A stretch of 64,000 bases of DNA from Archaeoglobus sulfaticallidus PM70-1 (GTDB taxonomy: Archaea; Halobacteriota; Archaeoglobi; Archaeoglobales; Archaeoglobaceae), in NCBI RefSeq assembly GCF_000385565.1, contig NC_021169.1, positions 1,470,571 to 1,534,570 on the forward strand. Direction: 5' to 3'. The notes under the pieces were generated by a model. It had not been told where the DNA came from. It worked only from the letters and a program-made list of their open reading frames with translations, and searched no databases. The position numbers and the translations under genes are program-made. Positions 1-64,000 of the stretch are shown piece by piece (the first letter of the stretch is position 1; the number at the start of each line of letters is the position of its first letter).

Positions 1-375
1 TTCAGCAATTTTTTCAGCCTCCTGAACTGCCAGTTTCCTTGCTTCTTCAATGCTACTGGCGGCCTTGACCTTTCTCAATACTCTTTCAACCCCAACAGAG
101 AGGTTTACCGCAGTTGGTCTGGCATTTGCGAGAGAACTTGCTCTTTCGGAGACATATTTCAGAAAATCTTCAAAACTATCGAACTCCCTCTCTATGCAAG
201 CCAGAGCAACTCCATATCCTCCAGCAGCCTCAAGTGCTGGAGCACCTCTTATCGATAGTCTTTTGATCGCAGAAACGAGATCATCAACATTTCTGATCTC
301 GAGAATTTCAAGCTCGTCAGGAAGTTTTGTCTGGTCTATCATCTTTATGCAGTTTTCCCAGTAAATTGTTCTCAT
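1..375 (-). CDS. mtnA: S-methyl-5-thioribose-1-phosphate isomerase, N-terminal part (runs off the left edge)
   Basis: Read leftward from the ATG at 375, the frame stays open to the window edge, giving 125 codons. The protein starts MRTIYWENCIKMIDQTKLP and carries the LSIRGAPALEAAGGYG block and an RPTAVNLSVGVERV block, both typical of the MtnA branch of the eIF2B-like isomerase fold. The family isomerises methylthioribose-1-phosphate to the ribulose form in methionine salvage, and archaeal members are also implicated in recycling 5'-deoxy sugars. The catalytic Cys and Asp lie in the missing C-terminal two thirds, so activity cannot be judged. It diverges from the tRNA-Gly gene on its right. 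Confidence 0.85.
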   Translation of the reverse strand, partial: MRTIYWENCIKMIDQTKLPDELEILEIRNVDDLVSAIKRLSIRGAPALEAAGGYGVALACIEREFDSFEDFLKYVSERASSLANARPTAVNLSVGVERVLRKVKAASSIEEARKLAVQEAEKIAE

Positions 376-503
376 GAAAATGGAGACTGGATTTTAACTT
401 TTATCTTTTGTGGTTTCTGAAGGTTTGGTGGTCGCATCTGTAATCAATAACCAACAGCCATAACCATAATCTTAATAAACATAAAAATTGAGTAGGTTAT
501 AGA

Positions 504-574
504 GCGGTCGTAGTCTAGTGGCAGGACAGGGGCTTCCCGAGCCTCTAGCCCGGGTTCAAATCCCGGCGGCCGCA
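504..574 (+). tRNA. tRNA-Gly (anticodon CCC)
   Basis: A complete cloverleaf can be folded. The acceptor GCGGTCG pairs with CGGCCGC (one G-U). The anticodon stem GGGGC/GCCTC closes a TTCCCGA loop with anticodon CCC. The T arm carries GGTTCAAATCC. The discriminator is A and CCA is not encoded, as is usual in archaea. No intron is seen. An A/T-rich stretch at about 472-490 is a plausible promoter. Confidence 0.95.
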
Positions 575-766
575 TGGTTCATATTTAAATCCTTATCGTT
601 CTGATTGTTCACCTGTACTCATTGAGATTTTAATTTCTTCAACAACATTGTGGCCTGAATATAATAATCTGTATTTCTCCAATATTGCTCTCTGCGGCAA
701 AGTTGACTCTCACATACATCATCATCAAGATTCCTGAACAGTATAATAAATCTGAAACAGGTATCT

Positions 767-780
767 AAAAATTTAAATAA
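767..780 (+). promoter_or_regulatory. TATA box of the LysR-type gene
   Basis: The A/T run AATTTAAATA lies about 27 nt before the ATG at 802 and no Shine-Dalgarno sequence precedes that ATG. This is the geometry of an archaeal promoter giving a leaderless or nearly leaderless mRNA. Confidence 0.55.
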
Positions 781-801
781 ACGATCTGTCATTTCAGAGT
801 A

Positions 802-1725
802 ATGAGACTCGACTTCATGAAAACTTTCCTGAAAGTAGTCGAGAAAGGAAGTCTCAAATCCGCCGCAAAAGAGCTTGGAATGTCCATAAGTTCAATCAGT
901 TTTCAGATCAATTCTCTTGAAGAATTCTACGGTGCAAAACTGCTGAACAGGAAAGTGAGTGGTGTGACTCTCACAGAAGAGGGAATCATAGCGATGAAAA
1001 ATATGGAAACGGTTCTCGGGTTGATTGAAGAGGCTAAAAAGCTAATTGCTAGCTTGAGAGAGGATAAAATAACCATAGCATCTGGAATGGTTGGTTTGAA
1101 CATTGTCTTTCAACTTCAAACCCTGCTCAAGGCAAAGTATCCATCATTGCAGGTTGAAATTGTTTTAAGAGGTGCTCACGAGTGTTTAAAACTCCTCAAT
1201 AGGGGTGAGGTGGATTTCACGATAGTTGGGGATTACAGCGATGATGTAGATGACAGCAAATTCCTGATAGAAAAAATCGGAAAAGACTGGTTAGTTTTGA
1301 TCGTTTCTAGAAACCATCCCCTTGCTAAGGCTGATGAGGTTACACTCGAGGAGGTTGTGAACTATCCAATGATCTTTCTGACAGATGACTATGGAATAAC
1401 CTCAAGCACGAGGAAAGCTCTGAAAATGAGCGGATATGATGTCAAACCATCTCTCGTTGTGGGAGATTTCTTCCTGAAGATCAACAGCGTTGCCAACAAC
1501 CTTGGAGTTGCAATAACATCTATGATTGCTGCATCCAAAGCCTATGAAACCGGAATGGTCACAATAAAGCCGATAAAGGACTTCTACGATGAGAGAGATA
1601 TATACATGATCTCGAGCAAACTATCACAGGACTGCAAGAGGATGAAAGAGTACCATGAGTTTCTGCTCAAGGGTGCGAGAAGACTTTTCGACGAGTTCTA
1701 CAAGATGTATTTGAAGCTACATTAG
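802..1725 (+). CDS. LysR-family transcriptional regulator
   Basis: A 307-residue protein of normal LysR length. Residues 1-60 form the winged HTH: it opens MRLDFMKTFLKVVEKGSLKS, followed by the AAKELGMSISSISFQINSLE recognition region and an LNRKVSGVTLTEEG wing. Residues 88-300 match the periplasmic-binding-like effector domain, with the typical RNHPLAK segment near 175. LysR proteins are ligand-responsive activators or repressors that often control a divergent neighbour, but the only upstream gene here is tRNA-Gly, so the target is unknown. LysR genes are sparse in archaea compared with bacteria, so ancient acquisition is plausible. The ATG start is supported by the TATA spacing. Confidence 0.9.
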   Translation: MRLDFMKTFLKVVEKGSLKSAAKELGMSISSISFQINSLEEFYGAKLLNRKVSGVTLTEEGIIAMKNMETVLGLIEEAKKLIASLREDKITIASGMVGLNIVFQLQTLLKAKYPSLQVEIVLRGAHECLKLLNRGEVDFTIVGDYSDDVDDSKFLIEKIGKDWLVLIVSRNHPLAKADEVTLEEVVNYPMIFLTDDYGITSSTRKALKMSGYDVKPSLVVGDFFLKINSVANNLGVAITSMIAASKAYETGMVTIKPIKDFYDERDIYMISSKLSQDCKRMKEYHEFLLKGARRLFDEFYKMYLKLH

Positions 1726-1991
1726 TATCATTCTGTTTTACATATTTATTTTGTTACTGTTTATGCTGTTAATTATTTTAATTCATAATCTATGTCAATC
1801 AACTGCTTTCGAAAGAAGGGATATTATTTTAATTAGATTCATTTAGAAAAAAGATAATTTCGGGAAAACTCTCGATTTCCAGCTGGTTTTAGGATCTAAA
1901 GGATTAAGGATATTTAAATAAATCCGTTAATGGAAAAATATTTATATTGTTATTAGTATAACTTCAGCTAAACAATAAAGAGGTGTAACTA
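1726..1991. other. Non-coding A/T-rich spacer with the promoter of the following HTH gene
   Basis: No reading frame of interest is seen. The spacer ends in a TATA-like stretch AAAATATTTATATT at about 1935-1948, a short inverted repeat GTTAT-TAGT-ATAAC at 1949-1962 just downstream of it, and a GAGGTG ribosome site at 1980-1985, six bases before the ATG at 1992. The inverted repeat sits where transcription would start and could be an operator, but its arms are only 5 nt. Confidence 0.45.
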
Positions 1992-2357
1992 ATGGTTGAA
2001 GAGCTTACCGAAAAGGAAGAAAAAATAGTTAAACTTCTTTCAGAGGCAGGATTAAACAGGAATATTGCTAAAGTGGTTGTATTCCTCTCTAAAACTGGTG
2101 AAGCTATCTCCAGAGACATTGAAAGGGCAGCGAATCTGAGGCAACCAGAGGTAAGTCTCGCAATGAAGGAGCTTAAAGAGTGGGGATGGATAAAAGAGAG
2201 AGAGCTTAAGAAAAAAGGCAAGGGAAGACCGCTCAAAAGCTACAAGCTGACATACGATATAAAGGATATTGTTTCAGAACTCGTTAAAAAGAAACGGGAA
2301 GAGATCAAGAAAGCTGAAAAGGATCTGGAGGAGCTTGAAAAGCTTGTTGGACTTTAG
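1992..2357 (+). CDS. Winged-HTH transcriptional regulator (TrmB/MarR-like)
   Basis: A 121-residue basic protein. The HTH lies at about residues 20-75 (LSEAGLNRNIAKVVVFLSKT ... EISL-type helix reading RQPEVSLAMKELKEWGWI), followed by a basic wing (KKKGKGRPLKSYKLT). The last 30 residues (VKKKREEIKKAEKDLEELEK) should form a coiled coil for dimerisation. Proteins of this layout are common one-domain archaeal regulators. No effector domain is present, so it probably senses through protein contacts, redox state or DNA context. It has its own promoter and GAGGTG ribosome site and stands alone, with the next gene converging. The target is unknown; autoregulation is an inference. Confidence 0.75.
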   Translation: MVEELTEKEEKIVKLLSEAGLNRNIAKVVVFLSKTGEAISRDIERAANLRQPEVSLAMKELKEWGWIKERELKKKGKGRPLKSYKLTYDIKDIVSELVKKKREEIKKAEKDLEELEKLVGL

Positions 2358-2552
2358 TCTATCAGGGAATTTAATCATCAATACTTAATCCAATCAATTT
2401 ACCTTTCTTTTTCCTATTTTTGGTTGACCCATTAATCCTTCATTTTTACTATAAACCAGATAAACGCTAAATGGATTTAACTTAACAGACGATGTTTTTT
2501 AGATCTATACTATGTAATCCTGAAAACAGTATTTGGCAATTGTGGATAAGCT

Positions 2553-3689
2553 TTAGTCCTTATAACCAATCCAGAATATTATCGCTGAACTCACCGAGAG
2601 CAGCGATGCAAGGGTAAATGCCATTCTAACCCCATATATCCCACCGCCAAAAACATCGAAGATAACTCCGGATACCACCGGGCCGACAACCCTGCCAAGG
2701 CTTTTCGATGCGGACAGAATACCCATCAGCTGACCCATCCCGCCTTTCTTGCCCTCTACTGCCACTATCGCTCCTACTGCAGGAATGCTCATCGCGCTCG
2801 TAATTCCAAGCAATACGCTCAAAAAGATAAGGCTGTCGAGAGAGCTAACTCTTGGAAGTGCAAAAAGAATACCTGCTCCAGCTAAAGCGGACATGATTAC
2901 CGGATATCTGACCCCTACCCTGTCTGATAATCTCCCAAAAGATGGCTGGATCAATGCGGAGATGAAAAGATTGAGGGACACAAGCGAGCCTATTACTGTT
3001 GTGCTATAGTTTAGAAAACCGAGGTAGATTGGGAGAAAGCTCAAAATGCTCCCTCTCCCCATTGAGTTTATAAACCTGAAAATAAAGGCTATCCAGAGCT
3101 TTGAATTTCTGAAGACTGGCTTTTTCTCTTTTCTTGTTGTAACAGTTTCAGGAAAGCTTATGAAAACCACAAGGAGTGTAAAGAACCCAAAAAAGCTTAA
3201 GGACATGAATGTGAGCTTCATTCCAAGAATGTCATTTAAAACACCACCCACTATGGGCCCCGAAGCCATTCCGAGGAACAGAGATTGATTGAACTTCCCG
3301 ATGAAGAATCCCTCTTTTCCCTTTATTGAAATATCCCCAACTGATGCCATCGCTACGGGAATTATCATTGCTGAGGTTATGCCGTGCAGCATCCTAACGA
3401 ATGATAGCTGTTCGGGAGTTTTCGACAGGATGTACAGGAAGGTTACAGAAGAATAAAGGAAAAGTCCAAGCAGTATGGTTCTTCTTCTTCCATACCTGTC
3501 GCTCAGCATACCGCTTATTGGCAGAAACACCAATCTGGAGAAAGAATAGGCTGAAAAGATCACCCCAATCCATATCCCACTTGCTCCAAGATCCTGAGCG
3601 AAAATTGGCAGTAACGGGGTTATTATCCCCATTCCAAGCATGACTATGAAAGCCGACAGAGAGATTCCGAACAAGGCTCTCCTGCTCAC
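2553..3689 (-). CDS. MFS transporter, probable drug/metabolite efflux
   Basis: A 378-residue protein with about 12 hydrophobic segments. Between TM2 and TM3 it has the MFS motif A (GMLSDRYGRRRT, about residues 59-70), and a matching motif in the second half (GRLSDRVGVRYP). The first half contains a PVAMASVGDIS stretch after the HGITSAM helix, like tetracycline/multidrug exporters of the DHA1 group. Such proteins export small molecules by proton exchange. It is the last gene of a leftward series that includes a split LysO exporter, so an export theme is plausible. The substrate cannot be read from the sequence. Confidence 0.8.
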   Translation of the reverse strand: MSRRALFGISLSAFIVMLGMGIITPLLPIFAQDLGASGIWIGVIFSAYSFSRLVFLPISGMLSDRYGRRRTILLGLFLYSSVTFLYILSKTPEQLSFVRMLHGITSAMIIPVAMASVGDISIKGKEGFFIGKFNQSLFLGMASGPIVGGVLNDILGMKLTFMSLSFFGFFTLLVVFISFPETVTTRKEKKPVFRNSKLWIAFIFRFINSMGRGSILSFLPIYLGFLNYSTTVIGSLVSLNLFISALIQPSFGRLSDRVGVRYPVIMSALAGAGILFALPRVSSLDSLIFLSVLLGITSAMSIPAVGAIVAVEGKKGGMGQLMGILSASKSLGRVVGPVVSGVIFDVFGGGIYGVRMAFTLASLLSVSSAIIFWIGYKD

Positions 3690-3743
3690 TCGGCTGAATT
3701 GTTCGGATAGCTATTTAGCTATATCGATTCGCTTTAGCAACAA

Positions 3744-4358
3744 CTAAAGAACCTCAACGAGAATTGAGAGCAGAACCGGAACTATGATCGTAATGAAAAA
3801 TCCATGTATGAACGCTATTAAGGCCCTCTCGGAATCCGAGAACTTCGCTATTAATGGCAGGGTTGTGTCCATGGTTGTTGCTCCTCCAATAGATATGGCT
3901 GAGGTTTTATCCCTGAACTTTGGATAGGATATGAAGGTTAGAACCTCCCTCAAAAAATTGGCACCAAATCCCAGAGCTCCGGCAAAAGCTCCAAGGGTTT
4001 TGCTCAGAAATGGTCCTGTGAGGGAATACCACCCCATCCCGGCACAGACAGACAGAGCTATACTCAGAGGTACTTTTAAAATAAGGTGAATAACCAGTCC
4101 AGCAATAAGCGATCCTGTTACTGTTCCAACCGCAACCAAGCCACCTAATTTCCAGGATCTCTTTATCTTTTCCATCCTCGATTCCATAAGTCCCATATCC
4201 AGACCAATCAGGAAGATAAAGGCTATCAGAACGATCTGCACTATCTCGGATGAGAAAAAATCGATGGTTGTGTAGATACTCTCGGGCATGATATACTCTC
4301 TAACATATCCTGTAGTAATGCCGGATGCGAGTATGAGAAGTATCACCGCAACGAACAC
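3744..4358 (-). CDS. lysO: LysO-type exporter, C-terminal part (DUF340)
   Basis: A 204-residue membrane protein corresponding to the C-terminal two thirds of the LysO (YbjE) lysine exporter. Recognisable blocks are FIFLIGLDMGLME near residue 42, SLTGPFLSK near 112 and GATTMDTTLPLI near 158. It starts at GTG (4356-4358) behind a GAGGTG ribosome site, 15 nt after the stop of the gene encoding the N-terminal part. The two products together give 291 residues, close to the single-chain bacterial protein of about 299. They probably assemble into one transporter. Lysine or a toxic analogue as substrate is inferred from the family. Confidence 0.75.
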   Translation of the reverse strand: MFVAVILLILASGITTGYVREYIMPESIYTTIDFFSSEIVQIVLIAFIFLIGLDMGLMESRMEKIKRSWKLGGLVAVGTVTGSLIAGLVIHLILKVPLSIALSVCAGMGWYSLTGPFLSKTLGAFAGALGFGANFLREVLTFISYPKFRDKTSAISIGGATTMDTTLPLIAKFSDSERALIAFIHGFFITIIVPVLLSILVEVL

Positions 4359-4373
4359 AACTTCACCTCTAGG

Positions 4374-4637
4374 TCAGACATACCTCAACAAAACTTTAGA
4401 GATCGCATAGCTGAAGAACATAGTTGTGATCGCAAAAACGACTGAGAGCTTCCCCACCCTGCTCATTTCCTCCACATTAAGTGAGCTTCCAATATCGTAG
4501 CCGAGAAAGAATATGAGCAGGAAGAGGCAGACCGTTAAAGCCTTTGAGATAAAATCCTTGCTAATTTTGCTCTCACGCTTCTCAATAAAAACCCCAAGGG
4601 CAAATCCGGCTATAACGGCAACCAGATACTCAATCAA
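4374..4637 (-). CDS. lysO: LysO-type exporter, N-terminal part (DUF340)
   Basis: An 87-residue protein with three hydrophobic segments, matching the first third of LysO (FALGVFIEKRESK, then LLIFFLGYDIGSS). The start is TTG at 4635-4637, preceded by an AAGGTGG ribosome site. No in-frame ATG lies nearby. The stop is followed 15 nt later by the GTG of the second half, in a different frame. Both halves have their own ribosome sites, so this is a stable two-gene arrangement rather than a recent frameshift. It lies directly downstream of the signal peptidase gene, 9 nt away. Confidence 0.7.
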   Translation of the reverse strand: MIEYLVAVIAGFALGVFIEKRESKISKDFISKALTVCLFLLIFFLGYDIGSSLNVEEMSRVGKLSVVFAITTMFFSYAISKVLLRYV

Positions 4638-4646
4638 TGTACCACC

Positions 4647-5177
4647 TTAGCTGAAAATCAGCCTTATGTATCCTATGAGGGGTATCCTGAGTTTTGCAAC
4701 TCCAACAATCCACTCTTTCTTGACTGGTGATGAGATGATCGGCTGATCTGGAGCGTTGTTGTGATCCCCCTGCGTAACATACCCCGAATGATCGGCAACA
4801 TACTTCGACAAGTATAACTTATTCCCAATCTTGACGGGAATATGTTCACCTTTCTCCACATAGGCTATAACCCTGTGTATTACAGGAGTTTTGCTCCTGT
4901 CCCCATTTGGGTGATAAACTATAACATCTCCATAGTCTCCAAAGGCTTTGTAGTTCTTTTCAACACCCTCCACATAGGTTGTTATACCAACCCTGTCCGG
5001 GCTCATGAGTATCACGACATCACCAACATGCATATGAGGTTCCATGCTGCCAGACTCGATAGCGACCATGAAAGGCCAAGTACCTGTTATAAGTATTCCA
5101 GCACCTACAATAATACCTACAATAACGAGAGTTGAGATTATTTCCCTGGCAATGCCTATGAGCTTGGAGCTTTCCAT
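4647..5177 (-). CDS. Signal peptidase I, archaeal Sec11 type (S26B)
   Basis: A 176-residue membrane protein with an N-terminal TM helix at about residues 13-35 and possibly a second near the C-terminus. The catalytic serine sits in ESGSMEPHMHVGDVV (about residue 42). The bacterial catalytic Lys is replaced by the His of TPVIHRVI (about residue 102). A later GYVTQGDHNNAPDQ block supplies the Asp residues of the Sec11 family. The enzyme cuts signal peptides from Sec-exported proteins on the outer face of the membrane. It is preceded by nrdJ on the same strand with a 57-nt gap containing an A/T-rich promoter-like stretch. Confidence 0.9.
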   Translation of the reverse strand: MESSKLIGIAREIISTLVIVGIIVGAGILITGTWPFMVAIESGSMEPHMHVGDVVILMSPDRVGITTYVEGVEKNYKAFGDYGDVIVYHPNGDRSKTPVIHRVIAYVEKGEHIPVKIGNKLYLSKYVADHSGYVTQGDHNNAPDQPIISSPVKKEWIVGVAKLRIPLIGYIRLIFS

Positions 5178-5234
5178 GACATCTCAAAAAATATGTGGGT
5201 AGTTAAATATATCGTAATTCTCAGTCACACCCAG

Positions 5235-7478
5235 TCAGCCACACTTTGTATATCCACAACCCTTGCATGTCATGCAACCCTCACTGTATTCGAGAACCCC
5301 TCCACAGTCAGGACAGGCATCTCCTGTGATTTTGGTTGATTTCTTTTCGAACTCTGTTAGTGGTTTTATACCTTCCAGATCCACCCTTATTTTTCTGTAA
5401 TCCCCCTTGAGGTACCTCTCGAGGATCTTTGCAACTCCATCGGCACATGAGGTGATTATCTCATTCTCCTCAAAGCCAATGGATGGACACCTTATTCCCT
5501 TGAGTTGCCTTATGATCGCTTCTGGACTCACCCAGCTTCTCAAAGCAATGGATATCAGTCTGCCTATCGCCTCAGTCTGCGATGCTGCACACCCTCCACT
5601 CTTGCCAAGCTGAACGAACACCTCCGCTATTCCGTGCTCATCTTCATTTATCGTCACATACAGCGACCCGCAACCGGTTTTAGTTTCAATTGTTCTCCCA
5701 ATAGTAACTTTCGGTCTCGGCCTTGGTTCTATAAGTGATACTGGCTTCTTTATGTGCACTTTCTCAGCTTCATCTTTCTTTTCTTTCTTTTTAATGCTCA
5801 AAACCTGTTCCTCTCTGCTTCCATCTCTGTAAACAGTTATCCCCTTGCATCCAAGCTCATATGCGAGCAGAAATGCCCTCTCAACATCCTTCCTTGTTGC
5901 AGAGTTAGGAAGGTTGATCGTTTTGCTTACAGCGTTATCAGTGTACTTCTGAAATGCAGCCTGCATCCTAACATGCCACTCTGGAGAAATCTCCAGTGCA
6001 CATTTGAAGACTCTCTTCATGCTCTCCGGAATTTCATCCACTCCTTCAAGCGTTCCGTTTTCCACTATCTTCGATAGGATTTCATCGCTGTATAGGCCAT
6101 TCTCTCTTAAAGTTCTTTCAAGAACAGGATTTATCTCGAAGAACTCCTCGCCATCGAGTATGTTCATTCTCTTATATGCTAGAGCAAACACGGGTTCTAT
6201 CCCGCTTGAGCATCCAGCTATTATGCTTATCGTTCCAGTGGGAGCTATGGTTGTCGTGGTAGCATTTCTGATCCTTATCCCTCTCTTCTCCCAGACGCTC
6301 TCCTTCCAGTTCGGGAAAACTCCCCTCTCTTCTGCGAGATCTTGAGAGGCTTTATGACTTTCCTCCTGTATGAAGCTCATAACCCTCTCAGCAAGCTCGA
6401 GAGCTTCTCTACTATCGTAGGGTATGCCCAGCATGAAAAGCATGTCGGCCCAGCCCATCACGCCCAGCCCAATCTTTCTGTTACCTTTCGTCATTTCCTC
6501 TATTTCCGGGATTGGATAATCGTTAACATCTATTACATCGTCCAGAAATCTAACAGCAATGTGCACAATCTCTTTCAACGAATCCCAGTCAATATCTCCA
6601 TCTTTAACAAATTTAGCAAGATTTATACTTCCAAGATTGCAGCTCTCGTATGGCAAAAGCGGCTGCTCACCACATGGGTTTGTGGACTCGATCTCACCAA
6701 TATGCGGGGTTGGATTGAATTTATTAACAGCATCTATGAAAACCATCCCAGGTTCGCCGTTCCTCCACGCTCCATCAATGATCATGTCGAATATCTTTCT
6801 TGCGGGAACTCTCCTCACGACCTCTTTGGTTCTGGGGTTGATTTGCTCGTATTCCTTGTCTTCAATAACAGCCTTCATGAACTTGTCCGTTACAGCAACA
6901 CTTATGTTGAAGTTTCTCAAAACTCCCTCTTCTCTCTTCGCCGTTATGAACTCCTCTATGTCTGGATGGTGAACATTCAGTATTCCCATGTTCGCCCCCC
7001 TTCTCCTTCCACCCTGCTTTATCTGCTCAGTAGCCGAATCAAAGATTTTCATGAAGCTAACCGGACCGCTGGCAACTCCCATTGTGGATTTTACGATATC
7101 TCCCTTGGGCCTCAGCCTCGAAAAGCTGAATCCCGTCCCTCCACCGCTCTTCTGAACCTTGGCCATATCTGCTAGAGCCTTGAATATCCCTTCGATGCTG
7201 TCATCCACTGGAATGACGAAGCATGCAGAAAGCTGGTGGAGGCTTGTTCCGGCGTTCATGAGCGTAGGAGAGTTAGGCATGAACTGCTGATTGTAAATTA
7301 TCTCAAAAAACCTCTTAGCCCATTTTTCAGAGTCTCCGTTGTAGTTCTCCTCTGCCTTTGCAATGGCTCTTGCCACCCTCCAGCACATCTCCTCTGGGGT
7401 TTCAATCACATTTCCGTGCTCATCTTTCAACAAATACCTCTTTCTCAAAACAACCTCAGCCGTTCTTGATAGCTCCAT
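5235..7478 (-). CDS. nrdJ: Adenosylcobalamin-dependent (class II) ribonucleotide reductase
   Basis: A 747-residue reductase making deoxyribonucleotides from ribonucleotides with cobalamin as radical source. The N-terminus has SPTLMNAGT and the substrate-site Cys in LSACFVIPVDDS. The active-site block NPCGEQPLLPYESCNLGSINL is present near residue 275 and PTGTISIIAGCSSGIEP near 405. The C-terminal 190 residues form the class II-specific extension, ending in a zinc ribbon (CPDCGG ... CMTCKGCGYTKCG), a likely redox relay. The length fits vitamin B12-type enzymes and no intein is inserted. The start ATG at 7478 is preceded by GGGAGG, a strong ribosome site. Confidence 0.95.
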   Translation of the reverse strand: MELSRTAEVVLRKRYLLKDEHGNVIETPEEMCWRVARAIAKAEENYNGDSEKWAKRFFEIIYNQQFMPNSPTLMNAGTSLHQLSACFVIPVDDSIEGIFKALADMAKVQKSGGGTGFSFSRLRPKGDIVKSTMGVASGPVSFMKIFDSATEQIKQGGRRRGANMGILNVHHPDIEEFITAKREEGVLRNFNISVAVTDKFMKAVIEDKEYEQINPRTKEVVRRVPARKIFDMIIDGAWRNGEPGMVFIDAVNKFNPTPHIGEIESTNPCGEQPLLPYESCNLGSINLAKFVKDGDIDWDSLKEIVHIAVRFLDDVIDVNDYPIPEIEEMTKGNRKIGLGVMGWADMLFMLGIPYDSREALELAERVMSFIQEESHKASQDLAEERGVFPNWKESVWEKRGIRIRNATTTTIAPTGTISIIAGCSSGIEPVFALAYKRMNILDGEEFFEINPVLERTLRENGLYSDEILSKIVENGTLEGVDEIPESMKRVFKCALEISPEWHVRMQAAFQKYTDNAVSKTINLPNSATRKDVERAFLLAYELGCKGITVYRDGSREEQVLSIKKKEKKDEAEKVHIKKPVSLIEPRPRPKVTIGRTIETKTGCGSLYVTINEDEHGIAEVFVQLGKSGGCAASQTEAIGRLISIALRSWVSPEAIIRQLKGIRCPSIGFEENEIITSCADGVAKILERYLKGDYRKIRVDLEGIKPLTEFEKKSTKITGDACPDCGGVLEYSEGCMTCKGCGYTKCG

Positions 7479-7560
7479 GGTTTACCTCCCCATCAATATT
7501 GTACTTCAATAAATTTTTAATCTTTCACAGGAACTGAACCCTGCATGGGATATTATGGTA

Positions 7561-8655
7561 TCAGGTAATTAATTCATCTGGTCTTAACTTGGCAATTCTC
7601 TTTTCAATACTCCTTTTTTCAAAGCTGTCAAGTGTTAGCTGCTGCACAACGGTATCGAGAAAGCTTATACACTCGTCGTACACCTTCAGATCAACGGGAA
7701 ACGGCACACCATCCTTTCCACCAACAGCGAATGAGTACTTGGCAGGATCCTGCCTGTCATACTCTGAGTTGTATATGAGATCTGCTATCAGGGCAAGAGC
7801 CCTTATGGTTCCCTTCCCCATTCCCTCTATCAGAAGCAGATCCTCAAAGTTATCTGGCTGCAAGCTGTAAGCAACTTCAATAGCCTTCCAGTTCACCTTT
7901 CTCGGCACAGCATACTCTATTATTCTTCCATCAATCGTTTTCTGCCCCCTGATCTGCTTTATGGAAATGAACTCGATATCCCTCTTCAGAGATCTGGAAT
8001 CTCTGATGATGTCAAGGATCGTTTTTCTATTTTCCCTGCTATGCTTTGAGGTTAAATTGATTATCTCATTTTCCTTTCTATCTGAGATAATCTCCTTCTG
8101 GGATTCAACCTCAATCCTCTCAAACTTTCTGGGTTTGAAATGGTACCTTCTCGCGGTCCTCAGCTTTTCGTTCATTCCCTGCTGTATAACCGTCCAGTAG
8201 TTTTCAGAGAATATGATCGCGTGGTGGTAGAGATCGTATCCATCCTGTAACGCGTTGTTATCGATTCTTGCAGATAATCTGCTGTTGGCAATCAGCAAAT
8301 CAATTTCCGATTCATCGAGAAAGCTGCCGAGCTTCATTATGTGTTCTGGAGTTTGCCTCGCGTTCAGACCCTTTCCTCCGGCAACTCTTATTGCGATCTC
8401 TTCGCTGGAGTTTAAAACGGATTTCAGCACGCCTGTCATTACGGTCGTAGCTCCTGAGGAATTCCAGTCGAATCCGAGAACATTCGAGAAGGATTGAAAG
8501 AAAATAGGGTTGGATATCCTTTCGAAGAACTCTTTCTCCCCAAATTCGTTGATTATTATCTCTATGATCTGCTTTGACAGCTTCTTCATTCTGTTAAGCA
8601 GCCAGTAGGGAGCTTTTCCGTAATGTAAAGGGAGACTTATGGCCGAATATTCCAT
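7561..8655 (-). CDS. DUF763 family protein
   Basis: A 364-residue protein recognised as DUF763 by its N-terminus (SLPLHYGKAPYWLLNRMKKL) and by the SSGATTVMTGVLK, VAGGKGLNARQTPEHI and VPRKVNWKAIEVAY blocks. It also has a short helix-hairpin-helix-like stretch (LLLIEGMGKGTIRALALIAD, about residue 275) suggesting nucleic-acid contact. The family is conserved in archaea and some bacteria. Its function has not been shown as far as I know. The ATG at 8655 is preferred over the TTG three bases upstream. It is divergent from the eIF2B-like gene with a 45-nt shared promoter region. Confidence 0.8.
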   Translation of the reverse strand: MEYSAISLPLHYGKAPYWLLNRMKKLSKQIIEIIINEFGEKEFFERISNPIFFQSFSNVLGFDWNSSGATTVMTGVLKSVLNSSEEIAIRVAGGKGLNARQTPEHIMKLGSFLDESEIDLLIANSRLSARIDNNALQDGYDLYHHAIIFSENYWTVIQQGMNEKLRTARRYHFKPRKFERIEVESQKEIISDRKENEIINLTSKHSRENRKTILDIIRDSRSLKRDIEFISIKQIRGQKTIDGRIIEYAVPRKVNWKAIEVAYSLQPDNFEDLLLIEGMGKGTIRALALIADLIYNSEYDRQDPAKYSFAVGGKDGVPFPVDLKVYDECISFLDTVVQQLTLDSFEKRSIEKRIAKLRPDELIT

Positions 8656-8700
8656 CAAATCACATTAAATTTTTAAGGTTTTATTGCTTTTGCTTGGTTG

Positions 8701-9429
8701 ATGGATGAAGAGCTTGAAAAGATTATCAGCGACAGGGAGCACGGTTCGAGTTACATCCTCATAAAATCGATAGAGTTGCTGAAGAAGTATAGAGATCCCG
8801 AAATAGTGAAGAAAATAATCTCAGCCTTTCCCGAGATGTCTGGCTTGAAGAATATCTTAAATAAAGTTGCTGAGCGAGGCGTTGAGGGTATTGAGGCTGT
8901 TGAGAGATATATTAAGGACTCAAATCAAAAGACATCGAGGAATTTGAGGGAAATTGTTGAGGGCAAGGTTGTCACGACGATAAGCAGGAGTCATATTGTT
9001 AGCGAAGGGCTGAAATCGGCAAAAAAGGTGTTCGTTCTTGAATCAAATCCCGGTGGTGAGGGCAGACTTCTTGCTGATGAACTTGAGCTTGTAGGAGTTG
9101 AATATGTAGAAGTGGTTCCCGATGCGTTCATGGGGTATGCTGTTGCTGAGAGCGATTATGTTATATCTGGGGCGGACAGTATATCTAAGCACGGTTTTGT
9201 AAACAAGGTTGGAACTCTACCTCTGGCTCTCGTTGCCAGACACTACGAAGTTCCTTTCATACTTGCTGTACCATCTTATAAGTTTTCATCAAATTTGGTT
9301 GTTCAAAACAAAATATTCGAGTTTGTAAGCATGAAGTATGTCAGTCAGGTGGTAAGCGAAATCTGCGTTTGCAGTGCTGAGGAGTTTTTGAAGATTTTGA
9401 GGAAGAGAGGAACAGGATTTAAAGTTTAA
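8701..9429 (+). CDS. eIF2B-like / ribose-1,5-bisphosphate isomerase-related protein
   Basis: A 242-residue member of the eIF2B alpha/beta/delta superfamily. The Rossmann-like C-terminal half has LESNPGGEGRLLADEL (about residue 115) and the family block VISGADSISKHGFVNKVGTLPLAL (split here: VISGADSISKHG then FVNKVGT), where the Asp corresponds to the conserved active-site or nucleotide-site residue. In archaea such proteins act as sugar-phosphate isomerases or remain as aIF2B-like proteins of uncertain role. At 242 residues it is shorter than the roughly 320-residue R15P isomerase, so that enzyme identity is doubtful. A TATA-like AAATTTTTAA at 8667-8676 lies about 28 nt upstream of the ATG, implying a leaderless mRNA. 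Confidence 0.75.
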   Translation: MDEELEKIISDREHGSSYILIKSIELLKKYRDPEIVKKIISAFPEMSGLKNILNKVAERGVEGIEAVERYIKDSNQKTSRNLREIVEGKVVTTISRSHIVSEGLKSAKKVFVLESNPGGEGRLLADELELVGVEYVEVVPDAFMGYAVAESDYVISGADSISKHGFVNKVGTLPLALVARHYEVPFILAVPSYKFSSNLVVQNKIFEFVSMKYVSQVVSEICVCSAEEFLKILRKRGTGFKV

Positions 9430-9800
9430 GGAGTTAAAGTCTGGTTATCTTTTTTGTTACCGTTGTAAAAAACTACCCCCACTTTTTCGATTGTGATTAA
9501 GCCTTCCTTGACAACATCCTTTAAAACAGGTAAAACTTTCTCAATCTTCTCAATTTTATCTACGATCTCAATTACGATCGGAAGGTCTGTTGATAGGCGT
9601 AGAATGGATGCGGTATGAATAATACTGGTTTTACCAAATCCGGAAATCCCTCTTAAAACTGTTGCTCCAGCAAAGCCCTCTTTTCTGAAAAATTCCAGTA
9701 GAAATTTGTAAAGTGGTTTTCCCATATATCTATCCGAATCACCGATATATATCCTGAGAAGGTAAGCTTCATTCGTTTCAACCATTTCTATCTCCTCCAT
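9426..9800 (-). CDS. DUF190 protein, fluoride-operon partner of FluC
   Basis: A 124-residue DUF190 protein with the ferredoxin-like core (AYLLRIYIGDSDRYMGKPLY, GATVLRGISGFGKTS, then PIVIEIVDKIEKIEKVLP). DUF190 genes commonly sit next to crcB/fluC in bacteria and archaea, and the fold resembles PII-like proteins, suggesting regulation of the channel. Its start overlaps the end of fluC by 13 nt, so the two are translationally coupled. Its stop overlaps the converging eIF2B-like gene by 4 nt. As part of the riboswitch-headed transcript it should be induced by fluoride. Confidence 0.85.
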   Translation of the reverse strand: MEEIEMVETNEAYLLRIYIGDSDRYMGKPLYKFLLEFFRKEGFAGATVLRGISGFGKTSIIHTASILRLSTDLPIVIEIVDKIEKIEKVLPVLKDVVKEGLITIEKVGVVFYNGNKKDNQTLTP

Positions 9801-10165
9801 ACAACCAGCACGGTTATTCTACCGAGATACACGGCAAAGAAAGATACCAGAATGTTTCCCAATAAATACATTATCATTAAAAAAGTTTCCTTTTCTTCAA
9901 ACAGCTTAAACAATTCATAACTAAATGTTGACATGGTTGTAAATGAAGCAATTACACCAACGGTCAAAAACAATCTGGTCTCAGCACTGAACAACCCCTC
10001 AAGTTCTGAGAGATGCATCACAAGGGATATCAAAAAGCTCCCAATAACATTAACAGATAAAGTACCCAGAGGAAATTCAAGATTGTCTTGAATTAATCCG
10101 GCCAGAATATATCGTAAGATTGCACCAATAAACCCACCAATACCAACAATGAAAATGTCAAGCAT
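9788..10165 (-). CDS. crcB: Fluoride channel FluC/CrcB
   Basis: A 125-residue protein with four TM helices. Family blocks: GGFIGAILRYIL (residues 9-20), FPLGTLSVNVIGSF (about 31-44, with the pore Asn) and the FTTMSTFSYE signature (about 75-84, with the Phe and Ser/Thr residues that line the fluoride pathway). The usual GG before FTT reads as AS here. FluC dimers let fluoride leave the cell passively. The ATG at 10165 follows the stop of the preceding toroid gene by 2 nt. It is the second gene of a transcript headed by a fluoride riboswitch, which supports the assignment strongly. Confidence 0.93.
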   Translation of the reverse strand: MLDIFIVGIGGFIGAILRYILAGLIQDNLEFPLGTLSVNVIGSFLISLVMHLSELEGLFSAETRLFLTVGVIASFTTMSTFSYELFKLFEEKETFLMIMYLLGNILVSFFAVYLGRITVLVVWRR

Positions 10166-10167
10166 GC

Positions 10168-11007
10168 TTACACCATCAAATCAATCATTTCAAGACTTTT
10201 CACAGCATAAAATGTATTCTCAAGGGTAGATATACCGCAATAAATACTTCTTCTAAAACCACCATCTGGATTTTGAAGGGTTAAAATGAAATTTCGAGTT
10301 TTTTCTGGGGCATCCAATGTATAGTTTAGTTTATAGAGTGAAGAGATCGCATAGTATGTTTCTTCGAGGTATGGAGGATAGCTTTTTGGTGATTTTGCAA
10401 ATCCTCCTTCTACCTCGAATTTCTTTATAAATTCGGCGGTTTCCTTTTTATCTTCAACAAAATCTATGCAATAAAAAGTATCTCTCAAGTTCGGGAACTT
10501 TAAACCAAACCCCCCCTGCGATCTGAAATTTTTGAGGATCATATGAAGGTTCAATCTCTCGGAATATAATTTCAAACAGGAGTTAATTAGGTACAACTCC
10601 CTGAGAATATTCGGGCTATCAAAAGAATATGTCGCAGTAATTCCGCCTTTGTCTATTTCTCTTACAGGACGATGAATTCTTCCAATGATGTTTTCTCCAA
10701 GGGTATATAGAGTTTCCCTGTAATCAGGGATATCTTCACCCAACAATCTAAGACTTTGTAGGGTGTAAAAAAGGCTATATGGTTCTTTTTTAACGGAATT
10801 TAAAAGAAATTTCACAATTTTATTTTTATCATCAATCTTTAATCCTAAGGAGGTTAGAATGCTCAAAGAATAATATGTCTCGGCCAAGGATGGAGGTAAT
10901 GGCTTGCAGAATGCAAAACCATTCTCCACTCTCCTGGACTGGACATATCTGATGATTTTTTTGCATAGATTTTTGCTTAGCTTTTTTGTAGCTAAATCAC
11001 GAAACAT
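10168..11007 (-). CDS. Prenyltransferase/squalene-cyclase-type alpha-toroid repeat protein, fluoride-regulated
   Basis: A 279-residue soluble protein with at least four PFTB-like repeats, each a Gly-rich turn followed by a helix pair with an E/D-x-x-Y-Y/F motif: GFAFCKPLPPSLAETYYSL (about 33-51), GGFGLKFPNLRDTFYCI (about 166), GGFAKSPKSYPPYLEETYYA (about 199) and GGFRRSIYCGISTLENTFYA (about 250). This builds an alpha/alpha toroid as in geranylgeranyl-transferase beta subunits. No CaaX-enzyme zinc ligand set is evident, so an actual prenyltransferase activity is not supported. It is the first gene behind the fluoride riboswitch and 2 nt ahead of fluC. A role in fluoride tolerance is inferred from context only. 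Confidence 0.7.
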   Translation of the reverse strand: MFRDLATKKLSKNLCKKIIRYVQSRRVENGFAFCKPLPPSLAETYYSLSILTSLGLKIDDKNKIVKFLLNSVKKEPYSLFYTLQSLRLLGEDIPDYRETLYTLGENIIGRIHRPVREIDKGGITATYSFDSPNILRELYLINSCLKLYSERLNLHMILKNFRSQGGFGLKFPNLRDTFYCIDFVEDKKETAEFIKKFEVEGGFAKSPKSYPPYLEETYYAISSLYKLNYTLDAPEKTRNFILTLQNPDGGFRRSIYCGISTLENTFYAVKSLEMIDLMV

Positions 11008-11010
11008 AAA

Positions 11011-11076
11011 TCCACCCCCCTGAAAACAGGCGTCATCAGCCTTTACGGCAGTTAGAGGTGAACGCCATCACCTTTC
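11011..11076 (-). promoter_or_regulatory. Fluoride riboswitch (crcB motif)
   Basis: Read on the minus strand from 11072, the RNA starts GGTGATGGCGTTCACC, continues CTAACTGCCGTAAAGG and ends CTGATGACGCC. This matches the crcB aptamer point for point: the GGTG/CACC hairpin enclosing the conserved GATGG, the AACTGCC segment, the GCC/GGC stem with a GTAAA loop, the invariant CTGATG, and GGCG/CGCC closing pairing. Just downstream, CCTG-TTTT-CAGG can form a small hairpin running into the GGGGGGTGG ribosome site, seven bases or fewer from the ATG at 11007. This suggests control of translation initiation by fluoride. Genes controlled are the toroid protein, FluC and DUF190. Confidence 0.93.
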
Positions 11077-11100
11077 TCTTTTCTTTGGATTTAGATTTGA

Positions 11101-11221
11101 ATTAAAACTTTTGGGTTTTGAGATGTTGTGCTTAAAAATATTAATGTGTATGATGGAGAGATTTTTATCGCTTTTGGGTCCAAATGCGAGTGGAAAAACT
11201 ACTCTGCTCCGATGTATATAA
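11101..11221 (+). pseudogene. Remnant of an ABC transporter ATP-binding subunit (N-terminal fragment)
   Basis: Translating 11129 onward gives DVVLKNINVYDGEIFIAFG, and after a one-base frame change MERFLSLLGPNASGKTTLLRCI followed by a stop (shown here in two overlapping frames). Together these reproduce the classic LKNIN..DGEI..LLGPNASGKTTLL start of an ABC ATPase with its Walker A. An earlier stop and the frameshift show it is dead. Nothing recognisable follows (no Q-loop, no signature motif). It probably marks a lost metal or cobalamin importer of the FecE/BtuD group; that subgroup is an inference from the LKNIN wording. Confidence 0.6.
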
Positions 11222-11314
11222 GATTTTTCTGAATTCTGCTCCATTAACCATCCTTTGCAATCATCAAATCTAAACTGAAAATTATTTATATATTGCATGG
11301 CTTAACATCCTAAA

Positions 11315-12880
11315 ATGGAAAGAATTCTTGAAATCGTAAAAGATGGCGAGAAAGAGAATATCGAGTTCAAGGAATTCCTTACTGATTATCATCTGAGAGA
11401 TGATAGGTTTCAGACTCTGGCATGTCAGATGAATCACAGGATTTTGATGGGGAGAGGTAAGGCTGTATATGTTGTTGGTATTTCCGATTCTGGGGAGCTT
11501 AAAGGTATAACTCATGAGAGGTTCAACAAAACCCTTCAAATCCTCAAGAAAATAGCTTCCGAAATCGATGCTGAAGTGAGATCGGTTGAGAAATATAAGA
11601 TAAATGGCGGGATAGTAGGAATAGTCGAGATCTCGAAAACCAGACCAAAGGAGCACATAATTGTGGGCACTGCAGGGCATGTTGATCATGGCAAATCAAC
11701 GCTGGTAGGATGTTTGATCTCAGGAAATCCGGATGATGGAAGCGGGGCGACGAGCATATATCTCGATACGCTGAAGCATGAAATCGAAAGGGGTTTGAGT
11801 GCCGATCTGAGCTATGCTGTGCTTAGCTTTCAGAATGAGGGAGCAATAAAGATGAAAAACCCCCTCAACAAAAACGAAAGGGCTTTGATGGTTGAGAAGG
11901 CTGATAAGATTGTTTCGTTCATTGATACAGTTGGGCATGAGCCATGGCTGAGGACCACCATCAGGGGATTGCTGGGGCAGAAAATAGACTATGGCCTGCT
12001 TGTGGTTGCCGCAAACGATGGTGTTATGAGGACCACAAAGGAACACCTCGGCATACTGATTGCGATGGATCTTCCGGTTATAATTGCCATAACAAAGGCT
12101 GACATGGTGGGTGAGGAGAGAGTTGAGGAAGTTATCAACGAGATATCCAAAACGCTCAGAAGTGTTGGAAGGATTCCCTACCTAGTTAAGGAGAAAGAGG
12201 ATGCAAGAAGGGTCGCAAGGATACTCTCAAGAGACATAATCGTTCCCATAATCGAAACATCCGCCATAACACTTAAAGGATACGACATCCTTGAAGAACT
12301 GCTGTACAGACTTCCAAAGAGGAGCTTTCACAGAGGAGATTTTCTCATGTACATCGACAGGATATACCGGGTATCTGGAGTTGGAACTGTTGTCAGCGGG
12401 ACGATAAAGTCGGGCGAAATCAGGGCTGGAGAGGAGGTTTATATCGGCCCATTCCATGACGGATCCTTCAGGAAGGTGAGGGTGCAGAGCATAGAGATGC
12501 ACTATTACAGAATAGAGAGGGCATGCGATGGTGACATAGTGGGACTCGCGATAAAAGGGGCGAGGTTCGATGAGCTCAGGAGGGGCATGGTTTTAACAAA
12601 AAAGGAGATCCATCCGGTTTATGAGTTCCTAGCTGAAGTATATATCTTCAATCACCCAACGAGGATCAAAAGAGGTTATGAGCCAGTACTCCATCTGGAA
12701 ACCATATCCGAAACTGTCGTCTTTGAGGATATAGAAAAGGAGTACATGATGGCTGGAGAGCGGGGGAAGGTTAGAATGAAGTTCAAGTATCATCCATACT
12801 ACATCTGTAAGGGCCAGAAGTTCATTTTCAGAGAGGGTAAGAGCAAGGGGATGGGAGAAGTTGTAAAGGTACTGGATTGA
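11315..12880 (+). CDS. GTPBP1-like translational GTPase
   Basis: A 521-residue protein. Residues 1-105 are an AlbA_2-like N-terminal domain (ENIEFKEFLTDYHLRDDRFQ ... VYVVGISDSGELKGI). The G domain follows with G1 GHVDHGKST (about 120), G3 DTVGHEPW (about 208) and G4 TKAD (about 262). EF-Tu-like beta-barrel domains occupy the rest (RIYRVSGVGTVVSGTIKSG). This layout is that of archaeal homologues of eukaryotic GTPBP1/GTPBP2, which are linked to ribosome rescue and mRNA turnover in eukaryotes. The role in archaea is not established. The gene converges with dph6 19 nt downstream. Confidence 0.85.
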   Translation: MERILEIVKDGEKENIEFKEFLTDYHLRDDRFQTLACQMNHRILMGRGKAVYVVGISDSGELKGITHERFNKTLQILKKIASEIDAEVRSVEKYKINGGIVGIVEISKTRPKEHIIVGTAGHVDHGKSTLVGCLISGNPDDGSGATSIYLDTLKHEIERGLSADLSYAVLSFQNEGAIKMKNPLNKNERALMVEKADKIVSFIDTVGHEPWLRTTIRGLLGQKIDYGLLVVAANDGVMRTTKEHLGILIAMDLPVIIAITKADMVGEERVEEVINEISKTLRSVGRIPYLVKEKEDARRVARILSRDIIVPIIETSAITLKGYDILEELLYRLPKRSFHRGDFLMYIDRIYRVSGVGTVVSGTIKSGEIRAGEEVYIGPFHDGSFRKVRVQSIEMHYYRIERACDGDIVGLAIKGARFDELRRGMVLTKKEIHPVYEFLAEVYIFNHPTRIKRGYEPVLHLETISETVVFEDIEKEYMMAGERGKVRMKFKYHPYYICKGQKFIFREGKSKGMGEVVKVLD

Positions 12881-12899
12881 ACAGATCATTGGTTATTAT

Positions 12900-13568
12900 T
12901 TAACCTTTATCAACCAGACGATACCTGTCAACAACCATAACGGCAGACATATTATCCGAGACAACATGGCTCTCCAGGATCTCAATCCTCTTTTTGAACA
13001 TTGGGGCATTCAGCACCAGAGTTTCGAACTCTCCACCCTCTCCGGCCAGATTGATACCATACTTCTCCTTGATCTTTTTAAGCTCCGAGAGAGCTTTTTC
13101 ATCCATCTTTCTCCCAACCCATTTTTCTGACAGCCCCATTGCAGAAACCTTTACGATTATGAAGTCCATCTTCTCCATCGCCAGTTTCATCACTTCCTCG
13201 TCGCTTTTACCCCACAGCGGAGCTATCAGCTTTAAACCCAGTTCTTCACAAACAAGCTCGAACCTTTTCTTCTGGTAACTGGAGGCTATACCACCGATGA
13301 CTATTCCATCAACATCCAAATTTCTCAGCCCTTTGATCAGGTCTTTTACCTCTAATTCTTCCTCTCCTCTGGTGAATATCTTAAAAAGTGGAAGATCCAT
13401 CGCGATAGCGGTGGCATCAACAAGATGTATGTTCGGTGTGTGGAACATGTAGGAATCCGGGTTGGAGGATACTACCGATACCAGGCAGTCAATCTCGTTT
13501 TCCTCACTTGCCAGATGCGTTGCGAGTAGTGAATCCTTTCCTCCGGATACCAAGCTCGCCAGTCTCAT
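12900..13568 (-). CDS. dph6: Diphthine-ammonia ligase (ATP-pyrophosphatase family)
   Basis: A 222-residue PP-loop ATPase: MRLASLVSGGKDSLLATHLA at the N-terminus has the SGGKDS signature. Family blocks IVIGGIASSYQKKRFE (about 95) and LIAPLWGKSDEEV (about 118) match the MJ0570/Dph6 family, which amidates diphthine to diphthamide on elongation factor 2 using ATP and ammonium. The ATG at 13568 is chosen because most relatives start right before the PP-loop strand. An ATG at 13577 and a TTG at 13586 are also possible, and the latter would overlap the upstream ala gene by 4 nt. It is probably co-transcribed with ala. Confidence 0.82.
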   Translation of the reverse strand: MRLASLVSGGKDSLLATHLASEENEIDCLVSVVSSNPDSYMFHTPNIHLVDATAIAMDLPLFKIFTRGEEELEVKDLIKGLRNLDVDGIVIGGIASSYQKKRFELVCEELGLKLIAPLWGKSDEEVMKLAMEKMDFIIVKVSAMGLSEKWVGRKMDEKALSELKKIKEKYGINLAGEGGEFETLVLNAPMFKKRIEILESHVVSDNMSAVMVVDRYRLVDKG

Positions 13569-13582
13569 ATTCAACATATCCC

Positions 13583-14542
13583 TCAAAAGAACCTTATTTT
13601 CAGGCCAACACCTTTCTCGATCGCTCTACTGTATATTATGCTGGCCGTGGATATATCCTGTATTGCCAGACCTGTGGAATCGAACACCGTGATTTCATCG
13701 CCAATCCTTCCCTTGACTTTGCCAACTATAACCTCCCCTATTGTTCCTGCGATGTCGTTCTCGCTAATTATCCCCTTGGACAGCGGAACATTTACCTCCC
13801 CGCTATGAAAAGCCTGCTCTTTATCGTCCACGAACACCCTGCTTTTCTTCAGGATCTCGGGATCGAGTTCCTGCTTTCCCGGAGCATCGGCACCTATGGC
13901 GTTTATGTGTGTTCCATCAGCAACCCACTCAGCCATAACCACGGGCTTTCTCGATGGTGTTATAGTCACAAGAATATCGCAGTCACATGCCTTCTCAATC
14001 CGAGCGAATTCCGCATCGATGTTCTGCTTGCTGCAGTAATCAACGAACTTTTTCGCATGACTCTCGCTCAAATCGTAGCACCTCACCTTCTCAACATCAA
14101 AAAGCTTCAAATGGGCTGACAACTGTGTATATGCCTGGACTCCACAGCCAATAAAGCCAATAATTTTGCTATCCTTTCTTGCAAGGTATTTTGAAGCGAT
14201 TCCTCCAGCGGCTCCGGTTCTCATGTTCGTTATGTGGGTTGCATCCATGACTGCAAGTGGAAAACCAGTTTCAGGATCGTTGTAGATCAGCAGAGCCATA
14301 ACAGTTGGCAGACCAACCTCGCTGTTATGGGGGTGAGAATTGACCCATTTCACACCAGCCTTGCCATCGAGGTAAGCTGGCATCGCTCTTAGATCTCCTT
14401 TTTCGAATTCGAGGTAGATCTTGGCTGGCATTTGCACCTCGTTTTTCCCATGCATTTCAAAAGCATGTTCTACAGCTTTAAGCGTGTCATCCATTGTCAG
14501 GATATCCATTATGTCTTCTTTCGTGAGTATGATCGTTTCCAT
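13583..14542 (-). CDS. ala: Alanine dehydrogenase, ornithine cyclodeaminase/mu-crystallin family
   Basis: A 319-residue NAD-dependent enzyme converting alanine to pyruvate and ammonia, very like the characterised Archaeoglobus fulgidus enzyme of this unusual family. It has the substrate-site Lys in GVKWVNSHPHN (about residue 65), TGAAGGIASKYLARKDSKI (about 112) and the Rossmann motif GFIGCGVQAYTQL (about 135). The catalytic Asp region reads INAIGADAPGKQELD. Other members are ornithine cyclodeaminases or ketimine reductases, so substrate identity rests on similarity to the archaeal alanine enzyme. Ammonia produced could feed the neighbouring Dph6 reaction, though that link is speculative. Confidence 0.82.
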   Translation of the reverse strand: METIILTKEDIMDILTMDDTLKAVEHAFEMHGKNEVQMPAKIYLEFEKGDLRAMPAYLDGKAGVKWVNSHPHNSEVGLPTVMALLIYNDPETGFPLAVMDATHITNMRTGAAGGIASKYLARKDSKIIGFIGCGVQAYTQLSAHLKLFDVEKVRCYDLSESHAKKFVDYCSKQNIDAEFARIEKACDCDILVTITPSRKPVVMAEWVADGTHINAIGADAPGKQELDPEILKKSRVFVDDKEQAFHSGEVNVPLSKGIISENDIAGTIGEVIVGKVKGRIGDEITVFDSTGLAIQDISTASIIYSRAIEKGVGLKIRFF

Positions 14543-14649
14543 AACCTCAGTTGGTCACCAAAGTAAAAAACTTTTCCGTGAAATGGTTTTTGTTTGTTGA
14601 GTTAGCAATGCCGAACTGCAACATGCCTGCTAAAACAATAAAACCAACG

Positions 14650-14668
14650 AAAATTTTAAAAATTGCTC
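14650..14668 (+). promoter_or_regulatory. Promoter region of psmB
   Basis: An A/T stretch AAATTTTAAAAAT lies about 70 nt upstream of the psmB ATG. The mRNA would have a leader of roughly 40-45 nt ending in AGAAGTGAT, a weak ribosome site 6-7 nt before the ATG at 14732. This 189-nt spacer is shared with the divergent ala gene and holds no reading frame of note. Confidence 0.4.
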
Positions 14669-14731
14669 GGATATAGTTATGTATGCCATCGCAATGGCTT
14701 TTCTCATAAAAACTAAAAGAAGTGATTAATC

Positions 14732-15370
14732 ATGATGCAGGATAAAATATATAAAGGAACCACAACCGTGGGATTGATCTGTAAGGATGGAATAGTGATG
14801 GGTACTGAAAAGAGAGCCACAATGGGCAATTTCATAGCCAGCAGGAGAGCCAAGAAGATATATCAGATCGCTGACAGAATAGCATTAACCACTGCTGGCA
14901 GCGTGGGTGATGCTCAGTTTCTGTACAGGATCATCAAGGTCGAAACCAGTCTATATGAGATAAGGAAAGAAAGAAGGCCGACGATCAGGTCAGTAGCAAC
15001 AATGGTCTCAAACCTCCTCAACCAGACCAGATATTTCCCATACTTCGTCCAGCTGCTAATAGGTGGAGTTGATGAGAGAGGACCTACAGTGTATTCAATA
15101 GATCCCATCGGTGGTGCCATCGAGGAGAAGGATATCGTAGCCACCGGTTCGGGTTCATTGACAGCTTACGGTGTCCTAGAAGACAGATTTTACGAAGGAA
15201 TGCCAACCGACGAGGCTGTGGAGGTTGTGATTAGGGCGATCCACACAGCGATGAAAAGAGATTCAGCATCCGGAGATGGAATGGATGTCGTCAAGATAAC
15301 TGAAGACGAATATGTTCAGCTCGAGCCGGAAGAGATTGAAGAGATCATAGCAAAATTCTCCAAGAAATAA
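14732..15370 (+). CDS. psmB: Proteasome beta subunit
   Basis: A 212-residue precursor of the catalytic 20S subunit. A nine-residue propeptide MMQDKIYKG precedes the autocleavage site, leaving Thr of TTTVGLICKDG as the N-terminal nucleophile. The matching Lys is in MGTEKRATMG and the Asp is in the first strand. SAGSVGDAQ, GSGSLTAYG and DSASGDGMD are the other family blocks. It is the only proteasome subunit in the window. Its stop lies 19 nt before the aCPSF1 start on the same strand, so proteasome and RNA 3'-end factor are probably on one transcript. Confidence 0.96.
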   Translation: MMQDKIYKGTTTVGLICKDGIVMGTEKRATMGNFIASRRAKKIYQIADRIALTTAGSVGDAQFLYRIIKVETSLYEIRKERRPTIRSVATMVSNLLNQTRYFPYFVQLLIGGVDERGPTVYSIDPIGGAIEEKDIVATGSGSLTAYGVLEDRFYEGMPTDEAVEVVIRAIHTAMKRDSASGDGMDVVKITEDEYVQLEPEEIEEIIAKFSKK

Positions 15371-15389
15371 TCTTAATTTTTTGGGAGTT

Positions 15390-17294
15390 ATGGGAGTGGA
15401 TGAATACCTTTCAGAATTAAAGCGGAAAGTTGCGGCTTCGCTACCCTCAGTTAGAGTAAAAAATGTCGAATTTGAAGGACCAGTTCTCGTAATCTATGTT
15501 GAAAACCCACAGGAGCTTGCAGAGAGTGGAGATGTAATAAAAAAGCTGGCTAAAGATTTAAGAAAGAGAATACTCATACGTCCTGATCCAAAGAGCCTAA
15601 AGCCTCCTGAAGAGGCCAAGGAGATAATAAGGCAAATAGTGCCGGAAGATGCACAGGTGACATCCTTCTTTTTCGATCATGAAAATGGAGAGGTTATAAT
15701 CGAGGCTGAGAAGCCTGGGATAGTCATCGGGAAGCAGGGGGTTATGCTCAGAGAGATAATGAAGGCTGTTGGGTGGAGTCCAAAGGTCATGAGAACTCCG
15801 CCTATAAAATCCAAGACCGTCGATAATGTCAGGCAGTTCCTGCTGAGTTCGAGAGAGGAAAGGAAGGAGATTCTTAAAAAGATAGGCGTTAAGATCCATC
15901 GAGGGTCTTTCCACGAGGAGAAGTGGGTAAGAGTTACATTCCTTGGAGGATCGAGGGAGGTTGGGAGAAGCTGCTACCTGCTGCAAACTCCAGAAAGCAA
16001 GATTCTAATAGATTGTGGAGTTAATGTCAGCAACATCCAACAGTCCCCATACCTGTATGTTCCCGAATTGCAGCCATTGGACTCAATCGATGCGGTTGTT
16101 ATTACCCACGCCCATCTCGATCACTGTGGTTTGGTGCCAATTCTCTACAAGTATGGCTACAGAGGGCCGATATATCTGACTCCCCCAACGAGAGATCTGA
16201 TGGTGCTGCTTCAGCTTGATTTCATAGAGGTTGGAGCGAGAGAGGGCAATCCTGTAGTTTACGAGTCCAACCTCGTAAGGGAAGCTTTGAAACACACAAT
16301 AACGATAGATTATGGTGTTGTTACGGATATAAGCCCGGATATAAGGCTCACATTCTACAACGCCGGACATATCCTTGGCTCATCAATAGCTCACTTCCAT
16401 ATCGGAGAGGGCTTGTACAACATCGCATTCTCCGGAGATTTCAAGTTTGAAAGAACGAGGCTTTTCGACAAGGCGGAAACCAACTTCCCCAGGCTTGAAG
16501 CGTTAATAATGGAAGCCACATATGGAAGTGGCAATGACTTCCAGCCAGCGAGGAGGGAGGCTGAGGAGCGGCTGATCAGCATTATAAAGGAGACCGTTGA
16601 TAAAAAAGGGAAGGTTCTGATCCCAACATTCGCCGTTGGTAGAAGTCAGGAGGTAATGATTGCCCTCGAGGAAGCGATCAGAACAAAGAAGCTTGAGGGG
16701 CTGACCGTATATCTTGATGGGATGATATATGAAGCTACAGCAATCCATACAGCGTATCCTGAGTATCTGAACACCCATCTCAGGGACATGATATTCCACC
16801 ATGGATTAAACCCGTTCATATCCGAGAGCTTCACACAGGTCGATTCCTCATCGAAGAGGGCAGATGTGATAGACGAAGCAGAGCCATCGGTTATTCTCGC
16901 AACATCGGGAATGCTTAACGGTGGGCCGGTAATGGAGTACTTCAGACATCTAGCTGGAGATGAAAAGAACACAATAGTCTTCGTTGGATATCAGGCTGAG
17001 GGAACTCTGGGCAGGAGAATTCAGAAGGGCTGGAAGGAGGTACCACTAACATCCAACGGCAGGAGAGAGGTTGTGGAAGTTAAGATGAATGTTGAGACTG
17101 TGGATGGATTCTCTGGTCACTCTGACAGAAGACAGCTTATGAACTATGTCAGGGCATTGAGTTCAAGGCCAGAGAAGGTGATAACAGTCCACGGAGATGA
17201 GTCAAAGTGCTTGGATCTCGCTTCAAGCATTTACAAGACCTACAAGATCGAAACCCGAGCACCCATGAACCTCGAGACGATAAGGTTCGTTTGA
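15390..17294 (+). CDS. Transcription-termination ribonuclease aCPSF1/FttA (KH, metallo-beta-lactamase, beta-CASP)
   Basis: A 634-residue protein. Residues 1-145 hold two archaeal KH-like domains (KPGIVIGKQGVMLREIMK has a GxxG loop). The metallo-beta-lactamase domain follows with THAHLDHCGLVP (about 240), GHILGSS and FSGDFKFE. The beta-CASP domain has EATYGSGND, PTFAVGRSQE and ATSGMLNGGPVMEYFR. The final zinc-site motif is GFSGHSDRRQL. In archaea this endo/5'-3' exonuclease cuts U-rich transcript ends and terminates transcription. Counterparts are eukaryotic CPSF73 and Ints11. The ATG at 15390 is preferred over TTG at 15381. It runs in series with psmB and mobB. Confidence 0.95.
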   Translation: MGVDEYLSELKRKVAASLPSVRVKNVEFEGPVLVIYVENPQELAESGDVIKKLAKDLRKRILIRPDPKSLKPPEEAKEIIRQIVPEDAQVTSFFFDHENGEVIIEAEKPGIVIGKQGVMLREIMKAVGWSPKVMRTPPIKSKTVDNVRQFLLSSREERKEILKKIGVKIHRGSFHEEKWVRVTFLGGSREVGRSCYLLQTPESKILIDCGVNVSNIQQSPYLYVPELQPLDSIDAVVITHAHLDHCGLVPILYKYGYRGPIYLTPPTRDLMVLLQLDFIEVGAREGNPVVYESNLVREALKHTITIDYGVVTDISPDIRLTFYNAGHILGSSIAHFHIGEGLYNIAFSGDFKFERTRLFDKAETNFPRLEALIMEATYGSGNDFQPARREAEERLISIIKETVDKKGKVLIPTFAVGRSQEVMIALEEAIRTKKLEGLTVYLDGMIYEATAIHTAYPEYLNTHLRDMIFHHGLNPFISESFTQVDSSSKRADVIDEAEPSVILATSGMLNGGPVMEYFRHLAGDEKNTIVFVGYQAEGTLGRRIQKGWKEVPLTSNGRREVVEVKMNVETVDGFSGHSDRRQLMNYVRALSSRPEKVITVHGDESKCLDLASSIYKTYKIETRAPMNLETIRFV

Positions 17295-17318
17295 ATTTAA
17301 ATTAATGAGTCAGATTGA

Positions 17319-17798
17319 ATGAAGGTTATAAGCATAATCGGCTTCTCTAACTCTGGAAAAACGAGTTTGATAACCCAGCTTGTAGAGTTACTTACAAATC
17401 AAGGATACAGGGTTGGGGTCGTAAAGCATTCTGACAAAAAGGTCGATCTCGATAAAGAGGGCAAGGATTCATGGAGGATCTTTAAAGCAGGATACGATGT
17501 GGCTGTACTCTCGCCAGTAAAGTTTGCATACCGGGCCAGAAGGGAACTGAGCCTCATCGAGATACTCAGATACTTTGAGGATTACGACTATGTCTTTGTT
17601 GAAGGATTTAAAAGCGATATCAGGAATGGCATTGCTGTGGTAAGGTCTCATGAGGAGCTTGATGAGCTACTAAAACAAATCGACCAGAGCAGGCTTGCAG
17701 GGATTTATTTCAGAGACGAGATGGGGGTTGAGGTGGATGGATTTAGAGTATTTAATGATGTAAACGATCTTTTTGAGTTCATAATTCATGAGCTATAG
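17319..17798 (+). CDS. mobB: Molybdopterin-guanine dinucleotide biosynthesis protein MobB
   Basis: A 159-residue P-loop GTPase beginning MKVISIIGFSNSGKTSLITQ. The Walker A is GFSNSGKT. VGVVKHSDKKVDLDKEGKDS carries the MobB switch with DxxGKDSW, and DYDYVFVEGFKS is the typical Walker B-like VEG(F/Y)K motif. MobB supports attachment of GMP to molybdopterin, or in archaea delivery of pterin to tungsten and molybdenum enzymes. The C-terminal extension is short. It follows aCPSF1 by 24 nt on the same strand and is the last gene of that series. Confidence 0.88.
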   Translation: MKVISIIGFSNSGKTSLITQLVELLTNQGYRVGVVKHSDKKVDLDKEGKDSWRIFKAGYDVAVLSPVKFAYRARRELSLIEILRYFEDYDYVFVEGFKSDIRNGIAVVRSHEELDELLKQIDQSRLAGIYFRDEMGVEVDGFRVFNDVNDLFEFIIHEL

Positions 17799-17883
17799 TT
17801 GTTTCATTACTTTCACCAGATTTCACCAACAGTCTCGGTTTAAGGTTAGATTTAAGGTTCAACTCTTTACTAGGCAAAAAATA

Positions 17884-18648
17884 TCAGTGCAAAATCAGAG
17901 ATAGAATCAGATACAGAATATCCCCAATCACTACAGATATGATAAAACCAGCTGTTATGAATAGCAGGAATGGTAAATTGGGAGTGACCCAGACTCTATC
18001 GATGATTCCTTCATCGTACGCTTTCATCAGCTTTTTCCTGACTTTCTCATCAACCTCAATTCCTCTTCTCACCCTGACAATCTTCCCGCTGTCATCAACG
18101 AATTCCAAAACGCTATGGAACTCAGGTATGCTATTTGCTTTAACCCTTTTACCGACAAAGTAATACAAAAAGTTGCCTTTCAGATCCCTCAGACCTTCTC
18201 TTCTCAAATTCCGGATGAATGTGATTATGAGCAAAGCCGGAGAGACTATCACGGAGTTGGATAGCACTGAGAAGGCGAAAATCCCGAATCCCTTGTTCAG
18301 CAGGGGGAGTCCCATGACAGCTGGATATACCGGGAATATGTACGCCATAACTATGAAAGCCTTTGCATCAGCCCCCCCATAGGTTCCGAGAGAGTAAAGC
18401 AGATAGGAGAAAACGAACATCATAACAAACTGCATAACCGAAAAGATTATGGTTGACAGGCTGTATTTAGCAGTAACAAACTCCAGAACAAGAATTGGTG
18501 TGAGCACAGCAACCATGTACTTCCACAGCCTGTTAGGTACTATTCTGTACCTTAAGTCCAGTACGCACGCATATAAAAGAAAAATCATTGCTAAAATTAT
18601 CTTAACAAGTGTTATTATCTCGAGCATAGCCGCCATGTTTAGCTGCAT
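17884..18648 (-). CDS. A24-family prepilin/preflagellin peptidase
   Basis: A 254-residue membrane protein with about six TM helices. The two catalytic aspartates of the GXGD-type aspartyl proteases are in VLDLRYRIVPNRLW (about residue 27) and GGADAKAFIVMAYIFP (about residue 92). Between TM segments lies a soluble stretch (about 150-215, including VDDSGKIVRVRRGIEVD) found in archaeal members. Such enzymes remove class III signal peptides from archaellins and type IV pilins. There is no pilin gene in the window. The stop codon of hom's downstream neighbour region abuts this gene: only 2 nt separate it from hom, suggesting co-transcription. Confidence 0.85.
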   Translation of the reverse strand: MQLNMAAMLEIITLVKIILAMIFLLYACVLDLRYRIVPNRLWKYMVAVLTPILVLEFVTAKYSLSTIIFSVMQFVMMFVFSYLLYSLGTYGGADAKAFIVMAYIFPVYPAVMGLPLLNKGFGIFAFSVLSNSVIVSPALLIITFIRNLRREGLRDLKGNFLYYFVGKRVKANSIPEFHSVLEFVDDSGKIVRVRRGIEVDEKVRKKLMKAYDEGIIDRVWVTPNLPFLLFITAGFIISVVIGDILYLILSLILH

Positions 18649-18650
18649 GT

Positions 18651-19631
18651 CTAGCTAAATGCAAAAATAAGGTCTGATATTATCGCACTTGCAGTCTCAT
18701 ACTTTCCAGCCCCTCTGCCCATGACAACAACATCCCCGGCAAGATCGGTTTTTATCAGAGCGGCATTCATTGTTCCGTGTATCGCAAGGGGATGTTCTAT
18801 GGGAACCAGCCTTGGTGTAACCCCGATGTAGCCCTTTTTGTTTACCTCTGCAATGAGCCTTATTGTGTAGTTTTTGCTCTTTGCGACATCAAAAGCTTCT
18901 GGCGTTATATCCGTGATGCCAACGATCTCAACATCGCTCAGCTTCACATCCATGCCCATCAACGCGTTTGCGAGAATCAGGAGCTTTGCTGCAGAATCGA
19001 AGCCTTTCACATCGTAGTCGGGATTCGCTTCAGCAATATTCAGCTCCTGAGCCTCAGCCAGAACCTGCTGATAGGTCATCTTTTCCTGCTCCATCCTCGT
19101 CAGGATGTAATTGCAAGTTCCGTTAAGAACTCCTTTTATGAACTCGATACTGTTTCCTGCGAGGTTGTACTTTACTAGTTTGATTAATGGCATCGCCCCA
19201 CCAACAGTTGCTTCAAACATGAACTTCAACCCTTTTTTCTCAGCCAGCCTGTTTATTCCATGAAAATCAGCAACCAGAGGACCCTTGTTTGAGGTTATAA
19301 TATGGGCACCCTTCTCAAGACATTTCATGATGTGCGTTAATCCCGGCTCTCCATCATCGATGTTCGTCACGCTGCATTCTATCATAACATCGAAGTCCAC
19401 GCCTTCTATTACCTCCATAGTGCTTTTTCCATCGAACCTGCCCTTCTTCTTTCGTTCTATTGCTTTGATGATGTCGATTCCATTTTCATCAACAATAGAC
19501 CCTCTAGAATCGGTTACAGCAACGAGAGAGAACTTTCCAATCTTCTTTTCAAGCTCCTCTTTTCTCCTCAGCAGGATTTCAGCAACACCCTGTCCTACCG
19601 CTCCGAAGCCTATAATAGCGATTTTTATCAT
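18651..19631 (-). CDS. hom: Homoserine dehydrogenase
   Basis: A 326-residue oxidoreductase reducing aspartate semialdehyde to homoserine for threonine, isoleucine and methionine synthesis. It has the NAD(P)-binding GFGAVGQGVAEILLRR at the N-terminus, the SNKGPLVADF block (about 100), GGAMPLIKL, the NGTCNYILTRM motif (about 170) and the catalytic-region Lys in DVKGFDSAAKLLIL (about 206). It has no aspartokinase fusion and no C-terminal ACT domain. The start is set at the ATG at 19631, which has a GGAG ribosome site, instead of an upstream frame extension that would run into the ACT gene. The separate ACT protein just upstream may supply allosteric control. Confidence 0.92.
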   Translation of the reverse strand: MIKIAIIGFGAVGQGVAEILLRRKEELEKKIGKFSLVAVTDSRGSIVDENGIDIIKAIERKKKGRFDGKSTMEVIEGVDFDVMIECSVTNIDDGEPGLTHIMKCLEKGAHIITSNKGPLVADFHGINRLAEKKGLKFMFEATVGGAMPLIKLVKYNLAGNSIEFIKGVLNGTCNYILTRMEQEKMTYQQVLAEAQELNIAEANPDYDVKGFDSAAKLLILANALMGMDVKLSDVEIVGITDITPEAFDVAKSKNYTIRLIAEVNKKGYIGVTPRLVPIEHPLAIHGTMNAALIKTDLAGDVVVMGRGAGKYETASAIISDLIFAFS

Positions 19632-19653
19632 TTTAACTCTCCTATTAACCTCC

Positions 19654-20166
19654 CTATGAAAAGTTTTCGTTGATCGGCTCAATTAAAAGTAAATTCTTGC
19701 TTCTGCACACATTCCTCATAATTTCCACAGCCTCTTCAAGTTCATCCTTCCCTGTTGCGGATATCGTTATCATCGCCGTGGATGGCTTATTAACCTCTGG
19801 CATGTTAATCTGTAGGTCAACAACCTCTGCAAAGCCTGTGGAATCTATTCTGTTGATTGTGTCGCTGAGATCTGTTTTCACTATATGACCAATGATCATA
19901 AGGGATGTTGTGGCTATAAGTCTGATCTCATTGTATCTCTTTACCAAAACCCCGCTTTCCTTTAACGCCTCGATTATCCTGTTTGCAATCTCGAGGTTTT
20001 TAGCGTCAAACGATATCTCAACCGGCACTCTCTGCAGCGGAGTTTTCTTGTCTCTCTGGTGGATTATGCTGAGTATGTTGCCTCCCTCTCTAGATATAGG
20101 CTCTAACGCCTTCAAAAGCTGTCCGGGTTTGTCCTCTAATTCAACAACTATCGATATCACTGGCAT
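19654..20166 (-). CDS. ACT-domain amino-acid-binding protein, likely regulator of homoserine dehydrogenase
   Basis: A 170-residue protein. The N-terminal ACT domain reads ISIVVELEDKPGQLLKALEP ... GGNILSIIHQ, with the DKPGQL loop that binds amino acids. A second ACT-like region follows at about 95-165 (INMPEVNKPSTAMITISATG). No catalytic domain is present. It lies between ilvE and hom, 22 nt before hom. In many archaea this protein takes the place of the C-terminal ACT domain fused to bacterial homoserine dehydrogenase, so feedback control by threonine or a branched-chain amino acid is a reasonable inference. Confidence 0.8.
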   Translation of the reverse strand: MPVISIVVELEDKPGQLLKALEPISREGGNILSIIHQRDKKTPLQRVPVEISFDAKNLEIANRIIEALKESGVLVKRYNEIRLIATTSLMIIGHIVKTDLSDTINRIDSTGFAEVVDLQINMPEVNKPSTAMITISATGKDELEEAVEIMRNVCRSKNLLLIEPINENFS

Positions 20167-20184
20167 CGCATCACTGCCCGGTGA

Positions 20185-21054
20185 TTAATAAATCGGAGTG
20201 CCTTCGGACTCGGTTATTTTCTTAAACTCCTCTATCAGCCTTCGGGTTATCTCACCCGGTTTTCCGTCACCAACCTTCCTTCCATCGATCACGGTTATCG
20301 GTGCAATCTCTGCTGCAGTTCCCGTGACGAATATCTCGTCCGCAGAGTACAGGTCGTATATACCAAGATTCATTTCCTTGAACGGAATTCCGAGCTTCTC
20401 AATTATCTCGATCACGACCTCCCTCGTAATACCCCTCAGGTTGTTGAGGATAGGTGGTGTATAAACTCTCCCGTTCTTTACGATGAAAATGTTGTCCCCA
20501 CTTCCTTCCGAGATGTATCCATTTGAGTCCAGAAATATCGCCTCATCCCCACCTTTCTCATTGGCCTCAATCTTGCCGAGTATGTTGTTCAGATAATTCA
20601 GGGACTTTATGTTCGGTGGGAGAGCATCGATGGCGTTTCTTCTTATCGCAACCGTAACGGCCTTCAATCCCTTCTCATAAAGGTCTCCATAAAGCCTGTC
20701 CCACTCTTTTGTGATTATTATTATGTTCGGTTTTGAGCATTTCCTCGGATCCAGACCGAGATCTCCAATCCCTCTCGTTACAATTGGCCTGATGTATGCG
20801 TTTTTGAGATTGTTTTTCCTCAGAGTTTCCAGAATTAGCTCCATGAACTCTTCCTTCGAGATTGGTATCTCCAAGCATATTACCTTGGCAGAATCGTAGA
20901 GCCTGTCTATGTGCTCCTTCAACCTGAAGACTCGGCCATTATATGCTCTTATTCCTTCGAAGACGCCATCACCGTACAGAAATCCGTGGTCGAAAATACT
21001 TATTTTCGCCTCCTCTTCTGGAACAAATTTACCATCGATGTAAACCAAGCCCAT
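20185..21054 (-). CDS. ilvE: Branched-chain amino acid aminotransferase
   Basis: A 289-residue fold-type IV PLP enzyme, the usual IlvE length. [20 protein letters not shown] near the N-terminus is the substrate-site signature. The Schiff-base Lys is in [13 protein letters not shown] (about 160). [20 protein letters not shown] (about 180) and [10 protein letters not shown] follow. It performs the last step of Val, Leu and Ile synthesis. It is the first gene of a leftward ilvE-ACT-hom run headed by a TATA-like stretch at about 21083-21100 and a GGTG ribosome site. Pairing with hom links it to isoleucine via threonine. Confidence 0.92.
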
Positions 21055-21402
21055 AGAAATACACCGATTTAAAGAATTAAGGATTCATATAAAAATATAT
21101 CGGATAATGGCTGAGCGATGTAGCCTAACATTCTGGCGGGATTCCAGATGCTGTAAAAACTTAGAATATTTAAATAAAAAAAGAAAAATTAAAGTATACA
21201 CTCCCGAGCAGATGGTACGCAAGCTTGGCAAGATCACCATTAACCTATATCCACTCTACCATTGCCGTTGAAGTCTGCTAACCGATTGGAGCTGCCAAAG
21301 ATCATGCATCCGAGTATCATCAAATCTGCGATGGAGACATACTATTAGCTGGAAGTGTTGTCAACTTCAATTTTATATGCCATTCGTACATCAAAAAATC
21401 CC
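21055..21402. other. Spacer with divergent promoters and a possible decayed gene
   Basis: The left part (21083-21100) holds the leftward promoter for ilvE. On the plus strand, GAATATTTAAATA at about 21164-21176 is a good TATA box, followed about 37 nt later by a 19-codon frame from ATG 21212 (MVRKLGKITINLYPLYHCR, stop). The codons just before that ATG read YTPEQ, and YTPEQMVRKL resembles the start of IS3-type OrfA proteins, but the match is too short to rely on. A second TATA (TTTTATATG, 21370-21378) suits the radical SAM gene. No complete gene is seen. Confidence 0.4.
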
Positions 21403-22464
21403 GTGCTGTACATAATAATCCTGACAGGGAAATGCAACCTGAACTGCAGCTATTGCGGTGGAAGCATTGATGAAAGAATAATGCCTGCTGAGATAAGCTA
21501 TCCACTGGAGGAGCTATACGAATTCCTGAATCGGGATAGTGACCTATCCATAGCATTCTATGGAGGAGAACCGCTGCTGCGGATAGATCTGATAAAAGAT
21601 ATAATGGAGAATGTGGAGGCAAAACATTTCATACTTCAAACCAATGGATTACTCCTCGACAGGTTAATTGACGAGCTAGATGACATAAATGAGTTTTCCA
21701 CAATACTGGTATCCATTGATGGTGTAAAGGAGGTGAACGATTACTACAGAGGGAAAACATATGAAAGAGTCATGAGGAATGTTGAGATAATAAAAAAGCA
21801 CTACAAAGGAGAGCTTATAGCGAGAATGGTTGCCACAGAGAGAACGGATATATACAGGGATGTTCTGCACTTGCTTGAGCGTTTTGAATATGTTCACTGG
21901 CAGATAAATGCTGTCTGGGTGGATGAGGATTTCTACAGCGATTTCATTCAGTGGATTAGGGAATATAATCGGGGAATAGGCAAACTTGTGGATTTCTGGA
22001 TTAAAGAGCTCGAGAGAGGTGTTGTTAGAAAGATAGTCCCGTTTCTCGGGATTGCTTCAGCTTTGCTGGGATACAGTCTACCAAAACCACCTTGTGGTTC
22101 TGGAGAAAACTCTTTTGTGATAAGCACAGATGGAAAAATACTCGCTTGCCCCATATGTGCAGACCTCGAGTGGAATCTGGCAGGGGACATATGGAATGGC
22201 ATTAACAGGAACAGTTTCTTGGATGTTGATAGATGTTCGGGGTGTTCAGCATTCTCTGTTTGTGGCGGGAGGTGCCTGTTCTTCAACAGAGAAAGGCTGT
22301 GGAGTGAAAATAAGATGAACGCTGTCTGTGATGCCACCAAAAACCTCATTTCCAGAATCGAGTGGCACATACCACGGATAAAATCCCTGATTGAGGAGAA
22401 AATTGTATACGAGAGAGATTTGATTTATCCAAAGTATAATAATACCACTGAAATAATACCCTAA
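21403..22464 (+). CDS. Radical SAM/SPASM protein, putative peptide-modifying enzyme (AF1577-like)
   Basis: About 353 residues. The radical SAM cluster motif is LTGKCNLNCSYCGG right at the N-terminus, followed by IAFYGGEPLL (GGE motif). The C-terminal third is SPASM-like: CGSGENSFVISTDGKILACP, then CSGCSAFSVCGGRC, giving about seven Cys for auxiliary Fe-S clusters. This layout matches the archaeal group described as putative peptide-modifying enzymes. The GTG at 21403 is preferred because a TATA box ends 25 nt upstream (leaderless start) and relatives begin just before the first strand. A GTG at 21355 would add 16 residues. No obvious precursor peptide gene is present. Its downstream neighbour is an unrelated RHH gene with its own promoter. 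Confidence 0.75.
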   Translation: MLYIIILTGKCNLNCSYCGGSIDERIMPAEISYPLEELYEFLNRDSDLSIAFYGGEPLLRIDLIKDIMENVEAKHFILQTNGLLLDRLIDELDDINEFSTILVSIDGVKEVNDYYRGKTYERVMRNVEIIKKHYKGELIARMVATERTDIYRDVLHLLERFEYVHWQINAVWVDEDFYSDFIQWIREYNRGIGKLVDFWIKELERGVVRKIVPFLGIASALLGYSLPKPPCGSGENSFVISTDGKILACPICADLEWNLAGDIWNGINRNSFLDVDRCSGCSAFSVCGGRCLFFNRERLWSENKMNAVCDATKNLISRIEWHIPRIKSLIEEKIVYERDLIYPKYNNTTEIIP

Positions 22465-22474
22465 CAATAGAAGT

Positions 22475-22503
22475 GTAATATTTTAGTAATATTCCAGTAA
22501 TAT
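22475..22503 (+). promoter_or_regulatory. Three 11-bp-phased direct repeats, candidate operator of the RHH-transporter operon
   Basis: GTAATAT occurs at 22475, 22486 and 22497, exactly 11 bp apart, with the unit GTAATATTYYA. The array ends just upstream of a TATA-like stretch (CCTTAAATT, about 22512-22520), which is 30 nt before the ATG of the RHH gene. Ribbon-helix-helix dimers typically bind side by side on one face of DNA at repeats spaced by about one helical turn, so autoregulation is the natural reading. Confidence 0.6.
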
Positions 22504-22546
22504 GATCGAAAACCTTAAATTCTCAAGGTGACCTCTCCAAGAGAGG

Positions 22547-22732
22547 ATGCCAAAGGTTAGTCTCGATATACCGAAAGAACTGTATGATGACCTTATGGAA
22601 CATGTCGGTGAGGATAAGAAGTTCGTAAACCTAAGCGAAGCTATACGCACGGCAATAAGAAAAATGCTCGATCAGCTGGATGAAATAGATAGAAGACATG
22701 GAAGATTAAAGGAAAAGAAATCGAAGGAGTGA
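22547..22732 (+). CDS. Ribbon-helix-helix (CopG-type) regulator
   Basis: A 61-residue protein. The N-terminal strand PKVSLDIPKELYDDLM is the DNA-contacting ribbon, and LSEAIRTAIRKMLDQ is the second helix of the RHH fold. A basic tail follows (RRHGRLKEKKSKE). It precedes a VUT/YhhQ transporter gene by 9 nt, so the two form an operon. The three phased repeats upstream are its likely binding site. It could be mistaken for an antitoxin, but the partner is a transporter and not a toxin, so control of queuine/archaeosine-precursor uptake is the more likely role. Confidence 0.82.
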   Translation: MPKVSLDIPKELYDDLMEHVGEDKKFVNLSEAIRTAIRKMLDQLDEIDRRHGRLKEKKSKE

Positions 22733-22741
22733 GGGAGTACT

Positions 22742-23461
22742 ATGTTGCTGTCAGAATTTGTTATGTGGGTTGCTGTAACACTCGGTATCGTTACAACCAT
22801 AGCGATCATATCAGAGCGGTTTGGAGTGGAGATTGCAATAGGAATCTATGCATCTCTGACAGTTATAGCAAACATAATTGCAGTAAAGCTGATTTCTGTT
22901 GGAACTGTGCCGTACTTCGGCTTGCTCGTGGGACCTGCAGGAGTTATCGTTTATGCATCAACTTTCCTGATAACTGATATAATAAGTGAGATCTACGGGA
23001 AAGAGATTGCTAAGAAAACAGTAATTACCGGATTCTTCGCCAACATAGTGGCAGTTGCATCAATCATGATAGCAGTGATATGGAGTCCCGCACCCTTCAT
23101 GCCAGAAAACCTGCTTAAGAGCTTTGATACAATATTCAGCATGACTCCGAGGGTAGTCATAGCATCTATAATTGCATATCTGATCTCACAGACCCATGAT
23201 GTTTACGCTTACCATTTCTGGAAAGCAAAGACCAAGGAGAGGTTTCTGTGGTTGAGGAACAACGCATCTACAATGGTCTCTCAGCTTATAGATACGATCG
23301 TGTTTATAACACTGGCTTTCTATGGTGTATTCGACTTAAACGTTCTGTTAGCGATGATCACCGGACAGTATCTGCTCAAACTGACAATAGCGCTTGTCGA
23401 TACACCTTTCATGTACATTGCCGTTTACACGAGAGGTTTGGTAAAATCCTATAATTTATAA
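22742..23461 (+). CDS. VUT/YhhQ-family transporter, probable queuosine or archaeosine precursor uptake
   Basis: A 239-residue membrane protein with about six TM helices. YhhQ family features are the VUT-type stretch ISVGTVPYFGLLVGPAGVIVYA, FLITDIISEIYGKEIAKK (the DxxxExYG motif, about 80) and SQLIDTIVFITLAFYG (about 180). Bacterial YhhQ imports 7-deazaguanine precursors such as preQ0. Archaea use preQ0 for archaeosine at position 15 of tRNA, so salvage is a sensible role. Coupling to an RHH regulator is notable. A T-rich run at about 23469-23481 right after the stop may be its terminator. Confidence 0.82.
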   Translation: MLLSEFVMWVAVTLGIVTTIAIISERFGVEIAIGIYASLTVIANIIAVKLISVGTVPYFGLLVGPAGVIVYASTFLITDIISEIYGKEIAKKTVITGFFANIVAVASIMIAVIWSPAPFMPENLLKSFDTIFSMTPRVVIASIIAYLISQTHDVYAYHFWKAKTKERFLWLRNNASTMVSQLIDTIVFITLAFYGVFDLNVLLAMITGQYLLKLTIALVDTPFMYIAVYTRGLVKSYNL

Positions 23462-23530
23462 TATTCGAAATTCTTTTTTTAAATGAAAATCCTTGATACC
23501 GATTTTTTAAAAACTTATATGCCTCTAATA

Positions 23531-24055
23531 ATGTATGACAACATAATCTTCGGGGTCTGTGCAACTCAGAAATCCTCCAAGAGGTTGATTTTTGTAGTGA
23601 ATGAGTAACATTCTGAGACACCTCAGTAAAAAGCTCGCCGATTTTCTGAGATATGGTTTTGAAGAGGTTAATGGGATGGAATTTATGATCTCGTATATGC
23701 TGAAGATAGAGGTAAATTAAATAAAGTCATCTTGGAAGCAGAAAATGGTTTTTCGTTTGGGGAAAAGCTGAGAATTGAAACAGGAGATAGTAAATACGGG
23801 GAACTTTTTTCGAAATAGGACAGAATATAGCGACTGGAATTTTCGTTGATTACCAGTCAGAAAAGCATATGAGCTGGAAGTGTATAGAAGTTTCTTCGAG
23901 AATACGAAGATATTCTCCATATTTTGCAGAAATGCGAAGAACAAAAGACCAAAGTGTTTAAGGTTTTCTATGATGCCCTCATCCGATGCTATCTGATAGC
24001 AGGAAAAAGTGAAATGATACCAGTGAAATTCAGGTTTGGATGTATAAATTTTTGA
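23531..24055 (+). pseudogene. Decayed, unrecognised gene(s)
   Basis: Short plus-strand frames follow each other in changing phase and look like pieces of real protein. They are a 25-codon frame at 23531, then a stretch reading NILRHLSKKLADFLRYGFEE (about 23602), then ILEAENGFSFGEKLRIETGD (about 23732), and finally LREYEDILHILQKCEEQKTK continuing FKVFYDALIRCYLIAGKSEM before a stop at 24055. The composition is that of soluble helical protein, and a TATA-like TTTTTTAAAAACTTATAT precedes the first frame. No single frame is open throughout. I cannot name the family. Several frameshifts make a functional product unlikely. Confidence 0.35.
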
Positions 24056-24084
24056 GAGAAAAGATATATCGAAAGAGGGTTTAA

Positions 24085-24405
24085 TTAAGGTTCAGCTTTT
24101 TCAGTTTTTGGCAATGCCTTGTTTATCTCTTCGAGAATTTCATCATCACTTTTTCCTTCAGTGTCTATTCCAAGATCCTTAGCGATTTTCTCGAGCTTAG
24201 CTCTCTTGTCTTGGGGTGTATACTTACCTTCCTCAAGATCTTTTTCGAATCTCCTCAGCTCGATTTCAGCCTCTTTCTGTGCTTTTTTGAATTCACCCAT
24301 GCTTTTTCCGAGACTCCTCGCAAGCTCAGGGAGTTTGCTTGCTCCAAATAGCAGGAATGCTATCAACAAGATTGCGAGCAATTCATTTGGACCTATGCTG
24401 AACAT
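24085..24405 (-). CDS. tatA: Twin-arginine translocase subunit TatA
   Basis: A 106-residue protein with the classic TatA layout: one N-terminal TM helix (FSIGPNELLAILLIAFLLFG), the amphipathic helix after the Phe-Gly hinge (ASKLPELARSLGKSMGEFKK), then a charged helical tail. The ATG at 24405 is chosen because a perfect GGAGGTG lies 5 nt upstream and the family starts there. TatA forms the pore for folded protein export. TatC is not in the window. The long acidic C-terminus (KSDDEILEEINKALPKTEKA) is unusual but common in archaeal TatA proteins. Confidence 0.92.
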   Translation of the reverse strand: MFSIGPNELLAILLIAFLLFGASKLPELARSLGKSMGEFKKAQKEAEIELRRFEKDLEEGKYTPQDKRAKLEKIAKDLGIDTEGKSDDEILEEINKALPKTEKAEP

Positions 24406-24550
24406 TCGAACACCTCCAACGCTACTATGTTGGTGTTCCAATATTTAAAATCTTCCGAGCAAAATGGACCAACTGAATAGAATAATTCTGTTAAGATTTT
24501 GCTGTAGTATGCGTGCTATGTATCATAATCATGCCTACACTAAAAGTGTT

Positions 24551-24563
24551 AAATATTTAAATA
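24551..24563 (+). promoter_or_regulatory. TATA box of the PAS kinase pair
   Basis: AAATATTTAAATA lies 16-28 nt before the ATG at 24579, with no ribosome site between. This implies a short or absent leader for the mRNA carrying both PAS genes at 24579 and 26684. Confidence 0.5.
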
Positions 24564-24578
24564 GTACATAAAGATATT

Positions 24579-26690
24579 ATGGTTAATAAACCTGATAGAG
24601 AAATTTCCGTTAATTTAGAAGATGTTCTTGATCAACTGGACTTGCTTGCAGCTCTCATTGACGAGGATTTCAACATTTTAACGATAAACAGGGAGATTGA
24701 GAGGCTGTTTGGAAATGTTACCGGTAAAAAGTGCTTTGAGGTTTTTCATTCGGCAAATGCCCCACCAGATTACTGTGCGATCCTGAACCTTCTGAAAGGT
24801 GGAAGTGGTGAGGAAGAGTTCTACGAACAGAGCATCGGCAGATGGCTGAAGGTTAGAGCGAGCAGGCTAAACATCGGTGATTCCACAGTTTTCCTGCACC
24901 TCGCAGAAGATGTAACTGAAAGAAAAAAGATGGAAATGGATCTGATCGAGAGGGAAAGGAAGTTCAAGTCGCTGTTTGAATCTGCTGTTGATATAATATA
25001 CCTCCTGTCACCAGAAGGAAAGATACTGGATGTAAATCCAGCAATAAAGTCGATCGGATACTCGAAAGAGGAAATTATCGGGAAATATGTGTACGATATT
25101 TTCACTCCCAATTCAAGAAAAAAATTTTTCGATAAGCTGGATAATCTGATGAAAGAAGGATTCCTGCGACATGAAGTTGAGGTGGTTTCAAAAGATGGCA
25201 GGATAATCTCTATGGAGTGTGTGGCCTCCATAATACGGGATAATGGAGATGTGAGTTCAATAATATCCATTCACAGGGACATCACTGAGAGAAAGCAAAT
25301 GGAAGAGAAGCTTAAAGAATCTGAAGAGAAGTACAGGACGCTGGTTGAAAAAACACATGATGCTGTTTATCTTCTCACACCAGACGGTTTTCTGTTCGTC
25401 AACGATAGAGTGTGTGACCTTACAAGGTACACGAAGGAAGAGCTGTACAGAATAGATCCCTTAGACCTCATTCATCCCGATGACAGGGAACGCATAAGGG
25501 AATACATAAGAAGGAGATTTAGTGGAGAGAAAGCTCCGGAGTCCCATATATCAAAGATTATCACCAAAGATGGGGAAACGAGGTATTGTGAATTCTCGGT
25601 CAAGGCGATAACCTACATGGGCCAGACGGTGATTCTTGGAAGTGTGAGAGACATAACTGAAAAAAAGCTGATGGAGGATAAGCTAAGAGAGTCTGAGGAG
25701 AAGTATAGAACGCTTGTGGAGACTATAAACGACATCGTATTTGCACTAGATACAGAGGGAAGATTCACATACCTCAACAAGAAATTCGACGAAATCACAG
25801 GATATTCTTCAAAAGACCTTATTGGAAAGCATTTCAGACTTGTTCTCGCTCCGGAATATGTTGATTCAACGATAGAGAAGTTTAAAAGAGGCTTGTCTGG
25901 TGAGAAAATACCGCTGTATGAAGTTGAACTGATCGGAAAGAATGGAAGAAGAATCTTCGTGGAGCTGAATGTAACGAACATGAAGGGTAGAGATGGAAAG
26001 GTCATAGGAAGGCTTGGGGTTGCCAGAGATATCACCGAAAGAAAAAAGATGGAGAAGAAGCTGGTTGAGCTGAACGAGACGCTGAAACTTATAAATAAAA
26101 TACTCAGGCACGATTTGCTGAACGATCTGACAGTTATAAGCTACGCTCTCGAGATGTATAAAGAGACGGGAGATGAAGAGATCATTGATAGGGCTTTCAA
26201 GGCAATTGAGAGGGGTATTAAACTGATCAGGAAGATGAGAGAGCTTGAAGGGCTGACAAACCTTAGTGAGTTGAGAAAAATTAGTGTCAGGAAGGTTGTT
26301 GAGGATGTCACTGAAAAATATCAAGAAATTGAATTTAAAGTGAGTGGAGATTGCGTCGTTTTTGCGGATGAGGCTTTTGGCTCTGTGATTGACAACATAG
26401 TGAACAATGCGATTGTGCATGGCAAAACTGACAGGATAGATATAACGATAAAGCATAATGGTTTCTGTGAGATAAGAATCGCAGACTATGGCAAAGGTGT
26501 TCCGGATGAGATAAAAGAGAAGATTTTCGAGGAAGGATTCTTCTCAGGAGATACTGGGCATACTGGCCTGGGTCTGTATATTGTGAAGAAGGTTGTTGAA
26601 AGATACGATGGAGAGGTCTGGGTGGAGGATAACGAACCGAAAGGAGCTGTGTTTGTGATAAAATTGAAAACTGCTGATCACAAATGCTGA
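24579..26690 (+). CDS. Multi-PAS sensor histidine kinase, kinase-competent
   Basis: A 703-residue soluble sensor with no TM helix. Four PAS domains occupy about residues 12-115, 122-243, 247-368 and 372-490. The first has CFEVFHSANAPPDYC, a Cys pair seen in some redox or metal PAS domains. Each later PAS ends in the DITERK linker. The dimerisation helix reads NKILRHDLLNDLTVI (His near 510). The ATPase domain has DNIVNNAIVHG (N box), ADYGKGVPD (G1) and GHTGLGLYIVKKVVERYDG (G2). It should autophosphorylate. No receiver or response regulator is encoded nearby. Its last 7 bases overlap the start of the next PAS gene, indicating coupled synthesis. Confidence 0.9.
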   Translation: MVNKPDREISVNLEDVLDQLDLLAALIDEDFNILTINREIERLFGNVTGKKCFEVFHSANAPPDYCAILNLLKGGSGEEEFYEQSIGRWLKVRASRLNIGDSTVFLHLAEDVTERKKMEMDLIERERKFKSLFESAVDIIYLLSPEGKILDVNPAIKSIGYSKEEIIGKYVYDIFTPNSRKKFFDKLDNLMKEGFLRHEVEVVSKDGRIISMECVASIIRDNGDVSSIISIHRDITERKQMEEKLKESEEKYRTLVEKTHDAVYLLTPDGFLFVNDRVCDLTRYTKEELYRIDPLDLIHPDDRERIREYIRRRFSGEKAPESHISKIITKDGETRYCEFSVKAITYMGQTVILGSVRDITEKKLMEDKLRESEEKYRTLVETINDIVFALDTEGRFTYLNKKFDEITGYSSKDLIGKHFRLVLAPEYVDSTIEKFKRGLSGEKIPLYEVELIGKNGRRIFVELNVTNMKGRDGKVIGRLGVARDITERKKMEKKLVELNETLKLINKILRHDLLNDLTVISYALEMYKETGDEEIIDRAFKAIERGIKLIRKMRELEGLTNLSELRKISVRKVVEDVTEKYQEIEFKVSGDCVVFADEAFGSVIDNIVNNAIVHGKTDRIDITIKHNGFCEIRIADYGKGVPDEIKEKIFEEGFFSGDTGHTGLGLYIVKKVVERYDGEVWVEDNEPKGAVFVIKLKTADHKC

Positions 26691-28768
26691 AAAGGTATAA
26701 AGACTTCTTCGAAAAATCGGAGGAGGCTTTCTTCATAATCGATAGCGATGGGAGATTTGCTGAAGTGAATCGAAAGTATGTTGAGATGCTCGGCTATTCC
26801 AGAGAAGAGTTGATAGGGCATACTGCGAGAAAGCTCGTTCATCCAGACGATCTGGAAGTGTTAAAAAAGAATTTTTTAGAGATCATCAACGGTAAAGCTA
26901 CGAGATTCGAGTGCAGAGTCATAGCAAAAGACGGCAGGGTGATGTATGTGGAGATTGTTGAATGGCCCATTTTCGAGGAGAACAGAGTTTCCGGGGCGGA
27001 AGGCATACTTCGGGATATAACAAAAGAGAAAAAGCAGGAGCTCTGGCTGAGAGAATCAGGAAAAATGTTCGAGGCACTTGCAGAAAAGTCACTGGTCGGG
27101 ATATACCTCATTCAGGATGGTGTTTTCAAGTATGTCAATCCAAAACTTGCGGAATTGTGGGGGTATGATGTTGATGAGCTTATTGGAAAAAGCCCCCTGC
27201 AGTTTATCCATCCGGAATACAGAGAACTAGTTGATAAAAATCTCAAACTCAGGATCGATGGAAAAGTGAAGGCGATCAACTACAAGCTCCAGATAATACG
27301 GAAAGATGGTGAGGTCAGAACAAATGAGGTGTTTGGATCCAGAGTCACTTACGGGGGACGACCGGCCATCATTGGGACGCTTATAGACATCACGGAGTCC
27401 GAAAGATACAGGAAAAAACTGGAAGAATACCGGAGATTCTATGAGAATGCTCAGGATCTGTTCTTCATACTCGATAACAATGGAAGGTTTTTGGATGTCA
27501 ACCCAAAGTATGCAGAAATGCTCGGCTATTCCAGAGAAGAGCTGATAGGGCATACTGCGAGAAAGCTCGTTCATCCGGATGAGGTCTCAATGGTTAGAGA
27601 GAATTTCAGAAAGGTCATGCAGGGAAAAACAGTCAGGTATGAAGCAAAAGCAATTGCCAAAGATGGGAGAGAGTATGTGATGGAAGTTATACTATGGCCA
27701 GTGTTCGAGAATGGCAGGGTTGTTGGCGCCGAGGGAATTCTGAGGGATATCTCTGAAAAGATAGCCATGGAAAAGAAAATCAGAGAGAGTGAGGAGAAAT
27801 TCAGGAAAATCTTCGAGAAATCACCTAATCTGATTGCAATAATAAACAGAGATTTCGCTTTTATCGAGGCCAATCCGGCCATGGTGAAAAACCTTGGTAC
27901 AAACCCAATCGGCAAGCGTTTATCCGAAGTTTTGCCGGAGAATGTTGCGAACAGGATGATGAAATACATTAAAAGGATGTTCAAACGAAATAAGCCGCTA
28001 AAATTCAGGGATGAGAGTAACGGTAGATACTTCATAAATACACTGGTACCGATTGATTTACCTGATGGAAAATACTGCTTGGTTATCTCGAAAGATGTGA
28101 CCGATATCGTCAGCATGGGTCTGCTGTTGAAGGCTATGAATACAGTAAACGAGATGATCATGTCAGGAGAGACTGAGCAGAACATACTCAGAAAAGCCTG
28201 TGAAGAGCTTAACTCGCTCGAGGGTTTTTCAGCCACAATATTAACAATCGATGGGAAGAAAGTTAGCGTTGCATACAAAAACGAATTTCTGAAACAGGAG
28301 TGGATTGACGAGATAGTTGGTGAAAGCCTGAGATACAGAAGAGCTATACGAAAAATGTTTACAGACCATGAAGGCAAAAAAATCAAGATACTCTCATTCC
28401 CGATGATTGTTGAGAGAGAAGTTAAGGGTCTGATCGTGCTTCACACGAACAGGTATCTGAGTCGTGATGAGTTCAAGCTGATCAACACCTTGGCAAGCAA
28501 TCTAGCTTCCGCACTGAAGGCAACAGAACTTGAGAGACTAAAAAGAAAAGCTCTCATTCAAATCGACAGGAATATCGAGCAATTTGCGATTTTAGTTGAC
28601 CAGATACGGAATCCCCTGTCCGTAATATACGGCCTTGCTGAAATGGAGATGGATGATAAACTCGCCAAAATCGTTACCGAACAGATTGACAGAATCTTGA
28701 AAATTGTCGAAAAACTCGACAGGGGATGGCTGGAGTCTGAAGAGATACGAAAGTTTCTGTGGAAATAG
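26684..28768 (+). CDS. PAS/GAF sensor protein with a degenerate histidine-kinase core
   Basis: 694 residues: four PAS domains (about 1-118, 125-242, 246-365, 372-478), a GAF-like domain (about 485-620), then a DHp-like helix pair where the H-box reads ILVDQIRNPLSVIYG. Aligned with the usual SHELRTPL, the phospho-acceptor His is Asp. No ATPase domain follows: the chain ends about 30 residues later with EKLDRGWLESEEIRKFL. The same tail occurs in the protein at 34539. It overlaps the kinase-competent gene upstream by 7 nt and probably dimerises with it or signals through protein contacts. PAS1 and PAS3 share a 59-bp block with one mismatch. Confidence 0.85.
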   Translation: MLKRYKDFFEKSEEAFFIIDSDGRFAEVNRKYVEMLGYSREELIGHTARKLVHPDDLEVLKKNFLEIINGKATRFECRVIAKDGRVMYVEIVEWPIFEENRVSGAEGILRDITKEKKQELWLRESGKMFEALAEKSLVGIYLIQDGVFKYVNPKLAELWGYDVDELIGKSPLQFIHPEYRELVDKNLKLRIDGKVKAINYKLQIIRKDGEVRTNEVFGSRVTYGGRPAIIGTLIDITESERYRKKLEEYRRFYENAQDLFFILDNNGRFLDVNPKYAEMLGYSREELIGHTARKLVHPDEVSMVRENFRKVMQGKTVRYEAKAIAKDGREYVMEVILWPVFENGRVVGAEGILRDISEKIAMEKKIRESEEKFRKIFEKSPNLIAIINRDFAFIEANPAMVKNLGTNPIGKRLSEVLPENVANRMMKYIKRMFKRNKPLKFRDESNGRYFINTLVPIDLPDGKYCLVISKDVTDIVSMGLLLKAMNTVNEMIMSGETEQNILRKACEELNSLEGFSATILTIDGKKVSVAYKNEFLKQEWIDEIVGESLRYRRAIRKMFTDHEGKKIKILSFPMIVEREVKGLIVLHTNRYLSRDEFKLINTLASNLASALKATELERLKRKALIQIDRNIEQFAILVDQIRNPLSVIYGLAEMEMDDKLAKIVTEQIDRILKIVEKLDRGWLESEEIRKFLWK
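26786..26844 (+). repeat. Intragenic PAS repeat, copy 1 (copy 2 at 27518-27576)
   Basis: A 59-bp stretch coding MLGYSREELIGHTARKLVHP is repeated 732 bp downstream in the same gene with a single mismatch (T to C). The surrounding PAS sequence is much less conserved, so a recent local conversion or duplication is likely. Confidence 0.75.
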
Positions 28769-28847
28769 CATTGCCGATAGTATCAACCATTCAAGGTAAA
28801 AAGTAAAGTTTTTCTAAAGATTAATCGTAACTGAAACCGGTGATCAG

Positions 28848-29666
28848 ATGGAGTATGATGATGTTGTTGAAGCAGTATATGAGCTGTTTTTAAAGGCTGA
28901 AACCGATCTTGGCGAGGATGTTGTTGAGGTAATCAGGAAAGCTTACGAGAAAGAGACCAACGAAACTGCAAGAAACAACCTTTCTGCAATACTCAGAAAC
29001 ATCGATTCTGCAAGAAAGCTTAAAGTTCCAATGTGTCAGGACACTGGAATTCCGATCGTGTTTGCAGAAGTTGGCAGAGAACTCTGCATTGACTTCGATC
29101 TGAAACAAGCCATCATCGACGGTGTTAAAAAAGCCACATCCGAGATACCGATGAGGCCGAATGCGGTACATCCACTATCGAGAGAGAACCCCGGAAACAA
29201 TGTGGGCTTTCATGTCCCGCAAATAAACATAGATTTGGTGGATGGTGATACATTGAAGCTCGCGGTAATGCCGAAGGGTGCTGGTAGTGAAAATGTCTCC
29301 GCTCTGAGGATGTTGCTTCCATCCCAGATAAAGGAGATTCCGAAGTTCATAATAGATGTTGTGAAAAACGCAATGGGCAAGCCCTGTCCTCCGGTATTTC
29401 TTGGGGTGGGGATAGGCTCAACATTCGATGGATGTGCAAAGCTCGCCAAGAAAGCCCTTTTGAGAGATGCCAGGAAGATGACGGATGTTGAGCAAAAAAT
29501 CACCGAAATGGCCAACAGGCTTGGAATAGGACCCATGGGGCTTGGTGGAGATACCACCGTCCTCGGAACATTCATAGAAATTGGTTACTGCCATACTGCA
29601 TCGCTTCCAGTGGCTGTCAATGTGCAGTGCTGGGCGAACAGAAGGGCTGTAACATATCTGAGGTGA
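28848..29666 (+). CDS. Class I fumarate hydratase, alpha (Fe-S) subunit
   Basis: A 272-residue subunit of the two-chain, oxygen-sensitive fumarase/tartrate dehydratase family, interconverting fumarate and malate. The three cluster Cys are in [13 protein letters not shown] (about 62), [14 protein letters not shown] (about 186) and [10 protein letters not shown] (near the C-terminus). [13 protein letters not shown] and [11 protein letters not shown] are active-site blocks. Fumarase links the citric acid cycle or propionate routes. L-tartrate as substrate cannot be excluded, but fumarate is far more likely in this lineage. The beta gene starts 5 nt after its stop. Confidence 0.92.
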
Positions 29667-29671
29667 TAGTT

Positions 29672-30280
29672 ATGGAGTATTATATCGAAACTCCCATCAA
29701 AAAGGATGAAATTCTGAAGCTCAGGGCTGGAGATATAGTCTATGTTAGCGGCGAGATCTTCACGGCAAGGGATGAGGCCCATATGAGGGCGATAGAGTAT
29801 ATGGATGAAGGGAAAGAATTGCCCGTGAACTTTGATGGAGCGGTTGTGTATCACTGCGGGCCCCTGATGAAAAAAGTTGGTGGTGAGTGGAAGGCTGTCT
29901 CAGCCGGACCAACAACTTCAGCCAGAATGAACAGTTTAGCTCCTAAGATTCTCGAGAAAGTTGAGGTCATGGGAATAATAGGCAAGGGTGGTATGAGCTC
30001 GGAGGTCGTGAATGCGCTTAAAGGCAAAGGAGTTTACTTCGCATACACCGGAGGGGCTGGGGCTCTGGCAAGTCATGCGATTAAGAAAGTCAAGGGAGTT
30101 TACTGGGATGATCTCGGGATGCCTGAGGCTGTCTGGGTGTTTGAGGTTGAGAATTTTGGCCCGCTAATCGTTGGAATAGACAGTCATGGAAACAGTTTGT
30201 ATGCGAGAATAAACGACAGCATTGAAGCAAACTATAAAGAGATCCTGAAAGAAATAGAAAATATAAAACTTAAATTATAA
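29672..30280 (+). CDS. Class I fumarate hydratase, beta subunit
   Basis: A 202-residue subunit with the family start ([25 protein letters not shown]; quoted here as two adjoining pieces [17 protein letters not shown] and IVYVSGEI) and the catalytic loop [11 protein letters not shown], followed by GIIGKGGM and [16 protein letters not shown]. The start is the ATG at 29672: the GAGGTGA ribosome site overlaps the end of the alpha gene. An upstream GTG in the same frame lies inside the alpha gene and is unlikely. The gene converges with the acyl-CoA ligase 14 nt away, the gap being T-rich in both directions. Confidence 0.92.
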
Positions 30281-30294
30281 TTTTTAGCTCTTTC

Positions 30295-31896
30295 TTAGCT
30301 GTATCTCTGTTTCAGCACTTTCTTGTCTATCTTGCCCACACTCGTCTTTGGAATCTCATCAACAAACTCGTATCTGTCGGGAACTGCCCATTTGGTGATC
30401 TTTCCTTCCTCAACGAATTTCATCAGGAATTCTTTAAGCTCTTCAGGAGTTGGTTTCTCTCCCATCGGGGTTATGATTGCAAGAGGCCTCTCGCCCCACT
30501 TCTCATCAGGGATACCTATGACGGCAACCTCCCTCACCTTCGGATGCATGCTGAGGAGGTTCTCAAGCGTTAGCGTTGAAATCCACTCTCCACCGCTCTT
30601 CACGACATCCTTGAGCCTGTCAACTATGGTTATGTATCCAAGCTCATCAACAACGGCTATATCTCCAGTATGGAGCCATCCTCCCTCCCATAGTTCCTTG
30701 GTCTTCTCCTCGTTCTTCAGATAGCTCTGGGTGAGCCATGGCGCTCTTGCAACGATCTCTCCCATCTCTTTTCCGTCGTTCTTCACATCCTCCATGTTCT
30801 CGTTAACAACCCTGATGTACACCAACGGTATCGGGAATCCGGTCTTTATCATGTACTCTATCTGTTCTTCCTCGCTGAGGTCTCTGACTTCTGGTCTCAG
30901 AAATCCCAGAGTGAGCACAGGGCATGTTTCGGACATTCCATACCCAGCCATTGTGATTATACCCTTCTCTCTTGCCCTCAAAGCCAGTCCTTTTGTTAAT
31001 TTCGAACCACCAAGGACAACCTTCCAGTTGTTGAACTTCACACCTTCGGGCAGATTATCAACGATCATCTGGAGTATCGTTGGCACACAGTGGCTGAAGG
31101 TTACCCTTTCGCTGAATATGAGCTTGGCAATCATCTGGGGTTCATATCTACCCGGATAAACCTGTTTGTAGCCAAGCATGGTTGAGACATACGGTATTCC
31201 CCATGCATGGACATGGAACATCGGAGTTAGAGGCATGTAAACCTCCCTGTCACTCAGCCGTATCGCACTTGAGCGTCCGAGAACAGATACGGCAACAGCC
31301 AGAGTGTGGAGAACAAGCTGTCTATGGGTAAACCAGACACCCTTTGGCCTTCCGGTGGTTCCTGTTGTGTAGGCCATTGTTGCCATCGTATTTTCATCAA
31401 AGTCGGGGAAATCGTAATTGCTATCAGCATCTTTAAGCAGGCTCTCATATTCCATATCCGTCAGAGAGGTTTCGGGCATCCCATCATCGGTCATGACCAC
31501 ATAGTGCTTAACAGTATCAAGCTTATCCTTGATCGTCTCGATTAAGGGCAGAAAGTCCTTGAACACGAAGACAACCTCATCCTCAGCATGCTGCATTGTG
31601 TAAAGAATATCCTCTGGACTTAACCTGACATTAACGGTATGCAGAACCGCACCAACCATCGGTATTGCGTAATAACATTCAAGATATCTGTGTGAGTCCC
31701 AGTCGAGCACAGCAACCTTTGTTCCCTCTTTAACACCGAGGCTTTCAAGAACATTCGCCAGTTTCTTAACCCTCTCGTACATGTCCTTGTATTTGTAGCG
31801 GTGCAGGTCTCTGTACACGATCTCCTGATTTGGTGCGTACTTCACACCACTTTCGAGTATATGTTTTATCAAAAGCTGATAGTTGTATGCATACAT
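30295..31896 (-). CDS. Acyl-CoA synthetase (AMP-forming, medium/long-chain fatty acid type)
   Basis: A 533-residue ANL-superfamily ligase joining a carboxylic acid to CoA through an acyl-AMP. The P-loop is AYTTGTTGRPKGVWFTHRQ (about 172). The A5 motif YGMSETCP lies near 318, the A7/A8 region GWLHTGDIAVVDELG ... DRLKDVVKSGGEWIS near 407-440, and the catalytic Lys in KTSVGKIDKK near the end. It resembles the FadD-like enzymes that are numerous in Archaeoglobales and feed beta-oxidation. An EtfD-like oxidoreductase at 41.4 kb fits such a pathway. The exact chain length cannot be deduced. Confidence 0.88.
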   Translation of the reverse strand: MYAYNYQLLIKHILESGVKYAPNQEIVYRDLHRYKYKDMYERVKKLANVLESLGVKEGTKVAVLDWDSHRYLECYYAIPMVGAVLHTVNVRLSPEDILYTMQHAEDEVVFVFKDFLPLIETIKDKLDTVKHYVVMTDDGMPETSLTDMEYESLLKDADSNYDFPDFDENTMATMAYTTGTTGRPKGVWFTHRQLVLHTLAVAVSVLGRSSAIRLSDREVYMPLTPMFHVHAWGIPYVSTMLGYKQVYPGRYEPQMIAKLIFSERVTFSHCVPTILQMIVDNLPEGVKFNNWKVVLGGSKLTKGLALRAREKGIITMAGYGMSETCPVLTLGFLRPEVRDLSEEEQIEYMIKTGFPIPLVYIRVVNENMEDVKNDGKEMGEIVARAPWLTQSYLKNEEKTKELWEGGWLHTGDIAVVDELGYITIVDRLKDVVKSGGEWISTLTLENLLSMHPKVREVAVIGIPDEKWGERPLAIITPMGEKPTPEELKEFLMKFVEEGKITKWAVPDRYEFVDEIPKTSVGKIDKKVLKQRYS

Positions 31897-32140
31897 CCTA
31901 GATCACCTACACTGTTCATAACTGATTAACCATTTAAAAGTTTCTAAATTTTTGTTTATCGAAGAGATTACAGAGAAAAACATGTATTTGCTTTATAATT
32001 TAGTTAAGAAAACTTTAAAATATAAGTTCGATTTATAATTATTTTTCAACATCTTTTTTTAACCTCCCAAACAACCCGCTTCGTGCCGAGGAAATTGAAG
32101 TTCTAAAATCCGCAATAAATGTGGTTGCTACAAGGAAGGC

Positions 32141-32696
32141 CTATTTTCCGCTTATGCTCTTTCCTCTCTCGAGATCATCGATCTGATATGCATCCTCAAA
32201 CAGGTGGATCATGTGATCATAGCATAATATTTTCATTACAGTCTGTGGCAAGGAAGTCATTCGCTGATAGATCGTTTTGTTGCCATTGTTCTGGAGATAA
32301 ACTTCCAAAACGATATATGTCAAATTATCCTCTGCAACTCCCGAATACCTGTCCAGCAGTTTGAATGTTTTGAACCACACCTTTTTAACACAGACCTTTG
32401 CTGCCTCGACATCTGTGCAGTTACCCAACTTTCAGCAAAACCTTCTTTGCCGGAACCTTTTGGCCATTAGTATTCTTCGTTGGTTTGTATGAGCCTTTTG
32501 TTAGGTTTTTGAGATCATTAATTTTTGCGATGTTCCTGACTTTCATATAATGATCGACACAGCTGGATCGATCTACAAAACCGTTTTTCTGAGTAATTCC
32601 GGGAAGTTTTGCAGAAATTTTAAATTCCGTCACTGTCCCAATATACAGAACATACAGAGAGATATACTCGTTGAGCACCACAATCCTTATAAGCAC
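32141..32696 (-). pseudogene. Frameshifted DUF4352-like beta-sandwich protein
   Basis: Two minus-strand frames overlap by 8 nt. The first ends PAKKVLLKVG then stop. The second, shifted by one base, continues GNCTDVEAAKVCVKKVWFKT and later TYIVLEVYLQNNGNKTIYQR. Joined, they give the pattern of DUF4352-type domains (KVG..V.V....VTV.KVWF ... YIVLEVYLQNNGN), secreted Ig-like proteins. The upstream piece lacks a clear signal peptide, though it is hydrophobic at the start (IRIVVLNEYISLYVLYIG). One frameshift would disable it. A sequencing error is possible. The rest of 31897-32718 has only the ligase promoter and no other gene. Confidence 0.5.
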
Positions 32697-32718
32697 AAGC
32701 CAACAGGCATAATGTAGT

Positions 32719-32792
32719 GGGCCGGTAGCTCAGCTAGGCAGAGCAGCGGACTCTTAATCCGTCGGTCGGGGGTTCAAATCCCCTCCGGCCCG
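32719..32792 (+). tRNA. tRNA-Lys (anticodon CTT)
   Basis: The acceptor GGGCCGG pairs with CCGGCCC. The anticodon stem GCGGA/TCCGT (one G-U) closes a CTCTTAA loop with anticodon CTT. The T arm is GGGGGTTCAAATCCCC and the discriminator is G. CCA is not encoded and no intron is seen. It stands alone between two decayed regions. Confidence 0.95.
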
Positions 32793-33196
32793 TACCTGAT
32801 TGGGTTCAAAACCAAAAATTGGTCCTGTTTATTCATAAGTGGAATTTCACCTTCACCATACAACTCCCAACCAGCCAGCCAGCAAATGACTCTGAGGGGT
32901 TTCTCCCTTACCCAATCTCTCTATTTTAATAAATCCAGCATCTAACGGCTACAAAAGAATCAATAGCTCCAGAAAAATTGCCTGAAAAATCACAGTCTAG
33001 TTACTGTTGAGTTTTTTAACGCACAGCAAATAGATAAGCAAAGCTGGATCCTTACAAAACATCTCAAGGTCATTTTTTCCGAATCCCTAATAAAATTAAA
33101 TGAGAACTCGTACAAATCCATATTTTTATCTCTCATCTTCAGCAAAGTATAACTCAGAAATAACAAAAGTGAGAACTCAAACCAATAAAACGAGAG

Positions 33197-33738
33197 ATGA
33201 CAGAGGAAGAATTCTTTATTGTTGGAATAGAATTTGCAAAAGTGACAAGCCAAAAGGTTATGCACGACATTGCTGCAATGAAAACTTACAAGCATATCGA
33301 TGACAGATTAAATCTCCACATGGCTCTAAGGAGCTTAGAGCTGGTGCCATGATTGAAGAATCCGACATAGTCTTATAGATGGAACTCTAAGCGGCTACAT
33401 CGTAAGTCCTCCAGCCACTTTACGGACAACAAAACTTACACAAGCGTTGCGGACAGGTACGACTTCAACAACCTCATCGAAGACTTCATTGAAGCTCTCG
33501 ACAGTTGGTGAATATAGGTCGAGAGTGACATCAAAAAGGGACTTTCCCAGCACCAGAGCCTTTTAAGCAGATCGCCTTACTTCGATAAGCTCGAAGAGAA
33601 GTACAGTGTCAAGGGTGTAGGAGACCAAGACAACCTCAGGGTTCTGCTCGAGTACATCAAATACTTGCATGTGCTCCCTAATCAAAAACAGCCATTTCTG
33701 AAAGTGTTCTCGGTCATTTCACTACCTCGCCGGACTGA
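33197..33738 (+). pseudogene. Decayed gene, probably a NurA-domain nuclease
   Basis: Pieces of protein appear in order in shifting frames: EEFFIVGIEFAKVTSQKV and YKHIDDRLNLHMALRSLEL from ATG 33197; EESDIV then LIDGTLSGYIV; YTSVADRYDFNNLIEDFIEA; SQHQSLLSRSPYFDKLEEKY; NLRVLLEYIKYLHVL; and KTAISESVLGHFTTSPD. The order of an LRSLEL helix, an LIDGTLSG strand, an EYI-YL-L helix and a K-SES/pD ending is that of NurA nucleases (5'-end resection with HerA). At least four frameshifts or stops destroy it. 32793-33196 and 33739-33846 hold nothing else convincing. The family call is tentative. Confidence 0.4.
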
Positions 33739-33846
33739 TTGTGGATCGAGAACTGTCGAATAATATACAATGTTGAGAAGTGGCAGAGATAACTCGATAG
33801 CTCAACCTCACAAAAAATATTTCAAGATATATGCAAATGAAATGCT

Positions 33847-34317
33847 GTGGTAGTCTATGTAATCGACACGAGTGCGATAATTTTCAAAAAAGGATTTTAT
33901 AAAAAAATGGTTACAGTTCCTGAAGTGGTCGAGGAAGTTAAGGATAGCAACTCGTCAAGCTACCTCTCCATAATTGATCTGGAAGTCATAGAGCCTGACA
34001 GAAAATACATAAAAAACATTGAAAGAGTTGCAAGAAAAACGGGGGATATCTACAGGCTTTCTGAGACAGACATCAAGCTGTTAGCTCTTGCAAGCGAGCT
34101 GAGTGAAAAGGAGGAAGTTGTACTGGTTACAGATGACTACTCGATCCAGAATGTTGCAAGAAAAATTGGTTTTAAGACTGATTCCATAATCCAGAAGGGA
34201 ATATCAAGCGAATACAAATGGGTGAGGAAATGCAGAGGATGTAAAAGAGTTATCAAAGATGATGTAGATAGGTGCCCTGTCTGTGGAAGCGAATTGTATC
34301 TTGTCAGGGTTAAGTAA
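33847..34317 (+). CDS. nob1: Ribosome-assembly endonuclease Nob1 (PIN + zinc ribbon)
   Basis: A 156-residue protein. The PIN domain starts VVYVIDTSAIIF with the first catalytic Asp; further acidic residues are in VPEVVEEV, SETDIKLLALA and VTDDYSIQNVA. The C-terminal zinc ribbon is CRGCKRVIKDDVDRCPVCG. Nob1 cuts the 3' end of 16S pre-rRNA. The start is GTG at 33847, immediately before the first strand. The length fits archaeal Nob1. It is preceded by about 1 kb of decayed sequence and has no close operon partner. NMD3 lies 1.5 kb further on. Confidence 0.9.
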   Translation: MVVYVIDTSAIIFKKGFYKKMVTVPEVVEEVKDSNSSSYLSIIDLEVIEPDRKYIKNIERVARKTGDIYRLSETDIKLLALASELSEKEEVVLVTDDYSIQNVARKIGFKTDSIIQKGISSEYKWVRKCRGCKRVIKDDVDRCPVCGSELYLVRVK

Positions 34318-34400
34318 GTCTGTTAGGTGAGTTAAGTCTAGCAGGATATGGTATCTTTGGAATCACCCGAATAAAACATACGAGAAAGCTAATGAAGAAG

Positions 34401-34489
34401 CCATTCACCATGAAATCTTATCATAATGGTGTATGGAAAAATTTATATACCTGCATTCTAAATAATATAACATTATGATAATCATAATG
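34401..34489 (+). promoter_or_regulatory. Promoter with two inverted repeats flanking the TATA box of the PAS gene
   Basis: Left element: CCATTCACCAT (34401-34411) and ATGGTGTATGG (34426-34436) are inverted with one mismatch in 11. TATA box: AAAAATTTATATAC at about 34437-34450. Right element: CATTATGAT-A-ATCATAATG (34471-34489), a perfect 9-bp inverted repeat at the expected start of transcription. The half-site ATCATAATG also occurs at 34420-34428 inside the left element. The promoter thus carries repeated sites for at least one dimeric regulator. The mRNA leader ends in AAGGAGG at 34513-34519. Confidence 0.55.
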
Positions 34490-34538
34490 ATTCAGCAAAT
34501 AAAATGCATCTAAGGAGGTAGACCAGGGGTGGTTTGCT

Positions 34539-35750
34539 TTGATCCTTACTTTTTCTTCCTGGGTGGGGTGGACTATCGTTGGTTTTCCGATTTTTGTCCT
34601 CATTATTTGTAGAAACCACCTTTACAGAAACCGCCGCTCAGAAAGGAGAGGCAGAAAGAGGAAAGAAGAAAGAAAAAGGATGCTTGAAAGATTGAAGAGA
34701 TACGAAAGATTCTACGAAAATGCCCGTGATATCTTTTTCATCCTTGACAAAAATGGCAGGTTCATCGATGTAAATCCAAAGTTTGCGGAAATGCTCGGCT
34801 ATGCTCCTGAAGAACTGATTGGACATACCTCCAAGAGAATTACCCATCCTGAGGATTTAGAAGGGCTCAAAGAGCTGTTCAAAAGGGTTCTGAAAGGAAA
34901 CACTGGAAGATATGAATTCAGGGGTGTATCAAAGGATGGCAGGATTATCTGGTTTGAAGTAATTGAATGGCCGGTTTTTGATGGGGAAGGCGAGGTCAAA
35001 GAGGTTAAAGAGATCGAAGGCATTGTTAGAGATATCACTGAAAGAAAGAAAATTGAAAAGGCTTTGAAAGATTCGGAGGAAATGTTCAGAACTCTAGCAG
35101 AAAAATCCCTTGTTGGGATATATCTTATCCAGGACGGAGTTTTTAAGTATGTAAATCCAAAAATGGCTGAGATCTGGGGATATGAGACTGACGAATTGAT
35201 AGGGAGATCCCCCCTCGAATTTATTCACCCTGATGATAAGGAAACTGTCAGAAAAAACCTTGAAAGAAGAATAGCGGGTGAAATTGAGTCGATAAACTAC
35301 TGTCTGAGGATGATAAGAAAAGACGGGGAAAAGAGATACAATGAAGTTTTTGGCTCGAGGATAGTATACAAAGGTAAGCCTGCCATAATCGGAACCCTTA
35401 TAGACATCACAGAAAGACTTGAACTTGAAAAAGCAAAGTTAAAAGCATTTGAACAGATAGAGAAAAACATCGAGAACTATGCAATCCTTGTGGATCAGAT
35501 AAGAAACCCTCTAACGGTGATTTCAGGGATAACCGAGGTAATGCTTGATGGAAAGGATGGTGAACTTAGGGAATTAAAGGAGATCATAATGGATGCAGTT
35601 AAAAGAATTGAAGATGTTGTGAGCAAGCTGGACAGGGGCTGGCTTGAGTCGGAGAGAATAAGAGATTTTCTCAGGGGGAAATTAGGTGGAAAAAGAAAGG
35701 GATGGAAGAAACTGGGAATAAAATACAGGCAGAAAGATTTCGAGGATTAA
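34539..35750 (+). CDS. Membrane-anchored PAS-PAS sensor with degenerate kinase core
   Basis: 403 residues. One TM helix (about 10-27, WTIVGFPIFVLIIC), a very basic stretch (RNRRSERRGRKRKEERKR), then PAS1 (about 50-170) and PAS2 (about 178-295, closely like PAS2 of the protein at 26684: EKSLVGIYLIQDGVFKYVNP is identical). The end is a DHp-like helix pair with ILVDQIRNPLTVISG, where Asp replaces the phospho-His, and the tail SKLDRGWLESERIRDFLRG. No ATPase domain is present. It has its own, apparently regulated, promoter. Function is unknown. It may partner a full kinase such as the one at 24579. Confidence 0.85.
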   Translation: MILTFSSWVGWTIVGFPIFVLIICRNHLYRNRRSERRGRKRKEERKRMLERLKRYERFYENARDIFFILDKNGRFIDVNPKFAEMLGYAPEELIGHTSKRITHPEDLEGLKELFKRVLKGNTGRYEFRGVSKDGRIIWFEVIEWPVFDGEGEVKEVKEIEGIVRDITERKKIEKALKDSEEMFRTLAEKSLVGIYLIQDGVFKYVNPKMAEIWGYETDELIGRSPLEFIHPDDKETVRKNLERRIAGEIESINYCLRMIRKDGEKRYNEVFGSRIVYKGKPAIIGTLIDITERLELEKAKLKAFEQIEKNIENYAILVDQIRNPLTVISGITEVMLDGKDGELRELKEIIMDAVKRIEDVVSKLDRGWLESERIRDFLRGKLGGKRKGWKKLGIKYRQKDFED

Positions 35751-35821
35751 CCGTAAATTTGGGATGTCATATAGCAGTACGGCAAAGATTAAATACAATC
35801 CTCTAAAACAGATCATTTACG

Positions 35822-36808
35822 ATGAGAAAATGTGCATTATGCGGAAAAGAAACGGAGTATGAGATCTGTCCGGAGTGCTATATCGAGAGAAATGAAATTT
35901 ATGATATTGAACCCTATCTCCAGATAAAGACCTGTCCGAAATGTGGTAGATTTTTTGTCGAGAAATGGACTGATGTTGATTTATCCCGTGCACTTCACCA
36001 TAGTGCCCTCAGAAGTTTCAGGTACGATCCCGAATTTAAGATAGATTCATTTGAGATTTCGGAGATCGGAGAGAATCGCTGTGTTCTGCACATCGAAGGT
36101 AGCTTTAGGGGGTTGAGGATTGAGCGGGATCACTACTTGGAATTCAGACAGAAAAGGGAGGTCTGTGATCGGTGTAGCAGGTACTATGGCGGTTATTTCG
36201 AGGCAATCATTCAGCTAAGGGCTGAGAACAGAGAACTTGAAAAAGATGAGGTAGAGCTTGCTAAAAAATTAATTTTGAAAGAAATTGAGAAGGAAGTGGA
36301 TAATCCCGGAGCATTTGTTTCAAAAATTGAGGAACTCGAGGAGGGCATAGATTTCTACATAGGAAGCAGAAACATTGCGAGAAAAGCTGTTAGACGGATG
36401 GAAAACGAGATCGGAGGGGTTATAACTGAGAGCCAGAAGATAGCTGGAAGGAAGGATGGCAGAGACATATTCAGAACAACATACTCAATCAGGCTGAAAG
36501 AGTACAGGAACGGAGATGCTGTCAGGGATGGAGATGAAGTGTATATTGTTGTGAATGCTGTCAAAAACAAGGCAATGGATAGCTCGGGAAAGCTGCATGT
36601 TTTAAAGAATCCTGTGCTTGTGAGGAAGAGAGATGAGATAGAGAAGGCTGTGGTTGTGAATGTTGATGCCAGCGTGGTTGAGGTGCTGAGGCCATATGAC
36701 CAGAAAACCGTTCTCGCTGAAAATCACTGGAATCCAAACATAGGGGAAGAGGTATTCTATGTCGAGGAGGGAGACAGAGTCTATATATTTCCCATTATAG
36801 GTAAATGA
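35822..36808 (+). CDS. nmd3: NMD3-like ribosomal export/assembly protein
   Basis: A 328-residue protein with the NMD3 zinc-finger series: CALCGKETEYEICPEC (residues 4-19), CPKCGRFF (about 39) and CDRCSRYYGGYFEAIIQLR (about 117). Then come OB-like and SH3-like beta-rich regions. In eukaryotes NMD3 exports the 60S subunit, and archaeal members act in 50S assembly or quality control. The Taw2 gene begins 6 nt downstream, so the two form an operon for translation-apparatus maturation. The ATG at 35822 sits right before the first Cys pair. Confidence 0.92.
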   Translation: MRKCALCGKETEYEICPECYIERNEIYDIEPYLQIKTCPKCGRFFVEKWTDVDLSRALHHSALRSFRYDPEFKIDSFEISEIGENRCVLHIEGSFRGLRIERDHYLEFRQKREVCDRCSRYYGGYFEAIIQLRAENRELEKDEVELAKKLILKEIEKEVDNPGAFVSKIEELEEGIDFYIGSRNIARKAVRRMENEIGGVITESQKIAGRKDGRDIFRTTYSIRLKEYRNGDAVRDGDEVYIVVNAVKNKAMDSSGKLHVLKNPVLVRKRDEIEKAVVVNVDASVVEVLRPYDQKTVLAENHWNPNIGEEVFYVEEGDRVYIFPIIGK

Positions 36809-36814
36809 GCAAAT

Positions 36815-37819
36815 ATGAAAGGTCTGGCCTTAAAGGTTCCGAAAAGAGATGCTGAGAAAGTCAGAAAGAAAGCAGAATCCATCGGTGCAAAGGATAAAAA
36901 CAGGCTGATCAGATCCGATGGAGAATTCGTGTATATTCCCATATTGACTGGCTTTGAAAGATATTTTGATTACGAGGTTGTTTATGCGGATAGTCCACTA
37001 TCTGCAAGACACAGAAGGCTTGAGGATTACCTTATCGAGATCATACCCAAAGATCTACTGGATTTCATACCAAAGTCGTACAAGATGATTGGAGAAATAA
37101 TTCTGGTTAAAATAGCTGATGAGCTAGAAGCATACAGGAAAGCGATTGGTGAGTGTTTGCTCAGGCTCCACCCGAACTGCAAATCCGTGTGGAGAGATCT
37201 AGGCAAAGAGGATATGCTGAGAAAACCCAGGCTTGAGTTTTTAGCGGGAGATGAAAGCTACACAGAGACTGTAAAGCTGGAGAATGGTTGCTATTTCAAG
37301 CTGGATGTTAAGAAAGTCATGTACAGTGTCGGAAATCAGCACGAAAAGATGAGAATTGCAAGGCTTGTTGAGGATGGCGAGATCGTTGTAGATATGTTCG
37401 CCGGGATAGGTTACTTTTCGATACCAATTGCAAAGCATTCGAATGCTAAGAGGATATACTCAATAGAGATCAACCCCGAATCCTATCACTACCTTCTGGA
37501 GAACATCAGGCTGAATGAAGTGGATAACGTTATCCCGATTCTTGGAGATTCAATGTTTGTGACACCTCCAAAAGCCGATAGGATAATTATGGGACATATT
37601 TACTGCCACGAATTTCTGAAAACCGCATTTTTGGCAGTGGATGAGGGTTATATTCACTACCATGAGGCAGTGCCACTGGCTGTGAAGGACAGGCCTGTGA
37701 ATAGGATAAATGAAGTTGCAGAAAAGCTCGGCAAAAAAGTGAAGATTGAGGGTTACAGAAAGGTAAAAAACTACTCACCGGGAGTTATCCATGCTGTCGT
37801 TGATGTTTATGTTTATTAA
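36815..37819 (+). CDS. taw2: tRNA wybutosine-pathway transferase Taw2 (Trm5/TYW2 family)
   Basis: A 334-residue SAM-binding protein. The Rossmann motif I is VVDMFAGIGYFSIPIAKH (about 190). IYSIEINPESYHYLLENIRLNE gives the acidic loop. IIMGHIYCHEFLKTAF replaces the NPP motif of Trm5 methyltransferases. Together with the ADSPLSARHRRLEDYL N-terminus this favours Taw2, which moves the 3-amino-3-carboxypropyl group of SAM to 4-demethylwyosine at G37 of tRNA-Phe. A Trm5-like m1G37 methyltransferase remains possible because the families are close. It lies 6 nt after nmd3. Confidence 0.75.
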   Translation: MKGLALKVPKRDAEKVRKKAESIGAKDKNRLIRSDGEFVYIPILTGFERYFDYEVVYADSPLSARHRRLEDYLIEIIPKDLLDFIPKSYKMIGEIILVKIADELEAYRKAIGECLLRLHPNCKSVWRDLGKEDMLRKPRLEFLAGDESYTETVKLENGCYFKLDVKKVMYSVGNQHEKMRIARLVEDGEIVVDMFAGIGYFSIPIAKHSNAKRIYSIEINPESYHYLLENIRLNEVDNVIPILGDSMFVTPPKADRIIMGHIYCHEFLKTAFLAVDEGYIHYHEAVPLAVKDRPVNRINEVAEKLGKKVKIEGYRKVKNYSPGVIHAVVDVYVY

Positions 37820-37914
37820 ACAATATGCTACGGATTGGTAACACCAAGTAACAATCAAGTTAATTATCTTAAAAATAGCAAAAAATCTATTTACTTCTTC
37901 TTCGATTTCAGTCT

Positions 37915-38337
37915 ATGGATGAGGCTATTGTAAGAATCGGTGTTAGTCTGCCAAAAAATCTTCTCGCCGAGTTCGATTCTATCATAAGGTCGAGGGGCTA
38001 CTCTTCAAGGTCTGAAGCTATCAGAGATGCCATCAGGATGTACATCAACGAGTACAAGTGGCTCGAGAAGGAGAGTGGAGAGGTCATCGGGGTTGTCAGC
38101 GTTATCTATGACCACAAGTACCGGGGTGTGACCGACACGATAATCTCCCTCCAGCATGATTTCGGGGATGTTGTAACAACAACGATGCACATTCACATAG
38201 ATGAGGAGAACTGTCTGGAGATGATAACTGTTAAAGGCGACATGAGCAAAATCAAGAAGATGGTTGGTAGGTTGAGCGCTTTGAGAGGTGTAACATCAGT
38301 CAAGTTTATAACCGCATTCAAGGAAGAGAAATTCTGA
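37915..38337 (+). CDS. nikR: Nickel-responsive regulator NikR
   Basis: A 140-residue protein. The RHH DNA-binding domain is [20 protein letters not shown] ... [14 protein letters not shown]. The ACT-like metal domain has the nickel ligands: His of SLQHDFGD (about 82), the two His of TMHIHIDE (about 93 and 95) and the Cys of [10 protein letters not shown] (about 101). NikR represses nickel uptake genes when nickel is plentiful. No nickel transporter is next to it. Its stop overlaps the ATG of trm56 by one base, an odd partner. Targets elsewhere in the genome must be assumed. Confidence 0.93.
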
Positions 38338-38846
38338 TGGAAGTTTATGTTCTCAGACTCGGACACAGAGTAAGTAGGGATAAAAGGATCTCAACCCATG
38401 TAGCCCTCACTGCAAGAGCTTTTGGAGCGAAGGGGATATACTTCAGCGTTTACGATGAAAATGTGTTCAGTTCGGTCAGGGGCGTTGTAGATAGATGGGG
38501 TGGAGACTTCCTCATTGAAAGCGTGGAGTGGAGAAAGTTTTTAAGAGAATTTGATGGACTGAAGGTTCACCTAACGATGTACGGCATACCCCTCACTGAA
38601 AAGCTGGATGTGATACGGAAAAGTGAAAGGGTTCTGGTTGTTGTTGGTTCCGAGAAAGTTCCACCAGAGGTATATGAGATGTGCGATATGAACATATCAA
38701 TCGGAAATCAACCCCATAGCGAGGTCGCAGCCTTGGCAGTTTTTCTTGACAGATTGCTTGATAAAACATTCAGGATGAAATTTGATGACGCTAAAATAGA
38801 AGTAATTCCGTGTGAGAAGGGAAAAAAAGTTGTTGAGAAGCCTTAG
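38337..38846 (+). CDS. trm56: tRNA (cytidine-56-2'-O)-methyltransferase
   Basis: A 169-residue SPOUT-class enzyme of the archaeal-specific aTrm56 family, 2'-O-methylating C56 in the T loop. Diagnostic blocks: the start [30 protein letters not shown] (about 80), the SAM knot [14 protein letters not shown] (about 100) and [20 protein letters not shown] (about 121). It overlaps nikR by one base and is itself overlapped by the start of the M50 protease gene, so all three are translationally coupled. Confidence 0.92.
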
Positions 38847-39912
38847 AGGGGATAACATTAGGGATTCAGGTTCAAACACCAGTAACAAAATTATTGAAAC
38901 GTTTACATCTGACATAGAGGAATTCTTCAATATCTACGAGAAGGAAATACTGGATAATGGAATCAGGTACTATGTGAATCCCAGAGATGTCTTCTCGATC
39001 GATGATTTCAAGAAGCGAATTGCAAAGTATCTGCCTACACTAAATATTGAAATGAAATATGTATATGGAGAGTTCGTTATCGAAGCCTTTTTGCGGAGAG
39101 ATGAGAAAGATAATTACTGGATTAACATAATTCTCTTTATTGCAACAGTTGCTACAACAACATTTGTTGGAGCTTCATTCTCCCCGGATTTCAGCCTTTT
39201 AGAAGGCATGAAATTCTCATTTGCGATTATGTTCGTTCTTGGCAGCCATGAAATGGGACACTACATCATCGCAAAGAGATGGGGTATGAAAACCAGCTTA
39301 CCATACTTCATACCATTCCCAACAATTGTCGGGACGCTTGGCGCGATTATAAGGCATAAAGGAGCCATCCCAAACAGAAAAGCCCTGTTCGATGTGGGCG
39401 TATCCGGACCTCTTGTTGGTATTTTTGCATCGATTATCATAACCGCAATAGGACTCAGCCTACCATATAAGGCTGTAGAGGGAACATACATCGAACTCGG
39501 AACACCATTACTGTTCGATTTGATTACCTATATCGTAAAACCTGAAAGCGAGGTAATACATCCAATAGCCTTTGCTGGGTGGGTGGGGATGCTTGTCACA
39601 TTCTTTAACCTCATTCCTGCAGGTCAGCTGGATGGAGGCCATATTTTGAGGGCGATGCTCGGTAAAAAAGCGGATAGAATATCAAGGATCATGCCCATGC
39701 TCGTTATCGCGACAGGGTTGATATATACCACACTCTTCAAACAGGACAGCATTCTCATCTTCTGGGGTTTAGTCGTGTTCATCTTCTCGATGCAGAGACA
39801 TCCAGAACCGCTTGACGATGAAGAGGAAATCGACATGAGGCGCTATCTGATCGGAATTTTTACCTTCATAATTGGCATTCTGTGTTTTAATCCTGCTCCA
39901 ATCAGGATTTAA
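38812..39912 (+). CDS. Site-2-type M50 zinc metalloprotease
   Basis: A 366-residue intramembrane protease with a soluble N-terminal region of about 95 residues, then six or seven TM helices. The zinc site is GSHEMGHYI (HExxH, about 145) and the third ligand lies in [13 protein letters not shown] (LDG motif, about 277). [16 protein letters not shown] and [10 protein letters not shown] are conserved in the family. Such proteases cut membrane-bound regulators or signal-peptide remnants. The GTG start at 38812 overlaps trm56 by 35 nt; a later TTG is possible, which would trim a few residues of the cytosolic N-terminus only. Confidence 0.88.
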
Positions 39913-40066
39913 TTTAGCAATTTAATTTATCAATATAATTTAATAACTCAAAACTAGTATTTTTAGGTTCTATATAAAAACTATTCAGTCCGAAATATGT
40001 ATATAATTTTACATTAAATTATAGTTCCAAGTTAATTTTATATACTGAGAAGGGTAAATATGTTTA

Positions 40067-40498
40067 ATGAAATTGATCGATGAAAAGGACAAGAAAATAA
40101 TCGGAATGCTTGCCGAGGATTCAAGAGTATCCTACACCAAGATGGCTAAAGAACTCGGTATAACTGAGGCAGCGATAAGAAAGAGGGTCAAGAATCTGGA
40201 GGCAAGGGGGATAATAAGGAAGTACACGATAGAAGTGGACAGCACAAAGCTTGGATACAATGTAGTCTCCCTGACAGGAGTTGATACAGAGCCTGAGAAG
40301 TTTCTTGATGTTGCCAAAAAGCTCAAGGACGAGGAGTTCACGAGAAGCGTTTACATAACCACTGGAGACCATATGATCATGGCTGAAATCTGGGCAAAGG
40401 ATGGAGATGAGCTAACAAAGATAATTTCAGAAAAAATTGGGAAAATACCGGGAGTTAAGAAAATCTGTCCAGCAATAATTCTCGAGAAGCTCAAATGA
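40067..40498 (+). CDS. Lrp/AsnC-family transcriptional regulator
   Basis: A 143-residue protein with an AsnC-type HTH ([20 protein letters not shown] ... [17 protein letters not shown]) and a C-terminal RAM/ACT-like domain ([19 protein letters not shown] ... [19 protein letters not shown]). These proteins bind amino acids and control amino-acid metabolism. TATA-like TTTTATATAC at 40036-40045 lies 27 nt before the ATG, giving a leaderless mRNA. It is followed immediately by the converging racemase gene. The ilvBN operon 3.3 kb away is a possible target, but that is a guess. Confidence 0.9.
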
Positions 40499-41188
40499 TT
40501 AGCTTATAGCCATTTCCACCGCTTTTCTCGCGTGAATCTCTGTTGTATCGAAGATTGGAATATCAACATCCTCCTGTTTTACTAACAGAGGAATCTCCGT
40601 GCATCCGAGTACTATTCCTTCCACTCCATTTTCAACAAGCTTGGAGATTATTTCCAGAAATCTTGATTTCGATTCTTTCTTTATGATTCCCTTGCACAGT
40701 TCACCGAATATTACATCGTGTACAAATTTTCTCTCTTTTTTATCCGGAACCACTACATCGATTCCATACTTCTTCAGCCCATCTCTGTAAAAGTCATCCT
40801 CCATTGTGAAAAGTGTTCCAAGAAGTCCAACCTTTTTAATGCCATTTTTAACTATTTCCTCAGCAGTAGCGTCTATTATGCTCACAAGGGGGATGTTTAT
40901 TCTGGATTGAACATCGTCTGCCACCTTATGCATCGTGTTCGTGCAGATCAAAACCATGTCCGCTCCAGCATTCTCGAGTGCAGCAGCCCTTTCGGCAAGG
41001 ATGTCGCCAAGAGCTTTCCAGTCTTCTGTCTTCTGTTTCTCAACTATTTCCTCGAAATCAAAGCTGTAAAGGAGTATTTTAGCAGAATGTAAATTTCCAA
41101 GCTTACTTGATATCATCTCATTGATTATTCTGTAGTATTCTGCGGTTGACTCCCAGCTCATACCTCCAAGAAGCCCAATAGTCTTCAT
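40499..41188 (-). CDS. Aspartate/glutamate racemase family protein
   Basis: A 229-residue protein with the cofactor-independent racemase layout. The two catalytic Cys are in MVLICTNTMHKVADDV (about 82) and GIVLGCTEIPLLV (about 196). It starts KTIGLLGGMSWESTAEYY, the glycine-rich phosphate-like loop of aspartate racemase (YgeA/RacX). It interconverts L- and D-aspartate or a related amino acid. The gene begins just beside the tandem repeats at 41200-41251. It ends flush with the Lrp regulator gene (0-nt gap), tail to tail. Confidence 0.85.
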   Translation of the reverse strand: MKTIGLLGGMSWESTAEYYRIINEMISSKLGNLHSAKILLYSFDFEEIVEKQKTEDWKALGDILAERAAALENAGADMVLICTNTMHKVADDVQSRINIPLVSIIDATAEEIVKNGIKKVGLLGTLFTMEDDFYRDGLKKYGIDVVVPDKKERKFVHDVIFGELCKGIIKKESKSRFLEIISKLVENGVEGIVLGCTEIPLLVKQEDVDIPIFDTTEIHARKAVEMAIS

Positions 41189-41199
41189 GATCTCCAGTT

Positions 41200-41251
41200 T
41201 TTTTCTGAAACTTGAAAAACTTTTGGACTGTTTTTCTGAAATTTGAAAAAC
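41200..41251 (-). repeat. Two tandem inverted-repeat elements upstream of the racemase gene
   Basis: The 21-bp unit TTTTTCTGAAAYTTGAAAAAC occurs at 41200-41220 and 41231-41251 (31-bp period, one difference). Each unit is itself an inverted repeat, TTTTTC...GAAAAA, with 7-bp arms in the second copy. They lie 12 to 63 nt upstream of the racemase ATG on the minus strand and 180 nt from the divergent oxidoreductase, so they are candidate operators for the racemase. Confidence 0.5.
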
Positions 41252-41432
41252 AACTTTGGAACGAAATTGGCATTTGAGCTATTAGTCGAAGAGTTTATCG
41301 AAATGTTTATATAGAATAGTATAATTTGAGATCAATAATAGTTTTGAATATCCTATCTCAGATTTGAGTTACTGGTAAAAAGCCCACAAGGTTTTAATAC
41401 AACAATATTAATGCGGATTCTTGGCTGTGGGG

Positions 41433-43403
41433 GTGAACAGATTGGTTGAGCCGACAAGAGAGCTTCTATGGGGAATAGGTGAGTCTGCTATACTTTACAT
41501 CCATTATCTGCTGTTCATAGCTGCTGCAGCAGTACTTCTGCTGGGAGTCTACCAGTGGTATAACATACTGAGGCTTGGAAGGAGTGACGAGGACAGGTTC
41601 AGCAACCCTGGCAGGAGGCTCTGGTGGGTCATAAGAGATGCATTCCTTTTTGCCAGACTCTTCATCAGAGAGGCGAAAATGGGCGTAATGCATCTCCTGA
41701 TGCTCTGGGGACTCATAGTACTGACGATTGGAACGGTAATTCTAACAATAGCGGATCACTTTGAATCTTCATTCTTCAGGGGCACATTTTATCTAATCCA
41801 TGAAGCGGCGATGGATCTTGCTGGCCTCGCATTGATTGCTGGTCTGGTTATTGCTGCTTTAAACAGATATATTATCAAACCCTCAAGATTCGCAAAAAAG
41901 TGGGAACATGCAAAAGATGACGGGCTTGTCCTTTTCGGGCTCATAGCGATCACAGTTCTCGGTTTCCTTGTTGAGTCTATAAGGCTTGCAAGCGGAATGC
42001 CGCCATACACAGCCATAATCGGAGGAGCAATCTCAAGCACCCTGCCATTCAACCTGGAGGCATACAGAGCATTGTGGAGCATTCATTCTCTCTTTGCAAT
42101 GCTTTTCGTAGCTTTAATTCCTTTCACAAAGCTTGCACATGTTATTGCTGCACCACTCAACATTCTCACGAGAACTGAGAGAGTCGCGACGAGAGGCATA
42201 GAGGATGAGGAGTACATGGGTGCAATAGAGCCGAAGGATTTGCAGTGGAGAGATATGCTTTCAAGCCTCGCATGCATGCGATGTGGTAGATGTCAGGATG
42301 CCTGTCCTGCATTCAATTCTGGCACAACACTCTCACCAATGTACCTCATGCAGAATCTTAGAAAAACTTTGAGCGATAGCCATGATTTCCTTGGAAGACC
42401 AAAAGAAGAAACTGTTCTGCTCGACAGTGTGCTGGACATGGACGCAGTCTGGGCATGCACAACATGTAGAGCATGCATGGAGATGTGTCCTGTTTACATT
42501 GAGCATATGGAAATCATCGTCGAGATGCGCCGGGGAGTGGTTGAAAGCGGCGAAGCACCGCCGGACATCAGAGACTTCCTTACGAACATTCAGAAACAGA
42601 AGAATCCATGGGGTGAGGCAAAGTTCAAGAGAGATGCTTGGGCGAAGGAACTGGATGTACCGAGAGCCAAGAACGCAGAATTTGAGTGGCTCTGGTGGGT
42701 TGGATGTGGCCACAGCTTTGACAACAGGAACAAGATCGTTTCCAAGAAGCTCGTTGAGATTCTCAATGCAATTGGCTTTAGCTACGCAATCCTCGGAAGA
42801 GAAGAAGGATGCTGCGGAAATGATGTGAGAAGAGTTGGAGAAGAAGGACTTTTCCAGCTCCTCATGGAGGAGAACACTGCAACTTTCGAGAAATACGGCG
42901 TTGAGAGAATTGTTGCAACATCACCTCACTGCTACAACGCCTTCAAGAATGAGTACGAGGGTTATGATGTGAAATTCATCCTTGAGATTATCTATGAGGC
43001 AATAAAGGATGGCAGGCTTAAGCTGAAGAAGCCAATAAACAAGAAGGTCACATTCCACGATCCATGCTACCTCGGAAGATACAACGGAATGTATGAGTTG
43101 CCAAGGGAGATACTCAAGACAATTCCGGGAATTGAACTCGTTGAGATGCCAAGGAACAGGGAGAGAAGCTTCTGCTGCGGTGCAGGTGGAGGCAATCTTG
43201 TGAGAGAGTATCCCGGTGAAGACAGGCCAAACAACATCAGGGCGAAAGAGGCAGCTGGAACAGGAGCGGAGATTCTTGCAGTGGCCTGTCCGTTCTGCAT
43301 GATAATGCTTGAGGACGGTGTTAAAACGCAGAAGCTCGATGAGCAGCTCAGCGTGATGGATGTAATAGAGCTAGTTTACGAATCTGCTTTTGGTGAAGAA
43401 TAA
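41433..43403 (+). CDS. Fused NarI-like/HdrD-like iron-sulfur oxidoreductase (EtfD/EMO-like)
   Basis: About 656 residues. The N-terminal 250 hold five to six TM helices of the nitrate-reductase gamma (cytochrome b) type. Two [4Fe-4S] ferredoxin motifs follow, CMRCGRCQDACP and CTTCRACMEMCP (about 282 and 340). Two CCG domains come next (EEGCCGNDVRR about 470, and RSFCCGAGGGNL about 585). The layout is that of ETF:menaquinone oxidoreductases (EtfD/EMO), which pass electrons from acyl-CoA dehydrogenase via ETF to membrane quinone, and of HdrDE-like proteins. No etfAB is adjacent. GTG at 41433 is my start; GTG 41427 or TTG 41421 are alternatives. Confidence 0.8.
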   Translation: MNRLVEPTRELLWGIGESAILYIHYLLFIAAAAVLLLGVYQWYNILRLGRSDEDRFSNPGRRLWWVIRDAFLFARLFIREAKMGVMHLLMLWGLIVLTIGTVILTIADHFESSFFRGTFYLIHEAAMDLAGLALIAGLVIAALNRYIIKPSRFAKKWEHAKDDGLVLFGLIAITVLGFLVESIRLASGMPPYTAIIGGAISSTLPFNLEAYRALWSIHSLFAMLFVALIPFTKLAHVIAAPLNILTRTERVATRGIEDEEYMGAIEPKDLQWRDMLSSLACMRCGRCQDACPAFNSGTTLSPMYLMQNLRKTLSDSHDFLGRPKEETVLLDSVLDMDAVWACTTCRACMEMCPVYIEHMEIIVEMRRGVVESGEAPPDIRDFLTNIQKQKNPWGEAKFKRDAWAKELDVPRAKNAEFEWLWWVGCGHSFDNRNKIVSKKLVEILNAIGFSYAILGREEGCCGNDVRRVGEEGLFQLLMEENTATFEKYGVERIVATSPHCYNAFKNEYEGYDVKFILEIIYEAIKDGRLKLKKPINKKVTFHDPCYLGRYNGMYELPREILKTIPGIELVEMPRNRERSFCCGAGGGNLVREYPGEDRPNNIRAKEAAGTGAEILAVACPFCMIMLEDGVKTQKLDEQLSVMDVIELVYESAFGEE

Positions 43404-43572
43404 ATCTTTATTAATATATTTTTATTCAGAAATAGGTTGGAGAAGTTTGATAGATTGTTATAAGTAGAGTCATATTTTCCGGTTTATGACCTCGTCGCTC
43501 TTCTTTATGAAAATTATTCGATCACTGATTTCCAACACTATTTAAGATATCACAATCCAGACCCTTTCACCA

Positions 43573-43586
43573 AAAAATATTTAAAG
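43573..43586 (+). promoter_or_regulatory. TATA box of the ilvBN leader transcript
   Basis: AAAAATATTTAAAG is centred 28 nt before the ATG at 43608, the spacing expected for a transcript that starts at or within a base or two of that ATG. No better TATA box lies nearer ilvB. Confidence 0.55.
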
Positions 43587-43607
43587 CCAATTATTTATCG
43601 GGATATA

Positions 43608-43688
43608 ATGAGTGCTACCCTCGAACTAAACAATTTTGGAGTTGTTCTTGGGGTAGTACTTATTGTTGTAGTAGTATTGCTTCTTTAA
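43608..43688 (+). CDS. 26-residue Val/Leu-rich leader peptide upstream of ilvB (candidate attenuator)
   Basis: ATG at 43608 to TAA at 43688 encodes MSATLELNNFGVVLG followed by VVLIVVVVLLL. Sixteen of 26 residues are Val (8), Leu (7) or Ile (1), and 14 of the last 15 are branched-chain. It ends 29 nt before the acetolactate synthase start. The TATA spacing implies leaderless translation of this frame. This is the composition and placement of the ilv/leu leader peptides that control bacterial operons by attenuation. The alternative is a small single-span membrane peptide. Only the frame, promoter spacing and composition are seen; regulation is inferred. Confidence 0.55.
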   Translation: MSATLELNNFGVVLGVVLIVVVVLLL

Positions 43689-43706
43689 ATGGTTTTTCCG
43701 TCTTTT
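43611..43706 (+). promoter_or_regulatory. RNA hairpin and U-runs in the ilvB leader
   Basis: AGTGCTACCC (43611-43620) can pair with GGGTAGTACT (43651-43660): ten base pairs with one G-U. Inside the loop AACAA (43629-43633) can pair with TTGTT (43642-43646). The hairpin lies within the leader reading frame, so a translating ribosome would open it. Two U-runs follow the leader stop, TTTTT (43693-43697) and TTTT (43703-43706), just before the GAGGTGG ribosome site of ilvB at 43707. U-rich tracts are the archaeal termination signal. Confidence 0.45.
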
Positions 43707-43717
43707 GAGGTGGTTAA

Positions 43718-45385
43718 ATGCGAGGTGCTGACGCGATTGTCAAGGCTTTGGAGGAGGAGGGTGTTAAAACCATTTTCGGGATACCAGGTGGAGCTATAAT
43801 CGAGGTCTATGATGCCCTTTACGATTCTCAGATAACACACATTCTGACCAGACACGAACAGGCTGCGGTCCATGCGGCAGACGGCTACGCCAGAGCTTCT
43901 GGAAAAACTGGAGTTGCATTCACAACCTCGGGCCCTGGAGCGACGAATGCCGTTACGGGCCTAGCAACAGCTTACATGGACTCGTCTCCAATAGTTGTTC
44001 TCACAGGCCAGGTTCCGAGAAGCCTGATAGGCTACGATGCTTTCCAAGAAGCTGACATAACTGGCATAACCATGCCCATCACCAAGCACAACTATATAAT
44101 ACACAAGCCCGAGGAGCTTCTGCCATCGATAAAGGAAGCCTTCTACATAGCATCCACCGGGAGGCCAGGCCCGGTTCTGATAGATGTTCCAAAGGATATC
44201 ACCGCAATAGATGTTGAGTACAACTATCCGAAAAAAGTTAACCTGCCGGGCTATAAACCCAATCTAAAGGGTCATCCCAAACAGATAAAGAGAGCTGCAC
44301 AGCTTATAATGGAGAGCGAGAGGCCGATAATTCTCGCTGGAGGTGGAGTTATATTATCCAACGCCAGTGATGAGCTCGTTAAGCTTGCCGAAACGATTCC
44401 GGCTCATGTTGTCACAACCCTCATGGGCAAGGGATCGATTCCGGAAACACATCCTCTCTGCTTAGGATTTGTTGGGATGCATGGCTCCAAATATGCAAAC
44501 TATGCTTTAACCGAGTGTGACCTGGTTATTGCCGTTGGAACGAGGTTCAGCGATCGTACAACAGGAAATGTTGAAAGCTTCGCTCCTTATGCGAAAATAA
44601 TCCACATCGATGTCGATCCGGCAGAGATAGGGAAGAATGTGAGAGTTGATGTTCCGATAGTTGGTGATGCCAAAAATGTTCTCTCATCCCTCCTGAAAAT
44701 AATCAGCTACAAAAAGCGAAAAGAGTGGGAGGACAGAATAGCAAGCTGGAGAACAAAGTATCCTCTCAGATACAGAAAAGATGACAAGCTCAGACCACAG
44801 TATATTATAGAGAGAATATTCGAAATAGAGCCAGATACAATTGTCACAACGGAAGTTGGACAGAACCAGATGTGGGCTGCACAGTACTTCAAAACCAAAT
44901 ATCCGAGGCAGTTCATTTCAAGCGGTGGACTTGGCACGATGGGCTTTGGATTCCCGGCAGCAATAGGTGCACAGATGGCATTCCCGGAGAAGAATGTTGT
45001 GGATGTTGCCGGAGATGGCAGCTTCCTGATGAACATTCAGGAGCTGGCAACCTGTGTTGACTTTAACATCCCTGTTAAAATCGCAATAATGAACAACCAG
45101 TTCCTTGGAATGGTCAGACAGTGGCAGGAACTGTTCTACAAAGAGAGGTACTCTGCAACCTGCTTGAGATGCAAAGAAATGAGGTTTGACAAGATTGCTG
45201 AGGGATTTGGTGGTGTTGGCATAGTTGTTGAGAGGCCAAGTGAGGTGGATGAGGCGCTGAAAGAGGCTTTTGAGATAAGGGATAGGCCAGTGGTCATAGA
45301 TTTCAGAGTGGAGAGGCTGGAGAATGTCTATCCGATGGTTCCTGCTGGTGCCGGACTGAACCAGATAATCGATGGAGAGTATTAG
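43718..45385 (+). CDS. ilvB: Acetolactate synthase, large (catalytic) subunit
   Basis: A 555-residue thiamine-diphosphate enzyme starting Val, Leu and Ile synthesis from pyruvate. The N-terminus MRGADAIVKALEEEGVKTIF and the catalytic Glu of RHEQAAVHAADGYARASG (about 47) are seen. FAD/quinone-site blocks and GRPGPVLIDVPKDIT (about 150) follow. The ThDP motif is GDGSFLMNIQELATCVDFNIP (about 430; GDG to N, quoted in two parts GDGSFLMNIQE and LATCVDFNIP). A strong GAGGTGG ribosome site lies 4-5 nt before the ATG. ilvN follows after 11 nt. Confidence 0.96.
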   Translation: MRGADAIVKALEEEGVKTIFGIPGGAIIEVYDALYDSQITHILTRHEQAAVHAADGYARASGKTGVAFTTSGPGATNAVTGLATAYMDSSPIVVLTGQVPRSLIGYDAFQEADITGITMPITKHNYIIHKPEELLPSIKEAFYIASTGRPGPVLIDVPKDITAIDVEYNYPKKVNLPGYKPNLKGHPKQIKRAAQLIMESERPIILAGGGVILSNASDELVKLAETIPAHVVTTLMGKGSIPETHPLCLGFVGMHGSKYANYALTECDLVIAVGTRFSDRTTGNVESFAPYAKIIHIDVDPAEIGKNVRVDVPIVGDAKNVLSSLLKIISYKKRKEWEDRIASWRTKYPLRYRKDDKLRPQYIIERIFEIEPDTIVTTEVGQNQMWAAQYFKTKYPRQFISSGGLGTMGFGFPAAIGAQMAFPEKNVVDVAGDGSFLMNIQELATCVDFNIPVKIAIMNNQFLGMVRQWQELFYKERYSATCLRCKEMRFDKIAEGFGGVGIVVERPSEVDEALKEAFEIRDRPVVIDFRVERLENVYPMVPAGAGLNQIIDGEY

Positions 45386-45396
45386 GAGGGGTATGT

Positions 45397-45912
45397 ATGA
45401 GCAACAATAATAAAAGATCAAAATATACTATATCCGTTCTGGTTGAGAACAAGCCCGGTGTGCTTGCGAGAGTCTCATCACTATTCAGAAGAAGAAATTT
45501 CAACATAGAGAGTCTCACCGTTGGCACTACAGATAGAGAAGATATCTCGAGGATGACCATAGTCGTCAACGGAGATACCAAGATGGTTGAACAGGTTATG
45601 AAACAGCTCAACAAGCTGATAGAGATCATAAAGGTCAGTGATGTTACAGAAAACAGCGTTGAAAGAGAGCTTGTACTTATAAAGGTTAAAGCAACATCCG
45701 AGACGAGGGGAGAGATAGTTGAACTCGCCAACATTTTCAGAGGGAGAGTTGTGGATGTGTCAAAGGATAGCCTCATAATCGAGCTAACGGGAGATGAGGA
45801 TAAGATAAGGGCTTTTGTGAATCTAATGAGACAGTTCGGAATCAGAGAGCTCGCCAGAACGGGTAAAGTTGCGATGCAGAGGGGAGAAAAAATAGTGGCT
45901 TTAAACCCTTAA
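45397..45912 (+). CDS. ilvN: Acetolactate synthase, small (regulatory) subunit
   Basis: A 171-residue subunit with an N-terminal ACT domain (YTISVLVENKPGVLARVSSL ... NFNIESLTVG) that binds valine for feedback inhibition, and the C-terminal ALS_ss_C domain (ELVLIKVKATSETRGEIVEL ... LTGDEDKIRAFVNLM). The ribosome site AGGAGGGG overlaps the ilvB stop region, 11 nt before the ATG. The last 12 nt overlap the end of the converging amphi-Trp gene. Confidence 0.95.
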   Translation: MSNNNKRSKYTISVLVENKPGVLARVSSLFRRRNFNIESLTVGTTDREDISRMTIVVNGDTKMVEQVMKQLNKLIEIIKVSDVTENSVERELVLIKVKATSETRGEIVELANIFRGRVVDVSKDSLIIELTGDEDKIRAFVNLMRQFGIRELARTGKVAMQRGEKIVALNP

Positions 45913-46137
45913 TTCCCCTCTTTTTCTGAATTTAAATTTTATAGAGAGCTTTCTGTCTCTTTCGTAATCGATATCCACTTCTACTGGTTCGGAGAAGGGA
46001 AATCTGATATCCCAGTTCTCACCGCTTAGCGTTATCTCCCCTCTTTCAATTTTATCAGCTAAGCTCCTGAGGAATCCTACGATCTCGGTCTTACTAAAGC
46101 TTGCTTCATATTCGAACTCTTCAGACATTTCAGACAT
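45901..46137 (-). CDS. Amphi-Trp domain protein
   Basis: A 78-residue small protein with the amphi-Trp layout: EFEYEASFSKTEIVGFLRSL, an amphipathic helix, then GEITLSGENWDIRFPFSEPVEVD with the conserved Trp, and a basic strand (KLSIKFKFRK). Members occur in haloarchaea and other archaea. The function is unknown; association with nucleic acid or membrane has been suggested only by composition. The ATG at 46137 is preferred, with GGTGAT upstream. Frame extension further upstream reads like non-coding sequence. It diverges from lonB. Confidence 0.7.
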   Translation of the reverse strand: MSEMSEEFEYEASFSKTEIVGFLRSLADKIERGEITLSGENWDIRFPFSEPVEVDIDYERDRKLSIKFKFRKRGELRV

Positions 46138-46215
46138 AGTATCACCGTATAATATTAGAACCAGACTAAAATTTAATTTTATCGCCAAATGTTTTGTCGA
46201 GTAGAGAATGCACAA

Positions 46216-46231
46216 CTTATTTAAATTATTT
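46216..46231 (+). promoter_or_regulatory. TATA box of lonB
   Basis: CTTATTTAAATTATTT is centred 27 nt before the ATG at 46250. This argues that the ATG at 46208, which lies upstream of the box, is not the start and that lonB is transcribed without a leader. Confidence 0.6.
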
Positions 46232-46249
46232 CACCATAAGTCAGGATGC

Positions 46250-48124
46250 ATGAAAGAGATCTCCAGAGAGATTTCAGAAACAGAAGTAGATGAACTCGTT
46301 GGACATCTCGATTTCAAGACCACTGCAGAGATTGAGATACCTGAAAGGCTGGTTGACCAAGTAATAGGTCAGGATGATGCTGTTGAGGCAATAAAAAAAG
46401 CTGCTGTTCAGAAGCGACATGTGATGCTGATTGGTTCACCCGGAACTGGTAAATCGATGCTTGCCAAAGCGATGGCAGAGTTACTTCCAAAAGAAGAGCT
46501 TGAAGACATTCTTGTATATCCCAATCTAGAAGATCCCAATCAGCCCAGGATAAGAACTGTACCTGCTGGAAAGGGTAAAGAGATAGTAGACTCCTACAAG
46601 CAGGAAGCAATGAAGAAATCTCAGGCTCGAAACTTCTTCCTTTTCACGCTGTTCATATTTATCATCGGTTATTCGGCCATAAGAGGAGAGATCATATGGG
46701 GCATAATCGCCGCTGCAATGCTCTTCCTCGTATCAAGATACATCTTTCCGAAAGAAGAAAAAAACATACCTAAGCTCCTCGTCAACAACAAGGATAAGGA
46801 GACTGCCCCCTATGAAGATGCAACCGGAGCGCATGCCGGTGCGCTCTTTGGTGATGTCAGGCACGACCCCTTCCAGAGTGGTGGACTTGAAACTCCACCG
46901 CACGAGAGGGTTGAGGCCGGAGCAATACACAGAGCACACAAGGGTGTGCTTTTCATAGATGAGACCAACACGCTTACAATAGAATCCCAGCAGAAGATTC
47001 TAACAGCAATGCAGGAAAAGAAGTTCCCAATAACCGGACAGTCTGAGAGAAGCAGTGGTGCGATGGTCAGGACAGAACCGGTTCCCTGCGACTTCATTCT
47101 CGTAGCAGCCGGGAACCTCGATGCTCTGACAGGAATGCACCCAGCATTGAGAAGTAGAATTGAGGGTTATGGTTATGAGATCTACATGAACGATACGATG
47201 AAGGATACGGTCGAGAATAGAAGAAAGCTCGTCAGGTTTGTTGCCCAAGAAGTTATAAAAGACGGTAAGATCCCACACTTTGACAGAAATGCTGTAGCCG
47301 AAATAATTAAGGAGGCTAAGAGAAGGGCAGGCAGGAGAAATCATCTAACACTGAGGCTCAGAGAGCTTGGAGGGCTTGTAAGAACTGCGGGAGATATTGC
47401 AAAGAGTGAGAACTCTGATCTGGTTAGAGTGGAACATGTTCTGAGGGCCAAGAAGATTGCCAAGACGATAGAGGAACAGCTTGCAGACAAGTACATAGAG
47501 AGAAGGAGGGACTACAGGCTCTTCATAACTGAGGGCGAGGAGGTTGGCAGAGTAAATGGACTGGCAGTTATTGGAGAGACAGCAGGAGTTGTGCTGCCTA
47601 TAATGGCTGAAGTAACCCCATCCCTGAGTAAGGAAGAAGGGAGGGTTATAGCCACCGGAAGGCTGCAGGAGATAGCGAGAGAGGCTGTGATGAATGTTTC
47701 TGCGATAATTAAGAAGTACATAGGAAAGAATATATCCGAGAAGGATGTCCATATACAGTTTGTCGGTACATATGAAGGAGTTGAGGGAGACTCTGCAAGC
47801 ATAAGTATAGCAACCGCAGTTATATCGGCCATAGAGAACATACCCGTTTATCAAAGCGTTGCAATGACCGGATCGCTGTCAGTAAAGGGAGAAGTACTGC
47901 CTGTTGGGGGTGTAACCCAGAAGATAGAAGCTGCAATTCAAGCAGGGATGAAGCGGGTTATAATTCCAAAGGACAACTTGGATGATGTGCTGCTCGATGC
48001 CGAAAGCTCTGGAAGGATTGAGATCATACCTGTGTCGAGGATAGATGAGGTTTTGGAGTACAGCCTCAGAGATGGGGAAGACAAAGATAGACTTCTGGAT
48101 AGGCTGAGGGAGCTGATGGACTGA
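46250..48124 (+). CDS. lonB: Membrane-anchored ATP-dependent protease LonB
   Basis: About 624 residues, close to the characterised A. fulgidus LonB. The AAA+ domain has Walker A GSPGTGKS (about 62) and Walker B GVLFIDETNTL (about 230). It is interrupted by two TM helices (FFLFTLFIFIIGYS and IIWGIIAAAMLFLVS, about 127-165). The C-terminal S16 protease domain has the catalytic Ser in EGDSASISIA (about 515) and the Lys in GGVTQKIEAAIQAG (about 558). It degrades unfolded and regulatory proteins at the membrane. ATG 46250 is chosen from the TATA spacing. Confidence 0.95.
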   Translation: MKEISREISETEVDELVGHLDFKTTAEIEIPERLVDQVIGQDDAVEAIKKAAVQKRHVMLIGSPGTGKSMLAKAMAELLPKEELEDILVYPNLEDPNQPRIRTVPAGKGKEIVDSYKQEAMKKSQARNFFLFTLFIFIIGYSAIRGEIIWGIIAAAMLFLVSRYIFPKEEKNIPKLLVNNKDKETAPYEDATGAHAGALFGDVRHDPFQSGGLETPPHERVEAGAIHRAHKGVLFIDETNTLTIESQQKILTAMQEKKFPITGQSERSSGAMVRTEPVPCDFILVAAGNLDALTGMHPALRSRIEGYGYEIYMNDTMKDTVENRRKLVRFVAQEVIKDGKIPHFDRNAVAEIIKEAKRRAGRRNHLTLRLRELGGLVRTAGDIAKSENSDLVRVEHVLRAKKIAKTIEEQLADKYIERRRDYRLFITEGEEVGRVNGLAVIGETAGVVLPIMAEVTPSLSKEEGRVIATGRLQEIAREAVMNVSAIIKKYIGKNISEKDVHIQFVGTYEGVEGDSASISIATAVISAIENIPVYQSVAMTGSLSVKGEVLPVGGVTQKIEAAIQAGMKRVIIPKDNLDDVLLDAESSGRIEIIPVSRIDEVLEYSLRDGEDKDRLLDRLRELMD

Positions 48125-48174
48125 AAGGTTGAGCAACCAATAAATCTTTTTTAATCCAGCAGCAAATTAATTTC

Positions 48175-49452
48175 ATGGAATTTTTTGATATTAGAGATGT
48201 AAGAACTGAATCACTCACGATCCTGCTCGAAAACGGATCTGTAGAGAAGCCAAAATTCGAGAGGTTCCATGGAAAAGGCTTCAGAGTGTTTAAAAATGGA
48301 TGGGGATACTACAGTGGTTTGGTGGATGATTCTGAGGGCATAAAGCTCGCTGAGAGAAATATCATTCGAGCTGACACAGAAGGAATAGATGCTACCTCTT
48401 TCAGCGGGAAGTACGAGTTCATGCAGAAAGAGAATGTCGATGATGTATCGGTTGAGGAGAAAATCCAGCTCTTGAGGGAGATAGAGAAAGAGTTGAAGGA
48501 TAGCTTCATTGTCAATACGAGGGTCGGATACATTGAGAACAAGCGGAGATTTCATTACAGAAACTCAAGCGGGGAAGAGGTAGAGTACTTTGTTCCGAGA
48601 GTTGGAGTATCGATACAGGCTGTTGCAAAGGATGGGAGCCTGCAGTTTTTGTCCAAAAGACTCTTTAGGGTTGGTGGATTTGAGGTTCTAACGGATGAAG
48701 TTTTTGAGATGGCGATTGAACTGAGAGAAAAGCTGAAGGATCTCGTAAACGCTCTGCCTCCACCATCTGGCAGGATGCCGGTTCTGATGGATCCATCTCT
48801 TGGTGGGGTATTCATACATGAGGCTTTCGGGCATGCAGTCGAGGCAGATCACCTGCTTAAGGGCGCGAGCATTCTCAAAAAAACTGGAATAAGGGTGGGA
48901 CCGGAAGAGCTCTATGTCTATGACGATCCACTTATGCCAGAATTCGGCTTCTTTCCATATGATGATGAGGGGTACAAGGCTGAAAAGAAGACGATTATCG
49001 AATCTGGAGTGTTTAAAGAGTTTTTGCATTCGAGGGAGACCGCATACAGGATGAACGGAAGGGCTGGAAATGCAAGGAGTCAGGGAGTTATGGAGCCAAT
49101 AGTCAGAATGAGCAACACATACATTGCTGAGGGGAGCTACAGCCTGGATGAACTGCTGGAAGAGGTGAAAAATGGTGTGTATTTGATAGGCTCGAGGGGT
49201 GGTGAAACAAATCCAGCTACAGGATACTTCCAGTTCAACGCCCAGTATGGGTATCTTATAGTGAACGGAGAGATCAGGAACATGGTGAGGGATGTTTCGC
49301 TCAGCGGCAACACGCTAGAAATACTGAAAGGCATAAAGATCGGGAAGGGTGTCAAGTTCGATTCCGGCTTCTGCGGAAAATCTGGACAGCTCGTGCCAGT
49401 ATCGGATGGAGCACCACCTACCGTGGTTACAGCACTTGTTGGGGGTAGCTAA
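48175..49452 (+). CDS. tldD: TldD-family metalloprotease
   Basis: A 425-residue subunit of the TldD/TldE protease. The zinc-binding HExxxH is GGVFIHEAFGHAVEAD (about 213), and the C-terminal zinc Cys is likely in FCGKSGQLVPVSDGAPP. GRAGNARSQGVMEP and GSRGGETNPATGYF are also conserved. TldD with TldE processes small peptides such as microcin B17 and CcdA in E. coli. Its archaeal substrates are unknown. The radical SAM peptide-modifying candidate at 21.4 kb is far away, so a link is not supported. tldE follows 38 nt later. Confidence 0.92.
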   Translation: MEFFDIRDVRTESLTILLENGSVEKPKFERFHGKGFRVFKNGWGYYSGLVDDSEGIKLAERNIIRADTEGIDATSFSGKYEFMQKENVDDVSVEEKIQLLREIEKELKDSFIVNTRVGYIENKRRFHYRNSSGEEVEYFVPRVGVSIQAVAKDGSLQFLSKRLFRVGGFEVLTDEVFEMAIELREKLKDLVNALPPPSGRMPVLMDPSLGGVFIHEAFGHAVEADHLLKGASILKKTGIRVGPEELYVYDDPLMPEFGFFPYDDEGYKAEKKTIIESGVFKEFLHSRETAYRMNGRAGNARSQGVMEPIVRMSNTYIAEGSYSLDELLEEVKNGVYLIGSRGGETNPATGYFQFNAQYGYLIVNGEIRNMVRDVSLSGNTLEILKGIKIGKGVKFDSGFCGKSGQLVPVSDGAPPTVVTALVGGS

Positions 49453-49490
49453 GATGGTAGTGGTGGTTAAGAGTGGGGGAGGTGTTGTTG

Positions 49491-50765
49491 ATGGATGAAG
49501 TAGACTTCAGAATGAATATAGAGCATGCAGCAAGATACCTCGACTTCAATTCAGATTCATGGGAGATATTTCACGAAATAGAGTATCAGAAGGTCTTGAA
49601 GATCGAGAAAAACAGGCTATCCTCTCTGATCGATGATGTTGAGGAAGGGATAGCTGTCAGGGTTATAAACGATTCAAAGGTTGGTTTTGCCTACACAACC
49701 GATCCGGATTCAATCATATCCGCATGCGAGATGGCTGTCAAAATCTCCAGAGTCTCAGAGGACAGGCTGTCAGATTTTCCGGAAGGTGGTGCAGCTATGG
49801 TGGATGGAATATTCAGCGAGAAAGTTGTTGAAACCATTAAACAACCGGAATGGCTGTATGAGACGGGCAAGAGAATGACAGCCATTGCTGATGAAGAAAA
49901 GGTTAACCTCACAGAAGGAGTTATAGAGCTATCAGCCTCTAAAACAAGGATCCTGAACTCTACTGGAACCGAAGTTGAAAAAGAGGAAACTGCCGTATCT
50001 GTGTTTGTTGAATGCGTGTCTGAAAGTGGTTCTGCATACGATGTGGCCTATTCAAGAGATCTGGATCTGGATGTTGAGAATGTTGTGAGAAATAGCTCTC
50101 TTTTCTCAAAACAGACCGATGAGAAAATAGATTCCGGAGAGTATAATGTAGTTTTCTCCCCATTGGCAGTTCACCAGCTATTGAATTATGCTCTATACCC
50201 TGCATTCTTTGCGGACAATGTTCTGAAGGGAAGAAGCATGCTCAAAGACAAGCTGGGGGAGAAGATTTTCTCGGATATCAGCATAATCGATGATGGCACA
50301 GCAGACAGCCTTCTGATGTCATCCCCCTTCGATGATGAGGGAGTTGAGAGCAGGAGAAGTTACATCATCAAAGATGGTGTGCTTGAGGGATTCATAAACG
50401 ACTGGAAATCGTCCATCGAGCTAAATGGGGAACCTACAGGCAATGGCATAAGAATCGAAAGAAACAGCTTCCCAGCAACTTCAGCAACCAACATGATACT
50501 CGAGATTGAAGAAGAGAGCGAATACGATTCCGCCATATATGTGCACTCCCTAACTGGAGCGCATACCTCGAATCCAGTGAGTGGTGATTTCAGTCTGCAA
50601 TGCTCGAACCTGCTGTTCAACGGTAAGCCTGTGAAGCCAGTAATGATCTCAGGAAATGTCTATGATTTGCTGAAGAAGGCTGAATATGGTGGTAAAGAAA
50701 AGATTCAGGTCGAGAATACATACACCGGATGGATTGAGTTCTCCGATGTGAGGATCAGATCATAA
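49491..50765 (+). CDS. tldE: TldE/PmbA-family partner of TldD
   Basis: A 424-residue homologue of TldD without the HExxxH zinc site. Family blocks: AVRVINDSKVGFAYTTDPDS (about 48), VVFSPLAVHQLLNYALYPAF (about 218), SPFDDEGVESRRSYIIKDGV (about 280) and FSLQCSNLLFNGKPVKPVMI near the end. TldE forms a heterodimer with TldD. The ATG at 49491 is chosen because GGGGAGGTG lies 6 nt upstream. The stop is followed by a converging small zinc-ribbon gene. Confidence 0.92.
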   Translation: MDEVDFRMNIEHAARYLDFNSDSWEIFHEIEYQKVLKIEKNRLSSLIDDVEEGIAVRVINDSKVGFAYTTDPDSIISACEMAVKISRVSEDRLSDFPEGGAAMVDGIFSEKVVETIKQPEWLYETGKRMTAIADEEKVNLTEGVIELSASKTRILNSTGTEVEKEETAVSVFVECVSESGSAYDVAYSRDLDLDVENVVRNSSLFSKQTDEKIDSGEYNVVFSPLAVHQLLNYALYPAFFADNVLKGRSMLKDKLGEKIFSDISIIDDGTADSLLMSSPFDDEGVESRRSYIIKDGVLEGFINDWKSSIELNGEPTGNGIRIERNSFPATSATNMILEIEEESEYDSAIYVHSLTGAHTSNPVSGDFSLQCSNLLFNGKPVKPVMISGNVYDLLKKAEYGGKEKIQVENTYTGWIEFSDVRIRS

Positions 50766-50773
50766 ATAGCCAT

Positions 50774-50968
50774 CTATGACTTGGGTGCAAATACGAACAG
50801 CATTATTATCAATGCCAGGAAGGCTACGAGCATGAGGATCATTGAGTTCCTCTGTCTTTTCTTTTCTTTCTGAAGGGTTTCCTCGCACTCATCACTGCAT
50901 GTAATTTCTTCAGGCTCTATCGCTTTTCCGCAAATAACACAGTGTCTGTGGGGTATTATTCCGGGCAT
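50774..50968 (-). CDS. DUF2116-type zinc-ribbon membrane protein
   Basis: A 64-residue protein. The N-terminal zinc ribbon HRHCVICGKAIEPEEITCSDEC matches DUF2116 (CxxCG...CsdeC; written here without a break it is 22 residues, HRHCVICGKAIEP plus EEITCSDEC). A charged linker (EETLQKEKKRQRN) and a single C-terminal TM helix (SMILMLVAFLALIIMLFVF) follow. The ATG at 50968 is preferred; another ATG three codons upstream is possible. Such small proteins are widespread in Euryarchaeota and have no assigned role. It converges with tldE (8-nt gap). Confidence 0.78.
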   Translation of the reverse strand: MPGIIPHRHCVICGKAIEPEEITCSDECEETLQKEKKRQRNSMILMLVAFLALIIMLFVFAPKS

Positions 50969-51037
50969 CAGAACCACCTTCCATTTATTGCCATAAGCTC
51001 CTCAAACATAATTAATAAATCTTTCCTCATCCGCTCA

Positions 51038-52975
51038 TCAGTTCTCGTTGTTCACAGAGTAAACCACAGCATCCCCACTCTTGAAAACCTCTCTGAAACA
51101 CTTCAGCTCACTCACTCCATAGACCCTGTGTTCCTCATAACCGACAAAGATGTAGCTGACATTGTATTTTTTAGCCAACAATTTTGCCAGCGTGCAGTTG
51201 TTTGTCGTGTAGATTGTTCTGACATCCCTGATCCGTTCAACAAGCTCATCTGGATTATCTCTCCACTGAACCTCATGACATCCCCAAGCAATTACTGTTG
51301 GATTGCCGCTGAATGCAGCAACCCTCCCACTATAGCCATAGCAGTCAGAATACGCCTCTAAAACAACCCCTCGCTTATCTTTGAGAAACTGGATTGCTTC
51401 ATAATCTCCTTCGCTGAAGTACTTTATGAACTGCTCCGAATCCAACGAGAAATCCGCTCTGTAGTATTTGATCGGAGTTGCTATTACTGGATAAACGAGC
51501 GATATCAGAAATACTGTCAGCACAAGATACCTTGCCATCCCTGAGCCTTTCAGGGATTTAGCAATTGCAATGGCTGAAGGAAACAGAAGCAACACCCATG
51601 CAGCCAGGTAAAACTTGAAGAAGGTGTTCATCCTCGACTCTACTGCCACGAACTCACACGCCAGTACGATCAGGGTTGCTGAGAATATCAGCATGGATAG
51701 ATAATCACCTCTCAGAAACTTTCTTGCAGATAGGATCGTTAGTGGAAAGATCACTGGAAAGATCGGTATGAATGGATATGCCAGAATACCTGCAAGCACT
51801 GAAAGCATTGCTAGCCTCTTGGATTTAACAATCTCATCGTACAGATAGATGTAGCTCAAAATGAATATTATGCCAAAATACAAGAAAAATTGAGTTAGAG
51901 ATGTTCGTTCACCAGTCAGAAACGGCTTTGCAGATGGCGTCTCCATCGTGCTGTACAGTGTAAGGATCGAAATGGCGGATAACGCCAGAACAATAGCTCC
52001 TTTTTTGATTTCCGCAACATCTCTGGTGCTGTAAAATCTGTACAGTGCTGTGAGGAAAGTTATAAAAAGGAATATAGGAGCATCCCATGAATTTACAGCA
52101 AAAAGGATGAAATTTAATGGGATAAGATATACCCAGTTCTTCCCTTTTTTGAAGTAATCGTAAAGGATGATTATTGCAAGCACCTTTACCGGCAGTGCAA
52201 CGAAATGAGCGTGAAAGTCTGCGTGGATGAAACTGAAGTAGGGAAACTCGTTTATGGTTTTACCATAGGTACTATCGTCAATTATTCTGGTCGCATTCCA
52301 GTAAAACAGGTAACCGGGCTTGGTTCCACGGATAATATCCTTTAAGAATTCATAAAATGCATAAAAATTCCCGGAAAACACGGCGAATATGAGGGCAATC
52401 ACAGAATATATCCTCGATCTGCCACCATTACAGTCACAGATCCTCCTTATCAGGTAGTAGGAGAGCATGGCAAAATATGCTGGAACCACGGCTATCGCGA
52501 CATTGAACCCCTTGCTAAGGCTGAGAAGCGATGAGAGCGTTACTGCTGCTCCAAAGACATATCCGAAGTAGTAGTAGAAGTTGATAACTCCTCCAGCGAA
52601 AAACGGATCTGGCGGATGGAACATATCTGCCCTCAGTACGGAGTTCAAAAAGGCGTAATCCATGATTTTCTCAGCACCGTACGCCTGTGGAATCAAAAAT
52701 CGCAGAAACAGGAAGTACAGAAAAACTGCGAGAAAGACTGCTTCATACCTGAACTCGAAATTGAAACCGTCTCTGTATGCTCTGTATATTCCCGAAATCA
52801 AAAAAATCGCAAATAAGAAGTAAAAAACATACCTGAAAGGAAAGAAAAACGAGAAAAAGAAAATAATCAGGCATAGAAGGAGAAAGGACATTAACTTCGC
52901 CACCGGATAGTCCATTTTGAGGTTCTGTGAGATCAGAATCGAAGCCGTCAGGAAAAATACTATTCCCGCTTCCAT
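51038..52975 (-). CDS. DUF2298 polytopic membrane protein (YYY-type), surface glycan cluster
   Basis: A 645-residue protein with about 12-14 TM helices. The family signature GGVINFYYYFGYVFGA (about 123) with the YYY motif, preceded by a DMFHPPDPFFAG loop, identifies the DUF2298/Chlor_Arch_YYY group. The fold resembles GT-C glycosyltransferases: acidic residues sit in the first external loop and a soluble domain follows at the C-terminus (about 530-645). A mannosyltransferase-like role at the membrane is inferred. Its end overlaps the next gene (52975) by one base, in series with two flippase-like proteins and two GT2 enzymes. Confidence 0.8.
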   Translation of the reverse strand: MEAGIVFFLTASILISQNLKMDYPVAKLMSFLLLCLIIFFFSFFFPFRYVFYFLFAIFLISGIYRAYRDGFNFEFRYEAVFLAVFLYFLFLRFLIPQAYGAEKIMDYAFLNSVLRADMFHPPDPFFAGGVINFYYYFGYVFGAAVTLSSLLSLSKGFNVAIAVVPAYFAMLSYYLIRRICDCNGGRSRIYSVIALIFAVFSGNFYAFYEFLKDIIRGTKPGYLFYWNATRIIDDSTYGKTINEFPYFSFIHADFHAHFVALPVKVLAIIILYDYFKKGKNWVYLIPLNFILFAVNSWDAPIFLFITFLTALYRFYSTRDVAEIKKGAIVLALSAISILTLYSTMETPSAKPFLTGERTSLTQFFLYFGIIFILSYIYLYDEIVKSKRLAMLSVLAGILAYPFIPIFPVIFPLTILSARKFLRGDYLSMLIFSATLIVLACEFVAVESRMNTFFKFYLAAWVLLLFPSAIAIAKSLKGSGMARYLVLTVFLISLVYPVIATPIKYYRADFSLDSEQFIKYFSEGDYEAIQFLKDKRGVVLEAYSDCYGYSGRVAAFSGNPTVIAWGCHEVQWRDNPDELVERIRDVRTIYTTNNCTLAKLLAKKYNVSYIFVGYEEHRVYGVSELKCFREVFKSGDAVVYSVNNEN

Positions 52976-54576
52976 TATCTCAGCTCTCTGAGCTTTATGT
53001 TCAGGGAGCTTAGAGCTATAATTCCGAGCACCACGGTTATTATGTTCTTTATTGCATGATCTATGAGCGAGACAGCAAATGCTATGCTGGAGCTTACGGA
53101 GTGACTCAAGATTCCGGTCATAACGGCCTCATATGTTCCTATCCCTCCTGGTGTTATCGGCAGAACCTTGGTGATGTTGCCGATGGATACTGCAAGAACT
53201 GTGAGCAGGAAGAGGTCTCCGCTCGAGAATGATCTGAGTATAATATAGCAAACAATGATGTCGATCATCCACAAAAATAAGGATACCAGCAAAATTACCG
53301 GAGCCTTTTTTGTTCTCATAACCCTGTTCGCATCTCTGACTATATCACCGATTATGTTCTGGATTCTCGAGGCAAAATATAACGCAATAACTATGACCAC
53401 TAGAAGTGCTGTTGCATACAGCGGAGTTTTCGCAAGTTCAATCGCACTCAGCAACAAAATGGATGTAAAGGATAATATAATAACTGATATCAGATCAAAA
53501 ACCCTCTCCACAGCTAACGCACTGAAGGATGTAGAATAAGGAACATCCTGCAGTTTGAACACATACGCCCTTCCGAGATCACCTATTCTGACGGGCGTGA
53601 TCACATTGAGGGTCTGACTTATCGCGATGCTTTCTGTGGAGAAAATTAGCGGGGCATCATATCCGAGAATGGACATTATGTAGCTGTACCTCCATCCGCG
53701 AACGATAAATGATCCAGCATAGATTGATGAGGCCAAGATAATCGCCTTAATATCAGCCTTGCCAATAGTGTTCGCAACCGACCCAAAACCAATGTACCCG
53801 GCGATCGCGAATAGAATGAGAAGTGCAATGGATATCGAAACCGCGAGGAACTTTCTCTCTCCCCTTCTCTCCTTAAGACTGTCAAAGAACATCCTGAGGA
53901 TCTGGGAGAACATGTAAGCGATATCCCGTCCAATTCTGACCTTACTCCTCTCCCCCTGTCTCCACCTGACGGGGAACTCCTTAACCCTGTAACCCATTCT
54001 CTGGGCGAGGATCATAAGCTCTGTATCCCAGAACCAGTGGTTGTCCTTAACATGTTCAACAACCTTGAAGAAAGCTTTCCTCCTGAATGCTTTAAATCCA
54101 CACTGATGATCCTTCAGTTTTGATCTTAACAGCAACCTTACAAGGAAGTTGTAGCCTTTAGAGGCGAAGTCCCGCTTGAATGGTCTCTCTGTCTCGCTAT
54201 CCTTGAGCAGTCTGCTTCCTGTTACGAAGTCGTAGTTCTGGGTTAGATCTATGAGTTCTTTGAGGTGGGAGATGTCTGTGGAGAGGTCTACATCCAGATA
54301 AACAAGCACATCTCCGCTTGATTGTCTGAACGCATTCAGGAGGGCTTTTCCCCTGCCCAGCCTCTCATCCGAATGCACATGAAATACATTATCATACCTT
54401 TCGGCAAGATTCCTTGCTATAACATCAGTACCGTCTGTGGAACCATCTTCGGCTATTATTATCTCGTAATCTTCCTCGCTGAAGTATTTGCTCATTTCCT
54501 TTCTGACTTCCTCAACTGCTATCTCCAGCTTGTCAGCTTCGTTGTATGCTGGGAGGACTATGGTGATTCTTGCCAT
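52975..54576 (-). CDS. GT2 dolichyl-phosphate sugar synthase fused to a flippase-like membrane domain
   Basis: About 533 residues. Residues 1-235 are a family 2 glycosyltransferase of the dolichol-phosphate mannose synthase type (ITIVLPAYNEADKLEIAVEE, IAEDGSTDGTD, YLDVDLSTDISHL with the metal-binding DVD, HQCGFKAFRRKAF, RWRQGERSKV). The rest is a lysylphosphatidylglycerol-synthase-like TM domain (about eight helices, ending LPITPGGIGTYEAVMTGIL), related to flippases. The protein may make and help flip a lipid-linked sugar for N-glycosylation. The GT2 part is nearly identical in DNA to the gene at 55579, except for a 62-bp island. Confidence 0.87.
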   Translation of the reverse strand: MARITIVLPAYNEADKLEIAVEEVRKEMSKYFSEEDYEIIIAEDGSTDGTDVIARNLAERYDNVFHVHSDERLGRGKALLNAFRQSSGDVLVYLDVDLSTDISHLKELIDLTQNYDFVTGSRLLKDSETERPFKRDFASKGYNFLVRLLLRSKLKDHQCGFKAFRRKAFFKVVEHVKDNHWFWDTELMILAQRMGYRVKEFPVRWRQGERSKVRIGRDIAYMFSQILRMFFDSLKERRGERKFLAVSISIALLILFAIAGYIGFGSVANTIGKADIKAIILASSIYAGSFIVRGWRYSYIMSILGYDAPLIFSTESIAISQTLNVITPVRIGDLGRAYVFKLQDVPYSTSFSALAVERVFDLISVIILSFTSILLLSAIELAKTPLYATALLVVIVIALYFASRIQNIIGDIVRDANRVMRTKKAPVILLVSLFLWMIDIIVCYIILRSFSSGDLFLLTVLAVSIGNITKVLPITPGGIGTYEAVMTGILSHSVSSSIAFAVSLIDHAIKNIITVVLGIIALSSLNIKLRELR

Positions 54577-54577
54577 G
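53936..54577 (-). repeat. Gene-conversion duplicate, copy 1 (copy 2 at 55634-56275)
   Basis: Two blocks (53936-54296, 361 bp; 54359-54577, 219 bp) match copy 2 at a constant offset of 1698 bp with a single mismatch in 580 bp (54490/56188, G/A). The 62 bp between them differ at 24 sites with no indel. This is the pattern of ongoing gene conversion around a diverged island. Confidence 0.9.
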
Positions 54578-54605
54578 TTCACCCCCTGCTTTGAGGTTCT
54601 GTTAT

Positions 54606-55571
54606 TTAATTCTTCTTCCTTTCTCTCCCTTTCAGAATCTCCGGAAATTTGAGGAGAGTGTAAATTCCAGGAATATCACCAAAGATGTTTGTTGTTCTGA
54701 CAAGAAGTGAGTAAAGCAATGCTGTAGATGCATCCACTCCAAGAAGATAGAACGCTGTGACAGCCCCTCCTTCCATGAGACCGAGCCCGGCAGGAGTTAT
54801 GGGCAGAAACATGAGCGAGCTTATTAACGGCTGGATGAGGAGGTAAACATAAAAATTGAGATCTAATGCAAGAGATTTTCCGACAAAGTACCACTGAAGA
54901 GATGTTATAACCCATCCGAGTAATCCAGTAACCAGAATAAACCAGAACATGTCTTTAGTTTTAGCAGAATGTTCGGAATATCTAAGCAAAAAATTCGCCA
55001 TGAATCTCAACCTCTTTGGCAATCTGATTCTGCTCGGACCCCTGTTGTACCAAGAAGCTAAAAGCAAAATGACAGATATTACAAAAATGAACAAGAGTGA
55101 GATCGCGGAGACGGCAACCAGCTCCTTGAATTTCTCAGTATGATGGAATATTAGGAGCAGAGCAAGAATACTTCCAAAAATTTTTATCAGAAACTCTACT
55201 GCCTGAGGTACTAAAATTCCAGCCATTCCCACATTCAGATTGCATCCACCGAGTTTTTTGATGAAAAAGGGTGTCGAGAGGTAACCACTCCTTCCCGGGG
55301 TGAATTCCGATAGAAGCATACCTCCAAAGTGAGACTGAAGTGCCTTTGAATAGTCTATAGAGCAGCCCATTCCATTCACAAGAACTTTTAGCCTGAAAGA
55401 CAGCAGAAGGTTGAGGGTCATGTAGCACAGGGATGCAAATACTATTCCTGCTACATCAACCTTTTTTATACTCGTAAGGCTGAAGTTGACTCTGGAGTAG
55501 ATCACGTATAGGATTATAAGCCCAATCAGGAGCTGAACTAGTCTTTTTGTTAGGTTTCTGATCATATTCAT
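54606..55571 (-). CDS. Flippase-like integral membrane protein (UPF0104)
   Basis: A 321-residue protein with about eight TM helices of the lysylphosphatidylglycerol-synthase TM superfamily (COG0392 type). Conserved features are FGGMLLSEFTPGRSGYLSTP (about 82) and PITPAGLGLMEGGAVTAFYLL (about 255), the latter equivalent to LPITPGGIGTYEA in the neighbour. It probably acts on a lipid-linked intermediate. It lies between two GT2 genes, so the order is GT2, membrane protein, GT2-fused membrane protein, as if a fused and an unfused version of the same system are side by side. Confidence 0.82.
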   Translation of the reverse strand: MNMIRNLTKRLVQLLIGLIILYVIYSRVNFSLTSIKKVDVAGIVFASLCYMTLNLLLSFRLKVLVNGMGCSIDYSKALQSHFGGMLLSEFTPGRSGYLSTPFFIKKLGGCNLNVGMAGILVPQAVEFLIKIFGSILALLLIFHHTEKFKELVAVSAISLLFIFVISVILLLASWYNRGPSRIRLPKRLRFMANFLLRYSEHSAKTKDMFWFILVTGLLGWVITSLQWYFVGKSLALDLNFYVYLLIQPLISSLMFLPITPAGLGLMEGGAVTAFYLLGVDASTALLYSLLVRTTNIFGDIPGIYTLLKFPEILKGRERKKN

Positions 55572-55578
55572 CTTCCGT

Positions 55579-56289
55579 TCATTTCAGGAACATTCTGACT
55601 ATGCTGGATATCATGTAAAACATGTCCCTGAACCTGACCTTACTCCTCTCCCCCTGTCTCCACCTGACGGGGAACTCCTTAACCCTGTAACCCATTCTCT
55701 GGGCGAGGATCATAAGCTCTGTATCCCAGAACCAGTGGTTGTCCTTAACATGTTCAACAACCTTGAAGAAAGCTTTCCTCCTGAATGCTTTAAATCCACA
55801 CTGATGATCCTTCAGTTTTGATCTTAACAGCAACCTTACAAGGAAGTTGTAGCCTTTAGAGGCGAAGTCCCGCTTGAATGGTCTCTCTGTCTCGCTATCC
55901 TTGAGCAGTCTGCTTCCTGTTACGAAGTCGTAGTTCTGGGTTAGATCTATGAGTTCTTTGAGGTGGGAGATGTCTGTGGAGAGGTCTACATCCATGAATA
56001 CCAGAACATCCCCTTTAGACTGTCTGAAGGCGTTTAAAATCGCCCTGCCCTTTCCAAGCCTCTCATCCGAATGCACATGAAATACATTATCATACCTTTC
56101 GGCAAGATTCCTTGCTATAACATCAGTACCGTCTGTGGAACCATCTTCGGCTATTATTATCTCGTAATCTTCCTCGCTGAAGTATTTACTCATTTCCTTT
56201 CTGACTTCCTCAACTGCTATCTCCAGCTTGTCAGCTTCGTTGTATGCTGGGAGGACTATGGTGATTCTTGCCATGCTTCCATTCTTCAA
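55579..56289 (-). CDS. GT2 dolichyl-phosphate sugar synthase, unfused
   Basis: A 236-residue catalytic domain matching the first 235 residues of the fused protein at 52975 (IVLPAYNEADKL, EDGSTDGTD, FMDVDLSTDISHL, HQCGFKAFRRKAF). It differs mostly in the segment GKGRAILNAFRQSKGDVLVF against GRGKALLNAFRQSSGDVLVY. It lacks any TM domain and may work with the flippase-like protein 7 nt downstream. The product is a polyprenyl-phosphate hexose of unknown identity. The start is the ATG at 56289 or an internal ATG (MARITIV, 56274) where similarity to the other copy begins. Confidence 0.87.
   Translation of the reverse strand: MKNGSMARITIVLPAYNEADKLEIAVEEVRKEMSKYFSEEDYEIIIAEDGSTDGTDVIARNLAERYDNVFHVHSDERLGKGRAILNAFRQSKGDVLVFMDVDLSTDISHLKELIDLTQNYDFVTGSRLLKDSETERPFKRDFASKGYNFLVRLLLRSKLKDHQCGFKAFRRKAFFKVVEHVKDNHWFWDTELMILAQRMGYRVKEFPVRWRQGERSKVRFRDMFYMISSIVRMFLK
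55634..56275 (-). repeat. Gene-conversion duplicate, copy 2 (copy 1 at 53936-54577)
   Basis: Blocks 55634-55994 and 56057-56275 are nearly identical to copy 1, flanking the diverged 55995-56056 island. Identity ends within a few bases of the shared start codon at the right and where the fused and unfused proteins part at the left. Confidence 0.9.
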
Positions 56290-56292
56290 CTG

Positions 56293-57270
56293 TCAACCTC
56301 CTCGGCCAACACTCAAGTCAACCTCTTCAACAACCAGAGATGTTTCCTTGTGATAGGCCATTGCACTCTCTCTCACTCCATTCACCTTCGAAATACTGCA
56401 GACTCTTCTCGCTTTGCTTCTGAAAGTTAGATGGCCTTCAGCATGATTTTTGTAGATCAGTTCTGCAAGATTGAATCCATAAACCTGCTCGAATGCTATT
56501 GAGGGTGTTGTCAGTCTCGCGTTTATCTCTATGATGTATGGGGAGTCAGATAAAACGACATCCACACCAACATATCCGTGAAGACCCTTAATGCAGCCTA
56601 CAGCCTCTGTAGCTTCCTCAACAACCATTTTTTCCTCCTTTTTTCCAATATTTGCAGGAACCAACGCACCGCTGTATTTGAAGTGATCGAGAAGCTGAGA
56701 GTTTACGCTCAGTGGGGTTATCTCATCACCTACAATAAAGCTCACGCTCAGGTTCTTGCCCTCGACAAATTCCTGTGCGACGAATCCGTCCGGGACTGTT
56801 CCGGAACCAAAGTCTATGCCCGCTCCTCCGCACGACCTTTCAGGTTTGATTACATAGCTCACATCTAGCGGTTCTTTTGAGGTTAACGGCATGTTAACCC
56901 TGTCTTTCAGCCTGAGGTATGTTAGCCATTTACTGGAGGTGATGGCTATAGCTTTAGAACTTGATCCAAGGTTCTCACACCTCTTTTCTGCAATTTTTGT
57001 GAGAGTTTCGAGAATACCTTCATCTTCAGGAGCTATGATCAACGCGTAATCAGCGTTTTCGCAGCATTCTCTGAAGTCTTCTTCAAAATTCCTGACTGGC
57101 GGGATGTTATACATGGTGGAAAGGCTGTATTCTGGATTTACAAAAGAGAGCACATTCGAGAATTTTGTAAATCCTGTATAAAGGGATTTGAACATCGATA
57201 AACCTTCCACAACTATATCCTCTTCAGCTTCACCTCCGCACGAAATATATTCGAAGAGAAAGACATCCAT
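56293..57270 (-). CDS. mfnD: ATP-grasp ligase, probable tyramine-glutamate ligase of methanofuran synthesis
   Basis: A 325-residue ATP-grasp protein (COG1821-like). It starts DVFLFEYISCGGEAEEDIVV, contains an acidic pre-ATP-grasp domain (ALIIAPEDEGILETL), the lid-region YVIKPERSCGGAGIDF (about 145), VAQEFVEGKNLSVSFIVG (about 170) and the Mg-binding YVGVDVVLSDSPYIIEINAR (about 236). This pattern fits MfnD, which joins glutamate to tyramine in making the C1 carrier methanofuran used by Archaeoglobales. Other ATP-grasp ligases cannot be excluded. It has its own upstream spacer and ends 4 nt before the GT2 gene. Confidence 0.65.
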   Translation of the reverse strand: MDVFLFEYISCGGEAEEDIVVEGLSMFKSLYTGFTKFSNVLSFVNPEYSLSTMYNIPPVRNFEEDFRECCENADYALIIAPEDEGILETLTKIAEKRCENLGSSSKAIAITSSKWLTYLRLKDRVNMPLTSKEPLDVSYVIKPERSCGGAGIDFGSGTVPDGFVAQEFVEGKNLSVSFIVGDEITPLSVNSQLLDHFKYSGALVPANIGKKEEKMVVEEATEAVGCIKGLHGYVGVDVVLSDSPYIIEINARLTTPSIAFEQVYGFNLAELIYKNHAEGHLTFRSKARRVCSISKVNGVRESAMAYHKETSLVVEEVDLSVGRGG

Positions 57271-57422
57271 GGAACAAACGAATGGCTCAGATAACTTAAA
57301 AATTACTGTGTGTTTGATGTCTGATCGATAAGAGTGGCTGATGAAGTACCATAAAGTTCATAAACTCAATCGAGATATGATTCTCAGATTTAGTTAGGTA
57401 ACCAAAAGTTAGGGAACCAAAA

Positions 57423-57497
57423 GGGCCCGTGGCCTAGCATGGATAGGGCGACGGCCTTCTAAGCCGTAGATCGCGGGTTCAAATCCCGCCGGGTCCG
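57423..57497 (+). tRNA. tRNA-Arg (anticodon TCT)
   Basis: The acceptor GGGCCCG pairs with CGGGTCC (one G-U). The anticodon stem ACGGC/GCCGT closes a CTTCTAA loop with anticodon TCT. The T arm is GCGGGTTCAAATCCCGC and the discriminator is G. No CCA and no intron. The 1.6 kb to its right holds only small or broken genes and a toxin-antitoxin pair, as in integration-prone tRNA loci. Confidence 0.95.
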
Positions 57498-57614
57498 TCT
57501 AATTTACATTTCAATACACTTTCTTTTTTGGTTTTGAATTTTTGCAAAGTAAGGTGAAACTTTGGTTAAGTTCTGTGGGGGTGTTTCTGTTTTGGCTATA
57601 CCAAATACTACTAG

Positions 57615-57842
57615 GATTTTATCGACTACAACGGTTTCGGTGAGGATATAAACGATAACAGCGATCTTGCAAGTGTGTACTGCCCAAACTGTCAGAACGA
57701 GGAGCTAATCGATGTCGATCTGTATGAAGAGCTTGTTAAGGGGCTAGAGGATTTTGAGAGGCTGGCAGACGAAATCGGTGTCACTTTAAAGCAGGGCGTG
57801 GACGAGGCCTACAGGAGACTCGAAGAGGAGCTTCAGCCCTGA
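57615..57842 (+). pseudogene. 5'-truncated gene for a small acidic protein with a zinc-knuckle-like motif
   Basis: An open stretch after an in-frame TAG (57612-57614) encodes DFIDYNGFGEDINDNSDLAS then VYCPNCQNEELIDVDLYEE and a helical tail (GVDEAYRRLEEELQP). There is no ATG; the only likely start is GTG at 57675, which would give 55 residues starting right at the CPNC pair. The reading frame clearly has coding character upstream of that GTG, so the gene has probably lost its 5' end. Family not recognised. The spacer 57498-57614 holds nothing else. Confidence 0.4.
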
Positions 57843-57944
57843 AAATAATCATTTCTTTTGGTTTTGTGTTTGAAGTTTGAAACAGAAGTACAAAAAGATA
57901 TATGTATTACTTTTTAGATATTTCATTACTGGAGGTGTTTTGTA

Positions 57945-58163
57945 ATGGTGTTAGTTACCAGGAAGTACCAGATCACGATACCTAAGAGAGTCAGAGAGGA
58001 ACTTAACATTAAAGCAGGAGATGAAGTTGTCTTCATCAAAACAGAAGACGGATACAAGATCGTGAGGGCAGATGATGTTATCAAAGAAGGTGTGGAAATA
58101 TTCAAGGACATAGACGAGACGATAGAGGAAATGAAAGCAGGGTTGCAGGAGGGCTTTGATTGA
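57945..58163 (+). CDS. vapB: AbrB-type antitoxin VapB
   Basis: A 72-residue protein starting VLVTRKYQITIPKRVREELN, the swapped-hairpin AbrB DNA-binding domain, with the GDEVVFIKTEDGYKIVR second strand pair. A helical tail of about 25 residues (EGVEIFKDIDETIEEMKAGL) should wrap the toxin. GGAGGTG precedes the ATG by 8 nt, and a TATA-like stretch (AAAGATATATG) lies further upstream. The stop overlaps the TTG start of the toxin by 4 nt. Confidence 0.9.
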   Translation: MVLVTRKYQITIPKRVREELNIKAGDEVVFIKTEDGYKIVRADDVIKEGVEIFKDIDETIEEMKAGLQEGFD

Positions 58164-58555
58164 AAATCGTTCTGGACACCAATGTTTTCCAGAACAGGAG
58201 GTTCTGCGAGTGGCTGAAGAAGGGTAACCACGACGCGAGAATCTCGACCATAACATACACCGAACTCCTCTACCACTACCTGAAGAAAAAGGGAAAAGAT
58301 GGCAGAGAATTCGTTGACGCCTTTCTCGACGCATTGAAAGTTCAGGTGATGCCGTTCGATAGAGAGTGCGCCAGAATTGCAAGCAATGCGGCGATAGGAA
58401 GATGGGACTTCAGAAAGAAGGTGAGAGACTACATGATCGGAAGTCTGGCTGTTAAGCTCAGATGCCCGATGATAACATACAATGTAAAAGATTTTGAGTG
58501 GATCAGCGAGAACGAGATTTACACGCCCGACGAGTTTTTGGATGCCCACGCGTGA
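58160..58555 (+). CDS. vapC: PIN-domain toxin VapC
   Basis: A 131-residue PIN ribonuclease. The acidic site is made of the Asp in KIVLDTNVFQN, the Glu in ITYTELLYHY, the Asp in KVRDYMIGSLAV and the Asp in YNVKDFEWI. The TTG start at 58160 overlaps the vapB stop as TTGA, the usual coupling. VapC toxins cut tRNA or rRNA; the target cannot be told. The pair sits next to tRNA-Arg and two broken genes. Confidence 0.9.
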   Translation: MKIVLDTNVFQNRRFCEWLKKGNHDARISTITYTELLYHYLKKKGKDGREFVDAFLDALKVQVMPFDRECARIASNAAIGRWDFRKKVRDYMIGSLAVKLRCPMITYNVKDFEWISENEIYTPDEFLDAHA

Positions 58556-58588
58556 AAACGGGTAAAAAGGGTGAAAACGGGTGAAAGA

Positions 58589-58824
58589 ATGATAAGGGAT
58601 GGTAGCAGATACTGGAAGGCCATTGAACTCGTCAGAAGGGTAGCCGAATGCTACCTGTCAGGAATGGTTCTTTTAAGTCAGAAAACAGCCGAATGCCTCG
58701 CTAAAAACTCTCACCCTCTCTCTTGAGAGATCTTAGCAATTCATACGCGTTGTTAGACTATATCGAAAACAAAGAGTTCTTTAAAGAAGAGAGTCATCCA
58801 TACTTGAAAGATTGAGAACTCCTG
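58589..58824 (+). pseudogene. HEPN-domain gene remnant
   Basis: The frame from ATG 58589 reads MIRDGSRYWKAIELVRRVAE ... MVLLSQKTAECLAKN and stops at about 58726. A shifted frame continues LLDYIENKEFFKEESHPYLKD to about 58824. The RYWK...A...FLSQxxAEkalK pattern is that of HEPN-domain proteins, often paired with nucleotidyltransferases as toxin-antitoxin systems. The gene has at least one frameshift and an internal stop. No MNT partner is seen. Confidence 0.45.
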
Positions 58825-59142
58825 AGAAAACTAAGGTTAGAAGGAGGGAAGAAAAAGGAAATATTTGACTTTATTTGAATCCTTAGGCTGATTGAGAGAG
58901 AAAAAGCAGCATGAGTGGGTGAAGGTGGAGAAAACTACGCTCGCAAGGGATTCTCGGCAACTCAAAAACTCTTCGCTCACTTCGTTCGTTCGCCCCTACA
59001 GGGTCGTGCAACAGGTGGATATATGACTCGCTAACGCTCGCCCAAATTTGCTCCGCTATCGCTCTGCAAACTTCATACCCCAAAACGTTCTCTGAAATTA
59101 CCCGACCCAAAAAGCTATTTAGATTAGAGGAGTTAAAACATT
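58825..59142. other. Non-coding spacer with repeated CGCT/TTCG motifs
   Basis: No credible gene. From 58940 to 59075 short related motifs recur: CTTCGCTCACTTCGTTCG, CTCGCTAACGCTCG and GCTCCGCTATCGCTC, each partly self-complementary. The rest is the promoter region of the following gene. These could be decayed repeat elements; no target-site duplication or full inverted repeat was found by eye. Confidence 0.35.
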
Positions 59143-59622
59143 ATGATGAAACACTCATTTAAAACAGGTTTTAGCTTTGGTTTAACCTCTGCAGTAATCA
59201 CAACTCTTGGATTAATGGTTGGTTTACATTCTGGAACTCACTCAAAGATCGTGGTTATCGGAGGTATATTGACAATAGCAATAGCAGATGCATTTTCAGA
59301 TGCATTGGGGATACATGTTTCCGAAGAGGCTGAGAATAAGCACACTACAAAGGAAATATGGGAATCAACTATTTCCACTTTTTTGTCCAAATTTGTTTTT
59401 GCATTGACATTTGTTGTTCCTCTTCTATTGTTTCAATTATCAACGGCGATTATAGTAAGTGTTATCTGGGGTCTATCTTTGCTGGGGATTTTCAGCTTCC
59501 AAATCGCTAAAGAGCAAAAAACAAAACCCTGGAAAGTGGTAACAGAACACCTAGTTATTGCATTAATAGTTATAGTCATAACACATTATGTCGGTGATTG
59601 GATTGGTTCAACATTTAGCTAA
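59143..59622 (+). CDS. Short VIT1/CCC1-like membrane protein
   Basis: A 159-residue protein with four or five TM helices. The first half, FKTGFSFGLTSAVITTLGLM and IAIADAFSDALGIHVSEEAE, follows the VIT1/CCC1 (ferritin-like iron/manganese exporter) pattern, where the DAFSDALGxHxSEEAE helix carries metal-site residues. Canonical members are longer (about 220 or more) with a metal-binding domain between TM2 and TM3, which is missing here. It may be a divergent transporter or a different family. It stands alone. Confidence 0.55.
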   Translation: MMKHSFKTGFSFGLTSAVITTLGLMVGLHSGTHSKIVVIGGILTIAIADAFSDALGIHVSEEAENKHTTKEIWESTISTFLSKFVFALTFVVPLLLFQLSTAIIVSVIWGLSLLGIFSFQIAKEQKTKPWKVVTEHLVIALIVIVITHYVGDWIGSTFS

Positions 59623-59872
59623 ACATTCGATTAAACATTTTGGTTGGGCATTCTCAAAACTCTTGGTACATCATCTCTCTTCGCTCTCCTTTCGAAGTTG
59701 TTATCGATCTTCGATTGAATACATTGAGATCGTGGGCAGCCAAGAATCGCTCTATCATTAAGTTCCTGGAGTGAGTTGCAATCTCAGTTCCTCTAATTGC
59801 AAATCAAGGTTACATGTAACCATATCAGCAACAACCAACGATCATCTAGCCAAAAACAAAATTAAAAAACAA
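59623..59872. other. Non-coding spacer
   Basis: About 250 bases between the VIT-like gene and the end of the first U32 gene. Only short frames without coding character are present; an A-rich run near 59850-59875 lies just past the U32 stop on the opposite strand. I see no RNA gene or repeat. Confidence 0.4.
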
Positions 59873-60811
59873 CTAAACTCCCACCTCAGACAACTTTATA
59901 AGCTCCATGGTCTTTCTGAGTCTCTCGGCGTCTCTTCTCGAAGCTATATCCATCAGCTTTTTCTTCCATACAGCAAAATCAACCTCTCCACCGCTGCAAG
60001 CTTCAACAAAATCCCTGTAGAACCTGACTATCTCTTTTATAAGTCCAACTGAATACTCTCTACCCTGGATTTTGAGGCAGTCAACAACCTCCAGAAGTGA
60101 CGGAATCTCCTCAAGTAGGAGGAACATACTGTTGGGGAGATTGAAGTCCCTCGCATAAACATCATCACCAAGCAGAGACCACCTCATCAGGCAAGGCCGG
60201 AAGCAAACTCCACCTCTGTTTGGACTCCCAATATAGTAACTCTTTCCATTCAGCTCCTCATACTTCAAAGCCTTGTAGCTACTCATCCAGCACTTACCGA
60301 GGTATGTGAAATCCGTATTGGCATGCACCAGCACCTCTATTCCAACTCCCGCCTTATCTTTGATCTCCCTCATCTCATCTATCGTGAGTTTGCAGTCGGC
60401 AACAACCATACCCGCTCCAGCTTTCCTGTAGAACAGAGCCTCCTCATAGTTCAGTATGTTGCATCCAATGCTTGCGACTATATCAATGTCCGGATAGGTA
60501 TCACTAACAACCCTCATCAAACCAGCATCGTTCAGTATAATTGCATCCACTCCAGCAGAATACAGAAAATCTAGCCTCTCTCTGAACATGTCAATTTCCG
60601 ATGGCTTAGGCATAGCATTTATCGCTGCTCTGAGCTTACCACCGAAATCATGGGCAATTTTTACAACCTCAACTATTTCTGAATCTGACATTTCATACCT
60701 CAATGCCCTTCTGCTCCATCCCTTAACTCCAACATAAACGCTATCAGCGCCAGCCTCAAAAACAGCCTTAACCATCTCAGCATTCCCGCCGGGAGCTAAA
60801 AGTTCAACCAT
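59873..60811 (-). CDS. U32-family protein A (UbiU/TrhP-like)
   Basis: A 312-residue TIM-barrel member of peptidase family U32: VELLAPGGNAEMVKAVFEAG and ADSVYVGVKGWSRR at the start, LNDAGLMRVVSD, VASIGCNILNYEEALFYRKA. Likely Fe-S Cys are in YLGKCWMSSY, GGVCFRPCLMRW and EVVDCLKIQGRE, the four-Cys pattern of UbiU and related enzymes. Despite the name, most studied members insert or manage hydroxyl groups on tRNA, rRNA or quinones. It abuts the next gene upstream (60812) with no gap. Confidence 0.82.
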   Translation of the reverse strand: MVELLAPGGNAEMVKAVFEAGADSVYVGVKGWSRRALRYEMSDSEIVEVVKIAHDFGGKLRAAINAMPKPSEIDMFRERLDFLYSAGVDAIILNDAGLMRVVSDTYPDIDIVASIGCNILNYEEALFYRKAGAGMVVADCKLTIDEMREIKDKAGVGIEVLVHANTDFTYLGKCWMSSYKALKYEELNGKSYYIGSPNRGGVCFRPCLMRWSLLGDDVYARDFNLPNSMFLLLEEIPSLLEVVDCLKIQGREYSVGLIKEIVRFYRDFVEACSGGEVDFAVWKKKLMDIASRRDAERLRKTMELIKLSEVGV

Positions 60812-61696
60812 TTACACCACCTCGGATCCAACATATATCTGTCCAGCTTTGTTGAAGTAGAATCCGTTGCATATACCATACTTCGCAATCTCCATGAGTT
60901 TTTCAAAATCATTTCTGTCAAAACCTCTCTCCAGCAAATTCCTGTAAATATTTCCTACCTTTTCCCTGTAACCAATTCTTTCAGATATCGTTTCCACCCT
61001 CAGAGCATCGACACCAACCTTTCTCAGCTCATCAATGTGCTCATACATGCAAACGTCCTTTCCGCTGAGTGTGGCATGCCCGAAAGGTTTGAGCACCAGA
61101 TCTCCGCTCCTGAAAACCATCTCCCTCTTGCAGATATGCGGACACTCAACTCCCACATTTTTCTCGAACTCGAGCAGGAAGCATTCATGTGAAATCCCTA
61201 GTGGAATCTTGCCATGAACAACAACTTCCACTTCCACACCTGCAGCCTTAATTCCTGCAATGTCTTCAAGCGGTAGCTCATATGCTGGCATAACCCTCTC
61301 CACACCTATGCTTTTGAGTAACTCTACAGTTGCCGATGTGTAGATGTTCGTTAACCCTCCGGCATGAACCCTCAGATCGTACTCTCTCTTCACATAGCTT
61401 ATAACTCCAAAATTCGTCGATTCTATCGCATCCACCTCTAGATCGGCAACCAGATCTATCAGTCTGAAAACCTCAGGCAGATCCGAATTTCTTGGGGCAG
61501 AGAATGTGGAGATATACACCCTCTTTCCCATCTCCCTCAGCATCTCCACCGCGATCCTGAGGTCTTCGAAGTTGGATGTCAGGTTTCCATCGTACTTCAT
61601 ACAGTATGGATTTCCAAGATATATCGCATCGTACGGCTCTATACTGCATTTACTCATCTGCTCAAGCGTCGGGATGTTGGTTACCAGCTCCATCAT
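60812..61696 (-). CDS. U32-family protein B (UbiV-like)
   Basis: A 294-residue protein of the same fold but a different branch: YDAIYLGNPYCMKYDGNLTS, then VYISTFSAPRN, HAGGLTNIYTSATVELLKS and VVHGKIPLGISHECFLLEFE. The Cys set HECFLL, VECPHICKRE and GKDVCMYEHI resembles UbiV, which pairs with UbiU in oxygen-independent quinone hydroxylation. The ATG at 61696 has GGAGG four bases upstream, inside the end of protein C's gene. The overlap of 35-38 nt means coupled translation. Confidence 0.8.
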   Translation of the reverse strand: MMELVTNIPTLEQMSKCSIEPYDAIYLGNPYCMKYDGNLTSNFEDLRIAVEMLREMGKRVYISTFSAPRNSDLPEVFRLIDLVADLEVDAIESTNFGVISYVKREYDLRVHAGGLTNIYTSATVELLKSIGVERVMPAYELPLEDIAGIKAAGVEVEVVVHGKIPLGISHECFLLEFEKNVGVECPHICKREMVFRSGDLVLKPFGHATLSGKDVCMYEHIDELRKVGVDALRVETISERIGYREKVGNIYRNLLERGFDRNDFEKLMEIAKYGICNGFYFNKAGQIYVGSEVV

Positions 61697-62375
61697 CAAA
61701 CCTCCTGAACTGTCTTCCTTCCAGTTTCACATAATCTGGCCTGAAATCTGATCTTTCATCAAATTCAAACATAACTGCTTTAGGATTAAAAGACACCTCA
61801 CAAACCTCCTTATCCTCAAAAACAACTTTCCACCTTCTGCAACACTTCTTTGTGCATAAGCCGGATTTTTTCGTGCTGATACCATTAAAGTATGACGAGA
61901 TCATACACTTACCCTTATAAAACATCTCAATCAATGCGAATCCAAAAGCTTCGATCTCAACATCCTTCTTGATTGAAATATCAGAATTCAGCTCTGGGGG
62001 GATCACGACGACATCGGCCCCGATACTTTTTAAAAATTCAATGTCGAGTTCGTTTAATGGGTTTAATCCGACACTTGAAACGATCTTCTTTTTATTTTTC
62101 ATAACAGAAACTTTCCATATCAGTCCAGCATCGTTCAGGATAACACCCTTACATTTTAATCGTTCAATAACCTCGACAACCTCGGCAACAGGATCTAAAC
62201 CTCTTATCCTGTTCAATGCGACGAAAACATTTTTATCCTTACTCAGTTCATTGATTTCATCGATAGATAGAGCATTTTTATCTGAGTACCTGCTGAATCC
62301 TCTTAATCCCACATATACTGTTTCTGCTCTGATATCGGGGGACATTACCTGCATTTTTAAAATAAACGGTGGCAA
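61662..62375 (-). CDS. U32-family protein C (short)
   Basis: A 237-residue protein, the first gene of the three-gene run. AETVYVGLRGFSRYSDKNAL, ILNDAGLIWKVSVMK, SSVGLNPLNELDIEFLKSIG and FYKGKCMISSYFNGI follow protein A closely, as does GLCTKKCCRRWKV. The final YVKLEGRQFRRF matches KIQGRE but the Cys before it is not present, and the N-terminal strand with LLAPGG is missing. It is either a shortened subunit or a partner in a multi-U32 complex. The ATG at 62375 lacks a clear ribosome site; ATG 62343 is another option. Confidence 0.72.
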   Translation of the reverse strand: MPPFILKMQVMSPDIRAETVYVGLRGFSRYSDKNALSIDEINELSKDKNVFVALNRIRGLDPVAEVVEVIERLKCKGVILNDAGLIWKVSVMKNKKKIVSSVGLNPLNELDIEFLKSIGADVVVIPPELNSDISIKKDVEIEAFGFALIEMFYKGKCMISSYFNGISTKKSGLCTKKCCRRWKVVFEDKEVCEVSFNPKAVMFEFDERSDFRPDYVKLEGRQFRRFDDGAGNQHPDA

Positions 62376-62476
62376 AATACTTAAATCTTGCTAAATTTGG
62401 TAATTATAAATCGGTAAGATAATAATTTTACAGATATCTAAAACCTTTTAAATTTAGTTAACTCTACTTGTATCGT

Positions 62477-62632
62477 ATGGAACTGGATCTGATTTATTTC
62501 GTTAAAGAGCTAATAACTATAAACAAAGAAAGTTTTGGTATGCTATCAATAAGTGAAATAGCAAACTCAGAAACTTTTGTTGAATTCTACAATAAAACGA
62601 TTGTTTTAGGTGGTACTGGTGGACAAAAATAG
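62477..62632 (+). CDS. 51-residue protein coupled to the PAS kinase
   Basis: ATG 62477 to TAG 62632 gives MELDLIYFVKELITINKESF then GMLSISEIANSETFVEFYNK and a Gly-rich tail (TIVLGGTGGQK). Its stop overlaps the GTG start of the following kinase by 14 nt. A TATA-like stretch CCTTTTAAATTTAG lies at 62443-62456, about 27 nt upstream of the ATG, so the frame is probably the first on a leaderless transcript. The family is unknown. It may be a small regulator or partner of the kinase. Confidence 0.5.
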   Translation: MELDLIYFVKELITINKESFGMLSISEIANSETFVEFYNKTIVLGGTGGQK

Positions 62633-64000
62633 GTTAATTTCCGCGTTATATGAAATCTCCATGAACATAAAACCTGAAAATCCAGGAAAACTCGTAGAAA
62701 CCTTTCTCATAACTACATCCAGGAATTTTGGATTCAGTTACGCCTATGCAGAAGTGCCAAAGCTCAATCTAAAAATAGAGATTCCAAAGAAAGCCGTTTA
62801 TGCCCATAAAATCTCATTTGAAAAGAAGGCTTGCAGGATCATTTTTGGAGGGAAAAAGGAGATACCAGCCGAATACTTTTCCGCTATTGAGCTACTAGTT
62901 GAAAAGCTTGACTCTGTACTTGAATGTCTCTTACTTGCCGACGAAAGATACAGAAAGATTGTTGAGAACATAAAAGATATAATCATTCTCGTTAATAACG
63001 ATGGGGTCGTTGTTGAAGCAAATAACGCTGCTGAAAAAGTTCTTGGAAAGATAATTGGAAAAAAACTTGATAAGAAATGGTATGATGGTTTTATAACGCA
63101 TGAAGGCAGATTTTACAGTTCATCGATTTACAATTTGAAAGATGTTGGAAAGGTGGTAATTGTAAGCGACATCACTGAAAAAGTAAAACTTGAAAAGGAA
63201 AAAGAGTTTGTTGAAAAGATAATTGAGACCGCTAACTCACTGATAGTTGGTTTGGACGAAAAGGGCAGAATAGTTATGTTCAACAGAAAATGCGAGGAAA
63301 TAACAGGATATGCTCGAGAAGAGGTTCTCGGAAAAAACTGGTTCGATATTTTCGTGCCTAGGGTGGAATACACCTTAAAAATATTTAAGAAAACCCTTGA
63401 AATAGGTTGGAACAGCTACATACATCCTATCAGAGCAAAGACCGGAGAAAAGATCATATCTTGGAGTAATACTGTTGTGGAACGAGAAGGTGAGAGAATA
63501 ATAGTCGCTATCGGGAACGATATAACTGACGAGGTGAGTGCAAGAAGAAGGGCTGAGGAATTATCTGAGCTTTTTAGAGTGATAAACAAAATAATGCGTC
63601 ACGATATACTTAACGATCTTTCAATTGTTGTCGGAGCTCTTGAGCTTTACATGGAAAATAAAGATGTATTCCTCATTGAAAAAGCGATTAAAGCCGCATA
63701 TAAATCAATTAATCTCATAAAAGAGATAAGACAACTTGAATCCTTAGCTTTATCAGGTAAAACATTAAAGCCAACCCCGATTAAACCTGTTCTTGAGGAA
63801 CTAGCAAAATATTACTCGATTCCCATTAACATAGATGGTAATTGCATAGTTCTGGCTGATGAGGCTATTTCGTCGCTTTTTGATAACATCATAAGGAATG
63901 CTGTGATCCATGGAAAAACAAACAGAATTGATATAAAAGTGAAGAGAAAGAACGGGGTCTGTGAGGTCAGGATTGCTGATTATGGTAGAGGTATCCCCAA
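62619..64000 (+). CDS. PAS sensor histidine kinase (runs off the right edge)
   Basis: From GTG 62619 the frame stays open to the end of the window (460 codons). Residues 1-105 are a novel N-terminal domain (NPGKLVETFLITTSRNFGFS). PAS1 lies at about 108-185 (IKDIIILVNNDGVVVEANNA), PAS2 at about 190-310 (NSLIVGLDEKGRIVMFNRKC ... EEITGYAREEVLG). The DHp has VINKIMRHDILNDLSIVV with the phospho-His present. The ATPase N-box DNIIRNAVIHG and ADYGRGIP are seen before the cut. It closely resembles the kinase at 24579 in its core (IVHGKTDRIDITIK against VIHGKTNRIDIKVK). Confidence 0.88.
   Translation, partial: MDKNRLISALYEISMNIKPENPGKLVETFLITTSRNFGFSYAYAEVPKLNLKIEIPKKAVYAHKISFEKKACRIIFGGKKEIPAEYFSAIELLVEKLDSVLECLLLADERYRKIVENIKDIIILVNNDGVVVEANNAAEKVLGKIIGKKLDKKWYDGFITHEGRFYSSSIYNLKDVGKVVIVSDITEKVKLEKEKEFVEKIIETANSLIVGLDEKGRIVMFNRKCEEITGYAREEVLGKNWFDIFVPRVEYTLKIFKKTLEIGWNSYIHPIRAKTGEKIISWSNTVVEREGERIIVAIGNDITDEVSARRRAEELSELFRVINKIMRHDILNDLSIVVGALELYMENKDVFLIEKAIKAAYKSINLIKEIRQLESLALSGKTLKPTPIKPVLEELAKYYSIPINIDGNCIVLADEAISSLFDNIIRNAVIHGKTNRIDIKVKRKNGVCEVRIADYGRGIP

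Follow-up and report, generated by a model that had tools for sequence, protein, structure and literature searches.

Repressors of the MetJ, NikR and Arc type are RHH proteins that act as dimers on tandem or paired half-sites, and in MetJ and NikR repression by the RHH protein is tied to a small-molecule pathway and its transporters. Archaeal RHH proteins include the aCcr1 cell-cycle regulators (NF053762), whose recognition sequence, AGTATTA, is TATTA-like. The haloarchaeal protein CdrS (NF058555) regulates the cdrS-ftsZ2 operon and binds a symmetric motif near promoters (PMC7439475, PMC8406309). In bacteria, yhhQ and queuosine-precursor genes are often placed under preQ1 riboswitches, and for archaea a salvage of preQ0 has been proposed, without a regulator (PMC5372724). 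Transport of the precursor has been shown solely for YhhQ of E. coli, by an indirect method (PMC5372724). No description of how archaea control the supply of preQ0, from which they make the tRNA modification archaeosine, was found in the literature searched.

The DNA analyzed here (the window) is a stretch of 64,000 nucleotides from the genome of Archaeoglobus sulfaticallidus PM70-1 (NC_021169.1, positions 1,470,571 to 1,534,570). It encodes a protein that resembles CdrS in being a stand-alone archaeal RHH protein of approximately 60 aa encoded upstream of an operon target gene. However, the gene that follows is yhhQ and not ftsZ2 (in other loci, yhhQ, que genes or other neighbours), and the protein differs from CdrS in its linkage to que/yhhQ genes, in the arrays of 11-bp-phased RRGTAWTACYY units associated with it and in its scores, which are far below the CdrS cut-off. 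The aCcr1 regulators are likewise archaeal RHH proteins, but their targets are different, and the family described here matches the aCcr1 model weakly (17–21 bits at a cut-off of 60). Unlike MetJ, NikR and Arc, the protein has no recognised ligand domain, and its units of 11 bp, its motif and its archaeal promoters also set it apart from them. As for the preQ1 riboswitches, the target genes are of the same kind and the regulatory job is the same as that proposed for the RHH protein; the difference is that a protein and a predicted DNA operator take the place of an RNA aptamer, in archaea, where archaeosine is made from preQ0.

According to the sequence comparisons presented below, the 61-aa RHH protein is predicted, with a probability of about 0.83, to be a dedicated transcription regulator of the supply of 7-deazaguanine (preQ0, the archaeosine precursor), and probably a repressor. 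It is probably a previously undescribed regulator, with its regulon, built from a known fold, since it is not CdrS according to the model and no published account of an RHH protein that regulates archaeosine, preQ0 or queuosine genes was found in the literature covered, which omits most subscription papers and bioRxiv preprints. The preliminary description of the locus, made from the sequence alone, knew of no such regulator either, and within that coverage the literature agrees. The features of the locus are listed in Table 1.

Table 1. Features of the RHH-yhhQ locus, with positions in the window.
Feature	Position	Strand	Basis
Radical SAM/SPASM protein, TIGR04084 family	21355..22464	+	Directly upstream; conserved C-terminal NTTEIIP codons overlap unit 1
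Operator array (predicted), five 11-bp-phased units: TAATACCCTAA, CAATAGAAGTG, TAATATTTTAG, TAATATTCCAG, TAATATGA	22454..22505	+	Sequence, shuffles, genus comparison
BRE/TATA-like element CGAAAACCTTAAATT	22507..22521	+	Sequence; consensus judged by eye
RHH gene, 61 aa, que/yhhQ-linked RHH family	22547..22732	+	ORF, orthologs; identity of 90–93% in three genomes of the genus and of approximately 60–79% in the phylum
yhhQ (Vut_1/COG1738), which follows RHH in the operon; predicted transporter of 7-deazaguanine precursors, 239 aa	22742..23461	+	HMM; adjacency to RHH in four genomes

The RHH and yhhQ ORFs are separated by 9 bp on the same strand. The YhhQ protein matches TIGR00697 (queuosine precursor transporter) with 197 bits at a cut-off of 51, and PF02592 with 190 bits at a cut-off of 27 (E 5.5e-56). 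As for the upstream protein, its assignment to the RHH proteins in the preliminary description is borne out through its orthologs: its own score with the RHH_1 model is weak (15.2 bits, cut-off 20.5), but two haloarchaeal orthologs pass with 23.3 and 26.5 bits, the remaining ones being below the cut-off. The best sequence match in the PDB was the RHH protein ORF56 (E 0.04). In the AlphaFold2 model of the monomer (pLDDT 88, pTM 0.60), helices are predicted with confidence at residues 10–17 and 29–50, and the N-terminal strand is not formed without a dimer partner; a fold search of the PDB with this predicted monomer gave no significant match (NikR and the RHH domain of PrpA, E > 1). Identity among the orthologs spans the whole 57 residues, with M1, K3, P9, D15, H19, G21, K25, V27, A32, R34, R38, L41, D42, D45, D48 and R53 invariant. 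Beyond the 39-residue RHH core, D45, D48, R50, G52 and R53 are near-invariant, and these conserved residues may serve in contacts with a ligand or between dimers. A protein of 57–61 aa would have little room for a ligand pocket, which counts against a ligand-sensing switch.

TAATA-type cores are found at 22454, 22465 (CAATA), 22476, 22487 and 22498, that is, with a step of 11 bp throughout, and the units in the window have the form AAGTAATATTY. The three GTAATAT repeats noted in the preliminary description at 22475, 22486 and 22497 are all present on the + strand; they had been placed just upstream of the TATA box of the RHH-yhhQ operon, and the last unit does abut the BRE/TATA-like element. 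The array is longer than these three repeats and contains five units. The heptamer GTAATAT alone is not rare (8 occurrences in the window, 5.8 expected), so it is the 11-bp phasing that exceeds chance and not the heptamer count. The four- and five-unit scores were matched by none of 2000 dinucleotide-preserving shuffles, and the best period was 11. The pattern TAATA-N6-TAATA-N6-TAATA with zero mismatch occurs once in the complete genome of 2,076,931 bp, and this single occurrence is the RHH-yhhQ array. Searches for a wider regulon in the same genome, in which 1 and 2 mismatches were allowed, gave no more matches than the reversed-pattern control (17 vs 17), and no suitable promoter with another phased array emerged from them.

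Unit 1 of the array is located inside the last codons (EIIP-stop) of the upstream radical-SAM gene, and these codons are conserved for coding reasons too. The TIGR04084-family gene, which probably lies outside the RHH-yhhQ system, is also found upstream in genome G011 of the same genus. In G013, another member of the genus, the upstream gene is different, and the array of that genome is therefore no by-product of a neighbouring coding sequence. From the position of the BRE/TATA-like element, transcription of RHH-yhhQ would be expected to start near the RHH start codon; the array then extends from approximately −43 to −87 relative to the expected start and abuts the BRE. A transcript that starts at or next to the ATG, as predicted, would have no leader for a preQ1 aptamer.

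The RHH-yhhQ pair is present in three other genomes of the genus (G010, G011 and G013), with RHH proteins 90–93% identical. All four promoters of the genus contain TAATA-type units at 11-bp steps (six units in G013), the letters between the units having diverged, and the array is followed by BRE-TATA in the same layout in the orthologous promoters. G009, of the same genus, contains yhhQ without RHH, as do most Archaeoglobaceae that keep yhhQ, which indicates that RHH is dispensable for the pathway. Among the RHH-less Archaeoglobaceae, arrays were found at none of 18 yhhQ promoters and at none of nine queC promoters; the two top scores (15 of 21) among the 18 yhhQ promoters stem from the upstream gene, at its conserved codons of the NTTEIIP type. 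No array was found at queC of the window genome, G010 or G011, nor at the second yhhQ of the window genome. Since these queC promoters are without an array, the three genomes seem to control the transporter alone through RHH.

A search of the genomes of the phylum revealed RHH orthologs, with an identity of 60–96%, in 162 of 394 genomes and in 62 of 136 genera. Gene neighbourhoods were surveyed for 106 RHH loci taken from the best-scoring hits and belonging to 16 families. The RHH gene is located directly upstream of yhhQ, queC or queD, on the same strand, in 61 of these loci and in 13 of the families, although such counts over related genomes are not independent events. The preliminary description had made its proposal depend on linkage of RHH to yhhQ in other genomes, and with 61 of the 106 loci upstream of yhhQ or que genes this linkage held. 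In Archaeoglobales and in most of the sampled haloarchaeal families, yhhQ is the gene that directly follows RHH. The order RHH-yhhQ was observed in families f1, f2, f10, f12, f15, f22, f28, f33 and f35, RHH-queD-queC-queE in f21 and f29, RHH-queC-DUF366-queE in f11 (with queD next in the longer loci), RHH-queC-queE in f27, and RHH-queC-yhhQ in one genome; f5, f20 and f30 contain standalone RHH genes only. Families f10, f15, f20 and f22 are haloarchaeal, judging by their true CdrS genes. Analysis with NCBIfam and Pfam models confirmed QueC, QueD, YhhQ and DUF366 over the cut-offs, and QueE matched several QueE models below the cut-off.

The units in the linked promoters share the consensus RRGTAWTACYY, whose near-palindromic 11 bp are what a symmetric dimer should recognise, and strong units are mainly spaced by 11 or 22 bp. 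Of the 60 linked loci, 46 have their best 11-bp array in the RHH promoter, compared with 7 of 45 unlinked loci. In every linked group the mean three-unit score was higher at period 11 than at the other periods from 8 to 14 and higher than in shuffles; for the AT-rich linked set it was 15.8, against 11.45 ± 0.21 in shuffled sequences. The standalone RHH promoters of f5 are at chance (11.95 vs 11.75 ± 0.21 shuffled), and the standalone haloarchaeal ones are somewhat above it, mainly owing to several two-unit f22 copies. In f5, where RHH is elsewhere in the genome, the array is found at queC: 14 of 17 queC promoters score at least 16, with a group mean of 16.8 against 12.45 ± 0.23 shuffled. In the queD-queE-queC operons of haloarchaea, one to three units are present where queD starts, also in genomes with RHH beside yhhQ. 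Arrays in haloarchaea are short, with one or two clear units, and are absent from some of the linked promoters. No regulon could be defined from a two-unit pattern applied to 22 genomes, which was too unspecific, although in the GC-rich genome G122 its matches were located within queD or beside it. The array of most lineages occupies the DNA between the TATA box and the start codon, with units typically 30, 19 and 8 nt before the ATG, and at locus L097, from the same order as the window genome, it also lies over the TATA-to-ATG stretch.

The gene linkage, the phased arrays, their co-occurrence with RHH and the arrays in trans at queC are results of computation, and the strongest points among them are the variety of gene orders, the presence of arrays in trans and the negative controls, which are clean. 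The proposal of the preliminary description, a self-regulated RHH switch for precursor salvage, is supported by the linkage and the arrays, but it was too narrow, since the biosynthesis genes queC, queD and queE are covered too.

We infer from these data a DNA-binding regulator that acts cooperatively and represses, possibly in response to a ligand. RHH dimers would bind the near-palindromic units every 11 bp, an arrangement that would align successive dimers along one face of the helix and let them bind cooperatively. In the window genome, with the sole array in its own promoter, RHH would control itself and the co-transcribed YhhQ; in related archaea, the ortholog would act in cis or in trans on queC/queD/queE and yhhQ. 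The likeliest mode would be repression by blocking the pre-initiation complex, relieved when the precursor is short, because most lineages have the array between TATA and the start codon, the site of an archaeal repressor. In the window genus, where the array is upstream of BRE/TATA, blocking of TFB or activation would also be possible. Since both synthesis and import genes are targeted, preQ0 or a derivative would be the natural candidate for the signal.

The resemblance to CdrS raises the question of whether the protein regulates cell division, or acts globally, in the manner of CdrS and stands beside yhhQ by chance. Among the named models, that of CdrS is the closest (37 bits, E 2.6e-9), and the protein is 41% identical to a true CdrS over 51 residues; eight members of the RHH family, however, score 24–37 bits at the CdrS cut-off of 100 (NF058555). 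Haloarchaeal genomes that contain this RHH have a true CdrS elsewhere (for example, G143, C2:295525 vs C7:155760), and the window genome has a better CdrS-like match at 1710485. Linkage of the RHH gene is to que/yhhQ, and no ftsZ was seen beside it in the loci read, by eye only. This explanation is consequently highly improbable, and membership of CdrS itself was rejected on the score and on the separate true CdrS genes. Even less credible is the view of the repeats as a chance remnant or an AT-rich upstream element to which no protein binds. It is true that TAATA is a common AT-rich word, that GTAATAT occurs at chance frequency in the window and that unit 1 is coding; yet the 11-bp phase is kept in four diverged promoters, and arrays occur at que/yhhQ promoters of unrelated families and of GC-rich haloarchaea and are missing in RHH-less Archaeoglobaceae.

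The other two alternatives concern how a regulator of 7-deazaguanine supply would work. RHH could be a simple repressor without a metabolic signal, the link to 7-deazaguanine being real and only a constant level being set. The very small size of the protein, the lack of a recognised ligand domain and the restriction of the array to RHH's own promoter in the window genome agree with this, but the near-invariant residues past the RHH core suggest a further conserved function, and the f5 genomes, in which RHH is unlinked and queC has the array that the RHH promoter lacks, misfit pure autoregulation; a simple repressor is thus possible, though on balance not favoured. A less probable, and on the whole doubtful, alternative is that in the window genus RHH activates the operon, the array being upstream of BRE/TATA at the usual site of an archaeal activator. 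The distance of approximately −43 to −87, in a layout that the relatives within the genus share in similar form, is comparable to that of CdrS sites, which are mostly 41–110 nt upstream of start sites, and two genes with such sites are considered to be activated by CdrS (PMC8406309). Against activation, the array is in the repressor position between TATA and ATG in other lineages, including that of L097 in the same order, and the last unit in the window nearly touches the BRE and could block TFB.

The preferred reading, a dedicated regulator of precursor supply, extends in its broadest form to a phylum-wide archaeal regulon, in which an RHH protein of approximately 57 aa would govern queD-queC-queE and yhhQ through cooperative 11-bp-phased operators and would sense preQ0 or a derivative, as a protein counterpart of the bacterial preQ1 riboswitches; the odds of this extended form appear to be even. 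If the reading is correct, the RHH protein, which accompanies the precursor genes in Archaeoglobales, haloarchaea and methanogen-like lineages, would be the missing regulator of archaeosine-precursor supply. It would define a regulon of precursor genes that is testable in tractable haloarchaea and Methanosarcina, provide a clean model for RHH assembly on 11-bp-phased archaeal sites, and give a function to many small proteins labelled merely as RHH or CdrS-like.

As for the pathway itself, the window genome encodes QueC and an archaeosine TGT (611 bits), and its ArcS-like protein is just below the model cut-off (420 vs 440 bits). In the draft assembly G013, RHH-yhhQ and ArcTGT are present and no QueC was found over the cut-off; with the caveat of a draft assembly, this combination fits a salvager. 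The second yhhQ of the window genome (L002:1489-3401, genome approximately 728,635-730,547) is convergent with a gene for a bacterial-type tRNA-guanine(34) transglycosylase, which matches TIGR00430 with 552 bits at a cut-off of 307 and is additional to the normal archaeosine TGT. All members of the genus have TGT-family matches close to the second yhhQ, and in G050 (L053) one is directly upstream of yhhQ. Since archaea are said not to synthesise queuosine (PMC5372724), the bacterial-type TGT beside the second yhhQ makes a queuine-type salvage route in Archaeoglobaceae worth a look.

A DUF366-type protein (PF04017; 250 bits for the L153 copy) is encoded right behind queC in f11 and f5 genomes (L119, L131-L133, L151-L156, L158-L162, L164, L166, L169, L175 and L176), and this position suggests that it may act in the same pathway as queC. 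Two to four RHH copies, one of them with yhhQ, are present in G143 (L201, L236, L237) and G332 (L196, L197), and standalone extra RHH copies in some haloarchaeal genomes carry a two-unit array on their own promoter. In addition, the window genome contains a second small RHH gene (G000:C1:1710476-1710622, L022), which is its best CdrS-like match (41 bits) and a candidate for the Archaeoglobus counterpart of CdrS.

Follow-up and report, generated by a model that had tools for sequence, protein, structure and literature searches.

A conserved Val/Leu/Ile-rich leader frame before ilvB in Archaeoglobaceae, a candidate amino-acid-sensing attenuator with an aromatic counterpart

Organization of the ilvB locus

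The window, meaning the whole stretch of DNA analysed, comprises 64,000 nucleotides of Archaeoglobus sulfaticallidus PM70-1, whose genome (G000) is a single contig of 2.077 Mb. The locus of interest lies on the + strand and contains ilvB, the acetolactate synthase large subunit (43718-45385; NF004710/TIGR00118) and the gene proposed to be regulated, followed by ilvN, the small subunit (45397-45912; TIGR00119), both identified with NCBIfam models. Upstream of ilvB, on the same strand, are a BRE/TATA promoter element, ccaaaaaatatttaaa (43570-43585, with TTTAAA at 43580-43585), a leaderless ORF of 26 codons plus TAA, MSATLELNNFGVVLGVVLIVVVVLLL (43608-43688, stop codon at 43686-43688), a U-rich spacer (43689-43706, with U5 at 43693-43697 and U4 at 43703-43706) and the Shine-Dalgarno (SD) sequence GAGGTGG of ilvB (43707-43713). 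Exactly 28 nt lie between the start of TTTAAA and the leader ATG at 43608, and 29 nt between the leader end and the ilvB ATG at 43718. Val occurs 8 times in the peptide, Leu 7 times and Ile once, these three filling 14 of its 15 final positions, and the putative control codons (43653-43685), which read V V L I V V V V L L L, abut the stop. A preliminary description of this DNA had reported the TATA position, the ATG, the 26-codon frame, the residue counts, the distance to ilvB, both U-runs and the ilvBN genes downstream, all of which proved correct.

In this genome the distance from TTTAWA to the gene ATG has a sharp peak at 27-30 nt, which is the geometry of leaderless genes, and 28 nt is the commonest TATA-to-ATG spacing class. 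Since the leader ATG falls inside this peak, the mRNA most likely starts, judging from the spacing, at the leader ATG or a few bases earlier. An LrpA-family regulator was identified at 40067-40498, about 3 kb upstream of ilvBN, and could add control at the level of the promoter.

Conservation of the leader

The same layout was found before ilvB in 33 of the 35 other Archaeoglobaceae genomes examined, with the conserved order of TATA, ATG, a frame of 13-28 codons, stop, a spacer with the SD, and ilvB. In each of the 34 leaders listed the TATA-to-ATG distance falls within 27-31 nt, and in nearly all it is 28 +/- 1; the spacer from leader stop to ilvB ATG ranges from 12 to 40 nt across the family, every leader ORF is in frame, and the ilvB of nearly all relatives has an SD of the GAGGTGG/GGTGG type. 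No leader was found before ilvB in one fragmentary genome (G007), and in one MAG (L035) the leader frame is broken. Four congeners (L283, L287, L293 and L295) have leuA just upstream of the leader-ilvB unit, with the leader promoter between leuA and ilvB. Outside the family, the same kind of search over about 88 ilvB loci gave two spurious matches and no credible leader, and in the order-level sister family, where ilvB follows leuA, the leuA-ilvB genes are likewise preceded by no ilv leader.

The leader peptides are unalignable, as can be seen in MLANCGIRNLELFSVIIVVVQ, MQTMLNLPVVVVC, MKKFSGKELVVVLLVLLF and MAKVPSTSVVFVSIIVSILLVE, and their N-termini are dissimilar even within a genus. An Archaeoglobus MAG, at 87% IlvB identity, is the closest named relative by that protein, and no leader peptide is conserved even between congeners whose IlvB proteins are about 87% identical. 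The comparison with sister species proposed in the preliminary description gave a frame and a codon content that are kept while the peptide diverges.

These observations bear on two other readings of the frame. The first, named in the preliminary description as the main alternative, is a small hydrophobic membrane peptide that serves a function of its own, as the hydrophobic tail of the window's peptide would allow, but it is contradicted by lengths down to 13 residues (MQTMLNLPVVVVC), by the lack of alignment between congeners, by a layout seen only before ilvB and by the mirror image of an aromatic-rich frame before aromatic genes described below. The conserved sequence and membrane-spanning length of a small membrane protein family were not found among these peptides of 13-28 residues with unalignable N-termini, and this reading is considered very improbable. 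The second is that the frame arose by chance in promoter DNA of low complexity and that ilvB is controlled only at its promoter, for instance through the LrpA-like protein encoded at 40067-40498; the presence of that gene about 3 kb upstream agrees with it, but frame, start spacing, composition and codon choice are conserved in about 34 species and a matched aromatic system exists, so that it is hardly credible. The leader frame before ilvB is far beyond chance, and promoter control may operate in addition to the leader.

Residue composition and codon choice

Val, Leu and Ile account for 263 of the 408 residues (64%) in the last 12 positions of the leaders, compared with 26% genome-wide (P=8e-61; this and the other P values count related species as independent, which overstates certainty, and the figures are descriptive). 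The proportion is 23% in the remaining N-terminal part and 17% and 10% in the two other reading frames. Positions -2, -3 and -4 before the stop are Val, Leu or Ile in 97% (32 leaders), and the final residue is usually not one of the three, being nearly always C, E, F, H, L or Q. The V/L/I-rich frame of the preliminary description stood as to composition and was corrected as to placement, the V/L/I codons being right against the stop.

The choice among synonymous codons is also biased. Val is encoded by GTA in 107 of 137 cases (78%, against 17% in the genome), Ile by ATT in 46 of 59 (78%, against 27%; ATA, with a genomic share of 44%, is rare) and Leu by TTG or CTT in 88 of 124 (71%, against 34%; CTG, 29% in the genome, is rare). 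In these composition and codon counts the ATG of one leader (L017) was taken too early, and the later steps use the ATG matching its sisters. The tRNA-Val species UAC, GAC and CAC have one gene each. The bias fits selection for particular isoacceptors and would be consistent with sensing of tRNA charging; alternatively, it could come from keeping U-runs out of the frame.

The tightly fixed tail, with V/L/I at -2 to -4 and a limited final residue, would also suit nascent-peptide arrest, in which a free amino acid is bound by the peptide tail within the ribosome, as tryptophan is by TnaC, and the residues count rather than the charging of tRNA. But the synonymous bias towards GTA, ATT and TTG/CTT is needless for arrest by a peptide, the tail residues swap freely among Val, Leu and Ile, and the aromatic leader has other residues in the same place, all of which make arrest of this kind improbable.

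Leader hairpin and access to the ilvB start

The preliminary description had placed a 10-bp hairpin within the frame. The pairing of 43611-43620 with 43651-43660 is present, with one G-U pair, and belongs to a predicted hairpin (43608-43663, + strand) in which the 5' end including the AUG (43608-43621) pairs with the first Val codons (43650-43663), the stem reaching 14 bp (-24.6 kcal/mol predicted at 37 C, with z between about -2 and -4). In five congeners 94% of cells are paired and three pairs have two-sided changes. Significant hairpins are limited to the window's own genus and one other (L008, L013 and L014), most other genera lack them, and most leaders are predicted to be nearly unfolded at 75 C. 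As a structure absent in most relatives cannot be the universal switch, the hairpin is retained as real in its own genus and rejected as the common mechanism; a universal hairpin switch of bacterial style is unlikely on these predictions. Mutually exclusive antiterminator and G+C-rich terminator hairpins were not found across the leaders of the family, terminator-like hairpins beside U-runs occur in a few species only, and no Rfam match was obtained at the ilvB leader.

Under translational attenuation the ribosome on the leader would govern access to, or re-initiation at, the ilvB start, and a stall at V/L/I codons would raise ilvB translation. The leader stop is near the ilvB SD, 12-40 nt from the ATG, and masking the footprint of a stalled ribosome slightly raises predicted SD accessibility at 75 C, but the gain is small, would be expected for any mask and is nil at 37 C, so that unmasking of the SD was rejected as a candidate. 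No conserved anti-SD structure was found. Pairing of the Val codons (GUAGUA) with the ilvB start region was likewise rejected as the explanation of the GTA bias and counts against translational attenuation, since cognate pairs have no advantage over pairs swapped between species (P=0.41) and little advantage over shuffles of the codon order. With the evidence of the aromatic leader given below, this output is regarded as possible and on the unlikely side.

U-runs after the stop and transcription termination

The spacer after the leader stop is the proposed site of termination. A run of at least four U between the leader end and the SD was identified in 27 of 32 leaders and in 78 of 263 intergenic controls before genes with an SD (descriptive P=3e-9), while runs of at least five U occur in only 14 of the 32. 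Archaeal termination acts at U-tracts and the termination nuclease aCPSF1/FttA requires U-rich RNA (PMC11616081, PMC8116511); mutual exclusion or competition between aCPSF1/FttA and the ribosome has already been proposed (PMC11616081, PMC8116511). The gene of aCPSF1/FttA is itself present in the window, as had been noted before, although unlinked to ilvB (15381-17294, + strand; TIGR03675, 1013 bits), and its product is a candidate trans factor. As the control codons reach the stop, a ribosome stalled on them would cover or crowd the U-run, and shielding of this run from archaeal termination (aCPSF1/FttA) is the favoured output.

An aromatic leader before ADH synthase

An unbiased scan of stretches covering 2.05 Mb of the window's genome looked for short frames that follow a TATA box and precede a gene. 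The ilvB leader ranked second; the first was an F/Y/W-rich, attenuator-like frame, MVEMSISNPNYSYFWFSFGYPFFY (G000:C1:905058-905135, - strand), which precedes the genes of ADH synthase (TIGR01949) and 3-dehydroquinate (DHQ) synthase II, the archaeal entry to aromatic amino acids. This leader is kept in almost all Archaeoglobaceae where the gene was found (relatives L232-L257 and L365-L393) and in the sister family (L248). Phe, Tyr and Trp make up 62% of its last 12 residues, compared with 9.5% genome-wide (descriptive P=1e-96). Most second-copy, weaker-matching paralogues of ADH synthase lack the leader and serve as negatives. Phe/Tyr codons alternate with Ser AGC in leaders such as those of L244 and L249 (UUUAGCUUUAGC), AGC being 62% of the Ser codons against 25% genome-wide; the alternation perhaps avoids U-runs that would end transcription inside the leader.

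The aromatic leaders usually have no U-run directly after the stop, and are followed by a strong SD, which sometimes belongs to a second small frame. This second frame, with its own SD, lies between the leader and ADH synthase in L232, L233 and L244, ends in ...NKR, has a TGA that overlaps the SD of ADH synthase, and is missing in species with short spacers. The weaker U-runs and the coupled small frame inserted in several species are what keeps translational attenuation alive as the main rival.

No leader of the ilvB kind was found before leuA (+ strand loci plus a few others), nor one of the same kind before hisG or trpE. Two other enriched frames of the genome, one W-rich and 16 residues long (1862428), the other C-rich (877454), were discarded, as neither precedes an amino-acid gene. 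Two congeners (G003 and G005) gave no match for archaeal trpE or ADH synthase and two more (G001 and G004) none for archaeal trpE, which suggests that aromatic synthesis was lost or that other enzymes are used. Separately, ARAGORN reported, within 410 bp, a run of five consecutive tRNAs for Thr, Arg, Thr, Thr and Gln (G000:C1:1360773-1361180); the run may be a repeat array mistaken for tRNA genes.

Ribosome-mediated attenuation as the best reading

A short ORF, presumably translated, is placed between promoter and biosynthetic gene by its position, spacing and conservation, and codons for the end products are enriched in both the ilvB and the aromatic leaders. The strongest argument for attenuation is that two independent frames each carry the amino acids of their own pathway, and this match puts ribosome-mediated sensing of charged tRNA ahead of the other readings. 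The ilvB leader is very probably an amino-acid-sensing attenuator of some kind, it is likely that stalling on V/L/I codons drives it whichever its output may be, and there is an even chance that the output is termination of transcription. The core of the attenuator idea in the preliminary description is strongly supported by the conserved frame, the divergent peptides and the aromatic leader, and two details were corrected, the reach of the hairpin and the place of the V/L/I codons.

In the most far-reaching reading, to which a probability of about 0.4 is given and which is accordingly tentative, the attenuator of Archaeoglobales would be independent of RNA structure: a ribosome stalled on the last codons would hide a U-rich site from aCPSF1/FttA, and at least two leaders, branched-chain and aromatic, would be tuned to different amino acids. 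In the favoured course of events, transcription would start at the leader AUG and the ribosome would begin on the 5' end. With charged Val, Leu and Ile tRNA plentiful, the ribosome would complete the leader and leave, exposing the U-rich RNA past the stop, and transcription would end early by the intrinsic U-tract, by aCPSF1/FttA or by both. With these tRNAs uncharged, the ribosome would stall on the last codons with the U-run inside its footprint, and the polymerase would continue into ilvBN. In the window's own genus the 5' hairpin may in addition act in the manner of segment 1:2 in bacterial attenuators, pacing the polymerase or preventing re-initiation at the AUG.

Significance and comparison with known systems

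The V/L/I and F/Y/W leaders of nearly all sampled Archaeoglobaceae strongly suggest, from sequence comparison, that these archaea sense amino-acid shortage by stalled translation. If true, this would be the first amino-acid attenuation and the first ribosome-controlled antitermination described in archaea, and the two matched, conserved leaders would imply that tRNA charging is sensed by coupled transcription and translation in archaea too.

Control by leader-peptide attenuation is textbook knowledge in bacteria, and the bacterial branched-chain leaders (ilvL of ilvGMEDA, ivbL of ilvBN and leuL) have a biased codon choice. These leaders and that of ilvBNC in C. glutamicum are likewise short, rich in V/L/I codons and, as here, directly before ilv genes. 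The archaeal leader differs from the bacterial branched-chain attenuators by its TATA promoter, leaderless start and control codons abutting the stop, by the lack of a conserved terminator/antiterminator pair and of sequence homology, and by an archaeal RNA polymerase without Rho. The C. glutamicum leader peptide, according to a report cited in PMC13158618, is formed without a ribosome-binding site. The aromatic leader resembles trpL and pheL in being rich in the end products of the pathway before biosynthetic genes, but it mixes Phe, Tyr and Trp, precedes ADH synthase and DHQ synthase II (first enzymes of the archaeal type), alternates with Ser AGC codons and has no established set of conserved hairpins.

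In the tna operon of E. coli the ribosome on TnaC shields a Rho site and the signal is free tryptophan. The proposed logic is shared, a ribosome held near the leader stop hiding a downstream site of a termination factor, but here the signal would be charged tRNA, and the place of Rho would be taken by aCPSF1/FttA or a U-tract. Early, promoter-proximal termination by aCPSF1 is a regulatory step in Saccharolobus (PMC8448881), where, in contrast to the leaders described here, there is no leader frame or amino-acid signal. Attenuators were described in 2014 as lacking in vivo support in archaea (PMC4247193), and a paper of 2021 states that archaea had no known case of attenuation or antitermination of transcription (PMC8448881). 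A passing remark in a tool paper extends attenuation by upstream ORFs to archaea, and no archaeal example accompanies the remark. Searches of the open-licence literature returned bacterial leaders only and no archaeal leader-peptide amino-acid attenuation; earlier reports elsewhere are possible.

With these leaders it can be tested directly whether occupation of nascent RNA by ribosomes and by aCPSF1/FttA is mutually exclusive, a question that comes from structural work (PMC11616081). The ilvB leader would work like a bacterial amino-acid attenuator and is assigned to none of the described leader families; as promoter and termination machinery differ from the bacterial ones, the likeness between archaeal and bacterial attenuation is probably one of convergence.
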